A stretch of 56,865 nucleotides of DNA from Oscillospiraceae bacterium (lineage in GTDB: Bacteria; Bacillota; Clostridia; Oscillospirales; CAG-272), in contig SVUJ01000012.1 in assembly GCA_015063305.1 (NCBI GenBank), positions 5,391-62,255 on the forward strand. Direction: 5' to 3'. The position numbers were made by a program, and so were the translations under genes. Below the pieces are notes generated by a model that was not told the origin of the DNA, searched no databases, and worked only from the letters and a program-made list of their open reading frames with translations. Shown here in pieces: positions 1 through 56,865 of the stretch. Each line of letters begins with the position of its first letter. Position 1 is the first letter of the stretch.

Positions 1-2420
1 CTTCCGCCCTCGGTAGCGTTCGTATAATAGCTTCCACGGTTAACACCATATGCAGACTCAAACTCGCTCATTGATGCAAATGTGGTATAAGTAGTAGTAC
101 CCGTGAACTTTCTGGAGTTAACGTAGTGTCCGCTGTCGTCAGCCTTAGCGCCGTCTACGTAGTATCCGAAGTACTCTACAGAATCAACCTCGAATATCTC
201 CATCATAGCAGCCTTGGATATCTTTATCTCAACTGTTACGTTTGCAAACTCGCCGTCGACTTTATTTCTCCTTGCATACGCCTGGTACTCATCTGCATTG
301 AGACCTCTGAGACTTGCTACAGGTGTAGAAGTAACAGAGGAATAAACCTTTGAATCTACAACGGGCACGGTGTTTTTATCCTGTCCGTCAAGGTTAAAGT
401 AAAGTGTAGAAAGAATTCCCGCCTGGTCAAAGTCTGTGAGGATGCTCTCGCTCGCATTCAGATAGAAGGTAAATTCCTTTACATCCTCGGTGCTTACAAA
501 CGCTATGTAAACGCAATCTTCACTGTGAGCCACGTACTCGGTAAGGGTTTTGCCCGAGGTGATAGCATTGTTGTTAGCAAAGTTATCTACATGGCTCCAT
601 ACCTTAGAGGTCGTGTACTCGTCAACATTTACCGCACCGTCAATAGTGGGCGCTTCACTTGATTGCGCTTCAAGTACCTTGGTGGTAACGTAAGTACTGG
701 GAAGCTGATTCCACTGTGTAATATCTGTCAAGGAGAATTCGGTGGATCTTGTAACTCCTTCGCAGGTGCAAGTTGTAGGACAGTAGTGATAAGGCGCAGG
801 TTCTTCGCCGAAGATAACGAAGTTAAGCACTCTGCTCTGGCTAGCGTAATACGCTCCACGGTTAACACCGTAAATTGTTTCAAACTGAGTGATTGATGAA
901 AATTCGGTGTAAGTAGTAGTACCCGTGAACTTTCTTGTATTGATATAGTGTCCGCTGCCGTCAGCCTTAGTTCCGTCTACGTAGTATCCGAAGTACTCTA
1001 CAGAATCAACTTCGAATATCTCTTCCATAGCAACCTTGGATATCTTTATCTCAACTGTTACGTTTGCAAAGGTTTCACCGTCTTTGTTTCTCTTTGCATA
1101 CGTCTCGTACTCACCTGAGGTGAGCCCTCTGAGAGTGTTTGGCAGGTTGTTCTCGGTAGTAATAGCCGTATGTCTGTCATAATACGTAGTAGGCGCAGTA
1201 TTTTCGTCCTGTGTGCTGAGGTCAAAGATCAATTGGGAAGTAATTCCGCACTGGTCGAAATCGGTGAGGATATACTCACTCGCATTCAGATAGAATATAA
1301 AGTTGGATACGTCCTCTGTGCTCACGAACGCTATGTAAACGTAATCGTCGCTGTGAGCCACGTACTCGGTAAGTGTCTTTCCGCTGGTAATAGCGTTGGA
1401 GTTAGCAAAGTTATCTGCATGGCTCCATACCTTAGAAGTGGTGTACTCCTCGGGATCTACAACACCGTCAATTGTGGGCGCTTCACTTGATTGCGCTTCA
1501 AGTACCTTGGTGGTAACGTAAGTACTGGGTTGCTGATTCCACTGTGTAATATCTGTCAAGGAGAATTCGGTGGATCTTGTAACTCCTTCGCAGGTGCAAG
1601 TTGTAGGACAGTAGTGGTAAGGCGCAGGTTCTTCGCCGAAGATAACGAAGTTAAGAACTCTGCTCTGGCTAGCGTAATACGCTCCACGGTTAACACCGTA
1701 AATTGTTTCAAACTGAGTGATTGATGAAAATTTAGTGTAAGTAGTAGTACCCGTGAACTTTCTTGTATTGATATAGTGTCCGCTGCCGTCAGCCTTAGTT
1801 CCGTCTACGTAGTATCCGAAATACTCTACAGAATCAACTTCGAATATCTCCATCATAGCAGCCTTGGATATCTTTATCTCAACGGTTACGTTTGCAAAGG
1901 TTTCACCGTCTTTGTTTCTCTTTGCATGCGCCGAGTATTCATCTGTAGTGAGCCCTCTGAGAGTGTTTGGCAGGTTGTTCTCGGTAGTAATACTCGAGTG
2001 CCTGTCATAATACGTAGTAGGCGCAGTATTTTCGTCCTGTGTGCTGAGGTCAAAACGCAATTGGGAAGTAATTCCGCACTGGTCGAAATCGGTGAGGATA
2101 TACTCACTCGCATTCAGATAGAATATAAAGTTGGATACGTCCTCTGTGCTCACGAACGCTATGTAAACGTAATCGTCACTGTGAGCCACGTACTCGGTAA
2201 GTGTCTTGCCGCTGGTAATAGCGTTGGAGTTAGCAAAGTTATCCGCATGGCTCCATACCTTAGAAGTGGTGTACTCCTCAGGATCTACAACACCGTCAAT
2301 GGTGGGCGCCGGTGCCAGGCTCTGGGAAACGGGTTCGGTTTCCTCTACAGCCAGGGCAAAGAGTGCAAAGCACGACAAAAGCATCGCCATGCAAAGCACG
2401 ATCGAAATAAGTTTTTTCAT
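1..2420 (-). CDS. Secreted protein with tandem CBM9-like repeats (3' end outside window)
   Basis: An uninterrupted frame runs on the minus strand from an ATG at 2420 to the window edge (806 codons, no stop). The start is preceded by AAGGAG and a good promoter. Residues 1-24 form a Sec signal peptide (MKKLISIVLC then a hydrophobic stretch ending ALA). From residue 38 the protein consists of 276-residue units, each opening APTIDGVVDPEEY and containing SDDYVYIAFVS and VTVEIKISKAAM. This pattern resembles the carbohydrate-binding family 9/DOMON-like fold found on secreted glycan-binding proteins (my inference from sequence style). Units 1 and 2 are almost identical; unit 3 is more diverged. Each unit also carries a short Cys-rich YCPTTCTC stretch. 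The natural substrate and any C-terminal anchor are not visible. Confidence 0.8.
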   Translation of the reverse strand, partial: MKKLISIVLCMAMLLSCFALFALAVEETEPVSQSLAPAPTIDGVVDPEEYTTSKVWSHADNFANSNAITSGKTLTEYVAHSDDYVYIAFVSTEDVSNFIFYLNASEYILTDFDQCGITSQLRFDLSTQDENTAPTTYYDRHSSITTENNLPNTLRGLTTDEYSAHAKRNKDGETFANVTVEIKISKAAMMEIFEVDSVEYFGYYVDGTKADGSGHYINTRKFTGTTTYTKFSSITQFETIYGVNRGAYYASQSRVLNFVIFGEEPAPYHYCPTTCTCEGVTRSTEFSLTDITQWNQQPSTYVTTKVLEAQSSEAPTIDGVVDPEEYTTSKVWSHADNFANSNAITSGKTLTEYVAHSDDYVYIAFVSTEDVSNFIFYLNASEYILTDFDQCGITSQLIFDLSTQDENTAPTTYYDRHTAITTENNLPNTLRGLTSGEYETYAKRNKDGETFANVTVEIKISKVAMEEIFEVDSVEYFGYYVDGTKADGSGHYINTRKFTGTTTYTEFSSITQFETIYGVNRGAYYASQSRVLNFVIFGEEPAPYHYCPTTCTCEGVTRSTEFSLTDITQWNQLPSTYVTTKVLEAQSSEAPTIDGAVNVDEYTTSKVWSHVDNFANNNAITSGKTLTEYVAHSEDCVYIAFVSTEDVKEFTFYLNASESILTDFDQAGILSTLYFNLDGQDKNTVPVVDSKVYSSVTSTPVASLRGLNADEYQAYARRNKVDGEFANVTVEIKISKAAMMEIFEVDSVEYFGYYVDGAKADDSGHYVNSRKFTGTTTYTTFASMSEFESAYGVNRGSYYTNATEGG
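654..2309 (-). repeat. 828-bp in-frame tandem repeat inside the CBM9-like gene
   Basis: The coding sequence repeats with a period of exactly 828 bp (276 codons): unit 1 is 2309-1482, unit 2 is 1481-654, and a third, more diverged unit is 653 to beyond position 1. Units 1 and 2 differ at only scattered positions, which points to recent duplication or gene conversion. Because the period is a multiple of three, unit number can change without a frameshift. Confidence 0.9.
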
Positions 2421-2460
2421 GGATGTGGTTCTCCTTAAAAAAGTATTTGGGTGATGTCAA

Positions 2461-2484
2461 TAGGGTAGACTATCCCCTACCCTA
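2461..2484 (-). promoter_or_regulatory. 5' UTR hairpin of the CBM9-like gene
   Basis: TAGGGTAG (2461-2468) and CTACCCTA (2477-2484) form an 8-bp perfect stem with an 8-nt loop. It lies between the predicted transcription start and the ribosome binding site. It may stabilise the transcript or act in regulation; no known riboswitch is recognisable. Confidence 0.45.
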
Positions 2485-2499
2485 CAAAATACTACCTTT

Positions 2500-2528
2500 A
2501 TTCTATCACCGCAAATTAGTTTTGTAAA
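2500..2528 (-). promoter_or_regulatory. Sigma-A promoter of the CBM9-like gene
   Basis: On the minus strand TTTACA (2528-2523) and TAGAAT (2505-2500) are separated by 17 bp, giving a leader of about 70 nt. Between here and the divergent promoter at 2757 lie two further hairpins (2649-2685 and about 2690-2710) of unknown role. Confidence 0.6.
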
Positions 2529-2756
2529 GTAAAATGTGCAAAAATTCTAAATTTTCCACCTTTTGAACAAAAACAATTGTGTAATTTGTGCAAAAAGTCA
2601 AAGAAATAGATAATTTGCAAAATTTCGGGTAGATATTTATATTTGCCTGATAGGAGGATTTTAATTACAAAAAGCTCCTCCTATCTGTGGTCGCGGGAGC
2701 TCCGTGACCGCCCCACCGCCATTCTTAAGAAATCCCTCCATCGCTCTTTAAAGAAC

Positions 2757-2785
2757 TTGACAGTATTGTTTTTTCGTTATATAAT
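2757..2785 (+). promoter_or_regulatory. Consensus sigma-A promoter of the GltS-like gene
   Basis: TTGACA (2757-2762), a 17-bp spacer and TATAAT (2780-2785): a perfect consensus promoter with a short leader of about 50 nt before the ATG at 2845. Confidence 0.8.
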
Positions 2786-2844
2786 GTTGGTATCGTTTGA
2801 TATGCTCTGGGGATAGACGAGGAAATATCGTAGGAGGTCATTAT

Positions 2845-4281
2845 ATGGATACCGTATCAAGTTGGGATTTCACAATGGCAAATTATGATGCCGTTTGGGC
2901 ATTTTTAGTACAGCTCGGACTGTTATTGCTTTTCCTTATGTTAGGCAATATCCTTCGGCGCAAAATTCCGCTGTTCAGAAACTGTCTGATACCTTCCGCA
3001 CTCTTGGGCGGCGGCGTGTTGCTGGTAGTGGATATTATATGCAAGCAATTTGGAGTTATACTCGTTGACAATCGACTTATGCAGGTTATCACGTATCATT
3101 GTCTGGCGATCGGATTTGCCGCTATGTCGCTGAAAACAGAAAAAAGTGCGCATAAGACGAGCCGTGCGCAGGTCGTGGAATTCGGCGCTCTGCAGGGCGG
3201 CACCTATATGCTCCAAGCGTTCGTTGGACTTGGAATTACGTTGATACTCTTTCTTTTGACCCGACACGGCGAGGATATTATCTCTTATATCTGCGGCTTG
3301 ATCCTTCCTCTCGCTTACGGTCAAGGTCCGGGCAATGCTCTGAGCTGGGATATCAACTTCACAAACACGCCTGCCACACAGTTCGCGGGAAACGGCAGCT
3401 TTGGACTCTCTCTTGCCTCGATCGGCTTTGTAGTTGCTTCTGTTTTTGGTGTATTGTATATCAATATTCAAAAAAAGAGGGGAAATCTTTACGTTCGTAA
3501 GTCCGATCCGTCAAGCAAGACTGCAACCGACTCCAATTCGGGTGCCGAAGAGATCCCCGATAACGAGTCTGTGGATAAATTCACTATGCAGGTAGGCTTC
3601 GTTTCCATCGCCTACGCTATTTCCTTTGGATTTATGTTCCTTTTGGGAAAGCTCTCGGCATTCACAAACAGCATCGCGTGGGGCTTCAATTTCCTTTGGG
3701 CATCCTTAGCGGCTATGTTGATAAGACTTGTGGTAAAGCGCTTGCGCAAGCACAAGCTTATGAACCGTGAATACATAAACAATTATCAAATGGACCGAAT
3801 CTCAGGCTTCTCGTTTGACCTTATGATAGTTGCGGGAGTGGCAGCGATCCAGATCAACGATATCAAGAGATATCTGCTCCCCATTATTATTCTCAGCCTG
3901 GTTGGCACGGCAATTACCTACGTTTACATTCGCTTGGTTGCCAAGGAATGCTTCAAAGGCTTTGAGCACGAATTTTTCCTGATGAGCTTCGGCACTCTGA
4001 CAGGTACGGCTTCAAACGGTATGATCCTTACCAAAGAGATCGACCCCGATCTGAGAACGCCTACGTCCAGCCTTTACATTCTATCTAATTTCCCCGCTAT
4101 GGTAATGATAGCTCCGCTATTGGTTTTGTTGACCTTTGCGGGCGGATCGTTTACAAATGCGATTATCGCGTGCGCGATATTCTTCGTCCTCTGGAGCGTT
4201 TATACGGTATATCTGTTCCGCAGAAAAATTTTCAAAAAGCGGTACAAAAACAAGTCCGAAAACGTATGGAAGGATGAATGA
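2845..4281 (+). CDS. GltS-like sodium:glutamate symporter (ESS family)
   Basis: A 478-residue polytopic membrane protein with about 10-12 hydrophobic segments in two blocks, split by a charged cytoplasmic loop near residues 210-250. The motif LILPLAYGQGPGNAL (GQGPGNA at 159-165) matches the GQGPG region of GltS-type sodium/glutamate symporters, which import glutamate with Na+. I chose the ATG at 2845 because TAGGAGGT lies 7 nt upstream; an in-frame ATG at 2797 lacks a binding site and sits next to the promoter. It is monocistronic with its own promoter and terminator. Substrate identity is inferred from the family; some members are of uncertain specificity. Confidence 0.75.
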   Translation: MDTVSSWDFTMANYDAVWAFLVQLGLLLLFLMLGNILRRKIPLFRNCLIPSALLGGGVLLVVDIICKQFGVILVDNRLMQVITYHCLAIGFAAMSLKTEKSAHKTSRAQVVEFGALQGGTYMLQAFVGLGITLILFLLTRHGEDIISYICGLILPLAYGQGPGNALSWDINFTNTPATQFAGNGSFGLSLASIGFVVASVFGVLYINIQKKRGNLYVRKSDPSSKTATDSNSGAEEIPDNESVDKFTMQVGFVSIAYAISFGFMFLLGKLSAFTNSIAWGFNFLWASLAAMLIRLVVKRLRKHKLMNREYINNYQMDRISGFSFDLMIVAGVAAIQINDIKRYLLPIIILSLVGTAITYVYIRLVAKECFKGFEHEFFLMSFGTLTGTASNGMILTKEIDPDLRTPTSSLYILSNFPAMVMIAPLLVLLTFAGGSFTNAIIACAIFFVLWSVYTVYLFRRKIFKKRYKNKSENVWKDE

Positions 4282-4300
4282 TCATAAAAAAAGAACATAA

Positions 4301-4333
4301 GTCAAGACCACCGATATTATCGGTGGTCTTGAC
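4301..4333. terminator. Bidirectional terminator between convergent genes
   Basis: A 15-bp perfect stem (4301-4315 with 4319-4333) and a 3-nt loop. On minus it is followed by TTATGTTCTTTTTTT; on plus by a weaker T-rich tail. It serves the GltS-like gene and the recG-side operon. Confidence 0.75.
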
Positions 4334-4346
4334 TGTTATATAGACT

Positions 4347-4766
4347 TTATTTCTTGCTCTCTTTTTTCAGCCCGGACGATGCCGTTTGGGGAAGCAAAAG
4401 ACTTTGTGTAGAGAGATCCCAAAGCTGAGTGTCAGTATATCTCGGCGCGGCGTCCCTTGCGCTGTTGGACAAAAACACCTCGATGCGCACCTCAGCGGTC
4501 TTGTCCGAGTTATCCGTCACTTTTGCGCTCAACGAGTAGAGCATACGGCGCGGCAGGGCTCTCCCCTCCCCCCTCTCTCTTCTCAATATCTCACAAAGCT
4601 CGGGGAATTTCACCTCCTCGCACCACCTCTCACAAAGCGCGGAGAGCTCGGCGTAAAATCCGCTTATCTCTTCATATCCCTCAAATTTCGGCACAGACGA
4701 CGAAAATCTGAGCAGATCGTTCCCCTCAAAAACAAAACGGCGGCGCTTTACCGTATATTCCTGCAT
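4347..4766 (-). CDS. Hypothetical protein, 139 aa, downstream of recG
   Basis: Starts MQEYTVKRRRFVFEGND with AGGGAGG correctly spaced upstream, and is followed by a strong terminator, so it is very likely real. It begins 61 nt after recG on the same strand and is probably cotranscribed. No signal peptide or membrane segment. The pattern of aromatic and basic residues followed by a Cys-rich helix (ALCERWCEEVKF) recalls small DUF3298-like beta-rich domains, but I cannot assign a family. Function unknown. Confidence 0.6.
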   Translation of the reverse strand: MQEYTVKRRRFVFEGNDLLRFSSSVPKFEGYEEISGFYAELSALCERWCEEVKFPELCEILRRERGEGRALPRRMLYSLSAKVTDNSDKTAEVRIEVFLSNSARDAAPRYTDTQLWDLSTQSLLLPQTASSGLKKESKK

Positions 4767-4827
4767 CGTAGACCTCCCTTTTTTGATTTTCTACAATACA
4801 TAATATACCGCAAAGCGCCGCTATATG

Positions 4828-6960
4828 CTAATTCATTACCGAGCCGTCTATCGTGAACATACGCTCTACTGCGCTCGCAAGCGCGGGATAGTCGGCAAGA
4901 TCGTGTGAGCGGCCGAGTATCTGCTCGGCGGCACTGAACGCCGTTTTCAGCAGCCCCGTATCGTCACACAGCTGAGCCAACTTGAAGCGGATACCGCCGC
5001 TCTGTCTTATGTCGGCGTTCTCGTTGTTCTTCAAAAAATCGCCCGGCCCGCGCATCTCAAGATCCCTCTCGGCTATGGCGTATCCGTCATAGGTCGAGCG
5101 CATAATATCAAGTCTGCGGGCTGCGTTCTCTCCCTCGGAGTCCGACACCAGCACACAGTAGGACTTTCTCTTTCCGCGTCCGACTCGTCCTCTTAGCTGG
5201 TGAAGCTGAGAAAGTCCGAAGCGGTCGGCGTTCTCAACTATCATAAGCGAGGCGTTGGGTACGTTCACCCCGACCTCTATGACGGTAGTTGAAACGAGGA
5301 TATCTGTTTGTCCATCGGCAAACCGCCTCATAACAGCGTCCTTGTCCGCCGCCTTCATTTTTCCGTGGATATACTCAACTCTAAGATCTGAAAACCGCTC
5401 TGCCATCTGCTCGGAGAACTCAACCGCGGTCTTCAGGGGCGCTTTTTTCCTGACGTTTCCGTATTCGTCGATATCTGCGATATCGAGGTCGCCCGCCTCG
5501 GCCTCGCACTCTTCAACGGCGGGACATACGATATAGACCTGTCCGCCCTCAGACACCTGCGCGTGGATAAACTTATTCAAGCGCTCTCTGTAGCTCTCGT
5601 TGACCACAAAGGTATCCACCCTCTGTCTGCCGGGGGGCATCTCGTCGATAAGCGATAGGTCGAGATCTCCGTAAAGAGCCAGCGCCATAGAGCGCGGTAT
5701 CGGGGTGGCGCTCATAACGAGAACGTGAGAGTGCTTACCCTTCTCGGAGAGAAGTGCCCTCTGATTGACACCGAAACGGTGCTGCTCGTCGGTCACCACC
5801 AGACCAAGGTCGAAAAATTCCACTCCCTCGCTGAGCAGAGCCTGTGTTCCTATGACCACCTGTGTGCGCTCGGCTTCGTTCTCGGCGCGCAGAGAGTTAT
5901 ATATTCTGAGCTTTTCCGAGCGCTTGACAGAAGAGGTGAGCAGCTCACATCTGATGCCGAGCCTTGCGAAAAGCTCCTTCAAATCGTTATAATGCTGTAC
6001 GGCAAGTATCTCGGTGGGCACCATAAGCGCCGCCTGCTTTTTATTTTTAACCGCGATATAGATAGCCGCCGCGGCGCATATAGTTTTTCCGCAGCCAACG
6101 TCGCCCACCACCATACGGCTCATCGCGACACCGCGCGACATATCCCTCTTTATATCCTCGACGGTTCTCATCTGCGCCCCCGTAAGTCGATACGGAAGGA
6201 GAGAAAGAAGCTCGGATATATCGGTATCGGCGCAGGGAGAGGCGTAGGTTTCCTGCGAGTGAAGTTTTGTGAGCGAAAGTCCCAAGGCAAATGTAAAGAA
6301 CTCATCGAAAATAAGCCTTTTCTTTGCCGCCGCGAGAGATACGTAATCTGTGGGACGGTGGATATTTCTGAGCGCGAAAGGAAGAGTGCAAAGAGAATTC
6401 CCACGTCTTATATCCTCGGGCAGGGGGTCTTCGATATTGACGGTATCAAGGGTAGTAAACAGCGTTCCCATATCCTTGGCGATCTGCTTTTGCGAGAGCC
6501 CCTCGGTGAGGGGATAGACCGGAACTAAGGGCGGTAGAGGGATATCCTCTCGGTATGGCTCGTAGGCAGGCGAGGACATGGCGTAATTCTTAGATTTTCT
6601 CTCCACCTTGCCGTAAAATCTGAACTCAGCGGCGGGGGTAAATACAGTTTTAAGAAAATTCTGATTGAAATAGGTCATCTCACAGATGCCGCTGTCATCG
6701 TAGGCTTTGAATTTGAGCAGAGAGAGCCTTCCCTTTATCATCGTGACCTTTGGTTCTGTGGCGACCGTGAGCAGGACGGCAGATTTTTGAGAGTACTCGC
6801 AGTCACACAAAAGCTTTATATCTCCTCTGTTCTCATAACGCGCGGGAAAATGCATAAAAAGATCGCCCGTACTGTGTATTCCGAGCCTTGCATACGCCGC
6901 CGCGCGCGAGGGCCCCACTCCGTAAAGCGACCTTATATTGGTGTTCATATCAAGCGCCAT
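4828..6960 (-). CDS. recG: ATP-dependent DNA helicase RecG
   Basis: A 710-residue enzyme that reverses stalled replication forks and branch-migrates Holliday junctions. The order is an N-terminal wedge/OB region (about 1-250), then helicase domain 1 with Walker A GDVGCGKT near residue 290 and the DEQH box (VTDEQHRFG), motif III MSATPIPRSMAL, and helicase domain 2 with STTVIEVGVNVPNA and QLRGRVGRG. All motifs expected of RecG are present and the length is slightly over the usual ~680. The ATG at 6960 is chosen because AGGAGG lies 8 nt upstream; the frame extends 14 codons further without a binding site. Confidence 0.97.
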   Translation of the reverse strand: MALDMNTNIRSLYGVGPSRAAAYARLGIHSTGDLFMHFPARYENRGDIKLLCDCEYSQKSAVLLTVATEPKVTMIKGRLSLLKFKAYDDSGICEMTYFNQNFLKTVFTPAAEFRFYGKVERKSKNYAMSSPAYEPYREDIPLPPLVPVYPLTEGLSQKQIAKDMGTLFTTLDTVNIEDPLPEDIRRGNSLCTLPFALRNIHRPTDYVSLAAAKKRLIFDEFFTFALGLSLTKLHSQETYASPCADTDISELLSLLPYRLTGAQMRTVEDIKRDMSRGVAMSRMVVGDVGCGKTICAAAAIYIAVKNKKQAALMVPTEILAVQHYNDLKELFARLGIRCELLTSSVKRSEKLRIYNSLRAENEAERTQVVIGTQALLSEGVEFFDLGLVVTDEQHRFGVNQRALLSEKGKHSHVLVMSATPIPRSMALALYGDLDLSLIDEMPPGRQRVDTFVVNESYRERLNKFIHAQVSEGGQVYIVCPAVEECEAEAGDLDIADIDEYGNVRKKAPLKTAVEFSEQMAERFSDLRVEYIHGKMKAADKDAVMRRFADGQTDILVSTTVIEVGVNVPNASLMIVENADRFGLSQLHQLRGRVGRGKRKSYCVLVSDSEGENAARRLDIMRSTYDGYAIAERDLEMRGPGDFLKNNENADIRQSGGIRFKLAQLCDDTGLLKTAFSAAEQILGRSHDLADYPALASAVERMFTIDGSVMN

Positions 6961-6993
6961 ATCTCCGTCCTCCTCTCTTTGTTTCTCATTTAG

Positions 6994-7022
6994 ATTATAC
7001 ACTCGCGCCCCCGCTCTGTCAA
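6994..7022 (-). promoter_or_regulatory. Consensus promoter of recG
   Basis: On minus TTGACA (7022-7017), 17 bp, TATAAT (6999-6994). A second TATAAT lies upstream at 7043-7038 with a weak -35 (TTGTAA, 18-bp spacer), so tandem promoters are possible. Confidence 0.75.
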
Positions 7023-7084
7023 GAAAGCGCGCGAATAATTATACCCTAATATTAAAAATGTTTACAAAGTGGGGCTATTTTGTA

Positions 7085-7113
7085 TTGACAATTCGGCGGG
7101 ATTGATGTATAAT
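7085..7113 (+). promoter_or_regulatory. Consensus promoter of the LRR lipoprotein
   Basis: TTGACA (7085-7090), 17 bp, TATAAT (7108-7113), about 30 nt before the ATG at 7146. Confidence 0.8.
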
Positions 7114-7145
7114 ATTTTTTGAACATAATTTTTGGAGGTTACCAA

Positions 7146-7955
7146 ATGAAAAAGATAATTGCATTGTTTCTTGCCGCTCTTATGCTCGTCTTCGTAGTTT
7201 CCTGTAATAAGAGCGAAGAAGAAAAAGATAAAGATGATAGTGTCGTAAATTCCGAAGAGATCATAAAGGTATATACCGACACAAAGACCGGAGATAAATT
7301 TGCATACGACGTAAATGACGAGGGTGACTATGAGATAACAGGCTTCACCTCCGCTACCGAAACACCCCATGCTATCGAGCTTCCCAAGGTAATAGACAAC
7401 ATAAACGTTACGGGTATCGCTGCCGAGGCATTCAAGGCGAAGAACCAGATATCCGAGGTCGTTATCCCCGATACCGTTAAGTATATCGATCAGTTCGCTT
7501 TCTACGGTTGTATCTACCTCAAGAAGGTAACTATGACAAATTCTGTAGATAGCCTTGGCGAGGGCGCGTTCAAGGGCTGTATAGTTCTTGATGATATCAC
7601 CCTTTCGGAAAATATAAAGGATATCGCAGATTTCGCTTTTGCTGATTGCGTTGCCCTCAAGAGCATCTCCTTCGCCTATGCGGTCAGAGAGATCTCGGAC
7701 GGAGCATTCTTCGGTTGTACCGCGCTTGAATCGGTAACACTCCCCTCAACCCTTAAGACCATAGGCAAGGGTGCATTCTGGGGCAACACCGCGCTTGATG
7801 AGATCACGATCCCCGCAAGCGTAGAGGCTATCGGCGAGTATGCCTTCTCTGTTAAGGACAACGATGACTTTGTTATCATTGTAGTTGCAGATTCCGTGGC
7901 TCACAAGTATGCTATAGAATACGGTTACGATTTTACAACAGCTACCGCTAACTGA
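7146..7955 (+). CDS. BspA-type leucine-rich-repeat lipoprotein
   Basis: 269 residues. The N-terminus MKKIIALFLAALMLVFVVSC is a lipoprotein signal with the lipobox Cys at residue 20, followed by an acidic/lysine linker. From about residue 95 on, LRR_5 (BspA-like) repeats of ~23 residues follow one another, recognisable as IPDTVKYIDQFAFYGC, LSENIKDIADFAFADC and LPSTLKTIGKGAFWGN. Such proteins are surface-anchored and often mediate binding to host or other cells; the ligand here is unknown. GGAGG precedes the chosen ATG. Single-gene transcription unit. Confidence 0.85.
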   Translation: MKKIIALFLAALMLVFVVSCNKSEEEKDKDDSVVNSEEIIKVYTDTKTGDKFAYDVNDEGDYEITGFTSATETPHAIELPKVIDNINVTGIAAEAFKAKNQISEVVIPDTVKYIDQFAFYGCIYLKKVTMTNSVDSLGEGAFKGCIVLDDITLSENIKDIADFAFADCVALKSISFAYAVREISDGAFFGCTALESVTLPSTLKTIGKGAFWGNTALDEITIPASVEAIGEYAFSVKDNDDFVIIVVADSVAHKYAIEYGYDFTTATAN

Positions 7956-7987
7956 GATAATAAGTAAATATTATACCCCGACAGATT

Positions 7988-8021
7988 TTGGCGTGATACT
8001 CTTAACAGAGTATCACGCCAA
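7988..8021 (+). terminator. 15-bp hairpin after the LRR lipoprotein gene
   Basis: A perfect 15-bp stem (7988-8002 with 8007-8021), loop TAAC. There is no T-run behind it, so termination may be weak. Its arms contain GTGATACT/AGTATCAC, close to the spacer word of the adjoining hairpin array, so it may be the first unit of that array. Confidence 0.55.
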
Positions 8022-8027
8022 CTCTAT

Positions 8028-8194
8028 TCGCCTGCGGCGAGTTATATTGCCCTCGGCAGTGATATTGGGCTTGTGCCGAGTGATATTTGCTGCGCAAGTT
8101 TCGGGGCGAATAGAATATCACTGAAGCCGCAAGGCTTCAATATCACTATTGCGATAGCAATAATATCACTCTTTGCCTTGGCAAAGAATATCAC
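8028..8194. repeat. Hairpin array with GTGATATT/AATATCAC spacers
   Basis: The left arm carries GTGATATT at 8059 and 8080 (and a variant at 8041). The right arm carries its complement AATATCAC at 8114, 8139, 8162 and 8187. Between the right-arm copies sit three unrelated short hairpins (GAAGCC-GCAA-GGCTTC, ATTGC-GATA-GCAAT, CTTTGCC-TT-GGCAAAG), giving a 23-25 bp period. ATTCGCC (8027) and GGCGAAT (8105) also pair. No plausible gene lies here. Positions 8262-8369 beyond it show nothing I can name. Confidence 0.7.
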
Positions 8195-8209
8195 TAAAAT
8201 GCAAAAAAT

Positions 8210-8261
8210 AAAGAGAGAATGCCGTGGTTTGTACTCCACCGTATTCTCTCTTTCTGTTTTT
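8210..8261. terminator. Terminator of the Gld-like ABC operon, bidirectional
   Basis: An imperfect 18-bp stem (8210-8227 with 8236-8253), followed on minus by ATTTTTTGC and on plus by CTGTTTTT. It lies 117 nt past the last gene of the minus operon. Confidence 0.7.
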
Positions 8262-8369
8262 ATCGCCAGTTTCGCATTTGTATAACAAATGCATCGGTCT
8301 ATGCCCATACCCTTGTTTTATTTCTCAGATAAGGACATCACGCTTTCCCATCTGCCGTTTTAAATTATA

Positions 8370-10559
8370 TCATTTCTTAGACGCGCTGTCTATAAGCTCA
8401 AACGCGAAGAACCTGTTCGCGTCGCTCACTATCTTGGGAATTCTCGTTGAATTAACGTAAAATCCTCCGTTGCCGTTAAGGGTCATATATGCCTTTCGGC
8501 TCGCTCCGCGGTCGGTCAGAGAATAGAAGCGATACAGCCTCTCGCCGCCCTCGGTATCGGTTACCGTTATAGTCAGAAGGAGCTTGCTCGCGTCATTCAC
8601 GAGCGCCGTTTCCTCTTTCTCGGACATAAGATACTGATCCTCTATCGTGGTAGCCGCGATAGTTTCAAAATACCTTCTGAAAAGGTCGGTGGCGTATCTC
8701 ACGTAGGTCGTCTTTGTGCCGTTGGTCTCTGTGACCTCCACGGTGTCCGCCGTGACCGAAACCCTTCGGCCGTCGTTGCATACGATATATCCCGAAAGCG
8801 CCCTTGCCTGCTTACCAAGCGTGTTGTAGGCGTAGTAGGCGGTGGTTATGTCGAGCGACTGACCTGTAGCTCCATTCTTTGCCGTCACATCGGTCTGCGT
8901 GATATTCCATACAACTCCCGAGGTGTCGGTAACTTCAAGATAGGAGAAGGTGTTTACCGCATTTCCCTTCGAGTCTTTTCCAACCACCTCAAGATTTGTG
9001 GACATAACGTTGGTCGAGGTCTGCTCGGTCTTCGAGTTATCGAGCTCAAATTCTGCCCAATAGCCATCGGGCGTTTCTACTCTCAGCGTTTCCATAAAAG
9101 CGATATTGATAGGCAGAAGAGTAGTTTCTATCCACTTGTGGCTTTCCCAGGTAAGGAAATCAAGAGTGTGTCCGTCCACCTCAACTATCATATCGTAGTT
9201 GAACCAGGGCTCTTCCTCTCCCTTATCATTTTTATGATAAAGCACGGTATAAGCATAATAATTACCCGTTTCGGGGTCTTTTTCGCTTATCATTATCATC
9301 TGCGACACCTTGCCCACCGACTTATCGTTATCGTCGGTTATATTCGACACGAAGGATACCGTATACTCGGCATCAAATTCCCCGTCCTCGTTCATCAAGC
9401 CGTATTTGATAAGATCCTGGTCACTCGGCATGAGCTTTGTGACCCCGACAAGAGAGGGATCGGCAAGCGAGCTGAGCGCAGCAGTTATATTGTTGGTGTT
9501 AGGCACAAAGCCCGACTGCGTGGACAAGATAAATTCATAGGGGATAGACGCATTGACAGTTCCCTGTCTTTCCTCCATATCAATGTAGTTAAAGCCAACC
9601 ACACCGACTCTGCCGCCCTCGGCATCAGCGTCCTTTTTGGATATGAGGAAATTCTGCACGTCATAATAGGTGGTAACCGACATCGGGTAGGTGAGCATAG
9701 GATCCATAAGCGGCTCTACACCCTGGAGCATACACTCCATACCCGTATCGAGAACGTATACCGCATCTCTCTTGCTCTCGCCCGATGCGCTGATATCAAC
9801 GTACTGAACGTAATATCCGCCGCCTGTTACGAGCAGGTCTCCAACGATTATCTTATACTGCTTTCCGCTCGTATCGGTTAGTATATAATAGGCGGGGGTG
9901 TACTGATATTCCTCTCCGTCCTCGTTTATACGGATCTCGGGCGCGAGTCCGTATTCGGTAAATTCTCCGTTTTCGTCCTTTATAGGATCTTTTATCTTGC
10001 GCGTAGCAAGCGTGTATCCCGCGTTTACGCGGAAGGAGGAAAAGAGCTCCTTGTTAAATATGGCGTAGGGCGCGCCCTTTACCACAAATTCGCAGGTGTC
10101 GTCCTCTTTTTCGGTCTCGGTGTTATATCGGTGGAAGGTGAAGCTTCCCTCGCTGTTCACCACCTCAATGGAGCGTATGTGCTCGGCATCTATATGCGGG
10201 AATATCAGAAGTCTTCCCGAGCCAAGCTCAAATTCCTCGCTATACTCGGTGTCAAGAACGGCTATCACCTCAAACTCGCCGCTTTCCTCATCAACCTTTA
10301 CCAGCGTTCCGATATCTGTGATATAAAAGCCGTATTCACTCTCGGTGCTAAGCTTCACTCCGTCGGTGTCATACATAGCAAAGGTCTTGTTTTTATACTT
10401 GATAAAATATTTCGTGCCATCGGCGTCATAGAAGGGTATTCTCGTTGCGATATCGTTGACGATAATGAGCACGGGTATCAGAAGCGCCACGAGCACGGCA
10501 GATACGATAATAGCGATCTTGCGCCGCTTCATAAGCTTATCTTTTCGTTCTTTTATCAT
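8370..10559 (-). CDS. DUF4340-type membrane-anchored protein of a Gld-like ABC system
   Basis: 729 residues with one N-terminal membrane segment (about 15-35) after a basic start, then a large, mostly beta extracytoplasmic region rich in Asp/Glu/Tyr with repeated YxxxxxDTSGKQYKIIVG-like patterns typical of DUF4340 proteins. The ATG at 10559 overlaps the stop of the upstream gene as ATGA and has GGAGA upstream, implying translational coupling. It is the last gene of the ATPase-permease-GldG-DUF4340 operon. The DUF4340 protein is probably the extracellular auxiliary subunit; the transported substrate is unknown. Confidence 0.75.
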   Translation of the reverse strand: MIKERKDKLMKRRKIAIIVSAVLVALLIPVLIIVNDIATRIPFYDADGTKYFIKYKNKTFAMYDTDGVKLSTESEYGFYITDIGTLVKVDEESGEFEVIAVLDTEYSEEFELGSGRLLIFPHIDAEHIRSIEVVNSEGSFTFHRYNTETEKEDDTCEFVVKGAPYAIFNKELFSSFRVNAGYTLATRKIKDPIKDENGEFTEYGLAPEIRINEDGEEYQYTPAYYILTDTSGKQYKIIVGDLLVTGGGYYVQYVDISASGESKRDAVYVLDTGMECMLQGVEPLMDPMLTYPMSVTTYYDVQNFLISKKDADAEGGRVGVVGFNYIDMEERQGTVNASIPYEFILSTQSGFVPNTNNITAALSSLADPSLVGVTKLMPSDQDLIKYGLMNEDGEFDAEYTVSFVSNITDDNDKSVGKVSQMIMISEKDPETGNYYAYTVLYHKNDKGEEEPWFNYDMIVEVDGHTLDFLTWESHKWIETTLLPINIAFMETLRVETPDGYWAEFELDNSKTEQTSTNVMSTNLEVVGKDSKGNAVNTFSYLEVTDTSGVVWNITQTDVTAKNGATGQSLDITTAYYAYNTLGKQARALSGYIVCNDGRRVSVTADTVEVTETNGTKTTYVRYATDLFRRYFETIAATTIEDQYLMSEKEETALVNDASKLLLTITVTDTEGGERLYRFYSLTDRGASRKAYMTLNGNGGFYVNSTRIPKIVSDANRFFAFELIDSASKK

Positions 10560-12187
10560 CTGTTCTTTCTCCTGATCAGCACAACAGCCCCCGCGCATAT
10601 CGCGGCAACTGCGGGTACGGCGGTAAGGATAACGGTGTACTGCGTTACGGCAGCGGTGGTTATGCTATCTATATCGTAATCCGCAAAGGGCTTCATATCT
10701 ATTCCGACCGGCACAGGCTCGTGACCGATATAACGGCAAAGCGAGAGAAGAAGCTCGTTGTTTCCGTATCCGTCTGTTCCAAGACACTTTTCGAGCGCAA
10801 AGTCGGTAGAACCGAAGGCAATTACATAGGAGGACTCTATCATACTGCTGTAATTGGTCTCCTCAGTACTCTTCTGCTCCTCGGAAATGGTCATAAGCTT
10901 AAGCGGATTTGCCTCGGTAGCGCTCTGTGCAAGTATTCCCCCCGCATAAGCGCTTGCCTTGGGGCTGGTGGTGAATACGTCGTATATAGATCTTGTAACG
11001 CTGTTTGCCGTGTGCTGAGCGTAATCAAAATCAGAGTCGGAATCGTGCACCAGCTGATAGGTGGGCGCGAAGGATATCGACATAGCGCTCGGGAATACGA
11101 CGGTTCTCGGATAGCTGCTGCTTCGCATATCCTTTGTGATCGATGCTCCAAGTCCGTAATTTGCGTACTGAGCAAAGATATTTCTGCTCGAATCCTTGGA
11201 GTTGTCTGCCGATTCCTCTACTATATGGGGCATACCCTCGGAATTTCTGTCAAACACTATTCCCCACTCCTCAAGGTAATCCTCAAGGGCGTCGAGGCGC
11301 TTTCCGCCATTTGAATCAGGGCCGATAAACGCCATAAGCGAGTTGGTCTGATCAAGGAAATCGTCAAGCTTTGATATCTCGTCAACCGACATACCGTCGT
11401 TCACCTTGAAGTCGGACATCGGGTTGTATATCACGATAAGTCTGCAGTCCTCGGGTATCTCCTCTTCGAGAAGATCTATATCCTGAACGATATATCCCGA
11501 GTCCATAAGAGAAGCGCGAAGCGCTTCGGGCACACTCTCGCCGTGGTTGATCGTTATGCAGGCGATAGGCGACTCGGTCCTTGTGACCGCCAGAATTCCC
11601 GCGGTCAGCTTCTTTTCTCCGTTATACGCCCAAGCGGTCTCTCCGTCCTCGTCGAACGAGTAGAAGGTACGGCTGCTGTAAACTCTGAACTCTGTTCCGA
11701 ACTCAACTATCACGTTCGAGGGGGTGATGGTCGAGGTCGATGCCGACTTATACTTCGACACCGCCGAAGGATTTCTGTAGACGTTGTGGTATTTTACCTT
11801 TATGTGATCGGGGAATTCGCTCTGAAGCTCAAGCGCGGTATTGTGAACGTATCTGAGAGTAGTATCGTCCACGATATTGTCCGCCTCGTCACAAAAGATG
11901 ATGTTGATGGAGATGTCGGGGTCTCCGCTCTCCTCGCGTATCTGGTCGACCCTCTCTATGGCAGACGCCGTGCCAAACTCGTCGTCACCGTCTCGGATAA
12001 GGTCTATACACTCGTCCGAAAGCGTGAAGAGCATATCTGGCGTCATATCTATATACCAGGTAAATCTTGAGGCAAGCATGGAAAATATAAGATTTCCCAC
12101 TATCACCGCCGCAATTATCAGCGCGGTCAGCGCCGCCGTTACTCCCCCGTAGCGAAGCTTGCGGCTGTTAACAGAAGTTTTTTTCAT
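10556..12187 (-). CDS. GldG-like ABC transporter auxiliary protein
   Basis: 543 residues: one N-terminal membrane segment (about 14-38), a long extracytoplasmic domain containing the GldG/ABC_transp_aux pattern (SINIIFCDEADN..., CRLIVIYNPMSDF, SLMAFIGPDSNGGKRLDALEDYL), and a C-terminal membrane segment just before LIRRKNR. In Bacteroidetes GldG works with GldA and GldF; in Clostridia the same set occurs without gliding motility, with unknown substrate. It lies between the permease gene (23 nt upstream) and the DUF4340 gene (overlapping). Confidence 0.78.
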   Translation of the reverse strand: MKKTSVNSRKLRYGGVTAALTALIIAAVIVGNLIFSMLASRFTWYIDMTPDMLFTLSDECIDLIRDGDDEFGTASAIERVDQIREESGDPDISINIIFCDEADNIVDDTTLRYVHNTALELQSEFPDHIKVKYHNVYRNPSAVSKYKSASTSTITPSNVIVEFGTEFRVYSSRTFYSFDEDGETAWAYNGEKKLTAGILAVTRTESPIACITINHGESVPEALRASLMDSGYIVQDIDLLEEEIPEDCRLIVIYNPMSDFKVNDGMSVDEISKLDDFLDQTNSLMAFIGPDSNGGKRLDALEDYLEEWGIVFDRNSEGMPHIVEESADNSKDSSRNIFAQYANYGLGASITKDMRSSSYPRTVVFPSAMSISFAPTYQLVHDSDSDFDYAQHTANSVTRSIYDVFTTSPKASAYAGGILAQSATEANPLKLMTISEEQKSTEETNYSSMIESSYVIAFGSTDFALEKCLGTDGYGNNELLLSLCRYIGHEPVPVGIDMKPFADYDIDSITTAAVTQYTVILTAVPAVAAICAGAVVLIRRKNR

Positions 12188-12210
12188 ATCCTTTTACCTT
12201 CCTTTCGTTA

Positions 12211-12957
12211 TCAGCCCCAACGGCGCTTGTCATAAACGCGCACGGTGAGCAGGAGGAATACTCCTGTTATCGACAGATAGTAAACTATCGCGGCAATATC
12301 TATATACCCTTGTGAGAATGCCTCAAATCTGCTGAGAACGCAAAGCCAATCTATCACCATTCTTATAGCGTATACGTCTATGTAGGGCGTGACGGCGTTG
12401 AGCATAAGCATCACAAGTATTATTGCAACCGTTATCACCGCCGCGGCAAGCTGGTTCTCTGTGAGAGAGGAAACAAACATACCGATGGCGATAAACGCCG
12501 CTCCGATAAAGAGCAATCCCATAGTACAGCCAATGATATTGGCGGTCGAAGGACCGATGTGTATAGAGCTGTAATCCTGCGCCGCTCTCTCTGCGTTTGC
12601 GTAAGAGTAAAGCGGGAAGAAATTCACGCAGGACGCAAGCAGACTTCCCGCAAAAATCGTGAATGCCGCAAGGAATTTTCCTATAGTCATTCCCCAGATG
12701 GTGACGGGCGCTGTCATAAGTAGCTGCTCAGTCCTCAGCTTCTTCTCCTCGGCAAAAAGCTTCATCGTGAGCAGAGGGATAAGTATTATAAATGAAAAGG
12801 TTATAGCTGAAAAATAGGTAGCGGTATCATAGCTCGAAAGCGCGAGTGTGGTGTAACACAGTATCAGCGCCGACGCGGCGAGAAATACGCCTAAATAAAC
12901 GTATCCGATAGCGTTTATGAAATAAGAGCGAAGCTCCTTTTTGTAAATAGCAAACAT
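12211..12957 (-). CDS. ABC-2 type permease, GldF-like
   Basis: 248 residues with six predicted membrane helices. The N-terminus MFAIYKKELRSYF and the loop MKLFAEEKKLRTEQLLMTAP are typical of ABC-2/GldF permeases. It supplies the membrane channel for the ATPase encoded 47 nt upstream. The start is unusual: the only good Shine-Dalgarno (AAAGGAGC) lies about 25 nt before the ATG, with a 5-bp hairpin (TTGCC-ATAA-GGCAA) in between that could bring it close. An in-frame ATA sits at normal distance but would be an exceptional start. Confidence 0.82.
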   Translation of the reverse strand: MFAIYKKELRSYFINAIGYVYLGVFLAASALILCYTTLALSSYDTATYFSAITFSFIILIPLLTMKLFAEEKKLRTEQLLMTAPVTIWGMTIGKFLAAFTIFAGSLLASCVNFFPLYSYANAERAAQDYSSIHIGPSTANIIGCTMGLLFIGAAFIAIGMFVSSLTENQLAAAVITVAIILVMLMLNAVTPYIDVYAIRMVIDWLCVLSRFEAFSQGYIDIAAIVYYLSITGVFLLLTVRVYDKRRWG

Positions 12958-13004
12958 TTTATTTTTTTGCCTTATGGCAAAGCTCCTTTCCTGACAGTAG
13001 AATT

Positions 13005-14084
13005 TTACTTAGCGTCATCGTCAAAAAGTCCGGAAAATTCAGAGGTCTTTTTCTCGGTCTTTGAAAGCATACTCTTTGCAACCTCTGACTCAACACTTGT
13101 CTTCTGAGCGCGGCGTGCCTTGCTGTCCCTTCGCTCGTAACGTCTTTTCTCGGACGTCTGGTCTACTATCGTTATAAAGATATCCTCAAGGCTCATTCCA
13201 ACAGCTTCCATTCCCACAAGCGCCCACTTCTTCTCGGCGAGTGTGTAGAAGAGCGACTTTCTGATGTCCACTCCCACCTCGCTCTCTATCATATAGCAGT
13301 AAGCGTCGCCGTCACGCCCAGAGAGAAGCTCGGCGCGAACGATACCCGGCTTTGCTTTGAGCATAGCCATGACCTCCTTCTGAGGTCCGCATATCTTAAC
13401 GTTGAAGCGGCGGTTGTTTTCTACCGCTCGGGTTATATTCTCGGTAAGCTCGTCGGCAACGATGCGACCCTTGTTGATGATAACTATACGGTCGCATACC
13501 GCCTGTACCTCCTGAAGAATGTGTGTGGAGAGTATAACGGTGTGGTCGCGTCCAAGCGTACGTATAAGGTTTCTTACCTCAATTATCTGCTTGGGGTCAA
13601 GTCCGACGGTAGGCTCGTCAAAAATTATGACCTCAGGGCTTCCGATAAGCGCCTGAGCGATACCCACTCTCTGTCTGTATCCCTTGGAGAGGTTTTTGAT
13701 AAGGCGCTTGTAAACGTCGCCTATCTTTACTATCTCGCATATCTCGGCGAGATGCTTGTCCCTGTTGAGCTTACAGTTTTTGAGGTTGTAGTTGAATATG
13801 AGATATTCCTCAACTGTCATATCAAGGTAAAGCGGGGGCTGCTCGGGAAGATATCCGATGTGCTTTTTTGCCTCAAGGGGGTCAAAAAGGACGTCGTATC
13901 CCGCGATGGAAACGCTGCCCGAGGTTGCCGAGAGATATCCCGTGAGGATATTCATAGTGGTACTTTTTCCCGCGCCGTTAGGGCCGAGAAGACCAACGAT
14001 CTCTCCCTTTTTCACCTCGAAGCTGATATCGTCTACAGCGCAATTAGGGCCATAGTTTTTCACCAGATGATCGATCTTTATCAT
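13005..14084 (-). CDS. ABC transporter ATPase, GldA-like
   Basis: 359 residues. Walker A GPNGAGKST at 34-42, a degenerate signature LSKGYRQRVGIAQAL near 134, Walker B VIIFDEPTVGLDP near 155, and the switch histidine in VILSTHILQEV. A C-terminal extension (about 230-359) with a basic stretch resembles the regulatory tail of GldA/CcmA-type subunits. First gene of the operon, with AAAGGA and an extended -10 promoter upstream. It powers the GldF/GldG-like complex; the cargo is unknown. Confidence 0.88.
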   Translation of the reverse strand: MIKIDHLVKNYGPNCAVDDISFEVKKGEIVGLLGPNGAGKSTTMNILTGYLSATSGSVSIAGYDVLFDPLEAKKHIGYLPEQPPLYLDMTVEEYLIFNYNLKNCKLNRDKHLAEICEIVKIGDVYKRLIKNLSKGYRQRVGIAQALIGSPEVIIFDEPTVGLDPKQIIEVRNLIRTLGRDHTVILSTHILQEVQAVCDRIVIINKGRIVADELTENITRAVENNRRFNVKICGPQKEVMAMLKAKPGIVRAELLSGRDGDAYCYMIESEVGVDIRKSLFYTLAEKKWALVGMEAVGMSLEDIFITIVDQTSEKRRYERRDSKARRAQKTSVESEVAKSMLSKTEKKTSEFSGLFDDDAK

Positions 14085-14128
14085 AATGAGAAAATTCCTT
14101 TCATTATTTTCAAGCCAATATACAGTAC

Positions 14129-14137
14129 ATTATAGCA
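14129..14137 (-). promoter_or_regulatory. Extended -10 promoter of the Gld-like operon
   Basis: On minus TGCTATAAT, a TGn-extended -10 hexamer with only a poor -35 upstream, about 45 nt before the ATPase start codon. Confidence 0.55.
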
Positions 14138-14227
14138 CACATATATAAATAAATTATGAACGGTTTATTCCTATTTGAAAATTTTTTAAGGAGCAGACCG
14201 CCTATACGTAGGTGGACTTATTCGGCG

Positions 14228-14250
14228 GACGATTCGTGAATCGCCCCTAC
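14228..14250 (-). repeat. GTAG-hairpin repeat (family A), single copy
   Basis: On minus it reads GTAGGGGCGATTCACGAATC and continues to GTCC: GTAG then an imperfect hairpin. The same word occurs inverted at 56125-56149. Confidence 0.7.
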
Positions 14251-14270
14251 GAAAGGGATTGTATTAAAAA

Positions 14271-14379
14271 AGCCTCTCACTCTGGGAGAGGTGGCACGGC
14301 TTTGCCGTGACGGAGAGGGTGAATATTTTTAAATGCCCTCTCAGTCGCTGACGCGACAGCTCTCCCAAAGGGAGAGCCT
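14271..14379. repeat. Composite foldback element (family B), copy 1
   Basis: Ends AGCCTCTC and GAGAGCCT; both ends are small hairpins, with an inner GGCACGG/CCGTGACGGAGAGGG module facing CCCTCTCAGTCGC/GCGACAG. About 80% similar to 35681-35789, and the similarity continues ~70 bp past the right end into TAATAAAA and CTTCACCTT. Confidence 0.75.
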
Positions 14380-14555
14380 ATAATAAAAAAAAACTTCACC
14401 TTGGGGTGGGAATAAACAATTAAAGCAAATTGCCCCGAAGCTTGGCTGTCGGCACTGCCGACCGGACGACCGATGTGTATAGTGTAAAAAGGTTTGGAGA
14501 GGGGCGGGTATGACCCGCGGCAATAGCTCGGAGTAGTTCACACTACTCGCTAATT

Positions 14556-14633
14556 CCAACCCGATGGTGAAATAGTGTAAAAAGGTTTGGAGAGGGTTAA
14601 AGGGAGAACCTTTCCTTAAAAGGTTCTCCCTTG
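14556..14633. repeat. Dispersed repeat (family D) with terminator hairpin
   Basis: Contains CCAACCCGATGGTGAAATAG, AAAAAGGTTTGGAGAGGG and a 13-15 bp hairpin built from GGGAGAACC/GGTTCTCCC at 14601-14632. It is almost the reverse complement of 55746-55824. The hairpin lies just past the GNAT gene and probably terminates that operon. The rest of 14170-14555 holds repeats only, including a second partial copy of AAAAAGGTTTGGAGAGG at 14488. Confidence 0.65.
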
Positions 14634-14639
14634 CATCTC

Positions 14640-15119
14640 TTATTCTCTATACCTGAAAAGGTAAAAAAGCTCTGTGCCGTTTTTGCAAAGCCCCATACAC
14701 TCAAAGCCCAGCTCCTCATAGAGCACCTGAGCACGAAGGTTCGCGGTGTGGGTACTCAAAAACAGTCCGCCCTTCCCAGCCGCCTTTGCCGTGTTCTGGG
14801 CGAAAGACACTAAAAACGTGCCTATCCCCATGCCGCGCAGGTCATCTCTGACCGCCACCCCCATACAGGGTATTGAACTGTTCCAATCAAGGAAAAATAC
14901 GTACCCCGCCATTTTTCCGTCAAGCTCTGCCATCCAATACTTTCTGGTCGCGTCGGGACGGGCGCAGTACTTCAGCACTCCCCTTTCATTGTATCCGCGG
15001 CGATTGAAGAGCGCCCTCGACTCTGCCCCCATAACGGCAAAAAAGTCTGCTATGAGCGCCTCGTCACCCTCTCCTATCTGTCGCATCTTTATTTCTTTCA
15101 ATATATCGTTTTCAGCCAT
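14640..15119 (-). CDS. GNAT-family N-acetyltransferase
   Basis: 159 residues with the acetyl-CoA binding motif A (MGVAVRDDLRGMGIGTFLV; RGMGIG at 95-100) and a C-terminal motif B (LYEELGFECMG). It transfers an acetyl group from acetyl-CoA to an amine; the substrate is unknown. AAGGAG is well placed before the ATG. It follows holA by 15 nt and is the last gene of the ygiQ-holA-GNAT operon. It resembles RimI-type enzymes in size, but the sequence does not decide between protein and small-molecule acetylation. Confidence 0.85.
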   Translation of the reverse strand: MAENDILKEIKMRQIGEGDEALIADFFAVMGAESRALFNRRGYNERGVLKYCARPDATRKYWMAELDGKMAGYVFFLDWNSSIPCMGVAVRDDLRGMGIGTFLVSFAQNTAKAAGKGGLFLSTHTANLRAQVLYEELGFECMGLCKNGTELFYLFRYRE

Positions 15120-15134
15120 AATATTCTCCTTAAC

Positions 15135-16166
15135 TCAAAGCGCGCATATAAATCTTTCGATAGCTATATATCCCAGCGCCGAATTTTTAAGCGACGCATC
15201 TGCCTGTGAGCAAAGCTCAAGCGCCTGCTTCAGCTTCTCCATCGATTTTCCCGCCGCGCCCGCCGCGTATATCTTCACTCTGTATTCGTTTAGATTCAGC
15301 GCCGAGGCTATCTCGGACACCGACATTCCCTCCACGAGCAGCGATTTGATAAGTGTGAGGTCACAGATGACCTTCGACACCTCGCCAAGCACGATAACGG
15401 GGTCTATTCGGTGGAATTTCATCACCGCGAGGGCGTCAAGCGCCTTGTCGGGTTTACCGTCAACTATCGCGTTGGCCAGCGCAAAGCTGTCCGAGCTTAT
15501 CTCTGCCGAGCAGATGTTCTTCACGTCTTCTTCCGATACAGTGTTCCTGCCATTCCAGAGCAGATAATAGGATATCTTGTCTATCTCCGAGGCAAGTGTG
15601 AACATCGAAGCGCCGCAATAGTCTATCAAAAACGAGCAGACCTGCGGCGATGCTCCAACTCCGTTGTGCGCAAAATGCTTCGCCACCCAACCCGCAAGTC
15701 TTGAGGGTGGGATAGGCTCAAACCGCACGGGTGTGAGATATTTGGAAAGCTTGGTGAGAAGCGCCGAGGGCTTCTTAGGAAGGCTTCCCTCATTCATTCC
15801 ACCCGACGGAACAGATATTATCAGCACGTTATAGTCGTATTCCGAGAGCGTTCCAAGCACGTCGCAAAGGTCGTCTATCTCGGACGCCTTAAGGTCGTCA
15901 AGACAGAGCCCGTTGACCGTTACTATCTTTTGCTCCGCCATCATAGGAAAGGGCATGAGCGCGTCAAGGAGCTTGGGAGCGCTGTAGTCGAGCGCGTCTA
16001 TCTTCACGTCGTTGAATATCTCAAAGGTCGCGTCCGCACAGACCGCCTCTCTTGCCGACCTCACTGAAAACGCCTTCATATAGTCCTCTTCGCCAAAGAA
16101 GAGATATCCTCCCGAAAGTCCGCTTTTTATCAGCTTTCGAAACGCGTCTTCTTTAATTATCTCCAT
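15135..16166 (-). CDS. holA: DNA polymerase III delta subunit
   Basis: 343 residues, the usual length for HolA. Features are GGYLFFGEEDYMK at the N-terminus (the degenerate nucleotide-binding region), an AAA+-like fold, VSEEDVKNIC in the lid region, and the C-terminal collar domain with SYYLLWNGRNT. The delta subunit opens the beta sliding clamp in the clamp loader. Its start is preceded by GAAAGGGGGAAAAGG. It lies 68 nt after ygiQ, with a short tandem repeat filling the gap, and 15 nt before the GNAT gene. Confidence 0.9.
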   Translation of the reverse strand: MEIIKEDAFRKLIKSGLSGGYLFFGEEDYMKAFSVRSAREAVCADATFEIFNDVKIDALDYSAPKLLDALMPFPMMAEQKIVTVNGLCLDDLKASEIDDLCDVLGTLSEYDYNVLIISVPSGGMNEGSLPKKPSALLTKLSKYLTPVRFEPIPPSRLAGWVAKHFAHNGVGASPQVCSFLIDYCGASMFTLASEIDKISYYLLWNGRNTVSEEDVKNICSAEISSDSFALANAIVDGKPDKALDALAVMKFHRIDPVIVLGEVSKVICDLTLIKSLLVEGMSVSEIASALNLNEYRVKIYAAGAAGKSMEKLKQALELCSQADASLKNSALGYIAIERFICAL

Positions 16167-16180
16167 CGCCTTTTCCCCCT

Positions 16181-16241
16181 TTCTCTTATCTCTTATCTCT
16201 TATCTATTATCTATTCTCTATTCTCTTTTATCTTTTATCTG
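16181..16241. repeat. Short tandem repeat (TCTCTTAT/TCTATTAT units) between ygiQ and holA
   Basis: About 60 bp of pyrimidine-rich 7-8 bp units (CTCTTAT three times, then CTATTAT, CTATT, CTTTTAT). It starts at the ygiQ stop codon and ends near the holA ribosome binding site. Its length is prone to slippage and could tune holA translation. Confidence 0.7.
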
Positions 16242-18205
16242 TGTTTCTTGTCGCGTCCTCCACTCGGCTTGTTCGAACGCGCATTGTTTTTGTTTGTCTT
16301 ACCTGTTTTAGGCGCACCCTTTGATGCGGTTCTCGACACATTTTTCGACCCATTTTTCGGCGCGACCTTCCCGCCCTTTTTAGTCTGCTGTGCTCTGCCC
16401 TGTGCCCCCTCGGGTCTTACAAGGCACTCCTTGCCGTAGCCTATAAGGTCTTCTCTGCCAAGCTTTCGCAGCGCCTCTCTCACGAGAGGCGCGTTTGCGG
16501 GTCTGTTGAACTGCAACAGAGCGCGCTGGAGCTGCTTTTCGTGGTAGTCGGTCTGTACGTACACGGGCTTCATATCGAGCGGATTTATCCCCGTTCTGAA
16601 CATAACGGTAGACGCCGTTCCGGGCGTGGGATAAAAGTCCTGGACTTGCTCGGGCGCGTAGTTGTCGCGCTTCAGACATATAGCCAGCTCAAGCGCATCC
16701 TTCAGCGTAGAGCCGGGGTGGCTCGACATAAGATACGGCACGAGATACTGCTCCTTGTTCATACTCTTTGTCAGCTCAAAGAAGCGCTTTCTGAACCCTT
16801 GATAGACCGTGAAATCCGGCTTGCCCATACATCTGAGCACCGCCGACGAGCAATGCTCGGGAGCGACCTTGAGCTGTCCGCTCACGTTGTCCCTCACAAG
16901 CTTTTTGAAGAACGCCTCGTTCTTGTCGAGCATAAGGTAATCAAACCTTATACCCGAACGAATAAAGACCTTCTTTATCTTCGGAAGAGCCTCTATCTCG
17001 GATATGATATCCATATATTCGGTGTGGTCTGCCTTAATATTTTTACAGGGAGTGGGAGCTAAGCACTTTCGGTTGGTGCACACTCCGTCTCTCAGCTGCT
17101 TATCGCAGGCGGGATAGCGGAAGTTCGCCGTGGGCCCTCCAACGTCGTGTATGTATCCCTTGAAATCGGGCAGCTCGGTTATCTTTTTCGCCTCGGCTAT
17201 AACGCTCTCACGGCTTCTCGAACGCACAGTCCTTCCCTGATGGAAAGCAAGCGCGCAAAAATTACACGCGCCAAAGCAGCCGCGGTTGTGGGTTATCGAA
17301 AAGCGGACCTCCTCGATAGCGGGAACACCTCCCACCGCCTCGTACGACGGGTGATAGGTCCTCATATACGGAAGCGCGTAAACACGGTCAAGCTCTTCTC
17401 TCTCAAGCGGCGGCATAGGCGGATTTTGCACCAGCACCTTTGCGTCATACCTCTCAACTATAGCCTTTCCGCTTATCGAATCCTGATTTTTATACTGTAT
17501 GCCGAACGCCTCGGCATACTTGCGATCATCGGTCTTGAGCTCGTTGTAGTCAAAGACCGCCGCAACCTCGAAATGTATCTTGTCCTCGGGCAGCGCCATG
17601 TAAACGCAACCTCTGACGTCCCTTATCTTCTTGACAGGCACACCTCGGTCGAGCAGCTCGGCAATTCGCAGTATTATCTTCTCGCCCATACCGTAGGTGA
17701 GTATATCCGCCCCCGAATCGACAAGTATCGAGCGCCTTATCTTGTCCGACCAATAGTCATAGTGGGCGAAGCGGCGCAGAGACGCCTCAAGTCCGCCTAT
17801 TATTATCGGCACGTCGCCGTACGCCTCGCGTATGCGATTGCAGTAAACGATAGTCGCTCTGTCGGGGCGAAGGCCCGCCTTGCCTCCTGGGGAATAGTAG
17901 TCGTAGGTCCTCTTCTTTTTGGACACGGTATAGTGCGCCACCATCGAGTCTATATTTCCCGCCGTCACCAAAAAGCCAAGGCGCGGTCTGCCAAACTCCC
18001 TAAAAGCCTCGGCGCTCTTGTAGTCGGGCTGTGAGAGTATCGCCACTCTGAAGCCCGCGTTCTCAAGCACTCTTGAAATTATAGACACGCCAAAGCTCGG
18101 GTGGTCGACGTAAGCGTCACCCGTAACATATACGAAGTCGGGACGGTCCCAACCTCTCGCCTCTACCTCGGCGCGATTTATCGGCAAAAATCCGTTAGAT
18201 TGCAT
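16235..18205 (-). CDS. YgiQ-family radical SAM protein
   Basis: 656 residues, full length for YgiQ (UPF0313). The N-terminal B12-binding-like part carries VTGDAYVDHPSFG; the radical SAM core has Cys 310, 314 and 317 (CFGACNFC), followed by PTPCKN and VAPEHCSSAVLRCMGKP; a DUF3362 part and a very basic Lys/Ser/Asn tail end the protein. YgiQ reaction chemistry is not established. I chose the second of two adjacent ATGs because GGAGG is 5 nt before it; the first ATG at 18208 is only 2 nt away. It has its own promoter and is the first gene of the operon with holA. Confidence 0.9.
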   Translation of the reverse strand: MQSNGFLPINRAEVEARGWDRPDFVYVTGDAYVDHPSFGVSIISRVLENAGFRVAILSQPDYKSAEAFREFGRPRLGFLVTAGNIDSMVAHYTVSKKKRTYDYYSPGGKAGLRPDRATIVYCNRIREAYGDVPIIIGGLEASLRRFAHYDYWSDKIRRSILVDSGADILTYGMGEKIILRIAELLDRGVPVKKIRDVRGCVYMALPEDKIHFEVAAVFDYNELKTDDRKYAEAFGIQYKNQDSISGKAIVERYDAKVLVQNPPMPPLEREELDRVYALPYMRTYHPSYEAVGGVPAIEEVRFSITHNRGCFGACNFCALAFHQGRTVRSRSRESVIAEAKKITELPDFKGYIHDVGGPTANFRYPACDKQLRDGVCTNRKCLAPTPCKNIKADHTEYMDIISEIEALPKIKKVFIRSGIRFDYLMLDKNEAFFKKLVRDNVSGQLKVAPEHCSSAVLRCMGKPDFTVYQGFRKRFFELTKSMNKEQYLVPYLMSSHPGSTLKDALELAICLKRDNYAPEQVQDFYPTPGTASTVMFRTGINPLDMKPVYVQTDYHEKQLQRALLQFNRPANAPLVREALRKLGREDLIGYGKECLVRPEGAQGRAQQTKKGGKVAPKNGSKNVSRTASKGAPKTGKTNKNNARSNKPSGGRDKKHR

Positions 18206-18235
18206 CATTTCCTCCAAAAAGGGATATACAAATAC

Positions 18236-18264
18236 ATTTTACCACACCCCGAAAAAAATTTCAA
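18236..18264 (-). promoter_or_regulatory. Promoter of ygiQ-holA-GNAT
   Basis: On minus TTGAAA (18264-18259), 17 bp, TAAAAT (18241-18236). It is divergent from the promoter at 18282. Confidence 0.6.
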
Positions 18265-18281
18265 GAGCCGTCGCCTTTTTA

Positions 18282-18310
18282 TTGACAACTAAAAAATAGG
18301 ATTGTATAAT
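18282..18310 (+). promoter_or_regulatory. Consensus promoter of the ROK-like regulator
   Basis: TTGACA (18282-18287), 17 bp, TATAAT (18305-18310). The leader to the GTG at 18563 is about 245 nt and contains a complete family B foldback element. Confidence 0.75.
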
Positions 18311-18377
18311 ATTCATCAAGCAACGCATAACTTGCAACATCGCCTTACCTCTACAAAAGCGGTAAACGTTCAAGCTT

Positions 18378-18499
18378 AAGCCTTCTCCTGCGGGAGAAGG
18401 GGGACCGCGGTAGCGGTGGATGAGGAGTTAGTTTGAGGTGGAAAACACCTCATCCGTCACTCGCAAGCTCGTGCCACCTTCTCCTACTGGAGAAGGCTT
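18378..18499. repeat. Composite foldback element (family B), copy 2, in a 5' leader
   Basis: Begins AAGCCTTCTCC-TGCG-GGAGAAGG and ends CCTTCTCC-TACT-GGAGAAGGCTT; an inner GGATGAGG faces CCTCATCC, and the ACTCGCAAGCTCGTGCCACC module matches the other copies. It lies inside the predicted leader of the gene at 18563. Confidence 0.75.
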
Positions 18500-18562
18500 C
18501 TGATCACCGGCAATTCCGGTGTTTTTGGTTTAACATCACAAATACGATTAGGAGATAAACAA

Positions 18563-19495
18563 GTGAAACCCCTGAAGCTTGATATTGACGGAGTTCTTGG
18601 AAGCAAGAGCTATGATATAATACTCGCCATACTTCGGTCGCGCGGCATCACTCGCAAAGAGCTTGCAGACGTGTGCGGAGTCAGCACGGTGACGGTCGGA
18701 AAAGTGGTTTCGGCTATGCTTGCCGCAGGATATGCGACAGCAGAGTCCGACACGAGCGCACCTAATAAACGCGCTGAACTTATAACGCCCGCCGCAGACC
18801 TCGCCGCTCTTATAATAAAGGGCAGCCGACGTAAGCTCGGTCTTTTCCTTTGCGATATCTGCGGAGATATCATTCTGTCGCGCTCGAAAAACATAAACGA
18901 CAGCCTGCCCGTTGAGGAGGATATAATAAGACTGATAAGCTCGGCACAAGATGAGCTGAAAGGATATGTCGGCGAGCGTTGCGGTACGGTGATACTCTGC
19001 GATGACGGAGCGGCAAAGCCCGATATCCGCGCCATTTCCCTCGCCATACCCGCCCTCTCTCCCGATATTGTACTTCCCTCTCGGGATTGTACCGAGAAAT
19101 ATATAAACCGCGTCTATCCGAACGACACCACCCTTTTCGTATGTCTTGGCGAGGTGCTTGATATCCGTCTTTTCTCCGAAGGACGGACTATTAAGAGCAA
19201 TCTCAGCGCGCCACCCAGAATAGAGCAGAATGACGAGCGCTCCGTGATATCCCACCTTGCGAGAACGGTGTCATCTCTCTTTAATATCACCCTGCCGCGG
19301 CGCATCATAATAGAGTCGGAGTATTTACCGTTTGATGACCGCGCACTCGATATGCTCCGCGAGGAGATAAAGCTGAACACACCCCTGCGGCGCGAGGGTC
19401 TGCCCGAGATAATAACAAACACAGCCCCGTCACTTGACGTGAGTGAGGCTGTGGATATGGTTCGCAAAAAATTTGCGGATATAAGGTTGCAATAG
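18563..19495 (+). CDS. Winged-helix transcriptional regulator with degenerate ROK-like domain
   Basis: 310 residues. The N-terminal ~75 residues form a winged helix (ITRKELADVCGVSTVTVGKVVSAMLAAGY), as in ROK/NagC-type repressors. The remainder resembles one ROK/actin-ATPase half (KLGLFLCDICGDIILSRS, GTVILCDDGAA) but lacks the CxCGxxGCxE zinc motif and is shorter than true ROK proteins, so sugar-kinase activity is unlikely. It starts with GTG at 18563 with AGGAG upstream. It is a single gene, so its targets are unknown. The name ROK-like is inference from domain order. Confidence 0.7.
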   Translation: MKPLKLDIDGVLGSKSYDIILAILRSRGITRKELADVCGVSTVTVGKVVSAMLAAGYATAESDTSAPNKRAELITPAADLAALIIKGSRRKLGLFLCDICGDIILSRSKNINDSLPVEEDIIRLISSAQDELKGYVGERCGTVILCDDGAAKPDIRAISLAIPALSPDIVLPSRDCTEKYINRVYPNDTTLFVCLGEVLDIRLFSEGRTIKSNLSAPPRIEQNDERSVISHLARTVSSLFNITLPRRIIIESEYLPFDDRALDMLREEIKLNTPLRREGLPEIITNTAPSLDVSEAVDMVRKKFADIRLQ

Positions 19496-19572
19496 CCGCA
19501 AGAAAAGAAGAACGGACGTCGGGTGCGCCCCTACGAATAAAAATTACAGACAGTTTGTCTTGCTCTATGGTG

Positions 19573-19717
19573 CGGGAGGAGCAAGCCCCTCCCCTACCAA
19601 GCTGTTTTTAGGCGTATGTAAATCTGTTGCGGTGGAAATAAAAAAACAATTTTTATAAACGATATTTGTTTCGGAGCAATCCCCCACCTGCGGTAGGGGA
19701 GGGGCTTGCTCCTCCCG
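19573..19717. repeat. Facing pair of GTAG-hairpin repeats (family A)
   Basis: A 25-bp unit on minus (19573-19597) and the identical 25-bp unit on plus (19693-19717), with 95 bp between. Each begins GTAG and folds (GGGAGGGGC-TTGC-TCCTCCC). The same 25-mer recurs at 40345, 40457 and 47865. The rest of 19496-19779 holds no gene. Confidence 0.85.
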
Positions 19718-19779
19718 TGAAATAACAAATAGGCAAAACAAAAACAGACGCGCCCACGACAGCCCGAAAATATTTTATT

Positions 19780-20313
19780 TTAATGCAGACCGGCCGCTGA
19801 GGTTTCCCCACCTGCCGCCGCATTTTTGTTTGCGTTGCGATGTCTTACGGCATAAAATACATACGCCGCGGCGATAGCGAGGAGAACGCCGGTTGCCGCG
19901 CCGCCAAGGTCGATAAGAACGTCGGTCAAGCGAGGGCCTCTGCCCGCGGTGTTTGCCTGAATTACAAATTCGTCGGTGAGGGCAACTATCGCCGACATCG
20001 GCAGAGCGATAAGCGCCGAGAGAAGCGACACCTTAACGGTCTTTTTGAAGAACACGCGGAACAGATATACAACGGCGAGGGCAGATGCCGCCGAAAAGAC
20101 CATATATTCCGAGAAATGGGCGGCTTTGCGGACAAAATAGTGGCTCACCGAGCCGCGGATACCGACAGTATGTAAAATATCGTTTATAATCTCCTGAACC
20201 TTAGCGCTCAGCGCGCCCGAGCTCTGCCCCGTCTGAGCCGAGTTGCCCCAAATGAAGCTGAGGACTATCAACGCGACCAGGGCGCATACCGACAAAATTA
20301 TGTATTTTTTCAA
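19780..20313 (-). CDS. VanZ-family membrane protein
   Basis: 177 residues with four or five membrane helices. VanZ-family signatures are FVRKAAHFSEYMVF near residue 62, LTDEFVIQ, and AGRGPRLTDVLIDLGGAATG. VanZ proteins give low-level teicoplanin resistance in the VanA cluster, but most chromosomal members have no known role. The start is TTG at 20313, 7 nt after GAGGTG. No van genes are nearby, so a resistance role is not supported by context. Confidence 0.85.
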   Translation of the reverse strand: MKKYIILSVCALVALIVLSFIWGNSAQTGQSSGALSAKVQEIINDILHTVGIRGSVSHYFVRKAAHFSEYMVFSAASALAVVYLFRVFFKKTVKVSLLSALIALPMSAIVALTDEFVIQANTAGRGPRLTDVLIDLGGAATGVLLAIAAAYVFYAVRHRNANKNAAAGGETSAAGLH

Positions 20314-20353
20314 GGGTAGTCACCTCTTTATAAAAATATATTACGTAAATCTC

Positions 20354-20382
20354 TTGAAAATATCCTTTTTATGTGATATAAT
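20354..20382 (+). promoter_or_regulatory. Promoter of tRNA-Arg
   Basis: TTGAAA (20354-20359), 17 bp, TATAAT (20377-20382), 83 bp before the tRNA. Its -10 region is one arm of an 11-bp inverted repeat (20372-20382 with 20406-20416), the other arm being the -10 of the divergent VanZ promoter. Confidence 0.6.
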
Positions 20383-20405
20383 ATCGAAGTCGTCGTATTG
20401 AGGTA

Positions 20406-20414
20406 ATTATATCA
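20406..20414 (-). promoter_or_regulatory. Extended -10 promoter of the VanZ gene
   Basis: On minus TGATATAAT, a TGn-extended -10 without a clear -35, about 90 nt before the TTG start. Confidence 0.45.
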
Positions 20415-20464
20415 CAAAACAATTACGAAAAAATGAACGACAAAGAAAAATGTCAAAAAAATAT

Positions 20465-20539
20465 GCCTGCATAGTTAAATGGATATAATAAACCCCTCCT
20501 AAGGGTTAGTTATGGGTTCGATTCCCGTTGCGGGTGCCA
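20465..20539 (+). tRNA. tRNA-Arg, anticodon CCU
   Basis: A complete cloverleaf of 75 nt with encoded CCA: acceptor GCCTGCA pairs with TGCGGGT (two G-U), D-arm GTTAAATGGATATAAT, anticodon stem AACCC/GGGTT with loop CTCCTAA (anticodon CCT), T-arm ATGGG-TTCGATT-CCCGT, discriminator G. It reads AGG codons. Confidence 0.93.
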
Positions 20540-20588
20540 AACAAGAGAGGTCTGCCGAATGGCAGACCTCTCTTGTTTGGCACCCGCA
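20529..20588 (+). terminator. 28-bp perfect palindrome starting inside the tRNA 3' end
   Basis: 20529-20556 and 20561-20588 are perfect reverse complements with loop GAAT. The first 11 bases are the tRNA acceptor 3' half and CCA. No T-run follows. It may terminate or help process the tRNA, or be an inverted duplication scar at an integration site. Confidence 0.6.
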
Positions 20589-20787
20589 CAGAGGACCCAT
20601 CTCCGCGAGCGGAGCGAAGCGGAATTGGGTTCGCATACCCCGCCCGAAGATCGGCAAGCTCGCTTGTCAGGCGTAGGGCGAGGGTATTCTCGCCAAAGGC
20701 GAGATTCCCGTTTTGGGGAGTGCCACAAGCAGTCTATGAGGATATTTGTAGACCGCTTTTTGTAAAATGATAGCAAGTACTCTTGAA

Positions 20788-20911
20788 AGGCTCCCTTGTG
20801 TAAAGGGAGCTGTCGCGGAGCGACTGAGGGATTGTTTTTTGCATAAATGTGGTTTCTTACAATCCTTCCGTCACGGCAAGCCGTGCCACCTCCCTTTACA
20901 CAAGGGAGGCT
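20788..20911. repeat. Composite foldback element (family B), copy 3
   Basis: Terminal AGGCTCCCTTGTGTAAAGGG and its inverted partner ending GGGAGGCT at 20911. Inner GAGCTGTCGCGGAGCGACTG and CCGTCACGGCAAGCCGTGCC modules are shared with the other copies. 20589-20787 holds further short hairpins and a stretch ending GGGGAGTGCCA at 20731 that looks like another tRNA 3' end, but no gene. Confidence 0.75.
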
Positions 20912-21074
20912 GTTATCGTGCGTTGTCCAAACTAATATCGCAAGGTGGGTTTCCCACTTTGCGAAACTCTCGGAGAGGGCGAAAAATTGGCGTATGACGG
21001 CAATTTGACCCCACTCCTTATTTTGCTTCTCAAAATTATATTTCTATGGTTTCTCCCCAATTTATATATTTTAA

Positions 21075-21103
21075 TTGACATTTTTCTCTTAATGTGGTAT
21101 ACT
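21075..21103 (+). promoter_or_regulatory. Promoter of the structured leader RNA
   Basis: TTGACA (21075-21080), 17 bp, TATACT (21098-21103). The predicted start near 21110 coincides with the first base of the long leader stem. Confidence 0.75.
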
Positions 21104-21107
21104 ATGT

Positions 21108-21263
21108 GTGCTACACAAACTGCATATTTCTTCTCTAACACGGGAAAATACTTTGGTAAAAAGTGTTTTCTCTCTTTTCTCATACCGTGTTGGAGAGAGT
21201 TTGTGTAGCAACATTCGAGGGGAAGCATTTTTTCGGTGCATTCCTTCGGGGGTGCACTTTTTT
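21108..21263 (+). ncRNA. Structured leader or small RNA of unknown class, ending in an intrinsic terminator
   Basis: About 155 nt, folding as three stacked stems. P1 is 12 bp perfect (21110-21121 with 21198-21209). P2 covers 13 positions with two U-G pairs (21131-21143 with 21185-21197). P3 is 9 bp with one U-G (21144-21152 with 21162-21170), with a 9-nt loop. Asymmetric internal loops are GCATATTTC on the 5' side and a pyrimidine-rich TCTCTTTTCTCATA on the 3' side. A UUCG terminator follows. It does not match riboswitches, 6S, SRP or tmRNA as I know them, though its shape is loosely 6S-like. Confidence 0.6.
21236..21263 (+). terminator. Intrinsic terminator (attenuator) before the FxLYD gene
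   Basis: A 9-bp stem (21236-21244 with 21249-21257, two wobbles) capped by TTCG, followed by six T. Its left arm can alternatively pair with GGAAGCA at 21221-21227, a possible antiterminator. The gene's AAGGAG begins only 5 nt after the T-run. Confidence 0.8.
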
Positions 21264-21281
21264 ATTTAAGGAGAAAACACC

Positions 21282-21716
21282 ATGCCACACAAACTATGCA
21301 ACGAGCTTTCGAAAGCCCAAGTTCAAACACCAACAAAGAAGTTTAATCACAAGAAATTTTTATTTTTGACAATTTCCGCAATATTGATAATATTTCTTAT
21401 CGGCATTACACTTTGGATATTCTTCTCTCATAATGACGATAAAGTAAGTACCGTTATAACCTCAACATCTGTCACAGAAAACGATGGAATTTATACCGCA
21501 ACGGTAACGGGCAAAATCACCAATAACTCCTCAAAAAAGCTCAATTGTGTGCAGATTATTATTTCCTTATATGACAGCGAATACAATGTCATAGGCACGG
21601 CAATTGACAAACAATTAATTTTGGGGGCAGGAGAAACTTGGATCTTTTCTGCTGAGGGTATAAGCTCCACCACCTGTCCGACTTTTTACAAGGTCGCAGA
21701 TGTAACATATCGTTGA
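21282..21716 (+). CDS. Membrane-anchored FxLYD-domain protein
   Basis: 144 residues: a basic N-terminal tail, one membrane helix (about 28-48), then an extracytoplasmic beta domain with the FxLYD signature (VTGKITNNSSKKLNCVQIII then SLYDSEYNVIGTAIDKQ and GAGETWIF). FxLYD domains occur in surface or lipoprotein-like proteins of Firmicutes; their role is unknown. AAGGAG precedes the ATG by 8 nt. Expression would depend on read-through of the terminator at 21236, so it is likely under attenuation control. Confidence 0.8.
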   Translation: MPHKLCNELSKAQVQTPTKKFNHKKFLFLTISAILIIFLIGITLWIFFSHNDDKVSTVITSTSVTENDGIYTATVTGKITNNSSKKLNCVQIIISLYDSEYNVIGTAIDKQLILGAGETWIFSAEGISSTTCPTFYKVADVTYR

Positions 21717-21749
21717 TTTATTTTAGTTTTGATTATATTTAACATCTAC

Positions 21750-21793
21750 CAAGCGTAAAATCCCCCTTCTCGGCGGATCTTACGCTTGTTTTG
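21750..21793 (+). terminator. Terminator of the FxLYD gene
   Basis: Stem CAAGCGTAA (21750-21758) with TTACGCTTG (21780-21788), an inner TCC/GGA pairing, followed by TTTTGC. Confidence 0.6.
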
Positions 21794-21800
21794 CAAGGAA

Positions 21801-21834
21801 ATCCCCGAACAGCTATACAAAGCTGTTCGGGGAT
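21801..21834 (-). terminator. Hairpin after the PHP phosphoesterase gene
   Basis: A perfect 14-bp stem (21801-21814 with 21821-21834) and a 6-nt loop, 41 nt past the minus gene; the tail on minus is only moderately T-rich. Confidence 0.55.
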
Positions 21835-21874
21835 CATCTATTATTTTGCCATCGTGCAATCAAACGAAAGCGAT

Positions 21875-22936
21875 TTACTGCTCTTGAGTCTTAAAGCAGT
21901 CCAGCTCGTCAAGCCAATATCCTCTGGTGTTGGCTCGCCCACCGTCCTCGTCGCGCACGGTAATGCGGAAGTAAACGTCGTTGGGGTTGATCTTAAAGGT
22001 TGCCTCGGTGAGCAGATCCCCACCCTTTGGCGCAGTTTGTACCCGTATGCGACGACCCGCGGTGAAATAATCGATATGCTTTGCCTCTGAGCACCGTACC
22101 GTTACCTTGCCGTCCTCCACGAACAGCTCAAATATCTCAGGACCTGTAGAGGCATAGCAATTCCCTTTTTCGAGCCCTCCGATAAGGGCATCATAGGTAA
22201 ATTCGTCGGCCTTGATCATCGTCCACGCCTTGAAAAATCCACTCTCAAAATGATTATCATCGCCAGCGACGCACATAATGCGCTTGCCGCGTCTGAGCAT
22301 CTGATCGTAAACGGCGGGCGCGCAGTCATCGGCGGAGCTGCCGGTCCAGATCTCAAGACCGTTAGATATCTCAAAGCCGTCAAGCCCCTCCAGCCCAGAA
22401 TATGTTTCATAGTTATTGAGCGACCAGCCGGGGTGATTGTAGGTAACAAGAAAACCGTTCTCCTTGGCGGTGCGAATGACCTCATTGAAGTTTTCTACGG
22501 TAAATTCCTGCTCAAATTTGCCGTCACCTATATACTGTACGGTATCTCGGTGGAGCTTTGAGTTGCCGCAGCTCACAAGCTCGGGATTGTAGCAGACTGC
22601 CTTGAAATTATTCGGGTCTTTAGCATACATATTCAGGTGCATACACTCCTGCAGATCAAAGCTTGGGGGCGCATCGTGACCCGCATAGACTGAGGGCGAG
22701 GACTTGCAAGCGTTGTAATCGTATTCGTAGGCGGTGATGGCGATGAATTCATCGTCGGTAAGGTGAGTCACGTCAAGGATATACTCGTGCTCTGTAAAGG
22801 CAACGGCGGCGTAGCCCTTTGCCTTGTACGCCTTCTTGATCTCCTCGGGGGTGTTTTCTCCGTCCGAGCAGGAAGAGTGAGAGTGCATATTGACCTTATA
22901 GAATACGCCCGTTTCGGGCAAAAGATACTGTTTCAT
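21875..22936 (-). CDS. PHP-domain metal-dependent phosphoesterase
   Basis: 353 residues. PHP motifs are MHSHSSCSDG (HSH at 18-20), AVAFTEHEYI, YNHPGWSLNN and CVAGDDNHFE, which provide the His/Asp metal ligands of the polymerase-and-histidinol-phosphatase fold. These enzymes hydrolyse phosphoesters with bound metal ions; the substrate is unknown. AAGGAG lies 10 nt before the ATG at 22936; an in-frame ATG at 22945 is almost touching the binding site and is less likely. A promoter at 23001-23029 precedes it. Single gene. Confidence 0.85.
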   Translation of the reverse strand: MKQYLLPETGVFYKVNMHSHSSCSDGENTPEEIKKAYKAKGYAAVAFTEHEYILDVTHLTDDEFIAITAYEYDYNACKSSPSVYAGHDAPPSFDLQECMHLNMYAKDPNNFKAVCYNPELVSCGNSKLHRDTVQYIGDGKFEQEFTVENFNEVIRTAKENGFLVTYNHPGWSLNNYETYSGLEGLDGFEISNGLEIWTGSSADDCAPAVYDQMLRRGKRIMCVAGDDNHFESGFFKAWTMIKADEFTYDALIGGLEKGNCYASTGPEIFELFVEDGKVTVRCSEAKHIDYFTAGRRIRVQTAPKGGDLLTEATFKINPNDVYFRITVRDEDGGRANTRGYWLDELDCFKTQEQ

Positions 22937-23000
22937 GGATTTCATTCTCCTTTTGTATATAAGCCGATTAGGCACTGACAGCGCCGTATATCTTAGTTTT

Positions 23001-23029
23001 ATTTTACTCCGAAGCCCCCATATTGTCAA
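23001..23029 (-). promoter_or_regulatory. Promoter of the PHP phosphoesterase gene
   Basis: On minus TTGACA (23029-23024), 17 bp, TAAAAT (23006-23001). Confidence 0.65.
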
Positions 23030-23120
23030 TATAAATGCCTCTGATGGCGCTACAAAATTCACACCCTTTCGTCTGCTTGCCTATTCTGTGTGTATTTATC
23101 CACAGTTTTCTTGTCCTCTC

Positions 23121-23149
23121 TTGACATAATGCTTTTTTGGTTATATAAT
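23121..23149 (+). promoter_or_regulatory. Consensus promoter of the DUF1858 gene
   Basis: TTGACA (23121-23126), 17 bp, TATAAT (23144-23149). A perfect DnaA box word TTATCCACA lies at 23096-23104, just upstream of the -35. Confidence 0.8.
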
Positions 23150-23199
23150 AATATCAATAATATTAATTGAGTGCTCAAAGCCTCGGAAAGGATGATATT

Positions 23200-23403
23200 A
23201 TGGTAGTTACAAAACAGAGCATTATAGGCGACGTTCTTGATTTTGACGTCGATACCGCAAAATTTTTCTTTGAGATCGGTATGCACTGCCTCGGTTGCCC
23301 CTCTGCAAGAGGTGAGTCGATAGAGGCTGCTTGTATGGTTCACGGAACTGACGCTGACGCGCTCGTTGCAAAGATAAACGAGTTTCTTGCTTCCAAGAAG
23401 TAA
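23200..23403 (+). CDS. DUF1858 small redox-type protein
   Basis: 67 residues with the DUF1858 pattern MHCLGCPSARGESIEAACMVHG; Cys 30 and 33 form a CxxC pair and Cys 45 follows. Members are small, possibly disulphide or metal-binding proteins that are often near hybrid-cluster or redox enzymes; here it stands alone. AAAGGA precedes the ATG at 23200. Its strong promoter suggests substantial expression. Confidence 0.85.
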   Translation: MVVTKQSIIGDVLDFDVDTAKFFFEIGMHCLGCPSARGESIEAACMVHGTDADALVAKINEFLASKK

Positions 23404-23410
23404 TCCATCT

Positions 23411-23634
23411 AAGGGGACTGATTCATTCAGCGCAGAACAAAAATACACGTATAAAAAAGAAATGAACCCGCTTTTACTGCTACAAGTTAATAGTGAGCGT
23501 GGTTTTTCGGTAGAAATTCTTACGAATTTCAATTTTTATGTGTATTTTTTAGCCGCGCTTTGGCTCTCTGGCGTACCCTCGTACGCCGACGAGAACCAAA
23601 TCACGGCTTCTGCATCTTAATGAAGCAGTCCTTT
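23411..23634. repeat. Long foldback element between the DUF1858 gene and trmK
   Basis: Terminal inverted repeats of 17 bp (23411-23427 with 23618-23634, 14 matches). Inside is a second foldback with AAAAATACAC (23439-23448) facing GTGTATTTTT (23540-23549) and extending further; then GAAATTC-TTAC-GAATTTC and a branched domain 23551-23610 closed by AGCCG/CGGCT around GGCGTAC-CCTC-GTACGCC. No gene is apparent. It could be a miniature mobile element or a structured RNA. Confidence 0.55.
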
Positions 23635-23655
23635 TAACGTTGTTAAGAGGTAAAA

Positions 23656-24348
23656 ATGAATTTTAATAAAATGTCGCCAAGGCTTCTCGCCGCGGCAGAG
23701 CTGGTAAGAGGTGGCGCTTTCGTTGCCGACGTGGGCAGCGACCACGCGTATCTCCCCATATACCTCTGCCTTATGGGAAAGATTCGCGGCGCTGTAGCGT
23801 CCGACATAAACGAGGGGCCTGTGGCGAGGGCTAAAATAAATATCGCGGCGGAGCATCTGACCAGAAAAATAGCCGTTGTCCGTACCGACGGCCTTTCGGG
23901 CATCGAGGATTATTCGCCCGACCATATCGTCATCTGCGGAATGGGCGGTGAGCTGATATGCGAGATAATCGAAAAAGCCCCGTGGACGAAAAATAAAAAT
24001 ATTCGCCTTATTTTACAGCCGATGACCCACGCCGACAAGCTGCGCGCCTTTCTAAATGCTAACGGTTATTCTATAAAAGCCGAAAAGCTTGTGAAAGAGG
24101 ACAAGATATACCAGATAATCTGCGCCGAATACACCGCCGAGCCCGAGCAGTACTCGGATATAGAGCTTATATTTGGAAAGCAGAATATATCCGAGCGCTC
24201 AGAGGTCTTTCTCGAATACGCGGGATACGTTAAAAACGTATTTCTCACGCGCCTGAGGGGCAAGAGATGCGCGGGCGCCGACACAGCCGAAGAGGAATAT
24301 ATCCTCGCGGAAATAGAAAAAATACTTAACTACAAAGGAGGGTTCTGA
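23656..24348 (+). CDS. trmK: tRNA (adenine22-N1)-methyltransferase TrmK
   Basis: 230 residues. It opens with PRLLAAAELVRGGAFVADVG then SDHAYLPIYL (SAM-binding motif I) and has VICGMGGELICEII and LILQPMTH, all typical of TrmK (formerly YqfN), which methylates A22 in the tRNA D-loop using SAM. Usual length for the family. It is followed after one base by the Nif3-like gene, the classic trmK-nif3 pair of Firmicutes. Confidence 0.92.
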   Translation: MNFNKMSPRLLAAAELVRGGAFVADVGSDHAYLPIYLCLMGKIRGAVASDINEGPVARAKINIAAEHLTRKIAVVRTDGLSGIEDYSPDHIVICGMGGELICEIIEKAPWTKNKNIRLILQPMTHADKLRAFLNANGYSIKAEKLVKEDKIYQIICAEYTAEPEQYSDIELIFGKQNISERSEVFLEYAGYVKNVFLTRLRGKRCAGADTAEEEYILAEIEKILNYKGGF

Positions 24349-24349
24349 C

Positions 24350-25117
24350 GTGACGGTTTCACAGCTTTACGCCTATCTGAACTCTAAAATACCGTCCGCT
24401 CTGTCCTGCGATTGGGACAATGACGGACTTATGTGCGCCCCCGACCCCGAAAAAGAGGTAAAGCGCGTACTCGTGACCCTCGACATAACCGCCGAGGCAA
24501 TAGAAAAGGCAATATCAGAGGGCTGCGAGGTCATTCTCTCGCACCACCCGCTTATATTCAAGGGACTTAAGAGCGTCACGCAGGATAGCTGTGTGTCGGC
24601 AAAGGTGATAGACCTCATAAAGAGCGGTATCGCGGCGTTCTCATTCCACACGCGCCTTGACGCGCTTGAGGGCGGGGTGAACGACGTCCTTGCCGAGACG
24701 CTTGGAGTTAAGGATACAGTTCCCTTCGGCATCGACGGAGAGACCATAGGCAGAGTTGGAACGATTGACGCGCCGACCAGCCTTGATAGCTTTGCTAAAG
24801 CCGTTAGGGACAAGCTCGGCGCTCCCGCCGTGCTCTGCGCCGATGCGGGTAAGGAAGTACGCAGGGTCGCGCTTTTGGGCGGCTCGGGCGGCGACGATAT
24901 CGCGGCGGCGATAGCGTCGGGCGCTGACACTTATGTCAGCGGCAGGCTCGGTTATCACGAGATGACCGATGCCGCCGAGCTTGGAATAAACCTCATCGAG
25001 GCGGGACATTTTTACACCGAATATCCCGTTTGCGAAAAGCTCGAAGCGCTCGTCAAAGAGGCGGACGGCGAGATAGAGTGTGTCAGATTTTTCAGCAATA
25101 AAATTCGTATGATATAA
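24350..25117 (+). CDS. Nif3-like dinuclear metal centre protein
   Basis: 255 residues, a single-domain Nif3/YbgI-type protein without the PII-like insert found in longer Bacillus members. Metal ligands are seen in ILSHHPLIFKG, FHTRLDALEGGVNDVL and EAGHFYTEYPV. Start is GTG at 24350, one base after the trmK stop, with AAGGAGGG upstream. The family forms hexamers and is possibly a hydrolase; the true reaction is unsettled. Confidence 0.9.
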   Translation: MTVSQLYAYLNSKIPSALSCDWDNDGLMCAPDPEKEVKRVLVTLDITAEAIEKAISEGCEVILSHHPLIFKGLKSVTQDSCVSAKVIDLIKSGIAAFSFHTRLDALEGGVNDVLAETLGVKDTVPFGIDGETIGRVGTIDAPTSLDSFAKAVRDKLGAPAVLCADAGKEVRRVALLGGSGGDDIAAAIASGADTYVSGRLGYHEMTDAAELGINLIEAGHFYTEYPVCEKLEALVKEADGEIECVRFFSNKIRMI

Positions 25118-25132
25118 AAGGAGAAACAAAAA

Positions 25133-25816
25133 ATGACCTACGTTGTGTCGGATATACACGGAAATTATGATAAATTCAAGCAGCTTCTCTCTGAGATAAG
25201 ATTTTCGGATAAAGACGTTATGTACGTCCTCGGAGATATCGTGGACTACGGAGAAGACCCCATCGGTCTTATCTGCGACATCAGTATGAGATATAACGTT
25301 CTGCCCATTCTCGGCAAGAGCGATTACGAGGCGCTCCCTATGCTCCGTGAGCTTGACCGCATACTCTCGGGAGATGCGCCCGACCCCGAAATGATGCCCC
25401 GTATGGCAGACTGGCTCTCAAACGGCGGAAAGACGACCATTGAGGGATTTAAGGCGCTTGATGCCGATATGAGAGAGGGCGTTATCGAGTATCTTGAGGA
25501 TATGGCGCTTTACGAGGAAGTAAAGGTTGGAGATAAAAAATACGTGCTCGTCCACGCGGGTATTGCCGAGTTTGACCCTATGGTATCACTTGACGAATAT
25601 ATGCCCGAGGATTTTATAAGCGAGCCGATAGACCCCGAAAAGGTATATTTTGAGAACGCCACGATAATCGCGGGAGCTGTACCCACGAGTGAGTACGGCG
25701 CAAAGGGCGCGATACTTCACGGCGTATCAAGCATAAACATAGATTGCGGCGCGGCTGACGGAGAGGCGCTTGGCTGCCTGCGCCTTGAGGACGGCAAGGA
25801 GTTCTATATCAGATGA
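25133..25816 (+). CDS. Calcineurin-like metallophosphoesterase
   Basis: 227 residues. Metal-binding motifs are SDIHGN (6-11), GDIVDYG near residue 34, GKSDYE in place of the usual GNHD/E, and VHAGI near residue 142. The family hydrolyses phosphoesters or dinucleotide polyphosphates (ApaH/PrpE relatives); the substrate is unknown. The altered GNHD motif is notable, since the Asn ligand is replaced by Lys-Ser. It lies 15 nt after nif3 and overlaps rlmD by 4 nt (ATGA). Confidence 0.82.
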   Translation: MTYVVSDIHGNYDKFKQLLSEIRFSDKDVMYVLGDIVDYGEDPIGLICDISMRYNVLPILGKSDYEALPMLRELDRILSGDAPDPEMMPRMADWLSNGGKTTIEGFKALDADMREGVIEYLEDMALYEEVKVGDKKYVLVHAGIAEFDPMVSLDEYMPEDFISEPIDPEKVYFENATIIAGAVPTSEYGAKGAILHGVSSINIDCGAADGEALGCLRLEDGKEFYIR

Positions 25817-27210
25817 GAAGCGCCGAAGCCCCAAAAAAGGGAGATAAGCTGACGCTTGAGGTCACAGACATAAACAATCTGGGCTGTGGCGTGGCGCACG
25901 CGCCCGACGGGCGCGTGGTATTTATCAAGGGCGCGGTGACGGGCGACCTCGTCAGCGCCGAGATAATAAAGGTAAACCGTAGCTTTCTCGTGGCAAGGCT
26001 GACAGAGGTGATGACCCCTTCTCTGCACCGCGCAGACAAGGAGTTCTGCCCCGCTCCTCTTGCCTGCGGCGGCTGTGTTTACAGACACATAAACTATTCG
26101 CACGAGCTCGAGCTGAAGCGTGATTACGTAAAGAACGCATTTAATAAGGCGGGACTGCCCGACGTGAAGGTCTTACCCGTTCTGTCTACAGGCAGAGCCG
26201 AGGGGTATCGCAACAAGGCGCAATACCCTGTTACTAAAACCAAAAATGGCACAAGGGCGGGATTTTTCGCCTCGAGGACGCATAACGTAATACCGATCGA
26301 TAACTGTATGCTGCAAAACGAGGCGTTCGCGCCTATCGTTAAATCGGTATGCGAGGCGGCTGACAGATACGGCTGGAGTGCTTACGACGAGGAATGCGGC
26401 AGCGGACTTTTGCGCCATATATATTTGAGAATAGGCGAGAGAACGGGAGAGATAATGCTCTGTCTTGTCATAAACGGAGATACCCTTCCCCACGCCGACG
26501 AATTTGTAAATGAGATAACGAGCGGTTTTCCGAACGTCGTCGGAATACTGCTGTCGATAAATAATAAGAACACCAACGTGATACTTGGGGACAGATACGT
26601 GACTCTGTACGGCAGAAGCTATATAGAGGACACGCTTTGTTCGTTGCGCTTTAAAATAAGCGCCGACTCCTTTTATCAGGTGAACCGCGACGGCGCAGAG
26701 CTGCTTTATTCGGTGGCGCGTGAGATGGCGAGCCTTGGTGGCGGTGAGGTATTGATGGACCTTTACTGCGGCACGGGAACTATCGGACTTTCGATGGCGA
26801 AGAATGTCAAAAAGCTGTGCGGAGTTGAGATAGTGTCGGCGGCGGTCGATTGCGCGAGGGAGAATGCCGAGAGAAACGGCATAGAGAACGCCGAGTTTTT
26901 CTGCGCCGATGCGGGAGATAAGGAAGTCATCTTGCGAGCGGCGGGCGGTGTACGCCCTGACGTTGTGGTGATAGACCCGCCGAGAAAGGGCAGCACGAAG
27001 GAGCTTGTGGAGTGTCTTGCGGGACTTGGAGTGCCGAAGGTGGTCTACGTTTCCTGCGACCCCGACACACTTGCGAGGGACGCGGCGTGGTTCAGCGAGG
27101 CGGGCTACGAGCTTGGTGAGGTGCAACCTGTTGATATGTTTCCAAGGACAGGACACGTTGAGTCCATCGTGTGTCTCACACGAGGACTCAACGTCGATAT
27201 GCGCCGCTGA
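25813..27210 (+). CDS. rlmD: 23S rRNA (uracil-C5)-methyltransferase, RlmD/RumA type
   Basis: 465 residues: a TRAM domain (about 8-65), Fe-S cysteines at 79, 85 and 88 with a further Cys near 166, SADSFYQVN, DLYCGTGTIGL (SAM motif), IDPPRKG and the catalytic Cys in VYVSCDPDTLARD. It methylates a uracil of 23S rRNA at C5. Coupled to the previous gene by ATGA. The end is odd: after the conserved HVESIVCLTR the frame continues GLNVDMRR into a hairpin array, and 27157-27193 is a near-perfect palindrome. The natural stop therefore appears to have been replaced by inserted sequence. Confidence 0.93.
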   Translation: MRSAEAPKKGDKLTLEVTDINNLGCGVAHAPDGRVVFIKGAVTGDLVSAEIIKVNRSFLVARLTEVMTPSLHRADKEFCPAPLACGGCVYRHINYSHELELKRDYVKNAFNKAGLPDVKVLPVLSTGRAEGYRNKAQYPVTKTKNGTRAGFFASRTHNVIPIDNCMLQNEAFAPIVKSVCEAADRYGWSAYDEECGSGLLRHIYLRIGERTGEIMLCLVINGDTLPHADEFVNEITSGFPNVVGILLSINNKNTNVILGDRYVTLYGRSYIEDTLCSLRFKISADSFYQVNRDGAELLYSVAREMASLGGGEVLMDLYCGTGTIGLSMAKNVKKLCGVEIVSAAVDCARENAERNGIENAEFFCADAGDKEVILRAAGGVRPDVVVIDPPRKGSTKELVECLAGLGVPKVVYVSCDPDTLARDAAWFSEAGYELGEVQPVDMFPRTGHVESIVCLTRGLNVDMRR

Positions 27211-27465
27211 CGCGTCGCTCGATATGCCGCCTGCGGCGGCTCGATATATCCCCTGCGGGGACTCGATATGTTTTGCCTTGCGGCAAAACGAGATTGGGGA
27301 AAAGCGCGTCAGCCGCATAGCGGCACTCGTTGCCGAAGGCAACATATCGATTGCTCGCAACGCGAGCAAATATCGAGTTTGAGTGAAGCGAAAACATATC
27401 GAGTTGCGAAGCAACATATCGACATACCGAAGGTATTGATATCGAGTTGCGAAGCAACATATCGA
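27193..27465. repeat. Hairpin array with CTCGATAT/ATATCGAG spacers
   Basis: Left-arm spacers CTCGATAT occur at 27218, 27240 and 27262; right-arm ATATCGA(G) at 27344, 27370, 27396, 27416, 27439 and 27459. Between them lie short unrelated hairpins (GCCGCC-TG-CGGCGGC, TTTTGCC-TTGC-GGCAAAA, TTGCTCGC-AAC-GCGAGCAA, GTTGC-GAA-GCAAC twice, ATACC-GAA-GGTAT), giving a 20-26 bp period. GCTGACGCG (27205) pairs with CGCGTCAGC (27305). Same architecture as 8028-8194 with a different spacer word. Confidence 0.75.
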
Positions 27466-27488
27466 CAAAAAGAAAGGACTTTTATCAA

Positions 27489-27839
27489 ATGACCGATAAT
27501 AAGAACCAACTACGAGAGGACGCTATAGAATTTGCAATCCAAATATCCGATTTGTGCGATGAAATCAAGGGTTGCTCTGTTTACATCAATCAAATAGTCC
27601 GTTCTTCATCATCGGTTGGAGCAAATATCCACGAAGCAAAATACGCACAGAGCAAAGCCGATTTTATAAATAAATTGGAAATCTCCTTAAAAGAGTGTTC
27701 GGAAACCGAATATTGGCTTGAACTGATTTTTAGAAAAGGTAAAATAACAGAAATAACCTACAAGGATTTACGCAACAAATGCGGTTCAATACGGCGCAGA
27801 CTCATCGCCTCAATCACCACGGCAAAGGAGAACAAGTGA
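27489..27839 (+). CDS. Four-helix-bundle protein (S23/Avd-like fold)
   Basis: 116 residues, all helical, with the family signature QIVRSSSSVGANIHEAKYAQSKADFINKLEISLKECSETEYWL, read here as four-helix-bundle (23S rRNA intervening-sequence protein) family. Relatives include Avd of diversity-generating retroelements, but no reverse transcriptase is near. The ATG at 27489 has AAAGGA upstream. First gene of the AT-rich island after rlmD; it overlaps the next gene by GTGA. Function unknown. Confidence 0.85.
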   Translation: MTDNKNQLREDAIEFAIQISDLCDEIKGCSVYINQIVRSSSSVGANIHEAKYAQSKADFINKLEISLKECSETEYWLELIFRKGKITEITYKDLRNKCGSIRRRLIASITTAKENK

Positions 27840-28081
27840 AAAAAAGCAAAAAGAATTTTACACACGCATTATTAGAGGGATTAGCCGAAATAGTATTGAC
27901 TTTGATCTTCTTTGGGATAGGTGCGTGTATTATCAGTTTGTTCGGAGTAAATTTGGACTCGCCAAACATAGACGGTGATTCAATTATATTGATCGGTATT
28001 GTTGTTCCGCTTGTAGTTTTTGCAACTGTCTGCGCTTTGGTACAGTGGTTTAAGAAAAAAATCAAAGGAAAACGCAGTTAA
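27836..28081 (+). CDS. Small two-helix membrane protein
   Basis: 81 residues starting GTG at 27836, coupled to the previous stop (GTGA), with AAAGGAG upstream. A lysine-rich N-terminus, two membrane helices (about 15-35 and 47-68) and a basic tail (FKKKIKGKRS). No family recognised. Two bases after its stop the first rlmD-tail copy begins. It may act with the four-helix-bundle protein. Confidence 0.7.
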   Translation: MKKSKKNFTHALLEGLAEIVLTLIFFGIGACIISLFGVNLDSPNIDGDSIILIGIVVPLVVFATVCALVQWFKKKIKGKRS

Positions 28082-28082
28082 A

Positions 28083-28142
28083 AGCATACCTTTTGTTCCC
28101 TCGCCTCACGTTGAGCGTGTCGTGTGTTTCACAAGGAGATAA
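28083..28142 (+). other. rlmD 3'-tail remnant, copy 1
   Basis: The open frame encodes IPFVPSPHVERVVCFTRR and a stop at 28140-28142, closely matching the rlmD C-terminus HVESIVCLTR. The core CACGTTGAG...TCGTGTGT is shared base for base (24 of 32 positions from 28107). Its AGG AGA codons also supply the Shine-Dalgarno of the next gene. Confidence 0.7.
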
Positions 28143-28144
28143 TT

Positions 28145-28444
28145 ATGTTTGTAAAAACAGTTTATTTAGGTTGTTATCCTCTTGGAGGAGATTTAAAAAT
28201 CAATGGCATCAAGATTATGCAAAGCGAATGGAAAAAGATACGCAAACCTATTGTTTTCCCTTTTGGAAAGAGGTGCGAAAAAGTAATCCCCTTTTTCTGC
28301 GAGACCTTTGTTGTTATGGCAGATGGCAAACGAGCTTTCTTTTTAGCCTGTGAGTCCGGCATTGGGAAATATCACATATTTGGATTATCCGAAAAGGCTA
28401 ATCAAAAACTGTGTGATTATAAAAGACTGAAAACTCAAAAATGA
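28145..28444 (+). CDS. Hypothetical protein, 99 aa
   Basis: Starts MFVKTVYLGCYPLGGDL at 28145, right after AAGGAG lying in the rlmD-tail remnant. Soluble, basic, with an aromatic-rich centre (PFFCETFVVMADGKRAFF). No family recognised. AT-rich relative to flanking core genes. Followed by rlmD-tail copy 2. Confidence 0.6.
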   Translation: MFVKTVYLGCYPLGGDLKINGIKIMQSEWKKIRKPIVFPFGKRCEKVIPFFCETFVVMADGKRAFFLACESGIGKYHIFGLSEKANQKLCDYKRLKTQK

Positions 28445-28463
28445 GACTTTAACTATTACCCCG

Positions 28464-28511
28464 TTTTGCACACCTTTTGTCATCTTGACCCACGGCGAAA
28501 GTACAATTTAA
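28464..28511 (+). other. rlmD 3'-tail remnant, copy 2 (degenerate)
   Basis: Contains ACACCTTTTGT (28470-28480) and CACGGCGAAAGT (28491-28502); read in the tail frame it gives PFVILTHGESTI and a stop. It shares the first word with copies 1 and 3 and the second with copy 4. Confidence 0.5.
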
Positions 28512-28557
28512 AACAAGCTATACCGCAGTTAGGAGTAACATATTGAAAGGAGCATGT

Positions 28558-28953
28558 ATGGGTTACCAACTTCATGATAGTCAAATAAACCAAATCGGAC
28601 TTAGCAAAAATACAATCGTTCTCAATTTTTCAGAGGGCTTTTGGGCAACCAATGAACAAGGTAAAATGACTGAACAGTTAAAAAACTGTGAAATCGTGTT
28701 TGAAATAGACAGGAATGGCTTCCCCATTGAAGATTTTATTTCTGTTCGTATTTCGAAAAAGAGCGGATTCTATAAAACTGTATCATTATCAAAGTTCCTT
28801 GATTTGCTTAAGAAATCTCCGTTTGATGTTTATATGGAATATGATTGCAGTTTTGCAAATCGTAAAATGTTGCAGGTACATTCAAACCGTTTGCTTATCC
28901 GTGCAGAAATTTTTATTGACGACATCAAGAACGTAGAGTATATATACGATTGA
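28558..28953 (+). CDS. Hypothetical protein, 131 aa
   Basis: The ATG at 28558 is preceded by AAAGGAG at 7 nt. Soluble, predicted mixed alpha/beta (MGYQLHDSQINQIGLSKNTI, then LNFSEGFW). The opening HDSQINQI and the following beta pattern recall small immunity-type or DUF proteins, but I cannot name a family. Third slot of the island; AT-rich; followed directly by rlmD-tail copy 3. Confidence 0.6.
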   Translation: MGYQLHDSQINQIGLSKNTIVLNFSEGFWATNEQGKMTEQLKNCEIVFEIDRNGFPIEDFISVRISKKSGFYKTVSLSKFLDLLKKSPFDVYMEYDCSFANRKMLQVHSNRLLIRAEIFIDDIKNVEYIYD

Positions 28954-28955
28954 AA

Positions 28956-28985
28956 ATATACCTTTTGTCGTTACACAGACCAAGA
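28956..28985 (+). other. rlmD 3'-tail remnant, copy 3 (partial)
   Basis: ATACCTTTTGT at 28958-28968 is identical to the word at 28086-28096 in copy 1 and again begins within a few bases of a stop codon. The HVES part is not recognisable. Confidence 0.4.
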
Positions 28986-29032
28986 AGCGCCAAGCGAAGC
29001 GAGGGCTGGATCTCTGGTGAAAAGGAGAAATA

Positions 29033-29329
29033 ATGTATTACGTTTACATACTCACAAACAAGACCAACGCGGTAATGTATATCGGTATGACAAATGACTT
29101 GCAACGACGTTTGTACGAACATAAAAACGAGCTTATTGATGGCTTTACAAAAAAGTACCATGTTCACAAATTAGTATATTACGAAAGCTATAAAAATGTA
29201 AAAGATGCGATCTTGAGAGAGAAAAATCTCAAAGACCTCTTGCGGATTCGCAAAAACGAATTGGTGGAAACGATCAACCCCGATTGGATAGATTTGTCGG
29301 ATGAATTATTTCGGAATGTGTTTGCTTAA
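29033..29329 (+). CDS. GIY-YIG domain endonuclease-like protein
   Basis: 98 residues with YYVYILTN and YIGMTNDLQRRLYEHK, the GIY-YIG core, and LREKNLKDLLRIRKNELV downstream. Stand-alone YhbQ-type members are putative single-strand nicking or repair nucleases; mobile introns use the same fold. AAAGGAG precedes the ATG. It lies in the rlmD-downstream island among orphan genes. Confidence 0.9.
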   Translation: MYYVYILTNKTNAVMYIGMTNDLQRRLYEHKNELIDGFTKKYHVHKLVYYESYKNVKDAILREKNLKDLLRIRKNELVETINPDWIDLSDELFRNVFA

Positions 29330-29334
29330 TAATT

Positions 29335-29427
29335 CGCCCGAGATCCTTCGCTACATCCCCCCGCGCTGTCATTCTTGAGCGCAGCGAAGAATCTCGCGGG
29401 GGACTTCGCTCGAGGATGACACGGGCG
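29335..29427. repeat. Foldback intergenic repeat (TGTCATTCTTGAGCGCAGCG type)
   Basis: CGCCCG (29335) and CGGGCG (29422) bound a foldback with AGATCCTTCGCT facing AGCGAAGAATCT, CCCCCCGCG facing CGCGGGGG, and TGTCATTC facing GATGACA. This word family is widespread in bacterial genomes. Confidence 0.65.
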
Positions 29428-29518
29428 AGGGGAATGCGCAGAAACAAAAACGATTTAAGCGATACTCAAAAGTTCATGTTACAGCAGTCGGGATTAATAC
29501 CATTAAAAGGAGAGAACA

Positions 29519-29707
29519 GTGAAATCTTTACGTATTATACAGACTATAGGATATTTTGCCTTGTTTTTGGCATCAATCTTCAATTTTGTAAATCAAATCA
29601 CAGAGAAAAACGTTTTCAGTCCTGCTGTTACAATACCGCTGTTTGTTATTGCGATCGTCGGCATCACCTGTGGTATTATACTTTTGGTAAAAAACAAGCG
29701 CAAGTGA
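29519..29707 (+). CDS. Small two-helix membrane protein, 62 aa
   Basis: GTG start at 29519 with AAAAGGAG upstream. Two membrane helices (about 7-24 and 36-57) and a basic end (KNKRK). No family recognised. Last gene of the island; the stop is followed within a few bases by rlmD-tail copy 4. Confidence 0.6.
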   Translation: MKSLRIIQTIGYFALFLASIFNFVNQITEKNVFSPAVTIPLFVIAIVGITCGIILLVKNKRK

Positions 29708-29708
29708 T

Positions 29709-29756
29709 ACTTTTTGCACCCACGCCGAAAGTGTCGTGTGTCTGACGAGAAAATAA
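29709..29756 (+). other. rlmD 3'-tail remnant, copy 4
   Basis: The open frame encodes HAESVVCLTRK and a stop at 29754-29756 (rlmD: HVESIVCLTR). TCGTGTGTCT is identical to rlmD, and GTGTCGTGTGT is identical to copy 1. It closes the AT-rich island. Confidence 0.65.
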
Positions 29757-29850
29757 CAGAAAAACTCGTAGGGTTAATTCACGAATCACCTAAAAATCAT
29801 TGATACTACTCATATTAAGCACAAAGTAATCTTCTACCGTCATATCATTG

Positions 29851-29879
29851 TTGACTTTTGTTTCAATTTGTGCTATCAT
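29851..29879 (+). promoter_or_regulatory. Promoter of the membrane protein at 29915
   Basis: TTGACT (29851-29856), 17 bp, TATCAT (29874-29879). Confidence 0.6.
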
Positions 29880-29914
29880 TTTACTGCAACTTTAGAAACA
29901 AGAGGAGAAAAAAT

Positions 29915-30481
29915 ATGGGCAAAACAAAGAAAAGCGGACCCGCTATATTTATGTACTGCGTTATAGCCCTCACCTTGCTTGTGGCGCTCATATCCTTCAT
30001 TATATATTACTGCAATATTTTAAGGTCGGGGATTATTCTCTGGACGGGAGTTACCGCCTTCACTATAATGTATCACCTGTGGCTGCGGATAATTATGGGG
30101 AATGTGACCAAGCTCTTCAGAATAAACTATTCGCAACGGTGGTTCAGGGAAAGACGATTTGAACGTCGGCTGTATAAACTTCTGAGAGTGAGAAAGTGGA
30201 AGGAAAAGGTGCTGACCTATGACCCCGACTCCTTCTCGCAGGAGAAGCATACGCTTGACGAGATAGCGAATACTATGTGCAAGGCGGAAACAGACCACTG
30301 GATAAACGAGCTTATATCCCTCTCTACCCTGCTCTTCGCCCTTCTTTGGGGAGAGCTTTGGATATTCCTCATAACCGCTGTGGCGGCGATGATATTCGAC
30401 GCTCAGTTTATAGTGGTGCAGAGATTCAACCGCCCCATAGTTCTAAGAGTATTAAACAGAAAAAAGAGCCGTAAGGCTTGA
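29915..30481 (+). CDS. Integral membrane protein, possibly CrtO-like acyltransferase family
   Basis: 188 residues with about four membrane helices and a conserved-looking cytoplasmic segment (FERRLYKLLRVRKWKEKVL then YDPDSFS and TMCKAETDHWINELIS). This order resembles glycosyl-4,4'-diaponeurosporenoate acyltransferase (CrtO) family membrane proteins, which are common in Clostridia without carotenoid genes. The ATG at 29915 has AGAGGAG upstream. It precedes the M20 amidohydrolase by 19 nt and is probably cotranscribed. The substrate is unknown. Confidence 0.6.
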   Translation: MGKTKKSGPAIFMYCVIALTLLVALISFIIYYCNILRSGIILWTGVTAFTIMYHLWLRIIMGNVTKLFRINYSQRWFRERRFERRLYKLLRVRKWKEKVLTYDPDSFSQEKHTLDEIANTMCKAETDHWINELISLSTLLFALLWGELWIFLITAVAAMIFDAQFIVVQRFNRPIVLRVLNRKKSRKA

Positions 30482-30500
30482 GTATAAGAGGAAAAATATT

Positions 30501-31835
30501 ATGAATACTATTTCAAACGCAGTAGAAAAATACAGACAGCTCATACTTGACGCCGAGCGTTATATCTGGGCAAACCCCGAAACGGGATACAGAGAGGTAA
30601 AGACCACCAAGTATCTCGCCGACAGATTTACCGAGCTTGGATACGAGCTTACAATGGCAGAGGGTATAACGGGATTTTACACAGTTATAGACACGGGCAG
30701 AGAGGGTCCTGAGGTGCTTATACTCGGCGAGCTTGACTCGGTCATCTGCGCCGAGCATAAGGACGCCGACCCCGAAACCGGCGCGGTACACTCCTGCGGA
30801 CACAACGCGCAGTGCGCGGCTCTTCTCGGAATCGCCGCGGCACTCACCGACAAGGACGTGCTCGACGGACTTTGCGGAAGGATAAGACTTTGCGCCGTTC
30901 CCGCAGAGGAGCTGCTTGAGATCGAATTCAGAAGTGAGCTTAAAAAGCAGGGAAAGATAAAATATTACGGCGGAAAGAGCGAGTTCCTCTCGCGCGGATA
31001 TTTTGACGGAGTTGACCTCGCGTTTATGGTACACACAGGCCCTCAGTATTTCGTAAGAGCGGGCTATGTAGGCTGTCTTGCCAAGAATATCACATATAAG
31101 GGCGTGGCGGCGCACGCGGGAGGTACTCCCTGGCTCGGCCGCAACGCGCTCTATGCCGCGACTTGCGGACTGAACGCGGTAAACGCTATCAGAGAAACTT
31201 TTAAGGATTCCGAGCTTGTAAGAGTACACCCGATAATAACCACGGGTGGAAGTATGGTAAACGCTATACCCGACAAGGTCGTTCTCGAGTCCTACGTTCG
31301 CGGCGCTACATTTGACGCTATAGCCGAAACCAACGCCAAGGTAAACCGCGCGCTCTGCGGCGCGGCGCTCTCGCTGGGAACGAACGTTGATATAGAGGAT
31401 ATCCCCGGATACGCTCCGCTTATAAACAACAAGGATATGGTGCAGGTAGCCGTGGAGGCAGCCGAGATAGCTGTCCCCGAAGAAAAGTTCTGGGTAGACC
31501 CGACTATGAGCACGGGTAGCACGGATATGGGCGATCTCTCCTGTATAATGCCTGTCGTTCAGCCCTATGCAAGGGGACGACGCGGAACGGCGCACGGCGC
31601 GGATTACGAGATATACGATCCCGAATCGGCATGTGTCAAGAACGCAAAATGGCAGCTCACTATGCTCCAGATATTGCTGGGCAACGGAGGAGCGCGTGCA
31701 AAGGAAATAATCAAGAATTTCAAACCGCTCTTCGCCTCTAAGGAAGAATTCCTTGCTTATCAGGACAGCCTTTTCTCTTCGGGCGACAGAATAACCTATC
31801 GCGATAATAATACTGCCGAAATCGACACACACTAA
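30501..31835 (+). CDS. M20-family amidohydrolase
   Basis: 444 residues. Metal-binding and catalytic motifs of M20D peptidase/amidohydrolases are seen: LGELDSVIC, HSCGHNAQCAALLG, VPAEE, MVHTGPQ, and a dimerisation insert beginning YKGVAAHAGGTPWLGRNAL. Such enzymes cleave N-acyl or aminobenzoyl-glutamate-type amide bonds in the cytosol; the substrate is not evident. It sits 30 nt before a ROK glucokinase, so sugar-conjugate turnover is conceivable. Confidence 0.85.
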   Translation: MNTISNAVEKYRQLILDAERYIWANPETGYREVKTTKYLADRFTELGYELTMAEGITGFYTVIDTGREGPEVLILGELDSVICAEHKDADPETGAVHSCGHNAQCAALLGIAAALTDKDVLDGLCGRIRLCAVPAEELLEIEFRSELKKQGKIKYYGGKSEFLSRGYFDGVDLAFMVHTGPQYFVRAGYVGCLAKNITYKGVAAHAGGTPWLGRNALYAATCGLNAVNAIRETFKDSELVRVHPIITTGGSMVNAIPDKVVLESYVRGATFDAIAETNAKVNRALCGAALSLGTNVDIEDIPGYAPLINNKDMVQVAVEAAEIAVPEEKFWVDPTMSTGSTDMGDLSCIMPVVQPYARGRRGTAHGADYEIYDPESACVKNAKWQLTMLQILLGNGGARAKEIIKNFKPLFASKEEFLAYQDSLFSSGDRITYRDNNTAEIDTH

Positions 31836-31865
31836 TAGAAACTTTACATTATATAAGGAGTTCCT

Positions 31866-32807
31866 ATGTACAGAATAGGCGTTGACCTCGGAGGCACGAA
31901 TATTGCCGTAGGTCTTGTTGATGAAAACAATACTATACTTGTTAAGCGTTCGCGCCCCACAAACCCGAAGCGCAGCTCCGAAGAGATAGCCGACGATATA
32001 GTCGCGCTCTGCTTTGAGGTCTGCGAGGGTGCGGGAAAGTCGATGTCGGACGTAAGCAATATCGGAGTAGCCTCTCCGGGCATCGCAAACTGTGACAGCG
32101 GAGAGATAGAGTACACGAACAATCTGCCCTTCAGATGCTTCAATATCTGTGAATACGTAAGACAGCGAACCGGCGTTACCAATGTGGCACTTGCAAACGA
32201 CGCCAACGCCGCCGCTTTGGGAGAAGCTGTGGCGGGAGCGGCAAAGGGCACGTCCTCAAGCGTTATGATAACCCTCGGCACGGGTGTCGGCGGCGGTGTA
32301 ATAATCGACGGCAGAATACTCACGGGCTTTAGCTTCGTGGGCGGTGAGCTGGGGCATATGGTAATAGAAAAGAACGGCGCGCTCTGCTCCTGCGGCAGAC
32401 GCGGCTGCTGGGAGGCGTATTCCTCGGCAACAGCGCTCATTCGTATGACGAGGGAGAAAATAGAGGAATACCGCAAGGCGGGTAAGAAGACTATAATGTC
32501 GGAGCAGGAGAGGATAACCGGACGAACCGCCTGCGATGCCATGCGCGCGAACGATGAGGCGGGACGCGAGGTATATGAGGCTTATATATCATATCTTGCT
32601 ACGGGGCTGACCAATATAGTGAATATATTCCAGCCCGAGGTGATAAGCCTTGGCGGTGGAGTTTCGGGCGAGGGACAGAGCCTTATAGACGCGCTTCTTC
32701 CCCTTGTACACTCCGAGCAGTACGGCAGAGCTCATGCCAAGAAGGCAGAGCTTAAAATAGCGCAGCTCGGAAACGACGCGGGAATAATCGGCGCGGCGGC
32801 GCTGTAG
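31866..32807 (+). CDS. ROK-family glucokinase
   Basis: 313 residues. ATP-binding GVDLGGTNI near residue 5, phosphate-binding TLGTGVGGGVIIDG, sugar-binding GGELGHM and the ROK zinc motif CSCGRRGCWE are all intact, and the C-terminal adenosine motif SLGGGVS is present. It phosphorylates glucose or a related hexose. AAGGAG upstream; it follows the amidohydrolase on the same transcript and is terminated by the hairpin at 32862-32914. Confidence 0.9.
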   Translation: MYRIGVDLGGTNIAVGLVDENNTILVKRSRPTNPKRSSEEIADDIVALCFEVCEGAGKSMSDVSNIGVASPGIANCDSGEIEYTNNLPFRCFNICEYVRQRTGVTNVALANDANAAALGEAVAGAAKGTSSSVMITLGTGVGGGVIIDGRILTGFSFVGGELGHMVIEKNGALCSCGRRGCWEAYSSATALIRMTREKIEEYRKAGKKTIMSEQERITGRTACDAMRANDEAGREVYEAYISYLATGLTNIVNIFQPEVISLGGGVSGEGQSLIDALLPLVHSEQYGRAHAKKAELKIAQLGNDAGIIGAAAL

Positions 32808-32856
32808 GTCAAAAATAAACTTAATAGAAAAAAATTTTTAAATAGTAAAAAAACTA

Positions 32857-32885
32857 TTGACAAGCCCACGCAGAAGTGGTATAAT
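32857..32885 (+). promoter_or_regulatory. Consensus promoter of rpmG-secE-nusG
   Basis: TTGACA (32857-32862), 17 bp, TATAAT (32880-32885). The spacer and the -10 lie inside the terminator hairpin of the upstream operon. Confidence 0.85.
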
Positions 32886-32914
32886 GGCTCTACCTCTGCA
32901 AGTGGGCTTTTTTA
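32862..32914 (+). terminator. Terminator of the glucokinase operon, enclosing a promoter
   Basis: AAGCCCACGCAG (32862-32873) pairs with CTGC-AA-GTGGGCTT (32896-32909), followed by a T-run. A transcript initiated at the internal promoter begins near 32892 and lacks the left arm, so only read-through from upstream should be stopped. Confidence 0.7.
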
Positions 32915-33028
32915 TTGTGCAGTTTTCGCGCCGTACTGAAAAGTACAAACTCACGGCCGCTTGGTGAGGGAGGTACACGGGCAGGACATACGCCCTGTCT
33001 AATAAATTTTAAACGGAGGTGCCGCAAA

Positions 33029-33190
33029 ATGGCTAATGATTCGAGAGTCAAAATCACTCTTGTTTGCACAGAATGCAAGCAGAGAAACTATGACACAACA
33101 AAGAACAAGAAGAATGACCCTGACAGACTTGAAATGAAGAAACACTGTAGGTTCTGCCGCAAGCACACTCTTCACAAAGAGTCCAAATAA
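33029..33190 (+). CDS. rpmG: Ribosomal protein L33
   Basis: 53 residues, zinc-binding type: [20 protein letters not shown] and [12 protein letters not shown] give two CxxC pairs. A large-subunit ribosomal protein. GGAGGT precedes the ATG at 33029. The 137-nt leader contains nested stems (GCCGT...ACGGC around GTACT-GAAA-AGTAC) that may be regulatory. First gene of rpmG-secE-nusG, the usual Firmicutes order. Confidence 0.95.
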
Positions 33191-33210
33191 TTTTGAAAGA
33201 GAGAAAAGTT

Positions 33211-33465
33211 ATGGCAGATAAGGAAAAAAAGGTCGCAGAAGTCGACAGTAAGCCCAAAAAGACTGCTAAAAAAGGCAGATTAAAAGAGGCTTGGCGCGGA
33301 TTCAAAAGCGAAGTAAAGAAAGTAGTCTGGCCATCCTGGAAGCAAGTGCTCAAAAACACAGGCGTCGTTCTTGTTGTAGTGCTCATCTGCGCAGTTATAA
33401 TCGCTGCTCTGGACTATGCGTTCGGAACAGGTATTGCCGCGCTCGCAAGTATCTTCACTAAATAA
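33211..33465 (+). CDS. secE: Preprotein translocase subunit SecE
   Basis: 84 residues: a lysine-rich cytoplasmic N-terminus, the conserved FKSEVKKVVWPSWKQV amphipathic helix, and a single membrane helix near 50-75. Part of the SecYEG channel. The ATG at 33211 is chosen over an upstream TTG because of spacing to AAGAGAG. Between rpmG and nusG as expected. Confidence 0.95.
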   Translation: MADKEKKVAEVDSKPKKTAKKGRLKEAWRGFKSEVKKVVWPSWKQVLKNTGVVLVVVLICAVIIAALDYAFGTGIAALASIFTK

Positions 33466-33477
33466 TGGAGAATCGAT

Positions 33478-34014
33478 ATGAGTGATATAAACGAGATGAA
33501 CGTCGGACCGAGATGGTATGTGGCGCACACCTATTCCGGTTATGAAAACAAGGTAAAGGCAAGCCTTGAAAAGATCGTTGAAAATCGCGGACTCGGACAC
33601 CTGATATTCGATATCAAGATCCCCGTTGAAACCGTTATCGAAAAGAACGGCGACGTGGAGAAAGAGGTAGAGATAAAGGTATTCCCGAGCTATGTCCTCA
33701 TCAAGATGGTAATGAACGAAGAAAGCTGGCATGCGGTAAGAAATATTACCGGTGTCACAGGATTCGTAGGCCCCGGATCACGCCCCACTCCCCTGAGCGA
33801 GGCTGAGGTCGAGGCGCTGAACATCGAAACTACCCGCGTTGAGCTTTCCTTCAAGATAGGCGACGAGGTCGCTATCACCGAGGGTCTGTTCGCCGGATAC
33901 AACGGAATAGTTCAGTCTATATCCGACGATATGAAAACGTCTACGGTACTCGTTAAGAGAGGAAACCGTGATATGCCTGTTGAGCTCGATACAAAGGTGA
34001 TCAAGCTCGTTTAA
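33478..34014 (+). CDS. nusG: Transcription elongation/antitermination factor NusG
   Basis: 178 residues: the NGN domain with RWYVAHTYSGYENKVKASLE and VFPSYVLIKMVMNEESW, then a C-terminal KOW domain (FKIGDEVAITEGLFAGYNGI). It binds RNA polymerase and couples transcription to translation. 12 nt after secE. Full length for the family. Confidence 0.97.
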   Translation: MSDINEMNVGPRWYVAHTYSGYENKVKASLEKIVENRGLGHLIFDIKIPVETVIEKNGDVEKEVEIKVFPSYVLIKMVMNEESWHAVRNITGVTGFVGPGSRPTPLSEAEVEALNIETTRVELSFKIGDEVAITEGLFAGYNGIVQSISDDMKTSTVLVKRGNRDMPVELDTKVIKLV

Positions 34015-34092
34015 TGCGGTCTGTACCGCAAAGTGGGAGGGAAAAAATTATTGAATTTCCCGTAACAAACCACGTATGGAGGTAAAATTAAA

Positions 34093-34518
34093 ATGGCAAA
34101 GAAAGTATTAGGTTACATTAAGCTTCAGTTGCCCGCAGGTAAGGCAACTCCCCAGCCCCCCGTAGGACCTGCACTCGGTCAGTACGGTGTTGCAATTCCC
34201 GTATTCACAAAGGAATTCAACGAGAGAACAAAGAATGATATCGGTCTTATAATCCCTGTTGTTATAACAGTTTACGCAGACCGTTCCTTCACATTCATCA
34301 CAAAAACTCCCCCCGCTCCCGTTCTTATAAAGAAGGCGTGCGGAATCGAGTCGGGCTCTGATAAGCCCAACAAGACCAAGGTTGCGAAGATCACAAAAGA
34401 GCAGGTTCGCAAGATCGCTGAAACAAAGATGCCCGACCTTAACGCTGCAAACATCGAGACTGCTATGAGCATGATAGCAGGAACAGCACGCAGCATGGGC
34501 GTTGTAGTTGAGGACTGA
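34093..34518 (+). CDS. rplK: Ribosomal protein L11
   Basis: 141 residues, standard length. N-terminal [23 protein letters not shown] and the C-terminal rRNA-binding [11 protein letters not shown] are diagnostic. The 78-nt gap after nusG has a small hairpin (GCGGT-CTGT-ACCGC). GGAGG precedes the ATG. Confidence 0.97.
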
Positions 34519-34532
34519 GGAGGATTTGAACA

Positions 34533-35219
34533 ATGGGAAAGAAATATACAGATAGCGTAAAACTTTTTGACAAGAGCAAATCCTACGATCCCGCTGAGGC
34601 TCTGGATCTGGTTTGCAAGACTTCTAAGGCAAAATTCGATGAAACAATAGAGATACACATTCGTCTTGGCGTTGACTCCCGTCACGCAGACCAGCAGGTC
34701 AGAGGCGCAGTAGTTCTCCCCAACGGAACAGGTAAGAACCTCAAGGTTCTCGTTTTCGCTAAGGGTGACAACGTACAGAAGGCTCTCGATGCAGGAGCTG
34801 ACTACGCAGGCGGCGCAGAGTACGCAGAGAAGATCCAGACAGAAAACTGGTTCGACTTCGACGTTGTTGTTGCAAGCCCTGATATGATGGGTGTTATCGG
34901 TAAGCTCGGTAAGGTTCTCGGTCCTAAGGGACTTATGCCTTCTCCTAAGGCAGGAACTGTTACTCCCGACGTTGCACGTGCTGTTGCAGAGGCAAAGGCA
35001 GGTAAGATCGAGTACCGTCTTGACAAGACAAACATCATTCACTGCCCTATCGGTAAGGCATCCTTTGGAGTTGAGAAGCTCTCTGAGAACTTCAACACTC
35101 TCGTTGGAGCAGTTATCAAGGCAAAGCCTGCTGCTGCAAAGGGGCAGTACATCAAGAGCTGCGTAATCGCAAGCACGATGGGCCCCGGCATCAAGATAAA
35201 CCAGGCAAAGCTTGGCTAA
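34533..35219 (+). CDS. rplA: Ribosomal protein L1
   Basis: 228 residues with [40 protein letters not shown] and [14 protein letters not shown], all L1 signatures. L1 forms the mobile stalk base and represses its own operon in many bacteria. GAGGAGG upstream. A strong terminator follows at once and the usual next genes rplJ and rplL are absent. Confidence 0.97.
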
Positions 35220-35234
35220 TTGAAAAAATAGTAA

Positions 35235-35265
35235 ACAGAGCTGTCGCACGACAGCTCTGTTTTTT
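35235..35265 (+). terminator. Terminator after rplA
   Basis: An 11-bp perfect stem ACAGAGCTGTC/GACAGCTCTGT (35235-35245 with 35250-35260), loop GCAC, followed by T5CTT. Confidence 0.9.
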
Positions 35266-35276
35266 CTTATAGCAAA

Positions 35277-35333
35277 GGAGAACCTTTTAAGGAGCGGGTA
35301 TGCCCCGCTCCTCGCCAAACCTTTTTACACTAT
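35277..35333. repeat. Dispersed repeat (family D), diverged copy
   Basis: GGAGAACCTTTTAAGGAG and CCAAACCTTTTTACACTATT match the copies at 14556-14633 and 55746-55824, with a GAGCGGG-GTATG-CCCCGCTC insertion. Confidence 0.55.
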
Positions 35334-35368
35334 TTTTAGCTATAGACGGTTTATTTTGCTAAATGGTG

Positions 35369-35487
35369 CGGGTCGCCGAGGACGTCGACCCCTACAGGTC
35401 AACTCATATTTAACGCACAATCTGTTATAGGTTAATTACCCATAACAAACATTTCAAATTGTAGGGGTCGACGTCCTCGGCGACCCG
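35369..35487. repeat. Facing pair of GTAG-hairpin repeats (family A), variant word
   Basis: A 27-bp unit on minus (35369-35395) and its exact copy on plus (35461-35487): GTAGGGGTCGACGTCCTCGG and onward to CGACCCG. 65 bp lie between them. This word differs from the 25-mer at 19573. Confidence 0.85.
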
Positions 35488-35542
35488 TAAAACAATCAAA
35501 TAAGCAAAACATAAATTAGAAAATCAAACCTTGCCACAAACC

Positions 35543-35623
35543 GTAGGGGCGACCGGGAGGGGAAACCCCTCCCCTACGGCGTATGATGATATCTCCTTTG
35601 TAGGGGAGGCGTTTCGCCTCCCG
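35543..35623. repeat. Cluster of GTAG-hairpin repeats (family A)
   Basis: GTAGGGGCGACC (35543) abuts an inverted unit ending at 35577, then GTAGGGGAGGCGTTTCGCCT (35600) continues to CCCG. Preceded by the leader word ATAAATTAGAAAATCAAAC (35511), which recurs at 35649, 55890 and 56066. Confidence 0.7.
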
Positions 35624-35680
35624 TAAAATAAACAAATAAAGAAAGCATAAATTAGAAAGCCAAACGTTATGCCAACCCAA

Positions 35681-35789
35681 AGCCTCTCCCTCTGGGAGAG
35701 GTGGCACGACGAAGGAGTGACGGAGAGGGTAAATAAATTTAAATGCCCTCTCAGTCGCCAAGGCGACAGCTCTCCCATGGGGAGAGCCT
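35681..35789. repeat. Composite foldback element (family B), copy 4
   Basis: Same layout and orientation as 14271-14379 (AGCCTCTCCC to GGAGAGCCT), with compensating changes in the hairpin loops and the GGCACG/CGTG module. 35790-35985 holds remnants and AT-rich sequence, no gene. Confidence 0.75.
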
Positions 35790-35989
35790 ATAATAAAACA
35801 AAACTTCACCTTCGGGTGAAAATAATTCATTAAGGCAAACCGCCCCGATCTTTGCCAGCGGGGGCTCCCCGCTGGCTGTCGGGACTCCCGACCCGCCGCC
35901 CCGCGTTTTATAAAATAAATCAATAATCTCCCAGTATTGGGCAAATAATTGTATTATGTGATAAAATCAAAAAATTTTTTCAAAATATC

Positions 35990-36018
35990 TTGCCGATTTG
36001 CTATCAATGTGATAAAAT
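35990..36018 (+). promoter_or_regulatory. Promoter of the GMP synthase gene
   Basis: TTGCCG (35990-35995), 17 bp, TAAAAT (36013-36018). The word ATGTGATAAAAT around this -10 (36007-36018) is repeated exactly at 35955-35966, a possible second promoter or an operator. Confidence 0.5.
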
Positions 36019-36061
36019 AATACTGTTAAATTTTGAATTGGTTTTCTGGAGGAAACGTATT

Positions 36062-37066
36062 ATGCAAAATAATCTGCGTCCCGAATCTATGAAGCGCATC
36101 ACTACCAAAGAATTGGCTGAGGCTTTCATTGAAGAACAAATAAAGGAAGTAAGAGAACAGGTTGGAGATAAGAAGGTGCTTCTCGCACTCTCGGGCGGAG
36201 TTGATTCGTCCGTCGTTGCGGCGCTGCTTATCAAGGCTATAGGCAAACAGCTCGTTTGCGTTCACGTAAATCACGGTCTTATGAGAAAGAATGAGTCGGA
36301 GAACGTTGTGGAGATATTCCGCAATCAGCTCGACGCAAATCTTATCTACGTAGACGCTACAGACCGCTTCCTCGACCTTCTCAAGGACGTGTCCGAGCCT
36401 GAGAAGAAGAGAAAGATAATCGGCGCGGAATTTATAAATGTATTTGCGGACGAGGCTCGCAAGCTTGACGGCGTTGCATTCCTCGCTCAGGGAACGATAT
36501 ACCCCGACATACTTGAAAGCATCAAGCAGGCAGAGGGCAAGAAGGCGGTCAAGTCGCACCACAACGTGGGCGGACTTCCCGAGGACCTCAAGTTCGACGG
36601 ACTTGTTGAGCCTGTAAAGCTTCTGTTTAAGGACGAGGTAAGAGTTGTCGGAGAGGCACTTGGACTTCCCCACGCAATGGTTTACCGTCAGCCCTTCCCC
36701 GGACCGGGACTTGGAGTTCGTTGCCTTGGCGCTATCACACGCGACAGACTTGCGGCGCTCCGCGAGGCAGACGCGATACTTCGCGACGAGTTCGACAAGT
36801 GCGGACTTGCAGAGAAGGTATGGCAGTATTTCGTAGTAATTCCCGACATAAAGAGCGTTGGAGTTAAGGACGATAGCAGATACGAGGGCTGGCCCGCGAT
36901 AATCAGAGCTGTCAACACGACAGACGCGATGAGCGCGACAGTCGAGGAGATCCCCTACGCGGTTCTCCATAAGATAACGGCAAGGATCACTGCCGAGGTG
37001 GATGGAGTAAACAGAGTTCTTTATGACCTTACTCCTAAGCCTGTTGGAACGATAGAGTGGGAATAA
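36062..37066 (+). CDS. guaA: GMP synthase, ATP-pyrophosphatase subunit without glutaminase domain
   Basis: 334 residues. The N-type PP-loop LLALSGGVDSSVVAALL (44-50 SGGVDSS), PFPGPGLGVRCLG and the C-terminal dimerisation end YDLTPKPVGTIEWE mark the synthetase half of GuaA, which converts XMP to GMP via an adenylated intermediate. The ~190-residue glutamine amidotransferase domain is missing, and no remnant is visible upstream. TGGAGG precedes the ATG at 36062. Either a separate glutaminase gene exists elsewhere (as in archaea) or ammonia is used directly. Confidence 0.92.
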   Translation: MQNNLRPESMKRITTKELAEAFIEEQIKEVREQVGDKKVLLALSGGVDSSVVAALLIKAIGKQLVCVHVNHGLMRKNESENVVEIFRNQLDANLIYVDATDRFLDLLKDVSEPEKKRKIIGAEFINVFADEARKLDGVAFLAQGTIYPDILESIKQAEGKKAVKSHHNVGGLPEDLKFDGLVEPVKLLFKDEVRVVGEALGLPHAMVYRQPFPGPGLGVRCLGAITRDRLAALREADAILRDEFDKCGLAEKVWQYFVVIPDIKSVGVKDDSRYEGWPAIIRAVNTTDAMSATVEEIPYAVLHKITARITAEVDGVNRVLYDLTPKPVGTIEWE

Positions 37067-37171
37067 TAAAATATGTTCGGAAAAGCCTTATAAATCAAGG
37101 GGCTTCGATGTCGAATAACTAACTTTGATACAGTTTTGTATCAACAGGAGTCTTTCACCCGAGTTAATATG

Positions 37172-37214
37172 CAGCCTCCCTTATTTGTATGCTCACATAC
37201 AGGGAGGCTGTTTT
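37172..37214 (+). terminator. Terminator after guaA
   Basis: CAGCCTCCCT (37172-37181) pairs with AGGGAGGCTG (37201-37210), with an inner GTATG-CTCA-CATAC hairpin, followed by TTTTATATTTT. A separate 7-bp hairpin TTGATAC/GTATCAA lies at 37127-37146. Confidence 0.7.
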
Positions 37215-37252
37215 ATATTTTGATGTCTATTAGAACTCACGAGGTAATGTCA

Positions 37253-37864
37253 ATGAAAAAAACAAAATTAAAAATGGGTGTGGTATTTTCTACTGAGAAA
37301 CCACAAAAAGATATTGAAAACAAAGACGAGCCTAAACCACTATATCCGTCAGCGCCCGTTTTGCTCGAGGTAGCCAAGGACGAATACACAAAGGAGCGTG
37401 AACGCTCAAACAGCTTAGACAATAAATCCAGTGTATTTATCTCAGCTATTATAGCTATGGTCACTATATTTATACCCATAATTCCCTTCAAGGAAGTTAT
37501 GACAGTTTACGCATCAGGAAACAATGTCAGCATCTCAATTTTGACCATAATTTCTTGTATATTCATTACAGCAGTTGCATATTTGATAGCTGCCTTTTAT
37601 AAGCTATATACGGCGTTCAAGTTAAAAGCCTATAGCCGTGTTTGCTTCGACGATCTTCAAGACAAGGATATCCTCGCAGCCGAACCCAGTGCCGCTCAAA
37701 AGGGACTTATCGACCATTATTGCACGATATTGAATACCAACGAAAATATAAACAATGAGAAAGCCGATAAAGTTTCTCTGGGCTTGAAATATAGCATAAT
37801 AGGATTTTCCCTATTGGTTTTGTCCGCTATCTCTTTGATAATTATAACAAATATAGGAGGTTAA
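37253..37864 (+). CDS. Membrane protein, SLATT/PycTM-like architecture
   Basis: 203 residues: a charged cytoplasmic N-terminus (about 1-65), a helix with ERERSNSLDNKSSVF leading into two close membrane helices (about 68-90 and 98-120), a cytoplasmic segment with a NTNENINNEKADK pattern, and a final membrane helix at the C-terminus. This layout resembles small 2TM effector-type proteins (SLATT/Pycsar-TM), but the assignment is tentative and no nucleotide cyclase is adjacent. GAGG is 8 nt before the ATG at 37253. Paired with the 62-aa gene that follows. Confidence 0.6.
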   Translation: MKKTKLKMGVVFSTEKPQKDIENKDEPKPLYPSAPVLLEVAKDEYTKERERSNSLDNKSSVFISAIIAMVTIFIPIIPFKEVMTVYASGNNVSISILTIISCIFITAVAYLIAAFYKLYTAFKLKAYSRVCFDDLQDKDILAAEPSAAQKGLIDHYCTILNTNENINNEKADKVSLGLKYSIIGFSLLVLSAISLIIITNIGG

Positions 37865-37867
37865 AAA

Positions 37868-38056
37868 ATGTCTGACAGTTTGAAAAAGGATATTTTAAAT
37901 GCTGCTAATGGCTCAAATTCAAATAAAAGCAATGATTCAATAAAATTAAGTAAGCCCAACACAGTTTTATACAATATGGACGTTAAATTTTCAAATCCCA
38001 AGTCACTTAATGAAGGCTTTGATATGACAAATTATAAAAACACAAAAAAGAAATAA
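37868..38056 (+). CDS. Small hydrophilic protein, 62 aa
   Basis: Starts 3 nt after the previous stop with a strong AGGAGG, so it is clearly cotranslated with the membrane protein. Lys/Asn/Ser-rich, with no membrane segment or Cys. No family recognised. The pair is more AT-rich than its neighbours. Confidence 0.6.
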   Translation: MSDSLKKDILNAANGSNSNKSNDSIKLSKPNTVLYNMDVKFSNPKSLNEGFDMTNYKNTKKK

Positions 38057-38090
38057 ACCGTGCGCTTTTCATTATACATCAAACCCTTCA

Positions 38091-38120
38091 ACGGCAAGAA
38101 CAGAAATTCTTGCCGTTTTA
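38091..38120 (+). terminator. Terminator of the membrane-protein pair
   Basis: A perfect 10-bp stem ACGGCAAGAA/TTCTTGCCGT (38091-38100 with 38107-38116), followed by TTTTA. Confidence 0.75.
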
Positions 38121-38160
38121 TCATGCAGAAATATTCCCTCTCGCTCATTCGGAAAAAATA

Positions 38161-38169
38161 TGCTATAAT
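38161..38169 (+). promoter_or_regulatory. Extended -10 promoter of the sigma factor gene
   Basis: TGCTATAAT at 38161-38169 with no good -35; leader of about 90 nt. Confidence 0.5.
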
Positions 38170-38262
38170 TATAAAAAGTTTTCTGTTTTCTGCGACCTGA
38201 GCTCCTAAAACCGTACTTAATGGGTGAAGGATCTTTCAGATTTGACAAAGGAGGTGAGCAAC

Positions 38263-38817
38263 GTGGATGACCTGAGCATCATAGAGCTGTATTTTGAACG
38301 CGACGAGCAGGCTATAAGAGAAACCGACCAAAAATACGGCAAGCTCTGCTACAAAATAGCCTACAACATTCTTGAATCGAGGGAGGATTCCGAGGAGTGT
38401 GTAAACGACACCTATCTCGGCGTGTGGCAAGCTATCCCGCCCACAAGACCGAAAAGCCTTATGGCGTTCGTTTGCGCGATAACGAGAAATCTTTCCTTCA
38501 AAAAGCTCGAATCCGAAAGAGCGCAAAAGCGCTCGCACTCGGCAGTCGTATCGCTATCCGAGCTTGAGGATATCCTGCCCGACGAGAGGATAAAGGATAG
38601 TCTTGGCGACGAGGAGCTGGGGCGGCTTATAAGCAGATTTTTGCGCCGTCAGAAAGCTGACGCGAGAAACGTTTTTATCCGCAAATACTATTTCTTTGAC
38701 TCGATAAACGAGATCTCGACGCGCTACGGCTTTAGCGAGAGCCGGGTCAAGAATATGTTGTATCACACCCGAAACAGACTAAGAGAATTTCTTATCAAGG
38801 AGGGAGTGGAAATATGA
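38263..38817 (+). CDS. ECF-type RNA polymerase sigma factor
   Basis: 184 residues. Region 2 is seen in YGKLCYKIAYNILESREDSE with ECVNDTYLGVWQAIPP, and region 4 in INEISTRYGFSESRVKNMLYHTRNRLREFL. It directs RNA polymerase to an alternative promoter set, unknown here. The start is taken as GTG 38263 because AAAGGAGGTGAG lies just before it; an in-frame ATG 13 codons upstream has no binding site. ATGA overlap with the next gene, a probable membrane anti-sigma partner. Confidence 0.88.
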   Translation: MDDLSIIELYFERDEQAIRETDQKYGKLCYKIAYNILESREDSEECVNDTYLGVWQAIPPTRPKSLMAFVCAITRNLSFKKLESERAQKRSHSAVVSLSELEDILPDERIKDSLGDEELGRLISRFLRRQKADARNVFIRKYYFFDSINEISTRYGFSESRVKNMLYHTRNRLREFLIKEGVEI

Positions 38818-40052
38818 AAACACCAAGGATCGCAAAAGCGATATCTCATATAGACGAAGAGCTCGTGCTCGGCGCGGCTGAGCAGAAAAATAAAAGTAGA
38901 AATAGTATTTGGATAAAATGGGGGGCTGTTGCGGCGTCCTTCGCCGTTATCGTTATCGGCATCGCGGCTTACCCCCACCTGTTCGACAAGACCGACGTCG
39001 CACCCACCCCGTCGGGTGATATCATCAATACCGAGGAGCAGTACAGCATTATAAGCTCGAACGGCATAAAGCGTCGGTATAAAAGCTTTTCGGTAAGGAC
39101 CGAGAATGCGGCTATAGTATGGCCGTGGGAGTATAAGGCGGTATACGAAAAATATCCCTTGATAACGCTTGACGGCAGAGAATACAACTGCCGCGGCAGA
39201 GAGATATCCCCTTCTCTTCTCGGCTCAAAGCTCGGTGTGGGCGAGGCGAAGGGAGGCGATATATACGAGGACAAGGAATATAAAGAGAGCTTTGATGTGT
39301 ACCGTATAAACGGCGTGTCCGAGCAACATCTTGCGGCGGTGAAAATGGAGGATAAGTACTATGTATTTATATCGAGGCAATCTGCTCCGCCCGCAACGCT
39401 GGGAGAGCTTTTCGATATCTATTCGATACCCGAAAATATAACTCTTGGAAGATTTTCTTTTGAGGGCAAGGATATAGAGGACAATTCCTATATTCTCAGA
39501 AACGACGACTACATCTGGAGCATACTTGATGGCTGTTCGGCGGCAAGGGCTCAGGACTCGGTAGGCTGGCACGGCAACAGAGAAAATTATATCAGCTTCA
39601 CGTTGAACTCGGAGGCGCTTGGAGTTTATAAGACCGTTATGTATATAACCGAGAAGGGATATCTGTGGACCAACGCCTTTGATATTGGAGCTCTGTATTT
39701 CATCGGCGAGGACGCGGCAGCAAGAATAATCGAACACGCGAGGTCGAATTCCGACGAGACGGAAGCCGAGCCTTACGAATACACGCTTGTGGGCAAGATA
39801 ACCGAGATAGGAGACGGATATCTGCTCCTTGACGACAGCTCTGTCTGCGCCGACGAAAAGGACGGTATGGTCTTTAAGGTATCCACCGAGGATATACGCG
39901 TAAGGCGCTGTATCGAGTTTGAAAAGATAGGTGTCGGCGCGACTGTTGTAATCAGATACGACGGCGTAATACGAGAGGGCGATCTCGTGCTGGGTGCTTA
40001 CGGTATGGACAGAGGATTTATCCACGACGGCGCGGTCGTTGTGCCGGAATAA
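38814..40052 (+). CDS. Membrane-anchored protein, probable anti-sigma partner
   Basis: 412 residues: a short cytoplasmic N-terminus (KAISHIDEELVLGAAEQ), one membrane helix (about 34-53), then a large extracytoplasmic region ending with a small beta domain (YTLVGKITEIGDGYLLLDDSS). The position after an ECF sigma factor, translational coupling (ATGA) and single-pass topology fit a sensor/anti-sigma factor, although no zinc anti-sigma motif is present. The signal is unknown. Confidence 0.65.
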   Translation: MKTPRIAKAISHIDEELVLGAAEQKNKSRNSIWIKWGAVAASFAVIVIGIAAYPHLFDKTDVAPTPSGDIINTEEQYSIISSNGIKRRYKSFSVRTENAAIVWPWEYKAVYEKYPLITLDGREYNCRGREISPSLLGSKLGVGEAKGGDIYEDKEYKESFDVYRINGVSEQHLAAVKMEDKYYVFISRQSAPPATLGELFDIYSIPENITLGRFSFEGKDIEDNSYILRNDDYIWSILDGCSAARAQDSVGWHGNRENYISFTLNSEALGVYKTVMYITEKGYLWTNAFDIGALYFIGEDAAARIIEHARSNSDETEAEPYEYTLVGKITEIGDGYLLLDDSSVCADEKDGMVFKVSTEDIRVRRCIEFEKIGVGATVVIRYDGVIREGDLVLGAYGMDRGFIHDGAVVVPE

Positions 40053-40061
40053 AATAATATA

Positions 40062-40091
40062 AGCCTTCTCCTGCGGGAGAAGGCTCTTTTT
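40062..40091 (+). terminator. Terminator of the sigma factor operon
   Basis: AGCCTTCTCC-TGCG-GGAGAAGGCT then CTTTTT. The hairpin is the same word that ends the family B element at 18378, so a dispersed repeat appears to serve as terminator. Confidence 0.85.
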
Positions 40092-40137
40092 ACTTAAATA
40101 TTACTTCATTTTTCGGGAGCAGATAAAATTATTATCG

Positions 40138-40191
40138 TAGGGCGGTGGCTTGCTGCCGCCGAAATGTAGGGCGACCATCGGTCGTCCGCCA
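40138..40191 (+). repeat. Two tandem GTAG-hairpin repeats (family A)
   Basis: GTAGGGCGGTGGCTTGCTGC (40138-40162 in full) then GTAGGGCGACCATCGGTCGT (40167-40191). The first word recurs at 56097-56121. Confidence 0.75.
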
Positions 40192-40344
40192 AATAGGCAT
40201 AAACCCACCATCGGGGGCGGGATTAAACAATGAAGGTGAACATCTCCGAGCTGTGGCGGCGGGGCATCCCCGCGGACGTGCAATGCACGCCCCTACGCTC
40301 ATAAAATAATCTTTTCCTAAGGTTATTCTTTATCTTTTTATGCG

Positions 40345-40481
40345 CGGGAGGAGCAAGCCCCTCCCCTACCATTATAAAATAATATCTGCCACATCGTGGT
40401 GATATTTATTTGTATTGTTTGTATTATGAATATGAGAAAAACATTACCTTATGGCGGTAGGGGAGGGGCTTGCTCCTCCCG
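40345..40481. repeat. Facing pair of GTAG-hairpin repeats (family A)
   Basis: The 25-mer also found at 19573 occurs on minus at 40345-40369 and on plus at 40457-40481, 87 bp apart. 40192-40344 contains another GC-rich palindrome (GGCGGGGCATCCCCGCGGAC) and no gene. Confidence 0.85.
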
Positions 40482-40505
40482 CATTATAAGTTCTCCCACA
40501 AACAC

Positions 40506-40534
40506 TTGTAATCCCGCAAAAACTGTGCTATAAT
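40506..40534 (+). promoter_or_regulatory. Promoter of the radical SAM-met operon
   Basis: TTGTAA (40506-40511), 17 bp including a TGn extension, TATAAT (40529-40534). Confidence 0.7.
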
Positions 40535-40557
40535 TATTAATTATAGAAGTTTTTGCG
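40515..40557 (+). promoter_or_regulatory. Nested palindrome over the promoter, candidate operator
   Basis: The outer arms CGCAAAAACT (40515-40524) and AGTTTTTGCG (40548-40557) enclose a perfect inner palindrome CTATAATTA-T-TAATTATAG (40528-40546) that contains the -10 and the start site. The RNA would begin near the inner centre, so this is more likely a protein-binding site than an RNA hairpin. Confidence 0.5.
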
Positions 40558-40575
40558 ATTTTTGGGGAGGAGATA

Positions 40576-41409
40576 ATGTATTCACGGGTCTATGTTGAAA
40601 TAACGAATATCTGCAATATGCACTGCTCCTTTTGCCATTCGCACTCACGAGAGCCGAGAAGAATGAGCGCCGAGGAATTTTCGGTAATTCTTGACAAGCT
40701 CTCGGGACACACCAAATATATCTATTATCACCTTATGGGCGAGCCGCTCTCCCACCCCGAGTTGCCTGAATTTCTCGATATGGCGGCAGAGCGCGGATTC
40801 AAGTCACAGATAACCACCAACGGAACGCTCCTTTCCTCGCGAGGATATGAGCTTCTGTCGCACCCTGTGCATAAGATAAACATCTCGCTTCACAGCTTTG
40901 AGGGCGCTGACACGGCGGTGCACAAGAAATATCTTACAGAGGTAGCCGACTTTGCCGATGCCGCGTCAAGGGCGGGTGTCATAGTTGTTTTGCGCCTTTG
41001 GAATCGCGGCTTTGACGGCGGAAAGAACGACCGTGTTCTTACTCTTCTGCGAGAGAGGATAGACGGAGAATGGGCGGAAAACACGCGCGGTCTGCGGCTT
41101 CGCGAAAAGCTTTTTGTGGAATGGGGAGAACGATTTGAGTGGCCCGACAAGGACGCCCCCGTAAAGGGAGATGAGTTCTTCTGTTACGGACTTCGCGACC
41201 ATTTCGGAATACTTTGCGACGGCTCGGTAGTTCCCTGCTGTCTTGACAGCGACGGTATAATAACCCTTGGAAATATTTTTGAGCGCGACCTTTCCGATAT
41301 ACTGAGTTCCCCGCGCGCGGCGGCGATGGTCGAGGCTTTCGGGCGCAGATGCGCCTCGGAGGAGCTATGCCGCAGATGCGGATACGCCCAGAGATTTATA
41401 AAAAACTAA
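40576..41409 (+). CDS. Radical SAM protein with SPASM-type C-terminus
   Basis: 277 residues. Fe-S cysteines in ITNICNMHCSFC (about 13, 17, 20), MGEPLSHPEL and TTNGTLL of the TIM barrel, and a Cys-rich C-terminal part (FCYGLRDHFGILCDGSVVPC, then LCRRCGY) typical of auxiliary-cluster SPASM/twitch enzymes. Reaction unknown. GGGGAGGAG precedes the ATG. It starts the operon with metF and metH, 15 nt before metF, so it may act on that pathway or simply share expression. Confidence 0.82.
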   Translation: MYSRVYVEITNICNMHCSFCHSHSREPRRMSAEEFSVILDKLSGHTKYIYYHLMGEPLSHPELPEFLDMAAERGFKSQITTNGTLLSSRGYELLSHPVHKINISLHSFEGADTAVHKKYLTEVADFADAASRAGVIVVLRLWNRGFDGGKNDRVLTLLRERIDGEWAENTRGLRLREKLFVEWGERFEWPDKDAPVKGDEFFCYGLRDHFGILCDGSVVPCCLDSDGIITLGNIFERDLSDILSSPRAAAMVEAFGRRCASEELCRRCGYAQRFIKN

Positions 41410-41424
41410 TGTGAGGATATGAAA

Positions 41425-42303
41425 ATGAAATTAAGTGAACTTTTGAAGCAAGACAAGCTTTCGATATCTTTTGAGGTCTTCCCTCCCAAAAACGACACGG
41501 CGTTTGAAAGCGTCAGGTTCGCCACCGAGGAGATAGCTAAGCTGAGCCCCTCGTTTATGAGCGTTACATACGGCGCGGGCGGTGGAACGAGCAGATATAC
41601 CCTCGACATAGCAAAGAACATAAAGGCAAATTACGGAGTGCCCACACTTGCCCATCTTACCTGTGTATCCTCAACAAAGGACACAGTCCACCAAAAGATA
41701 GAGCAGATGCGCGAGGCGGGGATCGAAAACGTTATGGCGCTTCGCGGCGACCTTACCCCCGAGCTTGAGGGCAGCGACCGCTCGGCGTGGGCGTACCGCC
41801 ACGCGGTGGACCTCATACGGGAGCTGCGCGAGTACGGCTCGGAGTTCTGCATCGGAGGCGCGTGCTATCCCGAGATACACCCCGAGAGCGCAAATCAAAA
41901 GGAAGATATAAAATATCTCAAGGAAAAGGTCGATGCGGGCTGTTCCTTCCTCACCACCCAGATGTTTTTCGACAACAATCTTTTATATAATTTCCTGTAT
42001 AAGATACGAGAGGCGGGTATCACCGTTCCGATAATCCCCGGAATTATGCCTATCACGAACGCAAATCAGGTATCCAGAGCGATAAAGCTTTCGGGCTCGT
42101 TTATGCCTCAGCGCTTCAAGTCGCTTGTGGATAAATTCGGCTCAAATCCCGACGCTATGAAGCAGGCGGGTATAGCCTACGCCACCGACCAGATAATCGA
42201 CCTCTTTGCCAACGGCATCACGAACGTCCACGTCTACTCGATGAACAAGCCCGACGTGGCGGCGGCGATACAGAGAAATCTATCCGATATATTGGGAAAA
42301 TAA
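41425..42303 (+). CDS. metF: 5,10-methylenetetrahydrofolate reductase
   Basis: 292 residues. ISFEVFPPK at the start, VTYGAGGGTSRYT, ENVMALRGDL, FLTTQMFFDN and PGIMPITN are MetF motifs for flavin and folate binding. It reduces methylene-THF to methyl-THF, the methyl donor for MetH. Two ATGs are possible; 41425 lies 7 nt after GAGGA, while 41419 almost touches it. Overlaps the next gene by one base (TAATG). Confidence 0.95.
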   Translation: MKLSELLKQDKLSISFEVFPPKNDTAFESVRFATEEIAKLSPSFMSVTYGAGGGTSRYTLDIAKNIKANYGVPTLAHLTCVSSTKDTVHQKIEQMREAGIENVMALRGDLTPELEGSDRSAWAYRHAVDLIRELREYGSEFCIGGACYPEIHPESANQKEDIKYLKEKVDAGCSFLTTQMFFDNNLLYNFLYKIREAGITVPIIPGIMPITNANQVSRAIKLSGSFMPQRFKSLVDKFGSNPDAMKQAGIAYATDQIIDLFANGITNVHVYSMNKPDVAAAIQRNLSDILGK

Positions 42304-42902
42304 TGAAAAATACTGTATATACGATCAAGTTTGCCCCGCCCGCGCTTGACCGAGGCGAGATACTTCGCTATGCGGGAGTGAGGGGAGATGCGCCCGAGAT
42401 ACGCGCCCTTCTTGATGAGTGCATAGCTGAAGCCGAGGGTAAATTCAGATACACGGTCTGCTATACCGAATTTCCCATAAAGAGAGAGGGCGGAGCGCTT
42501 AATATCGGGTTTACCGTCACGCAGTCATCAGCACTTGCAAAAAACCTTATCGGCTGTGAGAGCATAGTGCTCTTTGCGGCGACTGTGGGGCTTGAGATAG
42601 ACCGTCTTATCGCGCGTTATTCAACCCTATCCCCCACAAAGGCGCTTCTCCTTGACGCACTCGGGGGAGAACGAATAGAGAGCCTTTGCAACAGCTTTTG
42701 CAAGGATATAGCCACAAAAAAGAGCGCCCAGGGTAAGGTCCTGCGTCCGCGCTTCAGCGCGGGGTACGGCGACTTTCCCATTGAAGAGCAAGTAAAAATT
42801 TTCGCCGCTCTCGACTGCCCCAAGAGAATAGGCGTGAGCCTTAACGAAAGCCTTTTGATGTCGCCCTCAAAATCGGTAACGGCGATAATAGGAATAAAAT
42901 AA
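42303..42902 (+). CDS. Stand-alone MetH activation-domain protein
   Basis: 199 residues resembling the C-terminal reactivation domain of MetH: ESIVLFAATVGLEIDRLIAR, LLDALGGERIESLC, RPRFSAGYGDFPIEEQ and IGVSLNESLLMSPSKSVTAI. This domain binds SAM and remethylates oxidised cob(II)alamin. Here it is a separate gene, coupled to metF by TAATG and 14 nt before metH, whose product lacks this domain. The two proteins together should form a complete B12-dependent methionine synthase. Confidence 0.9.
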   Translation: MKNTVYTIKFAPPALDRGEILRYAGVRGDAPEIRALLDECIAEAEGKFRYTVCYTEFPIKREGGALNIGFTVTQSSALAKNLIGCESIVLFAATVGLEIDRLIARYSTLSPTKALLLDALGGERIESLCNSFCKDIATKKSAQGKVLRPRFSAGYGDFPIEEQVKIFAALDCPKRIGVSLNESLLMSPSKSVTAIIGIK

Positions 42903-42916
42903 GCACGGAGAAAAAT

Positions 42917-45331
42917 ATGAAGATCACCGAATATCTTAAGAAAAATATAGTCTACCTTGACGGCGGAATGGGAACTCTGCTGCAATCGCGCGGACTTGCC
43001 GCGGGCGAGCTCCCCGAGCGCTGGAACATCAGCCACCCCGACGAGATAAAGAATATCCATCTCGCTTATTTCAACGCGGGAAGCAATATAGTAAACGCCA
43101 ACACTTTTGGGGCGAACAGCCTAAAATTCTCAGGCGAAGAGCTTGAGGAAATAATCAGGTGCGCTATCGAGAACGCGCACCGCGCGAGCGCGGAGTGCGC
43201 TCTTGACCACCCCCGATGGGTAGCGCTTGACATAGGCCCTACGGGAAAAATGCTAAAGCCCTACGGCGACCTTGATTTCGAAGACGCTGTATCTGTGTTT
43301 GCCCAAACGGTAAAGCTCGGCGTGAAATACGGAGCTGATCTTATCTTCATTGAAACTATGAACGACAGCTATGAGAGCAAGGCGGCGCTCCTTGCGGCAA
43401 AGGAGAACTCCTCTCTGCCCGTGTTCGTGTCCAACGCCTACGGCGAGGACGGCAAGCTTATGACGGGCGCTGACCCCGCCGCTATGGTGGCGATGCTTGA
43501 GGGACTTGGCGCTGACGCCATCGGCGTGAACTGCTCACTCGGCCCGAAGGCGCTTGCAGGCGTTGTGGAAAAATATCTTGAATATTCCTCTCTCCCCGTT
43601 CTCTTAAAACCAAACGCGGGACTTCCGAGAGCACTTGACGGCAAGACGCTCTATGACGTAAGCGCCGAGGATTTTGCCGATGAGGTCTGCTCACTCATTC
43701 GCAAGGGTGTGCGTATCGCGGGCGGATGTTGCGGAACTACCCCCGAATATATCAGCGCCACGGTCAAAGGGTCTGCCGAGCTCGCTCCCGTAGCTATAGA
43801 AAAGAAAAACATCACCTGTGTGTCCTCGTATACACACGCGGTATGCTTTGGAAGCTCACCGATACTTATCGGCGAGCGCATAAATCCCACAGGCAAGAAG
43901 CGCTTCAAGGAGGCGCTCAGAGAGCACGACATCGACTATATACTCCGAGAGGGCGTTGCCCAGGAGGAAAAGGGAGTGCATATACTCGACGTAAACGTGG
44001 GTCTGCCCGAAATAGACGAGCGCGAGATGCTAACGAGCGCGGTATGTGAGCTTCAGGCGATAATCGACCTGCCGCTTCAGATAGACACCACCGATGCCGC
44101 CGCTATGGAGAGCGCCCTGCGGCGCTATAACGGCAAGGCAATGATAAACTCGGTAAACGGCAAGAAGGAGAGTATGGACGCTGTATTCCCTCTCGCCAAG
44201 AAGTACGGCGGACTTATCGTCGCCCTCACGCTCGACGAGAGCGGTATCCCCGAGCGTGCCGAGGACAGACTTGCCATCGCGCGTAAAATACTCGTCGAGG
44301 CAGAGCGCTACGGTATAGATAAAAAGGACATAATATTTGACCCGCTGGCTCTTACGATAAGCGCCGACCCCACCTCCGCGAGAGAAACCCTCCGCGCCCT
44401 CAGGCTCATATCCGAGGAGCTGGGCGCGCACACCTCGCTCGGTGTTTCAAACGTTTCCTTCGGTCTGCCCACGCGCGATATCATAAACGGCAATTTCTTC
44501 TCGCTCGCTCTGGCAAACGGACTTTCGGCGGCTATAATGAACCCCTATTCCACCGAAATGATGAAGACCTACTTCGCCCACCGCGCGCTTATGGGTATCG
44601 ACGAAAACTGCGCGGAATATATAGCTTTCGCCCAGCCTTTAGCCGAGGCGGTATCGACCGCAACAGCGCAAAAAGCGCCCGTGGCGGCACCTGCCGAGGA
44701 ATACAGCTCGGAGCTTCGAGGGGCTATAGTCAAGGGTCTTAAGGAGCGCGCGGCTCAGCTGACCGCCGAGCTTGTCTCCTCGCTCCCCGCTATGCAGATA
44801 GTGAACGAGCATATAATCCCCGCGCTCGACATAGTCGGAGCGGGATTTGAGCGCGGTACGGTATATCTGCCCCAGCTCCTTATGAGCGCCGAGGCGGCAA
44901 AGGCATCCTTCGAGGTGATAAAGTCGAATATGACGGGCGGCAACGCCAAGTCGAAATGCGCCGTCGTTATCGCTACCGTAAAGGGCGATATACACGACAT
45001 AGGCAAGAATATCGTTAAGCTGATACTTGAGAACTACGGATTTTCGGTCACCGACCTCGGGCGCGACGTGTCCCCCGAGGCGATAGTCAGCGCCACCGTG
45101 GATCTTCGAGCGCCGATAGTCGTGCTCAGCGCACTTATGACCACCACCGTCCCCGCGATGGAGCAAACGGTAAGGCTTTTGCGCAAGGACGCACCGTGGT
45201 GCAAGATAATGGTGGGCGGTGCGGTGCTTAACGCCGAATACGCCGATGCCATTGGAGCGGACAAGTACGCCAAGGACGCTATGGAGGCGGTCAGATACGC
45301 CGAGGAAATAGAGAAAAATCTCGGTAAATGA
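42917..45331 (+). CDS. metH: B12-dependent methionine synthase without activation domain
   Basis: 804 residues versus ~1,200 for full MetH. In order: homocysteine domain (DGGMGTLLQSRG; zinc Cys in AGGCCGTTPEY near 275), pterin-binding domain (IGERINPTGKKRFKEAL, VNVGLPEIDE), the B12 cap, and the cobalamin domain with GDIHDIGKNIV (His near 693 as lower ligand). The SAM reactivation domain is absent and encoded immediately upstream. It transfers methyl from methyl-THF to homocysteine. A dedicated promoter for the next gene starts 9 nt after the stop. Confidence 0.95.
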   Translation: MKITEYLKKNIVYLDGGMGTLLQSRGLAAGELPERWNISHPDEIKNIHLAYFNAGSNIVNANTFGANSLKFSGEELEEIIRCAIENAHRASAECALDHPRWVALDIGPTGKMLKPYGDLDFEDAVSVFAQTVKLGVKYGADLIFIETMNDSYESKAALLAAKENSSLPVFVSNAYGEDGKLMTGADPAAMVAMLEGLGADAIGVNCSLGPKALAGVVEKYLEYSSLPVLLKPNAGLPRALDGKTLYDVSAEDFADEVCSLIRKGVRIAGGCCGTTPEYISATVKGSAELAPVAIEKKNITCVSSYTHAVCFGSSPILIGERINPTGKKRFKEALREHDIDYILREGVAQEEKGVHILDVNVGLPEIDEREMLTSAVCELQAIIDLPLQIDTTDAAAMESALRRYNGKAMINSVNGKKESMDAVFPLAKKYGGLIVALTLDESGIPERAEDRLAIARKILVEAERYGIDKKDIIFDPLALTISADPTSARETLRALRLISEELGAHTSLGVSNVSFGLPTRDIINGNFFSLALANGLSAAIMNPYSTEMMKTYFAHRALMGIDENCAEYIAFAQPLAEAVSTATAQKAPVAAPAEEYSSELRGAIVKGLKERAAQLTAELVSSLPAMQIVNEHIIPALDIVGAGFERGTVYLPQLLMSAEAAKASFEVIKSNMTGGNAKSKCAVVIATVKGDIHDIGKNIVKLILENYGFSVTDLGRDVSPEAIVSATVDLRAPIVVLSALMTTTVPAMEQTVRLLRKDAPWCKIMVGGAVLNAEYADAIGADKYAKDAMEAVRYAEEIEKNLGK

Positions 45332-45340
45332 AAAATTCCC

Positions 45341-45369
45341 TTGATATAATTCTTTATATATGATATAAT
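45341..45369 (+). promoter_or_regulatory. Promoter of the OPT transporter gene
   Basis: TTGATA (45341-45346), 17 bp with TGA extension, TATAAT (45364-45369). Confidence 0.7.
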
Positions 45370-45414
45370 TTTAGGGATAGTTAAAAAATCGCCTTCGGGC
45401 AGACAGGAGAAAAT

Positions 45415-47337
45415 ATGGACAGTAAAAAGACAGATTTCAAACCCTATATCCCTGCCGAAAAAATAACCCCTGAATTTACTATAACCTCTATAATTATGGG
45501 CGTTATCCTTGCTATAGTTTTCGGCGCGGCTAATGCTTATCTCGGACTCCGCGTAGGTATGACGGTTTCTGCCTCTATCCCCGCGGCGGTCATCGCTATG
45601 GGCGTTATAAGAGTTGTAATGAAGAAAAATTCTATACTCGAGAGCAATATCGTTCAGACGATAGGCTCGGCAGGTGAATCGGTAGCGGCAGGCGCTATCT
45701 TCACTCTCCCCACGCTCTTCTTGTGGGCGGGAGAGGGCAAAATGGACAAGCCCGGCCTCCTCGCAATCACACTCATAGCCCTCATCGGAGGACTTCTTGG
45801 CGTATTCTTTATGATACCCCTTCGCAACGCGCTTATCGTTAAGGAGCACGGTATCCTCCCCTATCCCGAGGGAACTGCTTGCGCCGAGGTGCTTCTCGCA
45901 GGTGAGGAGGGCGGCGCTAACGCCTCCACCGTTTTCGCGGGAATGGGCTTTGCGGCGGCATTCAAGTTTATAATCGACGGTATCAAGGCAGTACCCGGAG
46001 AAGTATCCCTTAAGATAAAGGGACTTTCGGGAGAGATAGGCACTCAGATATACCCCGCAGTAATGAGCGTTGGATATATATGCGGTCCCCGCATATCCTC
46101 TTATATGTTCGCGGGCGGTGTGCTCAGCTGGCTCGTTCTCATTCCTCTGATAGTCCTCTTCGGCGGAAGCATAATCATGTACCCCGAAGCAACTATGACT
46201 ATCTCCGAGATGTTCGAGTCGGGCGGAGCTTCGGCTATCTGGGGCTCTTATATCCGCTATATCGGCGCAGGCGCGCTCGCGGCGGGCGGTATCATCAGCC
46301 TTATCAAATCGCTTCCCCTTATCATTCGCACCTTCGGCGGAGCGCTCAAGGGTATGAAGAACTCAACCGATATCCCCGTTGAGAGAACATCTAAGGACCT
46401 CAATATGAAGTTCGTTCTCGTTGCAATCGCAACCCTCACCATCGCGGTATGGCTCGTTCCCGCTATCCCCGTCTCCTTCCTTGGAGCAGTTATAGTGGTG
46501 GTGTTCGGCTTCTTCTTCGCAACCGTTTCCTCAAGAATGGTCGGACTTGTCGGAAGCAGCAACAACCCTGTTTCGGGTATGACCATAGCAACCCTGCTCG
46601 TAACAACTCTGCTTCTCAAGTTCACGGGAACAGACGGCTCTGCGGGTATGATGGCGGCTATCTCTATCGGTTCTATAATCTGTATCGTTGCGGCTATATC
46701 GGGCGACACCTCGCAGGACCTCAAAACAGGTTATCTGCTTGGCGCTACTCCCAAGAAGCAGCAGATAGGCGAGATAATCGGCGTTGCGGCGTCGGCTCTG
46801 GCTATTGGCGGTACGCTCTACCTGCTTGACACAGCGTGGGGCTTCGGCTCTGCCGAGCTCGCAGCTCCTCAGGCAACCCTTATGAAGATGATAGTTGAGG
46901 GCGTTATGAACGCCGAGCTTCCCTGGAATCTCGTATTTATCGGCGCGATAATAGCAGTCGTAGTCGAGATCATAGGAATTCCCGTTCTTCCCTTCGCTAT
47001 AGGTATATATCTCCCCGTTCACCTCAACGCGTGTATTATGGTCGGCGGTCTTGTCCGCCTTGTCTTCGATAAGATGAAGATGAAGGAGGAAAGGAGACGC
47101 GAGGTTACCGAGAACGGTATACTCTTCTGCTCTGGTATGATAGCGGGAGAAGGAATCGTTGGTATCCTTCTTGCGCTCTTCGCGGTGTTCGGAATAGATT
47201 CTGTCCTCGATATCTCCGGAAAGCTGGGGCTCTCTCCCTTGGCATCCTCTATCGGAAGCCTTGTGGTATTCGGACTTGTAATTCTCAGTCTGCTTAAATT
47301 CTCTATCTGGAAAAAGAGCAAAAATAAGGATATCTGA
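45415..47337 (+). CDS. OPT-family oligopeptide transporter
   Basis: 640 residues with about 14-16 membrane helices. N-terminal ITSIIMGVILAIVFGAANAY with LGLRVGMTVSASIPAAV, HGILPYPEGTACAEVL, and SSNNPVSGMTIATLL are typical bacterial OPT signatures. It is expected to import small peptides by proton coupling; some relatives carry metal chelates. CAGGAGA upstream. Followed after 2 nt by a PqqD-like gene. Confidence 0.92.
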   Translation: MDSKKTDFKPYIPAEKITPEFTITSIIMGVILAIVFGAANAYLGLRVGMTVSASIPAAVIAMGVIRVVMKKNSILESNIVQTIGSAGESVAAGAIFTLPTLFLWAGEGKMDKPGLLAITLIALIGGLLGVFFMIPLRNALIVKEHGILPYPEGTACAEVLLAGEEGGANASTVFAGMGFAAAFKFIIDGIKAVPGEVSLKIKGLSGEIGTQIYPAVMSVGYICGPRISSYMFAGGVLSWLVLIPLIVLFGGSIIMYPEATMTISEMFESGGASAIWGSYIRYIGAGALAAGGIISLIKSLPLIIRTFGGALKGMKNSTDIPVERTSKDLNMKFVLVAIATLTIAVWLVPAIPVSFLGAVIVVVFGFFFATVSSRMVGLVGSSNNPVSGMTIATLLVTTLLLKFTGTDGSAGMMAAISIGSIICIVAAISGDTSQDLKTGYLLGATPKKQQIGEIIGVAASALAIGGTLYLLDTAWGFGSAELAAPQATLMKMIVEGVMNAELPWNLVFIGAIIAVVVEIIGIPVLPFAIGIYLPVHLNACIMVGGLVRLVFDKMKMKEERRREVTENGILFCSGMIAGEGIVGILLALFAVFGIDSVLDISGKLGLSPLASSIGSLVVFGLVILSLLKFSIWKKSKNKDI

Positions 47338-47339
47338 AG

Positions 47340-47681
47340 ATGAAGAAAAAGGGATCGGAAAATTATCTTGAAAAAATACCCGTTCACTCGGAGCGCATAA
47401 AGTGGTCACAGGCAGAGGACGGAAAGGTAACGCTTGATATCGAAAACAAGGGAGTTTTCAACACCGTGGCGCAAAAGCTTTTTAAAAAGCCGAGAGTCTC
47501 TCACGTTCATCTTGACGATATGGGAAGCTTCGTTTGGCCGCTTATCGACGGCAAACGCTCGATCCTTGAGATCGGAGAGCTGGTCGAGGCGGAGCTTGGC
47601 GAGAAGGCGCACCCGACCTACGAGCGTCTTGCTAAATTTTTTCAGATACTTGAAAGCTATAGCTTTATAGCTTGGATATGA
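47340..47681 (+). CDS. PqqD-like small protein
   Basis: 113 residues. VHLDDMGSFVWPLIDGKRSI and the following helical end fit the PqqD/RRE winged-helix fold that binds leader peptides in RiPP biosynthesis. It is 2 nt after the OPT transporter with its Shine-Dalgarno inside that gene, so coupled. No radical SAM enzyme or precursor peptide is next to it. It may be a peptide-binding partner of the transporter. Confidence 0.75.
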   Translation: MKKKGSENYLEKIPVHSERIKWSQAEDGKVTLDIENKGVFNTVAQKLFKKPRVSHVHLDDMGSFVWPLIDGKRSILEIGELVEAELGEKAHPTYERLAKFFQILESYSFIAWI

Positions 47682-47690
47682 TATTCACTC

Positions 47691-47719
47691 AGGGGGAGAT
47701 GTTAAATCCCCCCCTTTTT
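47691..47719 (+). terminator. Terminator of OPT-PqqD
   Basis: AGGGGGA (47691-47697) with TCCCCCC (47707-47713), followed by CT5. Confidence 0.7.
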
Positions 47720-47778
47720 AAAAACGAAAACGAGAAAACAAAAAATAGAGTGATAACACAGATCAAAAAAGTGTATTT

Positions 47779-47946
47779 GTAGGGACAGGCGTCCTCGACT
47801 GTCCGAGAAAACGAAAAACAAAAGCAAAATTTTGGTTAAGTGGATAGACATTATGCTTTAATTTGTAGGGGAGGGGCTTGCTCCTCCCGCATTTTTCAAG
47901 AATTAAATTCACTATAAAACGGACAGTCGAGGACGCCTGTCCCTAC
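47779..47946. repeat. Outward pair of GTAG-hairpin repeats enclosing a third
   Basis: GTAGGGACAGGCGTCCTCGA (47779-47805 in full, 27 bp) on plus and the identical word on minus (47920-47946), with the 25-mer of 19573 at 47865-47889 between them. 47947-48049 holds nothing recognisable. Confidence 0.85.
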
Positions 47947-48049
47947 AGGTAACAACAATACACAAACAGAGCTCATTTACGGGTAGCAAGTAATTATTTA
48001 ATAACTGATTTCCCCGCGGCACGAAATAGCAAAAAAATCAATATAACCC

Positions 48050-48078
48050 TTGACAGAGGCGCTTTAGTATAGTATAAT
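48050..48078 (+). promoter_or_regulatory. Consensus promoter of the liv operon
   Basis: TTGACA (48050-48055), 17 bp, TATAAT (48073-48078). The leader contains a hairpin TGTACGA/TCGTACA (48092-48098 with 48109-48115), extended by AGTAT/ATACT. Confidence 0.85.
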
Positions 48079-48146
48079 ATAGAAGTATTTTTGTACGACC
48101 CCCTTGGATCGTACATACTATTTTAATTTTTATGAGGTGAATCATC

Positions 48147-49337
48147 ATGAAAAAAACATTTTGCAAGGTCCTTGCGCTCGTAATGTGCCTCGCTATGATC
48201 TCCGCTTGCTTCGTAGGTTGCGGCGGTAAGAATGACGACGTTATCGTTATCGGCCTCACAGGACCTCTCACAGGCGCTGCTTCTATCTACGGAATCGCAG
48301 TTAAGAACTCCGCTCAGCTCGCAGTTGACGAGATCAACGCGGCAGGCGGCCTCAACGGTATCCAGTTCAAGCTCGATATGCGTGACGACCAGCACAACGC
48401 TGAGAACGTTGCTAACCTCTACACAGGTCTTATGGAAGACGGTATGCAGGTTTCTCTCGGAACTGTAACCACTAAGCCCGGTCTTGAGTTCAAGAACCTT
48501 TCCAAGGAAGACAACGTATTCTTCCTCACACCCTCCGCTACAGGCGACGCTATCCCTGAGTTCGCAAACGGCTACCAGATGTGCTTTGCAGACTCCAACC
48601 AGGGTACTGCTGCCGCAAAGTTCTTCAACGAGAACTACGTAGGCAAGAAGGTTGGTATCTTCTTCAAGGCTGACGACGAGTACTCCACAGGTATCAACAA
48701 CAACTTCAAGGCTGCTCTTGCAGATTCCTTCAAGGCAGACCTCAAGGAAGCAAGCTTCACAGGTGACGCTTCCACATTCGACTCCCAGATCCAGACCCTT
48801 AAGGACTGCGAGATCGTATTCATGCCTATATACTACACCCCCGCTTCTCAGTTTATGACACAGGCGAACAATATCGACAACTCTATCACCACCTACTACG
48901 GATGTGACGGTTTTGACGGTATCGACGCTATCGAGGGCTTTGATATATCCAAGGTTCCTCAGGAGATCAGTATGCTTTCTCACTTCAACTCCACCGCTAC
49001 CGAAGGACCTGCCGCTGACTTCATCAAGAAGTACAACGACAAGTACGACGAAGCAAAAGAGCCCCTCAACCAGTTCGGCGCTGCAGCATACGACTGCGTT
49101 TACGCTATCTACGAGGCTCTCAAGATTGCAGTTGAAAACGGTAAGGAAGTAGACGGCAAGACCTCCGCAAGTGATATGTGTGAGATCCTCAAGGAAGTAT
49201 TCAACAGCGATACATTCGTATTCAGAGGAATCACAGGTAAGTGCACAGCTACCGAAAAGTCCACCATCAGCTGGAGCAATGACGGTACTGTTGTTAAGGA
49301 AGCTATCAAGTACATCGTAAAAGAAAAGAACGCTTAA
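48147..49337 (+). CDS. livJ: Branched-chain amino-acid ABC transporter, substrate-binding lipoprotein
   Basis: 396 residues. Lipoprotein signal with Cys at 21 and 25 (MISACFVGCGG), then the type I periplasmic-binding fold: IVIGLTGPLTGAASIYGIAV, QLAVDEINAAGGLNG, TPSATGDAIPEFANGYQMCF. It delivers leucine/isoleucine/valine or similar amino acids to LivHM. Codon use is strongly biased (AAG, CTC, GGT), suggesting high expression. Own promoter; a 15-bp hairpin separates it from livH. Ligand inferred from family and operon. Confidence 0.92.
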   Translation: MKKTFCKVLALVMCLAMISACFVGCGGKNDDVIVIGLTGPLTGAASIYGIAVKNSAQLAVDEINAAGGLNGIQFKLDMRDDQHNAENVANLYTGLMEDGMQVSLGTVTTKPGLEFKNLSKEDNVFFLTPSATGDAIPEFANGYQMCFADSNQGTAAAKFFNENYVGKKVGIFFKADDEYSTGINNNFKAALADSFKADLKEASFTGDASTFDSQIQTLKDCEIVFMPIYYTPASQFMTQANNIDNSITTYYGCDGFDGIDAIEGFDISKVPQEISMLSHFNSTATEGPAADFIKKYNDKYDEAKEPLNQFGAAAYDCVYAIYEALKIAVENGKEVDGKTSASDMCEILKEVFNSDTFVFRGITGKCTATEKSTISWSNDGTVVKEAIKYIVKEKNA

Positions 49338-49372
49338 GCTCCTTCAAAGATCTAAAACCGAAAACGAATTTT

Positions 49373-49417
49373 TAAGAAACAATTGCCGGTGCGTCTTGCG
49401 TTGGCAATTGTTTCTTA
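49373..49417 (+). terminator. Hairpin between livJ and livH
   Basis: A perfect 15-bp stem TAAGAAACAATTGCC/GGCAATTGTTTCTTA with a 15-nt loop and no T-run. It probably stabilises the livJ message or partly terminates, giving excess binding protein over permease. Confidence 0.6.
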
Positions 49418-49460
49418 GATTAAAATCGACATTCCCGCCTAAGGGTAAAAAGGATATATT

Positions 49461-50327
49461 ATGGAATTTTTAATCACATTGGTGAACGGCTTGAGCCTTG
49501 GCGGTATCTACGCTATGATCGCTCTTGGCTACACAATGGTTTACGGAATCGCAAAAATGCTTAATTTCGCACACGGCGACATAATTATGGTCGGCGGTTA
49601 TACTGTGCTGCTCTTTTTGTCGGTAAACCCGATAGTGGCGATAATCGCTTCTATGATCTTCTGTATGCTGGTTGGTATAGTCGTTGAGAAATTTGCATAT
49701 AAGCCGCTCAGAGGCGCATCTCCTCTCGCTGTTCTTATAACGGCAATAGGCGTGAGCTTCCTGCTTCAGAGTATTTCGCAGATGATATTCGGCTCAGCTC
49801 CCAAATTTATCGTTATTGCGGATCTTGGAATTCTCAAGATCGGCGAGCTGGCTATCGGATATTCCACCATAATAACCCTCGCTTGTTCCGTTATAGTTAT
49901 GATCGCGCTCAGCGTATTCGTCAAATTCTCAAAAACGGGCCGAGCTATGGTCGCGGTTTCTGAGGACAAGGGCGCGGCTCAGCTTATGGGTATCAACGTA
50001 AACAGCATCATCACGATCACTTTCGCCATCGGATCGGCTCTCGCCGCTCTGGCAAGCGTCTTCTTCCTTCTGAAGGCGCCCACTATGACTCCCTCCTTCG
50101 GCTCGCTCCCCGGCATCAAAGCCTTCACAGCCGCCGTTATCGGAGGAATCGGTTCTATCCCCGGCGCAATGCTCGGCGGACTTCTTTTGGGTATAATCGA
50201 GTGCTTTGCTCAGGCTGTACCCGCAATCTCTCCCTACACAGACGCCATAGAGTTTTCCATACTCATCGTTCTTCTTCTGGTCAAGCCTTCGGGTCTGCTG
50301 GGTAAAATGAGAAGGGAGAAGGTATAA
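49461..50327 (+). CDS. livH: Branched-chain amino-acid ABC transporter permease LivH
   Basis: 288 residues with about eight membrane helices. NGLSLGGIYAMIALGYTMVY with GIAKMLNFAHGDI, and GSIPGAMLGGLLLGIIE are LivH motifs. Forms the channel with LivM. AAGGA upstream; 2 nt gap to livM. Confidence 0.95.
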   Translation: MEFLITLVNGLSLGGIYAMIALGYTMVYGIAKMLNFAHGDIIMVGGYTVLLFLSVNPIVAIIASMIFCMLVGIVVEKFAYKPLRGASPLAVLITAIGVSFLLQSISQMIFGSAPKFIVIADLGILKIGELAIGYSTIITLACSVIVMIALSVFVKFSKTGRAMVAVSEDKGAAQLMGINVNSIITITFAIGSALAALASVFFLLKAPTMTPSFGSLPGIKAFTAAVIGGIGSIPGAMLGGLLLGIIECFAQAVPAISPYTDAIEFSILIVLLLVKPSGLLGKMRREKV

Positions 50328-50329
50328 CT

Positions 50330-51343
50330 ATGAAAAAAATCCTAAACTCAAATATAAAAAATTACGCGGCGCTCATTCTCCTTGCTGTGCTGACAGTTGT
50401 ATTTGCTGTTCTTTCTCTGTGCGGAGCGCTCAAGACCTCAACGGCATACCTTCTTGAGGAGATCGCGATAAAGATAATTCTCGCGCTTTCGCTCTCGCTC
50501 GTCGTTGGATTTTTGGGTGAGCTTTCGCTCGGACACGCAGGATTTATGTGCGTTGGCGCATATCTTGGAGGAAAGACCGCGGCGCTGCTTGTAAATCCTC
50601 TCGGAAACGGACTCCTTACACTTGCCGTTGCGCTTGTTGTCGGCGGTATCTGCGCGGGTCTGTGCGGATTTCTTATCGGCCTCCCCGCCCTTCGTCTCAG
50701 AGGCGACTACCTTGCTATCACCACCCTCGCTTTCGGTGAGATAGTGAGAACTCTCTTCCAGAATACGAGTGAGCAGAGCTTTGGCGGTCCTATCGGTCTT
50801 GCCACCCCCAGATTTGAAAAGTCCTTCTTCTACGTGATCTGCTTCGCTATGGCTGCGATAACCCTCTTCGTTATCCAGAACCTTATCAGAAGTAAGCACG
50901 GAAGAGCGATAAAGGCTATAAGAGATAACGAGATAGCCGCAAAGGCTACGGGAATAAACGTAACGCGCTATAAGCTTATCGGATTTGTTCTCTCGGCAGT
51001 ATTCGCGGGAATCGCGGGTGTGCTTTACAGCTACACCAAGTTCAACGTTTCCAGCCAGACCTTTGACTACAACTATTCGATAGAAATTCTCGTTATAGTC
51101 GTGCTTGGCGGTATGGGAAGCATCAACGGCTCGATAATATCCGCCGTGCTTATCACCTTCCTCAACCGTGAGCTTGCAAACGTGCTTACGGGTAACCTTG
51201 CCGTACTCAAGGATCTTATCTACGCGCTCATACTTATCGCGATAGTTATTTACACCAACGCCCCCGCGCTCAAGAATTTCCGCGAGAAGTACAGCATTGA
51301 AGGATTTAAGAAGCGCAGAAAGGAGAAGGAGCAAAATGGCTGA
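50330..51343 (+). CDS. livM: Branched-chain amino-acid ABC transporter permease LivM
   Basis: 337 residues, about nine membrane helices. ELSLGHAGFMCVGAYLGGKT, LRLRGDYLAITTLAFGEIVR and GINVTRYKLIGFVLSAVFAG are LivM signatures. Overlaps livG by 8 nt. Confidence 0.95.
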   Translation: MKKILNSNIKNYAALILLAVLTVVFAVLSLCGALKTSTAYLLEEIAIKIILALSLSLVVGFLGELSLGHAGFMCVGAYLGGKTAALLVNPLGNGLLTLAVALVVGGICAGLCGFLIGLPALRLRGDYLAITTLAFGEIVRTLFQNTSEQSFGGPIGLATPRFEKSFFYVICFAMAAITLFVIQNLIRSKHGRAIKAIRDNEIAAKATGINVTRYKLIGFVLSAVFAGIAGVLYSYTKFNVSSQTFDYNYSIEILVIVVLGGMGSINGSIISAVLITFLNRELANVLTGNLAVLKDLIYALILIAIVIYTNAPALKNFREKYSIEGFKKRRKEKEQNG

Positions 51344-52130
51344 GAATAAATTTATTGCCGAGGACGGCAGAGAGATAGTTCTCAGAGCCGACCACCTCTG
51401 TATCCAATTCGGCGGTCTTAAGGCGGTTGACGACGTCAACCTCCAGATAAAGCAGGGTGAGCTTTACGGTCTTATCGGCCCTAACGGCGCGGGAAAGACC
51501 ACCGTGTTCAATCTGCTCACGGGCGTATACAAGCCCACCTCGGGAAGATTTTATCTGTGCGGTGAGGATCTGACAGGCAAAGCTCCCGCCGAGGTAAACA
51601 AAAAGGGTATCGCGAGAACCTTCCAGAACATCAGACTTTTCGGAAAGCTTACCGTTCTTGAAAACGTTATGGTCGGTCTTTCAAATCAGATCCCCTGCTC
51701 TATGTTTGAATCTATATTCCGTCTGCCCCGTCACAAGAAGTCTGAGGCAGAGTACCGCAAGCGCGCTATGGAGCTGCTTGAGGTCTTCGGACTTGCTGAA
51801 TACAGCGAGCATCTCGCCTGTAACCTTCCATACGGAAAGCAGAGAAAGCTTGAGATCGCCCGCGCTATGGCCACAAATCCCAAGCTCTTGCTCCTTGACG
51901 AGCCCGCTGCGGGAATGAACCCCAACGAAACTCAGGAGCTTATGGACGATATAACCTTTATCCGTCAGAAATTCGGTATCACCATACTGCTCATAGAGCA
52001 CGATATGCGACTTGTCGGCGGTATCTGTGAGAAGGTAACCGTGCTCAACTTCGGCACTGAGCTCGCAAAGGGCGAGACCGCAACAGTTCTCAACGATCCC
52101 GAGGTCGTTAAGGCATACCTCGGAGAATAA
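51336..52130 (+). CDS. livG: Branched-chain amino-acid ABC transporter ATPase LivG
   Basis: 264 residues. Walker A GPNGAGKTT, ARTFQNIRLFGKLTVLENV, signature LPYGKQRKLEIARAMA, Walker B LLLLDEPAAGMNPNE and IEHDM switch. ATG 51336 is chosen within the end of livM because of AAGGAGAAGGA upstream. Energises uptake together with LivF. Confidence 0.95.
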   Translation: MAENKFIAEDGREIVLRADHLCIQFGGLKAVDDVNLQIKQGELYGLIGPNGAGKTTVFNLLTGVYKPTSGRFYLCGEDLTGKAPAEVNKKGIARTFQNIRLFGKLTVLENVMVGLSNQIPCSMFESIFRLPRHKKSEAEYRKRAMELLEVFGLAEYSEHLACNLPYGKQRKLEIARAMATNPKLLLLDEPAAGMNPNETQELMDDITFIRQKFGITILLIEHDMRLVGGICEKVTVLNFGTELAKGETATVLNDPEVVKAYLGE

Positions 52131-52148
52131 GAAAGGAAGGAATCTCAA

Positions 52149-52865
52149 ATGTCAGAACGTTTACTTGAAGTGACCGGTCTTGAAGTGTATTACGGCGTGA
52201 TCAACGCGCTCAAGGGTATATCCTTCCACGTTGACAAGGGAGAGATAGTTTCGCTTATCGGCGCTAACGGCGCGGGAAAGACCACCACTCTCCACACGGT
52301 AACGGGTCTTATTCGCCCCAGAAGCGGCTCTATCGTATATAAGGGAACAAACCTCGTTCACACCCCCGCCCACAAAATAGTTTCTATGGGAATGGTCCAC
52401 GTTCCCGAGGGAAGAAGAGTTTTCCAGAACCTCACGGTCTACGAAAACCTTATGATGGGCGCATACTCGCAGAAGGACAAGGCGAAGATAGCCGAGAACC
52501 TTGAATACGTCTTCAAGCAGTTCCCCAGACTTGAAGAGCGCCGCCGTCAGCTTGCGGGAACTCTTTCGGGCGGTGAGCAGCAGATGCTCGCGATGGGACG
52601 TGCGCTCCTCGCAAATCCCGACCTCATAGTTCTTGACGAGCCCTCCATGGGTCTCTCTCCCCTGCTCGTATCTGAGATATTCGATATCATCAAGACATTC
52701 CGCGAGGCGGGAAAGACAGTTCTTTTGGTTGAGCAGAACGCTAAAAAGGCTATGTCGATATCCGACAGAGTTTACGTTCTCGAAACGGGAAGCATCGTAA
52801 AAGAGGGTATCGCATCCGAGCTCATCAACGACGAGAGCATCAAAAAGGCGTATCTCGGTGAATAA
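52149..52865 (+). CDS. livF: Branched-chain amino-acid ABC transporter ATPase LivF
   Basis: 238 residues. YYGVINALKGISFHV, Walker A GANGAGKTT, MVHVPEGRRVFQNLTVYENL, signature LSGGEQQMLAMGRAL and Walker B VLDEPSMGLSP. Last gene of livJHMGF, standard order. Confidence 0.95.
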   Translation: MSERLLEVTGLEVYYGVINALKGISFHVDKGEIVSLIGANGAGKTTTLHTVTGLIRPRSGSIVYKGTNLVHTPAHKIVSMGMVHVPEGRRVFQNLTVYENLMMGAYSQKDKAKIAENLEYVFKQFPRLEERRRQLAGTLSGGEQQMLAMGRALLANPDLIVLDEPSMGLSPLLVSEIFDIIKTFREAGKTVLLVEQNAKKAMSISDRVYVLETGSIVKEGIASELINDESIKKAYLGE

Positions 52866-52889
52866 ATTTTAAAAAAATCACCGAACCTA

Positions 52890-52919
52890 TTGACAGGACT
52901 ATGTTTTATATGGTATATT
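52890..52919 (+). promoter_or_regulatory. Promoter of the riboswitch/P-type ATPase unit
   Basis: TTGACA (52890-52895), 18 bp, TATATT (52914-52919); start near 52926, just before the aptamer. Confidence 0.7.
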
Positions 52920-52929
52920 TATTATACCG

Positions 52930-53008
52930 TGAGGGAGTAGTTTACACGATAGTGTGATAAGTCAACATCTTGACCTTCGGGTCTGGCTTATCTTAATTTA
53001 CGAGACTC
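52930..53008 (+). promoter_or_regulatory. yybP-ykoY (manganese) riboswitch aptamer
   Basis: The conserved elements of this class are in order: GAGGGAGTAG (52931-52940), AAGTCAACATC (52960), a hairpin GACC-TTCG-GGTC (52972-52983), GGCTTATC and CGAGACTC (53001-53008). The class senses Mn2+ and often controls cation-transporting P-type ATPases, which is what follows here. The identification is by motif reading, without a covariance model. Confidence 0.8.
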
Positions 53009-53045
53009 ATGTACGACGTTAAAAGTACATGAGTCTCGTTTTTTA
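53000..53045 (+). terminator. Riboswitch expression-platform terminator
   Basis: A 15-bp perfect stem (53000-53014 with 53025-53039) and T6. Its left arm ACGAGACTC is also the 3' strand of the aptamer base stem, so ligand binding should prevent termination (an ON switch). Confidence 0.85.
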
Positions 53046-53074
53046 TTGAATACTGAAAGGAAGAAGGCTATTTT

Positions 53075-55738
53075 ATGAAATTTCATCTGGAAGAAAAAGA
53101 GCGGGTACTCTCAGAGCTTAACAGCTCGGAGCAGGGTCTTTCTGCCGCGGAAGCGGCAAGGCGACTTGCCGAAAACGGCAAAAACGCCCTGACTCCGCCC
53201 AAGACAAAATCTCTTATAAGAAGATTTTTTGAGCAGCTCTGCGACCCTATGACTATTATACTTATAGTCGCGGCGGCAATAAGCGGCGGTCTTGCGGTGT
53301 ATGAGTCTGTGGCGCACCCGGGCGAGGGAGAAGGCTTTACCGACGTTATAATCATTCTTGCCGTGGTACTGCTTAACGCCATACTCGGCGTTTATCAGGA
53401 GAGCAAGGCGGAAAAGGCGATAGAGGCTCTTCAGGAGATGTCGGCGGCAACCTCAAAGGTATTGCGTGACGGCAAGATATGCGTTGTGCACAGCGAGGAG
53501 CTGGTAGTCGGCGACGTTATCATTCTTGAGGCGGGCGACTCTGTACCTGCCGACGCGAGAATAATAGAGAACGCGAGCCTTAAGGTCGAGGAAGCGGCGC
53601 TCACGGGAGAATCCGTGCCCGTCACCAAGTTTATTGATATGATAAACCTCAAGTACGGCGAGAATGACGTCCCTCTCGGCGACAGAAAGAATATGCTCTA
53701 TATGGGCTCTACCGTTGTTTACGGACGCGGCGTTGCCGTTGTTACCGCCACGGGAATGGATACCGAAATGGGTAAGATAGCCGATGCGCTCAGCAATGCC
53801 GAGGATGGAGAAACTCCCCTCCAGCATAAGCTCCACCAGCTCTCGGGTGTACTCACCTGGCTCGTTCTCGGAATATGTGTGGTGGTCTTCGGCGTACAGC
53901 TTCTGCGCCACGGCTCGTTTGACTTTGAATTCGCGCTCGACTCCTTTATGATAGCGATATCGCTTGCGGTAGCGGCTATCCCCGAGGGACTTGCCGCGGT
54001 GGTTACGGTCGTGCTTTCGATAGGCGTTACAAATATGTCAAAGCGAAACGCCATAATCAGAAGGCTGACAGCGGTTGAAACACTTGGCTGCGCGCAGATA
54101 ATCTGCTCGGATAAGACGGGTACTCTCACACAGAACAAGATGACTGTGGTCGACAGCTTCACCGAGGACGAAAAGCTCCTCGCTAAGGCTATGGCGCTCT
54201 GTTGCGACGCCGAGATAGATACCGACGGACAGGTCACGGGCGAGCCCACAGAGGCGGCGCTCGTTGTTTGGGCTAACACGCTCGGTCTTCCCAAGTTGGC
54301 TCTCAAGGAGGATATGCCCAGAGTTGGCGAAGCTCCCTTCGATTCATCGAGAAAGATGATGTCAACGGTGCATAAGAGCGAGGACGGCATCCTTCAGTTC
54401 ACCAAGGGCGCGCCCGACGTTGTAATAAACAGATGCGCGTATTATCTGAAGGACGGCGTTGCCCTTCCTATGACAGAGGAATACAAATCGGAGATACTTG
54501 CGGCAAACAAGGCTATGGCAGACAGAGCTCTGCGCGTGCTTGCCTGCGCCGAGCGCATATACACCGAAGCGCCCTCGTCCTATGAGCCCGAGCAGCTTGA
54601 AACCGAGCTTTGCTTTATTGGTCTTACGGGTATGATCGACCCCGTGCGTCCCGAAGTAAAGGCGGCTATACTTGAATGCCGAGGTGCGGGAGTTCGCCCG
54701 ATAATGATAACAGGCGACCATATAGACACCGCGGTGGCTATCGCCAAGGAGCTTGATATAATCGGCGAGGGTCAGAGAGCCATCACGGGCGCTCAGCTCA
54801 ACGATATGAGCGACGAGGAGTTCGCTGAGTGCTTTATGGAGATAAGCGTTTACGCAAGAGTTCAGCCCGAGCATAAGACGAGAATAGTGAACGCTTGGCG
54901 CTCTGCGGGCTACGTCACCGCGATGACAGGCGACGGAGTAAACGACGCCCCCTCTATCAAGGCGGCAGACATCGGCGTGGGAATGGGTATCACGGGAACG
55001 GACGTAACAAAGAACGTTGCCGATATGGTTCTTGCGGACGACAACTTTGCAACTATAGTGGGAGCCGTTGAAGAGGGCAGACGTATCTACGACAATATCC
55101 GAAAGGCGATACAGTTCCTGCTCGCGTCTAACCTCAGTGAGGTGCTCTGTATATTCATAGCGACCCTTATCGGATTTACGATACTCGAGCCCGTACACCT
55201 GCTTTGGATAAATCTTGTAACAGACTGTCTGCCCGCTATTGCGCTGGGTATGGAAAAGGCAGAGGCCGATATTATGAAGAGAGCGCCCCGCTCGGCAAAG
55301 TCGGGCATATTCTCTGACGGACTTGGTACGAACGTAGTTTATCAGGGTGTCATAGTCACCGCTCTCGTTATCTTCTCGTATTTTGTCGGACACTTTATGG
55401 AAAGCGGCGCGTGGTGGCCGATCGAAACCAGCGCGCACGGCATAACGATGGCGTTCCTTACCCTCTCGATGGCAGAGATATTCCACAGCCTTAATATGCG
55501 CTCTATCAGAAGCAGTATCTTTACACTCAAATCGGTCAATAAGACGCTTCTGCTTGCGGCAGTAGGTTCGCTTCTCGCGACCACGCTTGTGTGCGAAGTT
55601 CCCTTCCTTGCAAACGCCTTCGGCTTTGTTTCGGTAGGACTTAAAGAATACCTCATCGCATTGGGACTCGGCGTGCTCGTTATCCCCATCGTTGAGATAG
55701 TAAAGCTCTTCCAGAGAATTAGTTGTAGAAATAAATAA
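53075..55738 (+). CDS. P-type cation ATPase (Ca2+/Mn2+ exporter type)
   Basis: 887 residues of P2-type layout: N-terminal cation-ATPase domain, actuator motif AALTGESVPV, membrane segment VAAIPEGLAAVVTVVLSIG (PEGL ion site), phosphorylation loop SDKTGTLTQNKM (Asp 346), KGAPDVV, TGDHIDTA, MTGDGVNDAPSIKAADIGVG and a six-helix C-terminal block. Family members export Ca2+ or Mn2+ from the cytosol. The Mn2+ riboswitch directly upstream points to Mn2+ detoxification. AAAGGAAGAAGG precedes the ATG; monocistronic. Confidence 0.93.
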   Translation: MKFHLEEKERVLSELNSSEQGLSAAEAARRLAENGKNALTPPKTKSLIRRFFEQLCDPMTIILIVAAAISGGLAVYESVAHPGEGEGFTDVIIILAVVLLNAILGVYQESKAEKAIEALQEMSAATSKVLRDGKICVVHSEELVVGDVIILEAGDSVPADARIIENASLKVEEAALTGESVPVTKFIDMINLKYGENDVPLGDRKNMLYMGSTVVYGRGVAVVTATGMDTEMGKIADALSNAEDGETPLQHKLHQLSGVLTWLVLGICVVVFGVQLLRHGSFDFEFALDSFMIAISLAVAAIPEGLAAVVTVVLSIGVTNMSKRNAIIRRLTAVETLGCAQIICSDKTGTLTQNKMTVVDSFTEDEKLLAKAMALCCDAEIDTDGQVTGEPTEAALVVWANTLGLPKLALKEDMPRVGEAPFDSSRKMMSTVHKSEDGILQFTKGAPDVVINRCAYYLKDGVALPMTEEYKSEILAANKAMADRALRVLACAERIYTEAPSSYEPEQLETELCFIGLTGMIDPVRPEVKAAILECRGAGVRPIMITGDHIDTAVAIAKELDIIGEGQRAITGAQLNDMSDEEFAECFMEISVYARVQPEHKTRIVNAWRSAGYVTAMTGDGVNDAPSIKAADIGVGMGITGTDVTKNVADMVLADDNFATIVGAVEEGRRIYDNIRKAIQFLLASNLSEVLCIFIATLIGFTILEPVHLLWINLVTDCLPAIALGMEKAEADIMKRAPRSAKSGIFSDGLGTNVVYQGVIVTALVIFSYFVGHFMESGAWWPIETSAHGITMAFLTLSMAEIFHSLNMRSIRSSIFTLKSVNKTLLLAAVGSLLATTLVCEVPFLANAFGFVSVGLKEYLIALGLGVLVIPIVEIVKLFQRISCRNK

Positions 55739-55745
55739 ATTAAAA

Positions 55746-55824
55746 CAAGGGAGAACCTTTTAAGGAAAGGTTCTCCCTTGACCCTCTCCAAACCTTTTCG
55801 CACTATTTCACCATCGGGTTGGAG
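55746..55824. repeat. Dispersed repeat (family D) with terminator hairpin
   Basis: The hairpin CAAGGGAGAACCTTT/AAAGGTTCTCCCTTG (55746-55760 with 55766-55780) lies 8 nt after the ATPase stop and likely terminates it. It continues with CCCTCTCCAAACCTTTT and CACCATCGGGTTGG, the reverse complement of 14556-14633. Confidence 0.75.
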
Positions 55825-55886
55825 CAAGCAGTGGGAACTACCCCCGATTTTTGCCCGCGGGGGCTCCCCGCCCCTCCGTAAAATAA

Positions 55887-56149
55887 AACATAAAATAGAA
55901 AATCAAACGCCACTATAAACCGTAGGGGAGCATTCTATGTGCTCCCGAAATTATCAACAAAACGGGCGGATATGGAATCCTCCCCTACGAATAAAATTAC
56001 AGACGGATTGTGCGGACTCCTCATCCACCACTCCGTGGTCCCCCTTCTCCCACAGGAGAAGGCTATAAATTAGTAAATCAAACGTCACCCCAAACCGTAG
56101 GGCGGTGGCTTGCTGCCGCCGACTGTAGGGGCGATTCACGAATCGTCCG
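55887..56149. repeat. Cluster of dispersed repeats (families A and B)
   Basis: Contains ATAAAATAGAAAATCAAAC (55889), GTAG-hairpin units at 55922, 55962-55987 (inverted), 56097 and 56125, and half a family B element (56018-56065, CTCATCCACC to GGAGAAGGCT). The leader word recurs at 56066. No gene. Confidence 0.7.
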
Positions 56150-56203
56150 CAAAGTAAACAAAACCCCGCCCATCGCCTCTGCAACTTTAGCGGAGAAAAC
56201 ACG

Positions 56204-56241
56204 AACACCACCAAGGAAATTTTCTTTGGTGGTGTTTTTTG
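56204..56241 (+). terminator. Orphan intrinsic terminator
   Basis: AACACCACCAA/TTGGTGGTGTT (56204-56214 with 56226-56236), followed by TTTTG. No gene ends nearby. A second hairpin GGCTCCC/GGGAGGC with TTTTG is at 56263-56281. Confidence 0.6.
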
Positions 56242-56447
56242 TCGGTAGGGGCTTACGAAAGGCTCCCTCCGGGAGGCTTTTGTGCACTGTTCCTCTGCGG
56301 ATAGTGGGTTCGGGCTTCTGCCCGATGGTGCGTGGACTGCCACGCGCTATGCTTGCCCCAGAGACAAACATTGGGAAGGAAAAACGAGAGTTCAACCTGT
56401 GTTAGAAAAATTCTCTCCAAACGAGTTATTGTTTTTATAAAGGAATG

Positions 56448-56456
56448 TGCTATAAT
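56448..56456 (+). promoter_or_regulatory. Extended -10 promoter of the XRE regulator gene
   Basis: TGCTATAAT; a weak TTGTTT -35 lies 16 bp upstream of the hexamer. Confidence 0.6.
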
Positions 56457-56463
56457 AGTAGTA

Positions 56464-56479
56464 GGATAAGCGCTGATCC
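56464..56479 (+). promoter_or_regulatory. Palindrome downstream of the start site, candidate operator
   Basis: GGATAAGCGCTGATCC, a 16-bp palindrome with one mismatched pair, located at about +1 to +18 of the XRE gene. The position fits autorepression. Confidence 0.4.
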
Positions 56480-56501
56480 AAAACATTTTGGAGGAACAAC
56501 A

Positions 56502-56865
56502 ATGATTAAGCTTGGAGAGAAAATAAAATCTTTAAGAAAACAGAAAAACATATCCCAAGAGGTTTTTGCTAACTATCTGGGTGTGTCCTTTCAAGCCGTT
56601 TCAAAATGGGAAAACGGAAATACCATGCCGGACGTGGCGATGATACCCGCAATTGCTTCATTTTTCGGTGTTTCCACAGATGAACTTTTTGATTTCAATC
56701 TGTTTGAAATGGAAAAGCAGGTTGAGGCAATCTGTCATGAGGCGTATAAATATCGTTTCACAGATGGAGCAGAATCGGAGCGTATTTTGCGCGAAGGCTT
56801 GCAGAGATTCCCCGGCAATGATATAATATTAAACAATCTGCTTTATACATTGGATTATCAAACGA
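56502..56865 (+). CDS. XRE-family transcriptional regulator (3' end outside window)
   Basis: The first 121 codons are visible. Residues 1-65 form a Cro/CI-type helix-turn-helix (LRKQKNISQEVFANYLGVSF then QAVSKWENGNTMPD), followed by FFGVSTDELFDF and a helical, TPR-like region (AYKYRFTDGAESERILREGL). GGAGG precedes the ATG at 56502. Regulators of this shape often control neighbouring transport or stress genes; the neighbours are outside the window. Confidence 0.85.
   Translation, partial: MIKLGEKIKSLRKQKNISQEVFANYLGVSFQAVSKWENGNTMPDVAMIPAIASFFGVSTDELFDFNLFEMEKQVEAICHEAYKYRFTDGAESERILREGLQRFPGNDIILNNLLYTLDYQT

Follow-up and report, generated by a model that had tools for sequence, protein, structure and literature searches.

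The attC sites of integrons carry boxes of the form RYYYAAC and GTTRRRY, and an integron cassette array that has lost its integrase (CALIN) does not require IntI. CIMEs derive from ICEs or IMEs by decay and are mobilized in cis. In the accessible part of the respective sources, CIMEs are described as non-autonomous, att-flanked and helper-dependent elements that lie in series at the 3′ end of a gene (PMC7563491), integrons are reported to be found only very occasionally in Firmicutes (PMC9024848), and for Streptococcus ICEs that carry a serine integrase and sit in rumA, an exchange of 3′ ends between rumA and the integrase gene is described (PMC4701971).

Here, a stretch of 56,865 nucleotides from an Oscillospiraceae bacterium (the window) was compared with related genomes, one per species. 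Uncultured gut Clostridia carry a series of small, exchangeable gene cassettes behind the rRNA methylation gene rlmD. We are very confident that this region is a mobile gene-cassette array, as is indicated by discrete joint-bounded units, their uniform orientation and single locus, and the recurrence of whole units in near-identical form across genera. The literature searched, which was short on subscription papers and preprints, contained no description of such a platform. The arrays share with integrons and CALINs the serial layout of small genes, mostly one at a time, that point the same way, have no known function and each precede a copy of a repeated site; they also vary among genomes, and an integrase may be absent. 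However, the core of the joints comes here from a housekeeping gene, being the rlmD 3′ end. In common with ICEs at rumA are the target, i.e., the rumA/rlmD 3′ end, and the tail copy left at the far side (PMC4701971, accessible part), and the recombinase of one relative (G001) has the form of a serine integrase at rumA. In contrast to these ICEs, the cassettes measure 0.2 to 3 kb, hold one or a few genes and stand many in series, and those scanned contained no integrase or transfer genes. The slots resemble CIMEs in that they are joint-flanked and lack recombination and transfer families among those listed. Known CIME tandems, as far as the accessible text of PMC7563491 describes them, comprise two or three elements of 1.2 to 13 kb or gene-less microCIMEs, whereas the arrays here reached about seven joints at most, with units of gene size shared across genera and a conserved two-unit arm.

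The intact joint of relatives spans ~96 bp, and in it an arm bearing ACCTTTTG twice precedes a core that equals the tail of rlmD. In the window the array has decayed; relatives keep the joints intact. Four copies of the rlmD tail had originally been predicted downstream of rlmD. Four decayed joint copies were found there (Table 1); copies 1 and 4 contain the tail with extra upstream sequence and copy 2 contains a partial tail, but copy 3 is an arm only. A joint profile built from 12 joints, all from other genomes, gave copies 1, 2 and 4 the scores listed in Table 1, compared to a maximum of 6.0 bits in 300 dinucleotide shuffles of positions 27211 to 29900, and the reverse strand of the real region yielded zero matches. 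Copy 3 reached 5.2 bits, which 1 of 300 shuffles matched; its rlmD part is gone, and its 23 nt (AAAATATACCTTTTGTCGTTACA) exactly match arm sequence from an intact G103 joint. The poor copies 2 and 3 are a point in favor of chance similarity, which is ruled out by the far lower scores of the shuffles and by intact joints across the genus, family and order. The word AYACCTTTTGT, noticed as common to copies 1, 2 and 3, does exist there, but as part of the cassette arm rather than of rlmD. A Shine-Dalgarno sequence supplied by the tail can be read at copy 1; however, this arrangement fits only slots with short leaders, and in other cassettes the leader measures ~190 nt. Of 50 full joints, 40 start no more than 15 nt away from a stop codon (control, 4.4%).

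Table 1. Features of the rlmD locus in the window
Feature	Position	Strand	Basis
rlmD, anchor gene	25813..27210	+	ORF; full-length relatives in genus
rlmD tail, joint core (anchor copy)	27154..27188	+	Profile positions 61-95, 17.1 bits
First gene of slot 1, PF05635 / TIGR02436 (four-helix bundle protein)	27492..27839	+	Pfam E 1.7e-22
Second gene of slot 1, a small ORF, membrane-like	27836..28081	+	Start assumed at GTG; listed ORF begins at 27779
Joint copy 1, one arm unit and core	28080..28142	+	39.1 bits
Slot 2 gene, 99 aa, no family	28145..28444	+	ORF; relatives in G027, G405
Joint copy 2, shortened	28440..28502	+	Profile match 28460-28502, 21.9 bits; left part by eye
Slot 3 gene, 131 aa, no family	28558..28953	+	ORF; relative in G006
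Joint copy 3, first-arm-unit remnant without rlmD tail	28951..28973	+	23-nt exact G103 match
GIY-YIG gene	29033..29329	+	PF01541 E 6.1e-16
62-aa ORF	29519..29707	+	Relatives alone between joints in G031, G253, G235
Joint copy 4, shortened	29699..29757	+	37.6 bits
Right flank, not cassettes: membrane-like gene; M20-like gene	29914-30481; 30501-31835	+	

The slot contents were read from the ORF list and Pfam (Table 1); Pfam returned no family over cut-off for window slot genes other than the PF05635 and GIY-YIG ones. Relatives of these genes occupy other slots elsewhere. Relatives of the four-helix gene occur in 18 further genomes of the set, with 18 of 19 matches on the rlmD strand, and the second gene of slot 1 has relatives in G016, G008 and G029. 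Besides its relatives in G027, the 99-aa gene has a 45% relative between two joints in G405, a member of another family. A relative of the 131-aa gene (71% amino acid identity) occupies slot 1 of G006 by itself, with rlmD on one side and a joint on the other. The 62-aa gene recurs in G235 (slot 1) and G031 (slot 3). Its relatives stand alone between joints in three other genera, and the two-gene slots of the window may therefore be single cassettes that lost the joint between them. GIY-YIG relatives were present in 11 other genomes; a joint lies ≤23 nt to the right in 5 of these, and the remaining 6 are on contigs without a joint to the right. With gene order varying among relatives and tail similarity above chance, the proposed serial accretion of single-gene slots is supported. 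An ordinary fixed operon is ruled out by this slot shuffling, and jointly with chance similarity we regard it as practically excluded.

The joint model matched 22 of 30 genomes of the genus, 46 of 196 of the family (25 of 71 genera) and 15 of 295 of the order; by row count, matches extending beyond the rlmD tail occurred in 17, 41 and 12 genomes, respectively. All 54 arm-bearing joints with rlmD on their contig lay downstream of it, on the rlmD strand. The co-oriented serial layout of gene and site was present in 66 intervals (77 contigs scanned), which mostly hold one or two AT-rich genes oriented like rlmD; picked ORFs amounted to 20,015 aa on the rlmD strand versus 1,347 aa on the other strand. 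A phage or plasmid carrier was not apparent: two exact joint patterns had 0 matches in viral contigs, one joint searched against plasmids or phages gave nothing at E 0.01, and the 163-aa and GIY-YIG proteins had no relative among viral contigs. The joints did not correspond to a known RNA family either, as Rfam at gathering thresholds reported two tRNAs only for three array loci. In 80 Firmicutes rlmD loci, strict patterns detected a second downstream tail only in L151 and L164; since one pattern found 28 tails in the 80 loci and the other missed the known L044 copies, arrays may be present in more of these loci.

Nine cross-genus cassette pairs were 93.6 to 97.5% identical, while their rlmD genes were 57.8 to 63.9% identical; a tenth pair showed 84.5% identity. 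These comparisons indicate that cassettes moved between genera. Cross-contamination of metagenome-assembled genomes is unlikely, because each of the nine high-identity cassettes shares a contig with its own diverged rlmD and has different neighbors. As a separate observation, the arms were only 64 to 81% alike in 11 of 13 pairs, though they were expected to travel with the upstream gene, and G001 and G024 have a common joint and downstream gene but different upstream genes. Both count against the insertion model proposed below.

The joint core was shown statistically to resemble the rlmD of its own host, as would be expected with a crossover near the left edge of the tail, at about GTCGA. Core positions 5 to 22 matched the own rlmD at 0.824 versus 0.758 (0 of 2,000 permutations). 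The signal was weak in the first eight core positions (80 of 2,000) and in positions 14 to 22 (195 of 2,000) and extended to positions 22 to 30 (34 of 2,000); thus, the crossover base is not pinned. Arms compared within a genome and between genomes gave 0.763 versus 0.733 (165 of 2,000).

Taken as a whole, the locus is probably best explained as a cassette array built by insertion at the rlmD 3′ end, with a recombinase supplied in trans. The mobile unit would usually consist of one or two genes followed by the ~60-nt arm. Units would insert in a single orientation at the 3′ end of rlmD, the tail of which would serve as the recombination core. Each insertion would replace the final codons of rlmD, or those of the preceding joint, and leave a new core copy, so that cassettes would accrete serially. 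Neither excision nor circular cassettes were observed. That a site-specific recombinase acts in trans appears reasonably probable, and the likeliest candidate would be a rumA-ICE-type serine integrase, the gene of which would itself end in the att core; this identity we propose only tentatively. Beside its array, G001 encodes a 590-aa serine recombinase that ends in a mimic of the rlmD tail. Relatives of this type were found in only 3 of 98 genomes (G078 and G093 among them), and a serine recombinase gene ending in the att core occurs in G001, with a partial copy in G078. PF00239 had no match in 4 of 12 array genomes, including the seven-joint G103, or in the window's own genome; because a seven-joint genome is without such a match, the serine-integrase step is unproven. 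A common dedicated tyrosine integrase was not apparent either, with a single, apparently Xer-like PF00589 match in G169; commonness of recombinases was judged from E values and lengths. A separate gene-capture class of Clostridia, with single-gene cassettes, two-unit joints, a core copied from the host rlmD, order-wide arrays, a trans-acting recombinase and arms re-assorted word by word, is a fair possibility, though somewhat less likely than not.

Genes might also be swapped without any dedicated recombinase, if DNA taken up from related cells recombined at the ~96-bp joints by a general or single-strand-annealing pathway, the rlmD tail being one of the homologous stretches. The joints are indeed mosaic, with a mean r2 of 0.28 below 8 nt falling to 0.02 to 0.08 beyond, most joint column pairs show four-gamete incompatibility, breakpoints seem spread over several points of the joint, and the only recombinase that looks common is apparently Xer-like. 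However, joints are only ~75% alike with short exact runs, arm likeness is hardly higher within a genome than between genomes, and this route accounts less easily for the strict single orientation and for the entry into rlmD genes that have diverged. We therefore consider this route unlikely, though it deserves attention. It is improbable that the slots are decayed ICE or IME remnants accreted at rumA, i.e., CIMEs with one gene left between att sites. Such accretion would agree with rumA as a known target of serine-integrase ICEs (PMC4701971, accessible part) and with the tandem CIMEs and microCIMEs described in the excerpts of PMC7563491, but an identical compact unit with the same ends recurs in different genera and thus moves as such. 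Furthermore, 85 slot proteins contained no integrase, recombinase, relaxase or transfer family among 25 of 28 Pfam families listed.

Free-standing homing nucleases (GIY-YIG, HNH) in the array that cut cassette-free sites and drive spread through repair would account for the GIY-YIG relatives and for the slot proteins that match GIY-YIG, HNH or homing-endonuclease families. Many of the best-shared units are nevertheless without a known nuclease, and the arrays of G103, G031 and G169 lack a GIY-YIG relative, which makes this explanation very improbable. A true integron array with a lost integrase (CALIN) would have the same architecture of co-oriented genes each followed by a repeat, and the original prediction had pointed to this likeness, which holds as an analogy only. 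IntI (TIGR02249) was over cut-off in 0 of 196 family genomes, with sub-threshold matches in 194 and likewise in all 14 controls. An attC box pair was present in 0 of 50 full joints (shuffled mean, 0.17). RNAalifold of 13 joints gave −2.7 kcal/mol and 10 pairs, 2 of them with double changes, and hence no supported common hairpin; the top covariation was not pair-like, and single joints folded variably (z, −2.8 to +0.6). Neither alignment fold, covariation, single folds nor box search thus supported an attC-like hairpin, and a CALIN is refuted by the box search unless the boxes have changed beyond recognition; we give it next to no probability.

An order of gut Clostridia thus has a cassette platform that is analogous to integrons but of a different make, at a conserved chromosomal address, and it illustrates how a housekeeping gene can come to capture genes serially at its 3′ end. 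The joint model provides a handle for collecting the AT-rich cassette genes, which are mostly of unknown function, with a few nuclease or restriction-like matches. Their GC content was 37% (100 cassette ORFs) versus 53% for 52 rlmD genes. Relatives of the right-flank genes were also located to the right of arrays in several genomes.

Related genomes of the same genus were found to carry, behind rlmD, an element of about 96 bp that is far better preserved than its copies in the window. This element (the joint) consists of an arm of two similar units of about 40 nt, each with ACCTTTTG, followed by a core that is the rlmD 3′ tail (CACGTCGAGAGTGTCGTTTGTCTGAC). The original prediction had claimed four copies of this tail downstream of rlmD; plain alignment rendered only copies 1 and 4 convincing. 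A scoring profile of 12 joints, all from other genomes, yielded 39.1 bits for copy 1, 37.6 bits for copy 4, and 21.9 bits for copy 2, compared to 6.0 bits for the best of 300 dinucleotide shuffles, and no match on the opposite strand of the copy region; the tail similarity of these three copies thus exceeded chance. Copy 3 scored only 5.2 bits, a level reached by 1 of the 300 shuffles; over 23 nt it is identical to arm sequence from an intact joint of the relative G103, but its rlmD part is absent and it could not be retained as a tail copy. Since copies 1, 2, and 4 are shortened joints and copy 3 is reduced to arm sequence, the window array is decayed. The two-gene slots of the window may each have lost a joint, because relatives of the 62-aa, 131-aa, and GIY-YIG genes adjoin joints directly elsewhere.

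In the alignment of full joints, short words in the arms (e.g., GGAGTCTTGACC and GGTCTTATGACC) alternated via compensating indels that left the length unchanged, and identical three-base variants recurred in both arm units. The rlmD 3′ end forms a near-perfect palindrome, the right arm of which is the inverse of the same genome's own coding left arm, and small hairpins with constant linkers (e.g., CGATATG, ATGAATTG, and GTGAAGTT) follow it. Window positions 27140 to 27205 folded at -19.5 kcal/mol, and none of 200 shuffles was as good.

Locations of rlmD, joints, and candidate recombinases in the window and in locus extracts (L) of related genomes
Feature	Location	Strand	Remark
rlmD	window 25813-27210	+	ORF; small AT-rich ORFs downstream
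Palindrome, rlmD 3′ end	window 27155-27475; also L010, L033, L043
Large serine recombinases	G001:C21 (L332), L196, L197		3′ end encodes rlmD-tail mimic
G033 joints	L044 about 2430-2570, 3300-3435, 4290-4430
Joints behind rlmD paralogue (G068, G476)	L255 6249-7940; L330 3392-5475

The array architecture was scanned on 77 contigs (67 genomes); the majority of these contigs had been chosen for carrying a joint or rlmD. Three of the 83 arm-bearing profile matches were rlmD tails themselves; for 54 of the other 80, rlmD was present on the contig, and all 54 lay downstream of it on the same strand, while 26 were on contigs without rlmD. An upstream ORF was in reach for 50 of the 53 full joints, and in 40 of these 50 the joint started within 15 nt of its stop, compared to 4.4% of 1060 random positions. 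Between consecutive profile matches (66 intervals, including two very long ones), the picked ORFs amounted to 20,015 aa on the rlmD strand versus 1,347 aa on the other. The median GC content was 37% for cassette ORFs (n=100) and 53% for rlmD (n=52). Among 25 near-full-length same-genus rlmD genes, the contig ended within 1.5 kb downstream in 12 cases and within 1.5 kb upstream in 1, as would be expected of a repeat that breaks short-read assembly. Leaders of about 190 bp were common to unrelated cassette genes (starts in L226, L233, L112, and L037); some start with GTAGGGGCGA and have inverted-repeat ends like a MITE.

From the 66 intervals, 85 slot proteins (ORFs of at least 60 aa on the rlmD strand) were scanned, a set from which G001 was left out, as were the two very long intervals, and in which one window ORF was swapped for the 62-aa ORF. 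Pfam assigned 13 of them to PF05635 (four-helix bundle) and 3 to GIY-YIG, and single matches included glycerate kinase, HNH, DUF559, and a helicase. As the 28 Pfam families cover at most 44 proteins, at least 41 of the 85 have no family at an E value of 0.001. PADLOC matched ten families, none with more than two members. The matches comprised 24 families in NCBIfam and 58 in PHROGs, many being HNH or homing endonucleases.

Blastn revealed cassettes common to different genomes as whole units, and 13 pairs were chosen from its list for high identity. The unit of 203 bp that carries the 62-aa gene was 96.6 to 97.5% identical among G031, G253, and G235 (rlmD, 59 to 62%); the match spans the entire joint-to-joint interval and the unit occupies different slots, so that the gene order is not fixed. 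Likewise, a 163-aa unit was 94.8 to 97.0% identical in four pairs (rlmD, 58 to 62%), a 391-bp unit 93.6% in G014 versus G182 (61%), a 288-bp unit 96.9% in G169 versus G180 (64%), and a 1.1-kb unit 94.2% in G022 versus G240 (58%). Between G161 and G102, likewise from different genera, the likeness was weaker, with 84.5% for the cassette and 57% for rlmD; G015 and G246 shared a cassette at 96.6%, with no rlmD on the contigs compared, and within the genus, G001 and G024 showed 99.5% and 92.9%, respectively.

The core was readable in 59 joints; for 36 of these, from 23 genomes, the genome's own rlmD tail was available, and we compared the core with it. At core positions 5 to 22 the match was 0.824, compared to 0.758 for permuted genomes (0/2000 permutations); by block, the permutation counts out of 2000 were 80 (0-8), 12 (8-14), 195 (14-22), 34 (22-30), and 1314 (30-40). 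Among 50 full joints, identity within versus between genomes was 0.844 versus 0.767 for the core (2/2000), 0.468 versus 0.392 for the sequence after it (15/2000), and 0.763 versus 0.733 for the arm (165/2000). These values fit an entry of host sequence into the joint from about GTCGA rightward, the exact base not being pinned.

In G001, a 590-aa serine recombinase adjoins the array directly on the left, and the 3′-terminal codons of its gene imitate the rlmD tail (QVESLVCLTRK). G078 has a partial relative, which terminates in QVESVICLTW..., and a relative in G093 terminates in QVETIVLLSKKD...; the G001 and G078 genes are alike up to about GTCGA and different after. Cassettes directly follow the large serine recombinase in both G001 and G078. 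The pre-core stretch of two near-identical recombinase genes resembles cassette arms in a way that is suggestive only (10/500 and 16/500 shuffles reached the score). For ICEs of Streptococcus that have a serine integrase and sit in rumA, a swap of 3′ ends between rumA and the integrase gene is reported, with attR located within the latter (PMC4701971). Because of the G001-type enzyme with its tail mimic and this 3′-end exchange, a rumA-type serine integrase is the likeliest candidate for a helper acting on the cassettes in trans. Counting against this role, relatives of the G001 recombinase occurred in only 3 of 98 genomes; PF00239 (serine recombinase domain) had no match in 4 of 12 array genomes, including G103 with seven joints. 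This patchy presence would be compatible with a helper that is gained and lost repeatedly. The likeness to an integron proposed originally holds for the array layout, by analogy with which the rlmD arrays are predicted to function like an integron array; however, no integron integrase IntI was over the cut-off in 196 family genomes, and none of 50 full joints had attC boxes. The cassettes differ from rumA ICEs in having no integrase among the slot proteins scanned and are like CIMEs in their flanking sites and in the absence of transfer genes from these proteins. Judged from sequence, they may represent helper-dependent elements in a compact form that is widely shared.

Some facts fit poorly. 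In 11 of the 13 pairs the arms were only 64 to 81% identical (92 to 95% in two) and thus more variable than the genes preceding them, and the close pair G001/G024 had a joint and its downstream gene in common but different upstream genes. Across 50 joints, linkage between variable columns fell from a mean r2 of 0.28 at less than 8 nt to 0.02 to 0.08 beyond, and the majority of variable column pairs were four-gamete incompatible. Arm divergence, the G001/G024 joint, and linkage decay render a single site-specific reaction insufficient; repeated exchange or conversion within the joint, or fast arm change, would be needed.

All comparisons used assembled genomes, one per species and many of them MAGs. 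A sequence-only joint model (R1; 13 sequences, 109 positions; E value threshold, 0.001) matched 22 of 30 same-genus genomes, extending beyond the rlmD tail in 17, and 46 of 196 family genomes (25 of 71 genera), extending in 41. In the order set of 295 genomes, which draws again on family genomes, 15 matched and 12 extended beyond the tail, seven of these 12 belonging to other families. The joint lies a short way downstream of an rlmD homologue in two genomes from other families, G354 and G058. G033, from another genus, has three joints behind rlmD with a different arm class and a core that is still the rlmD tail, and in G068 and G476 joints were present behind an rlmD paralogue, too.
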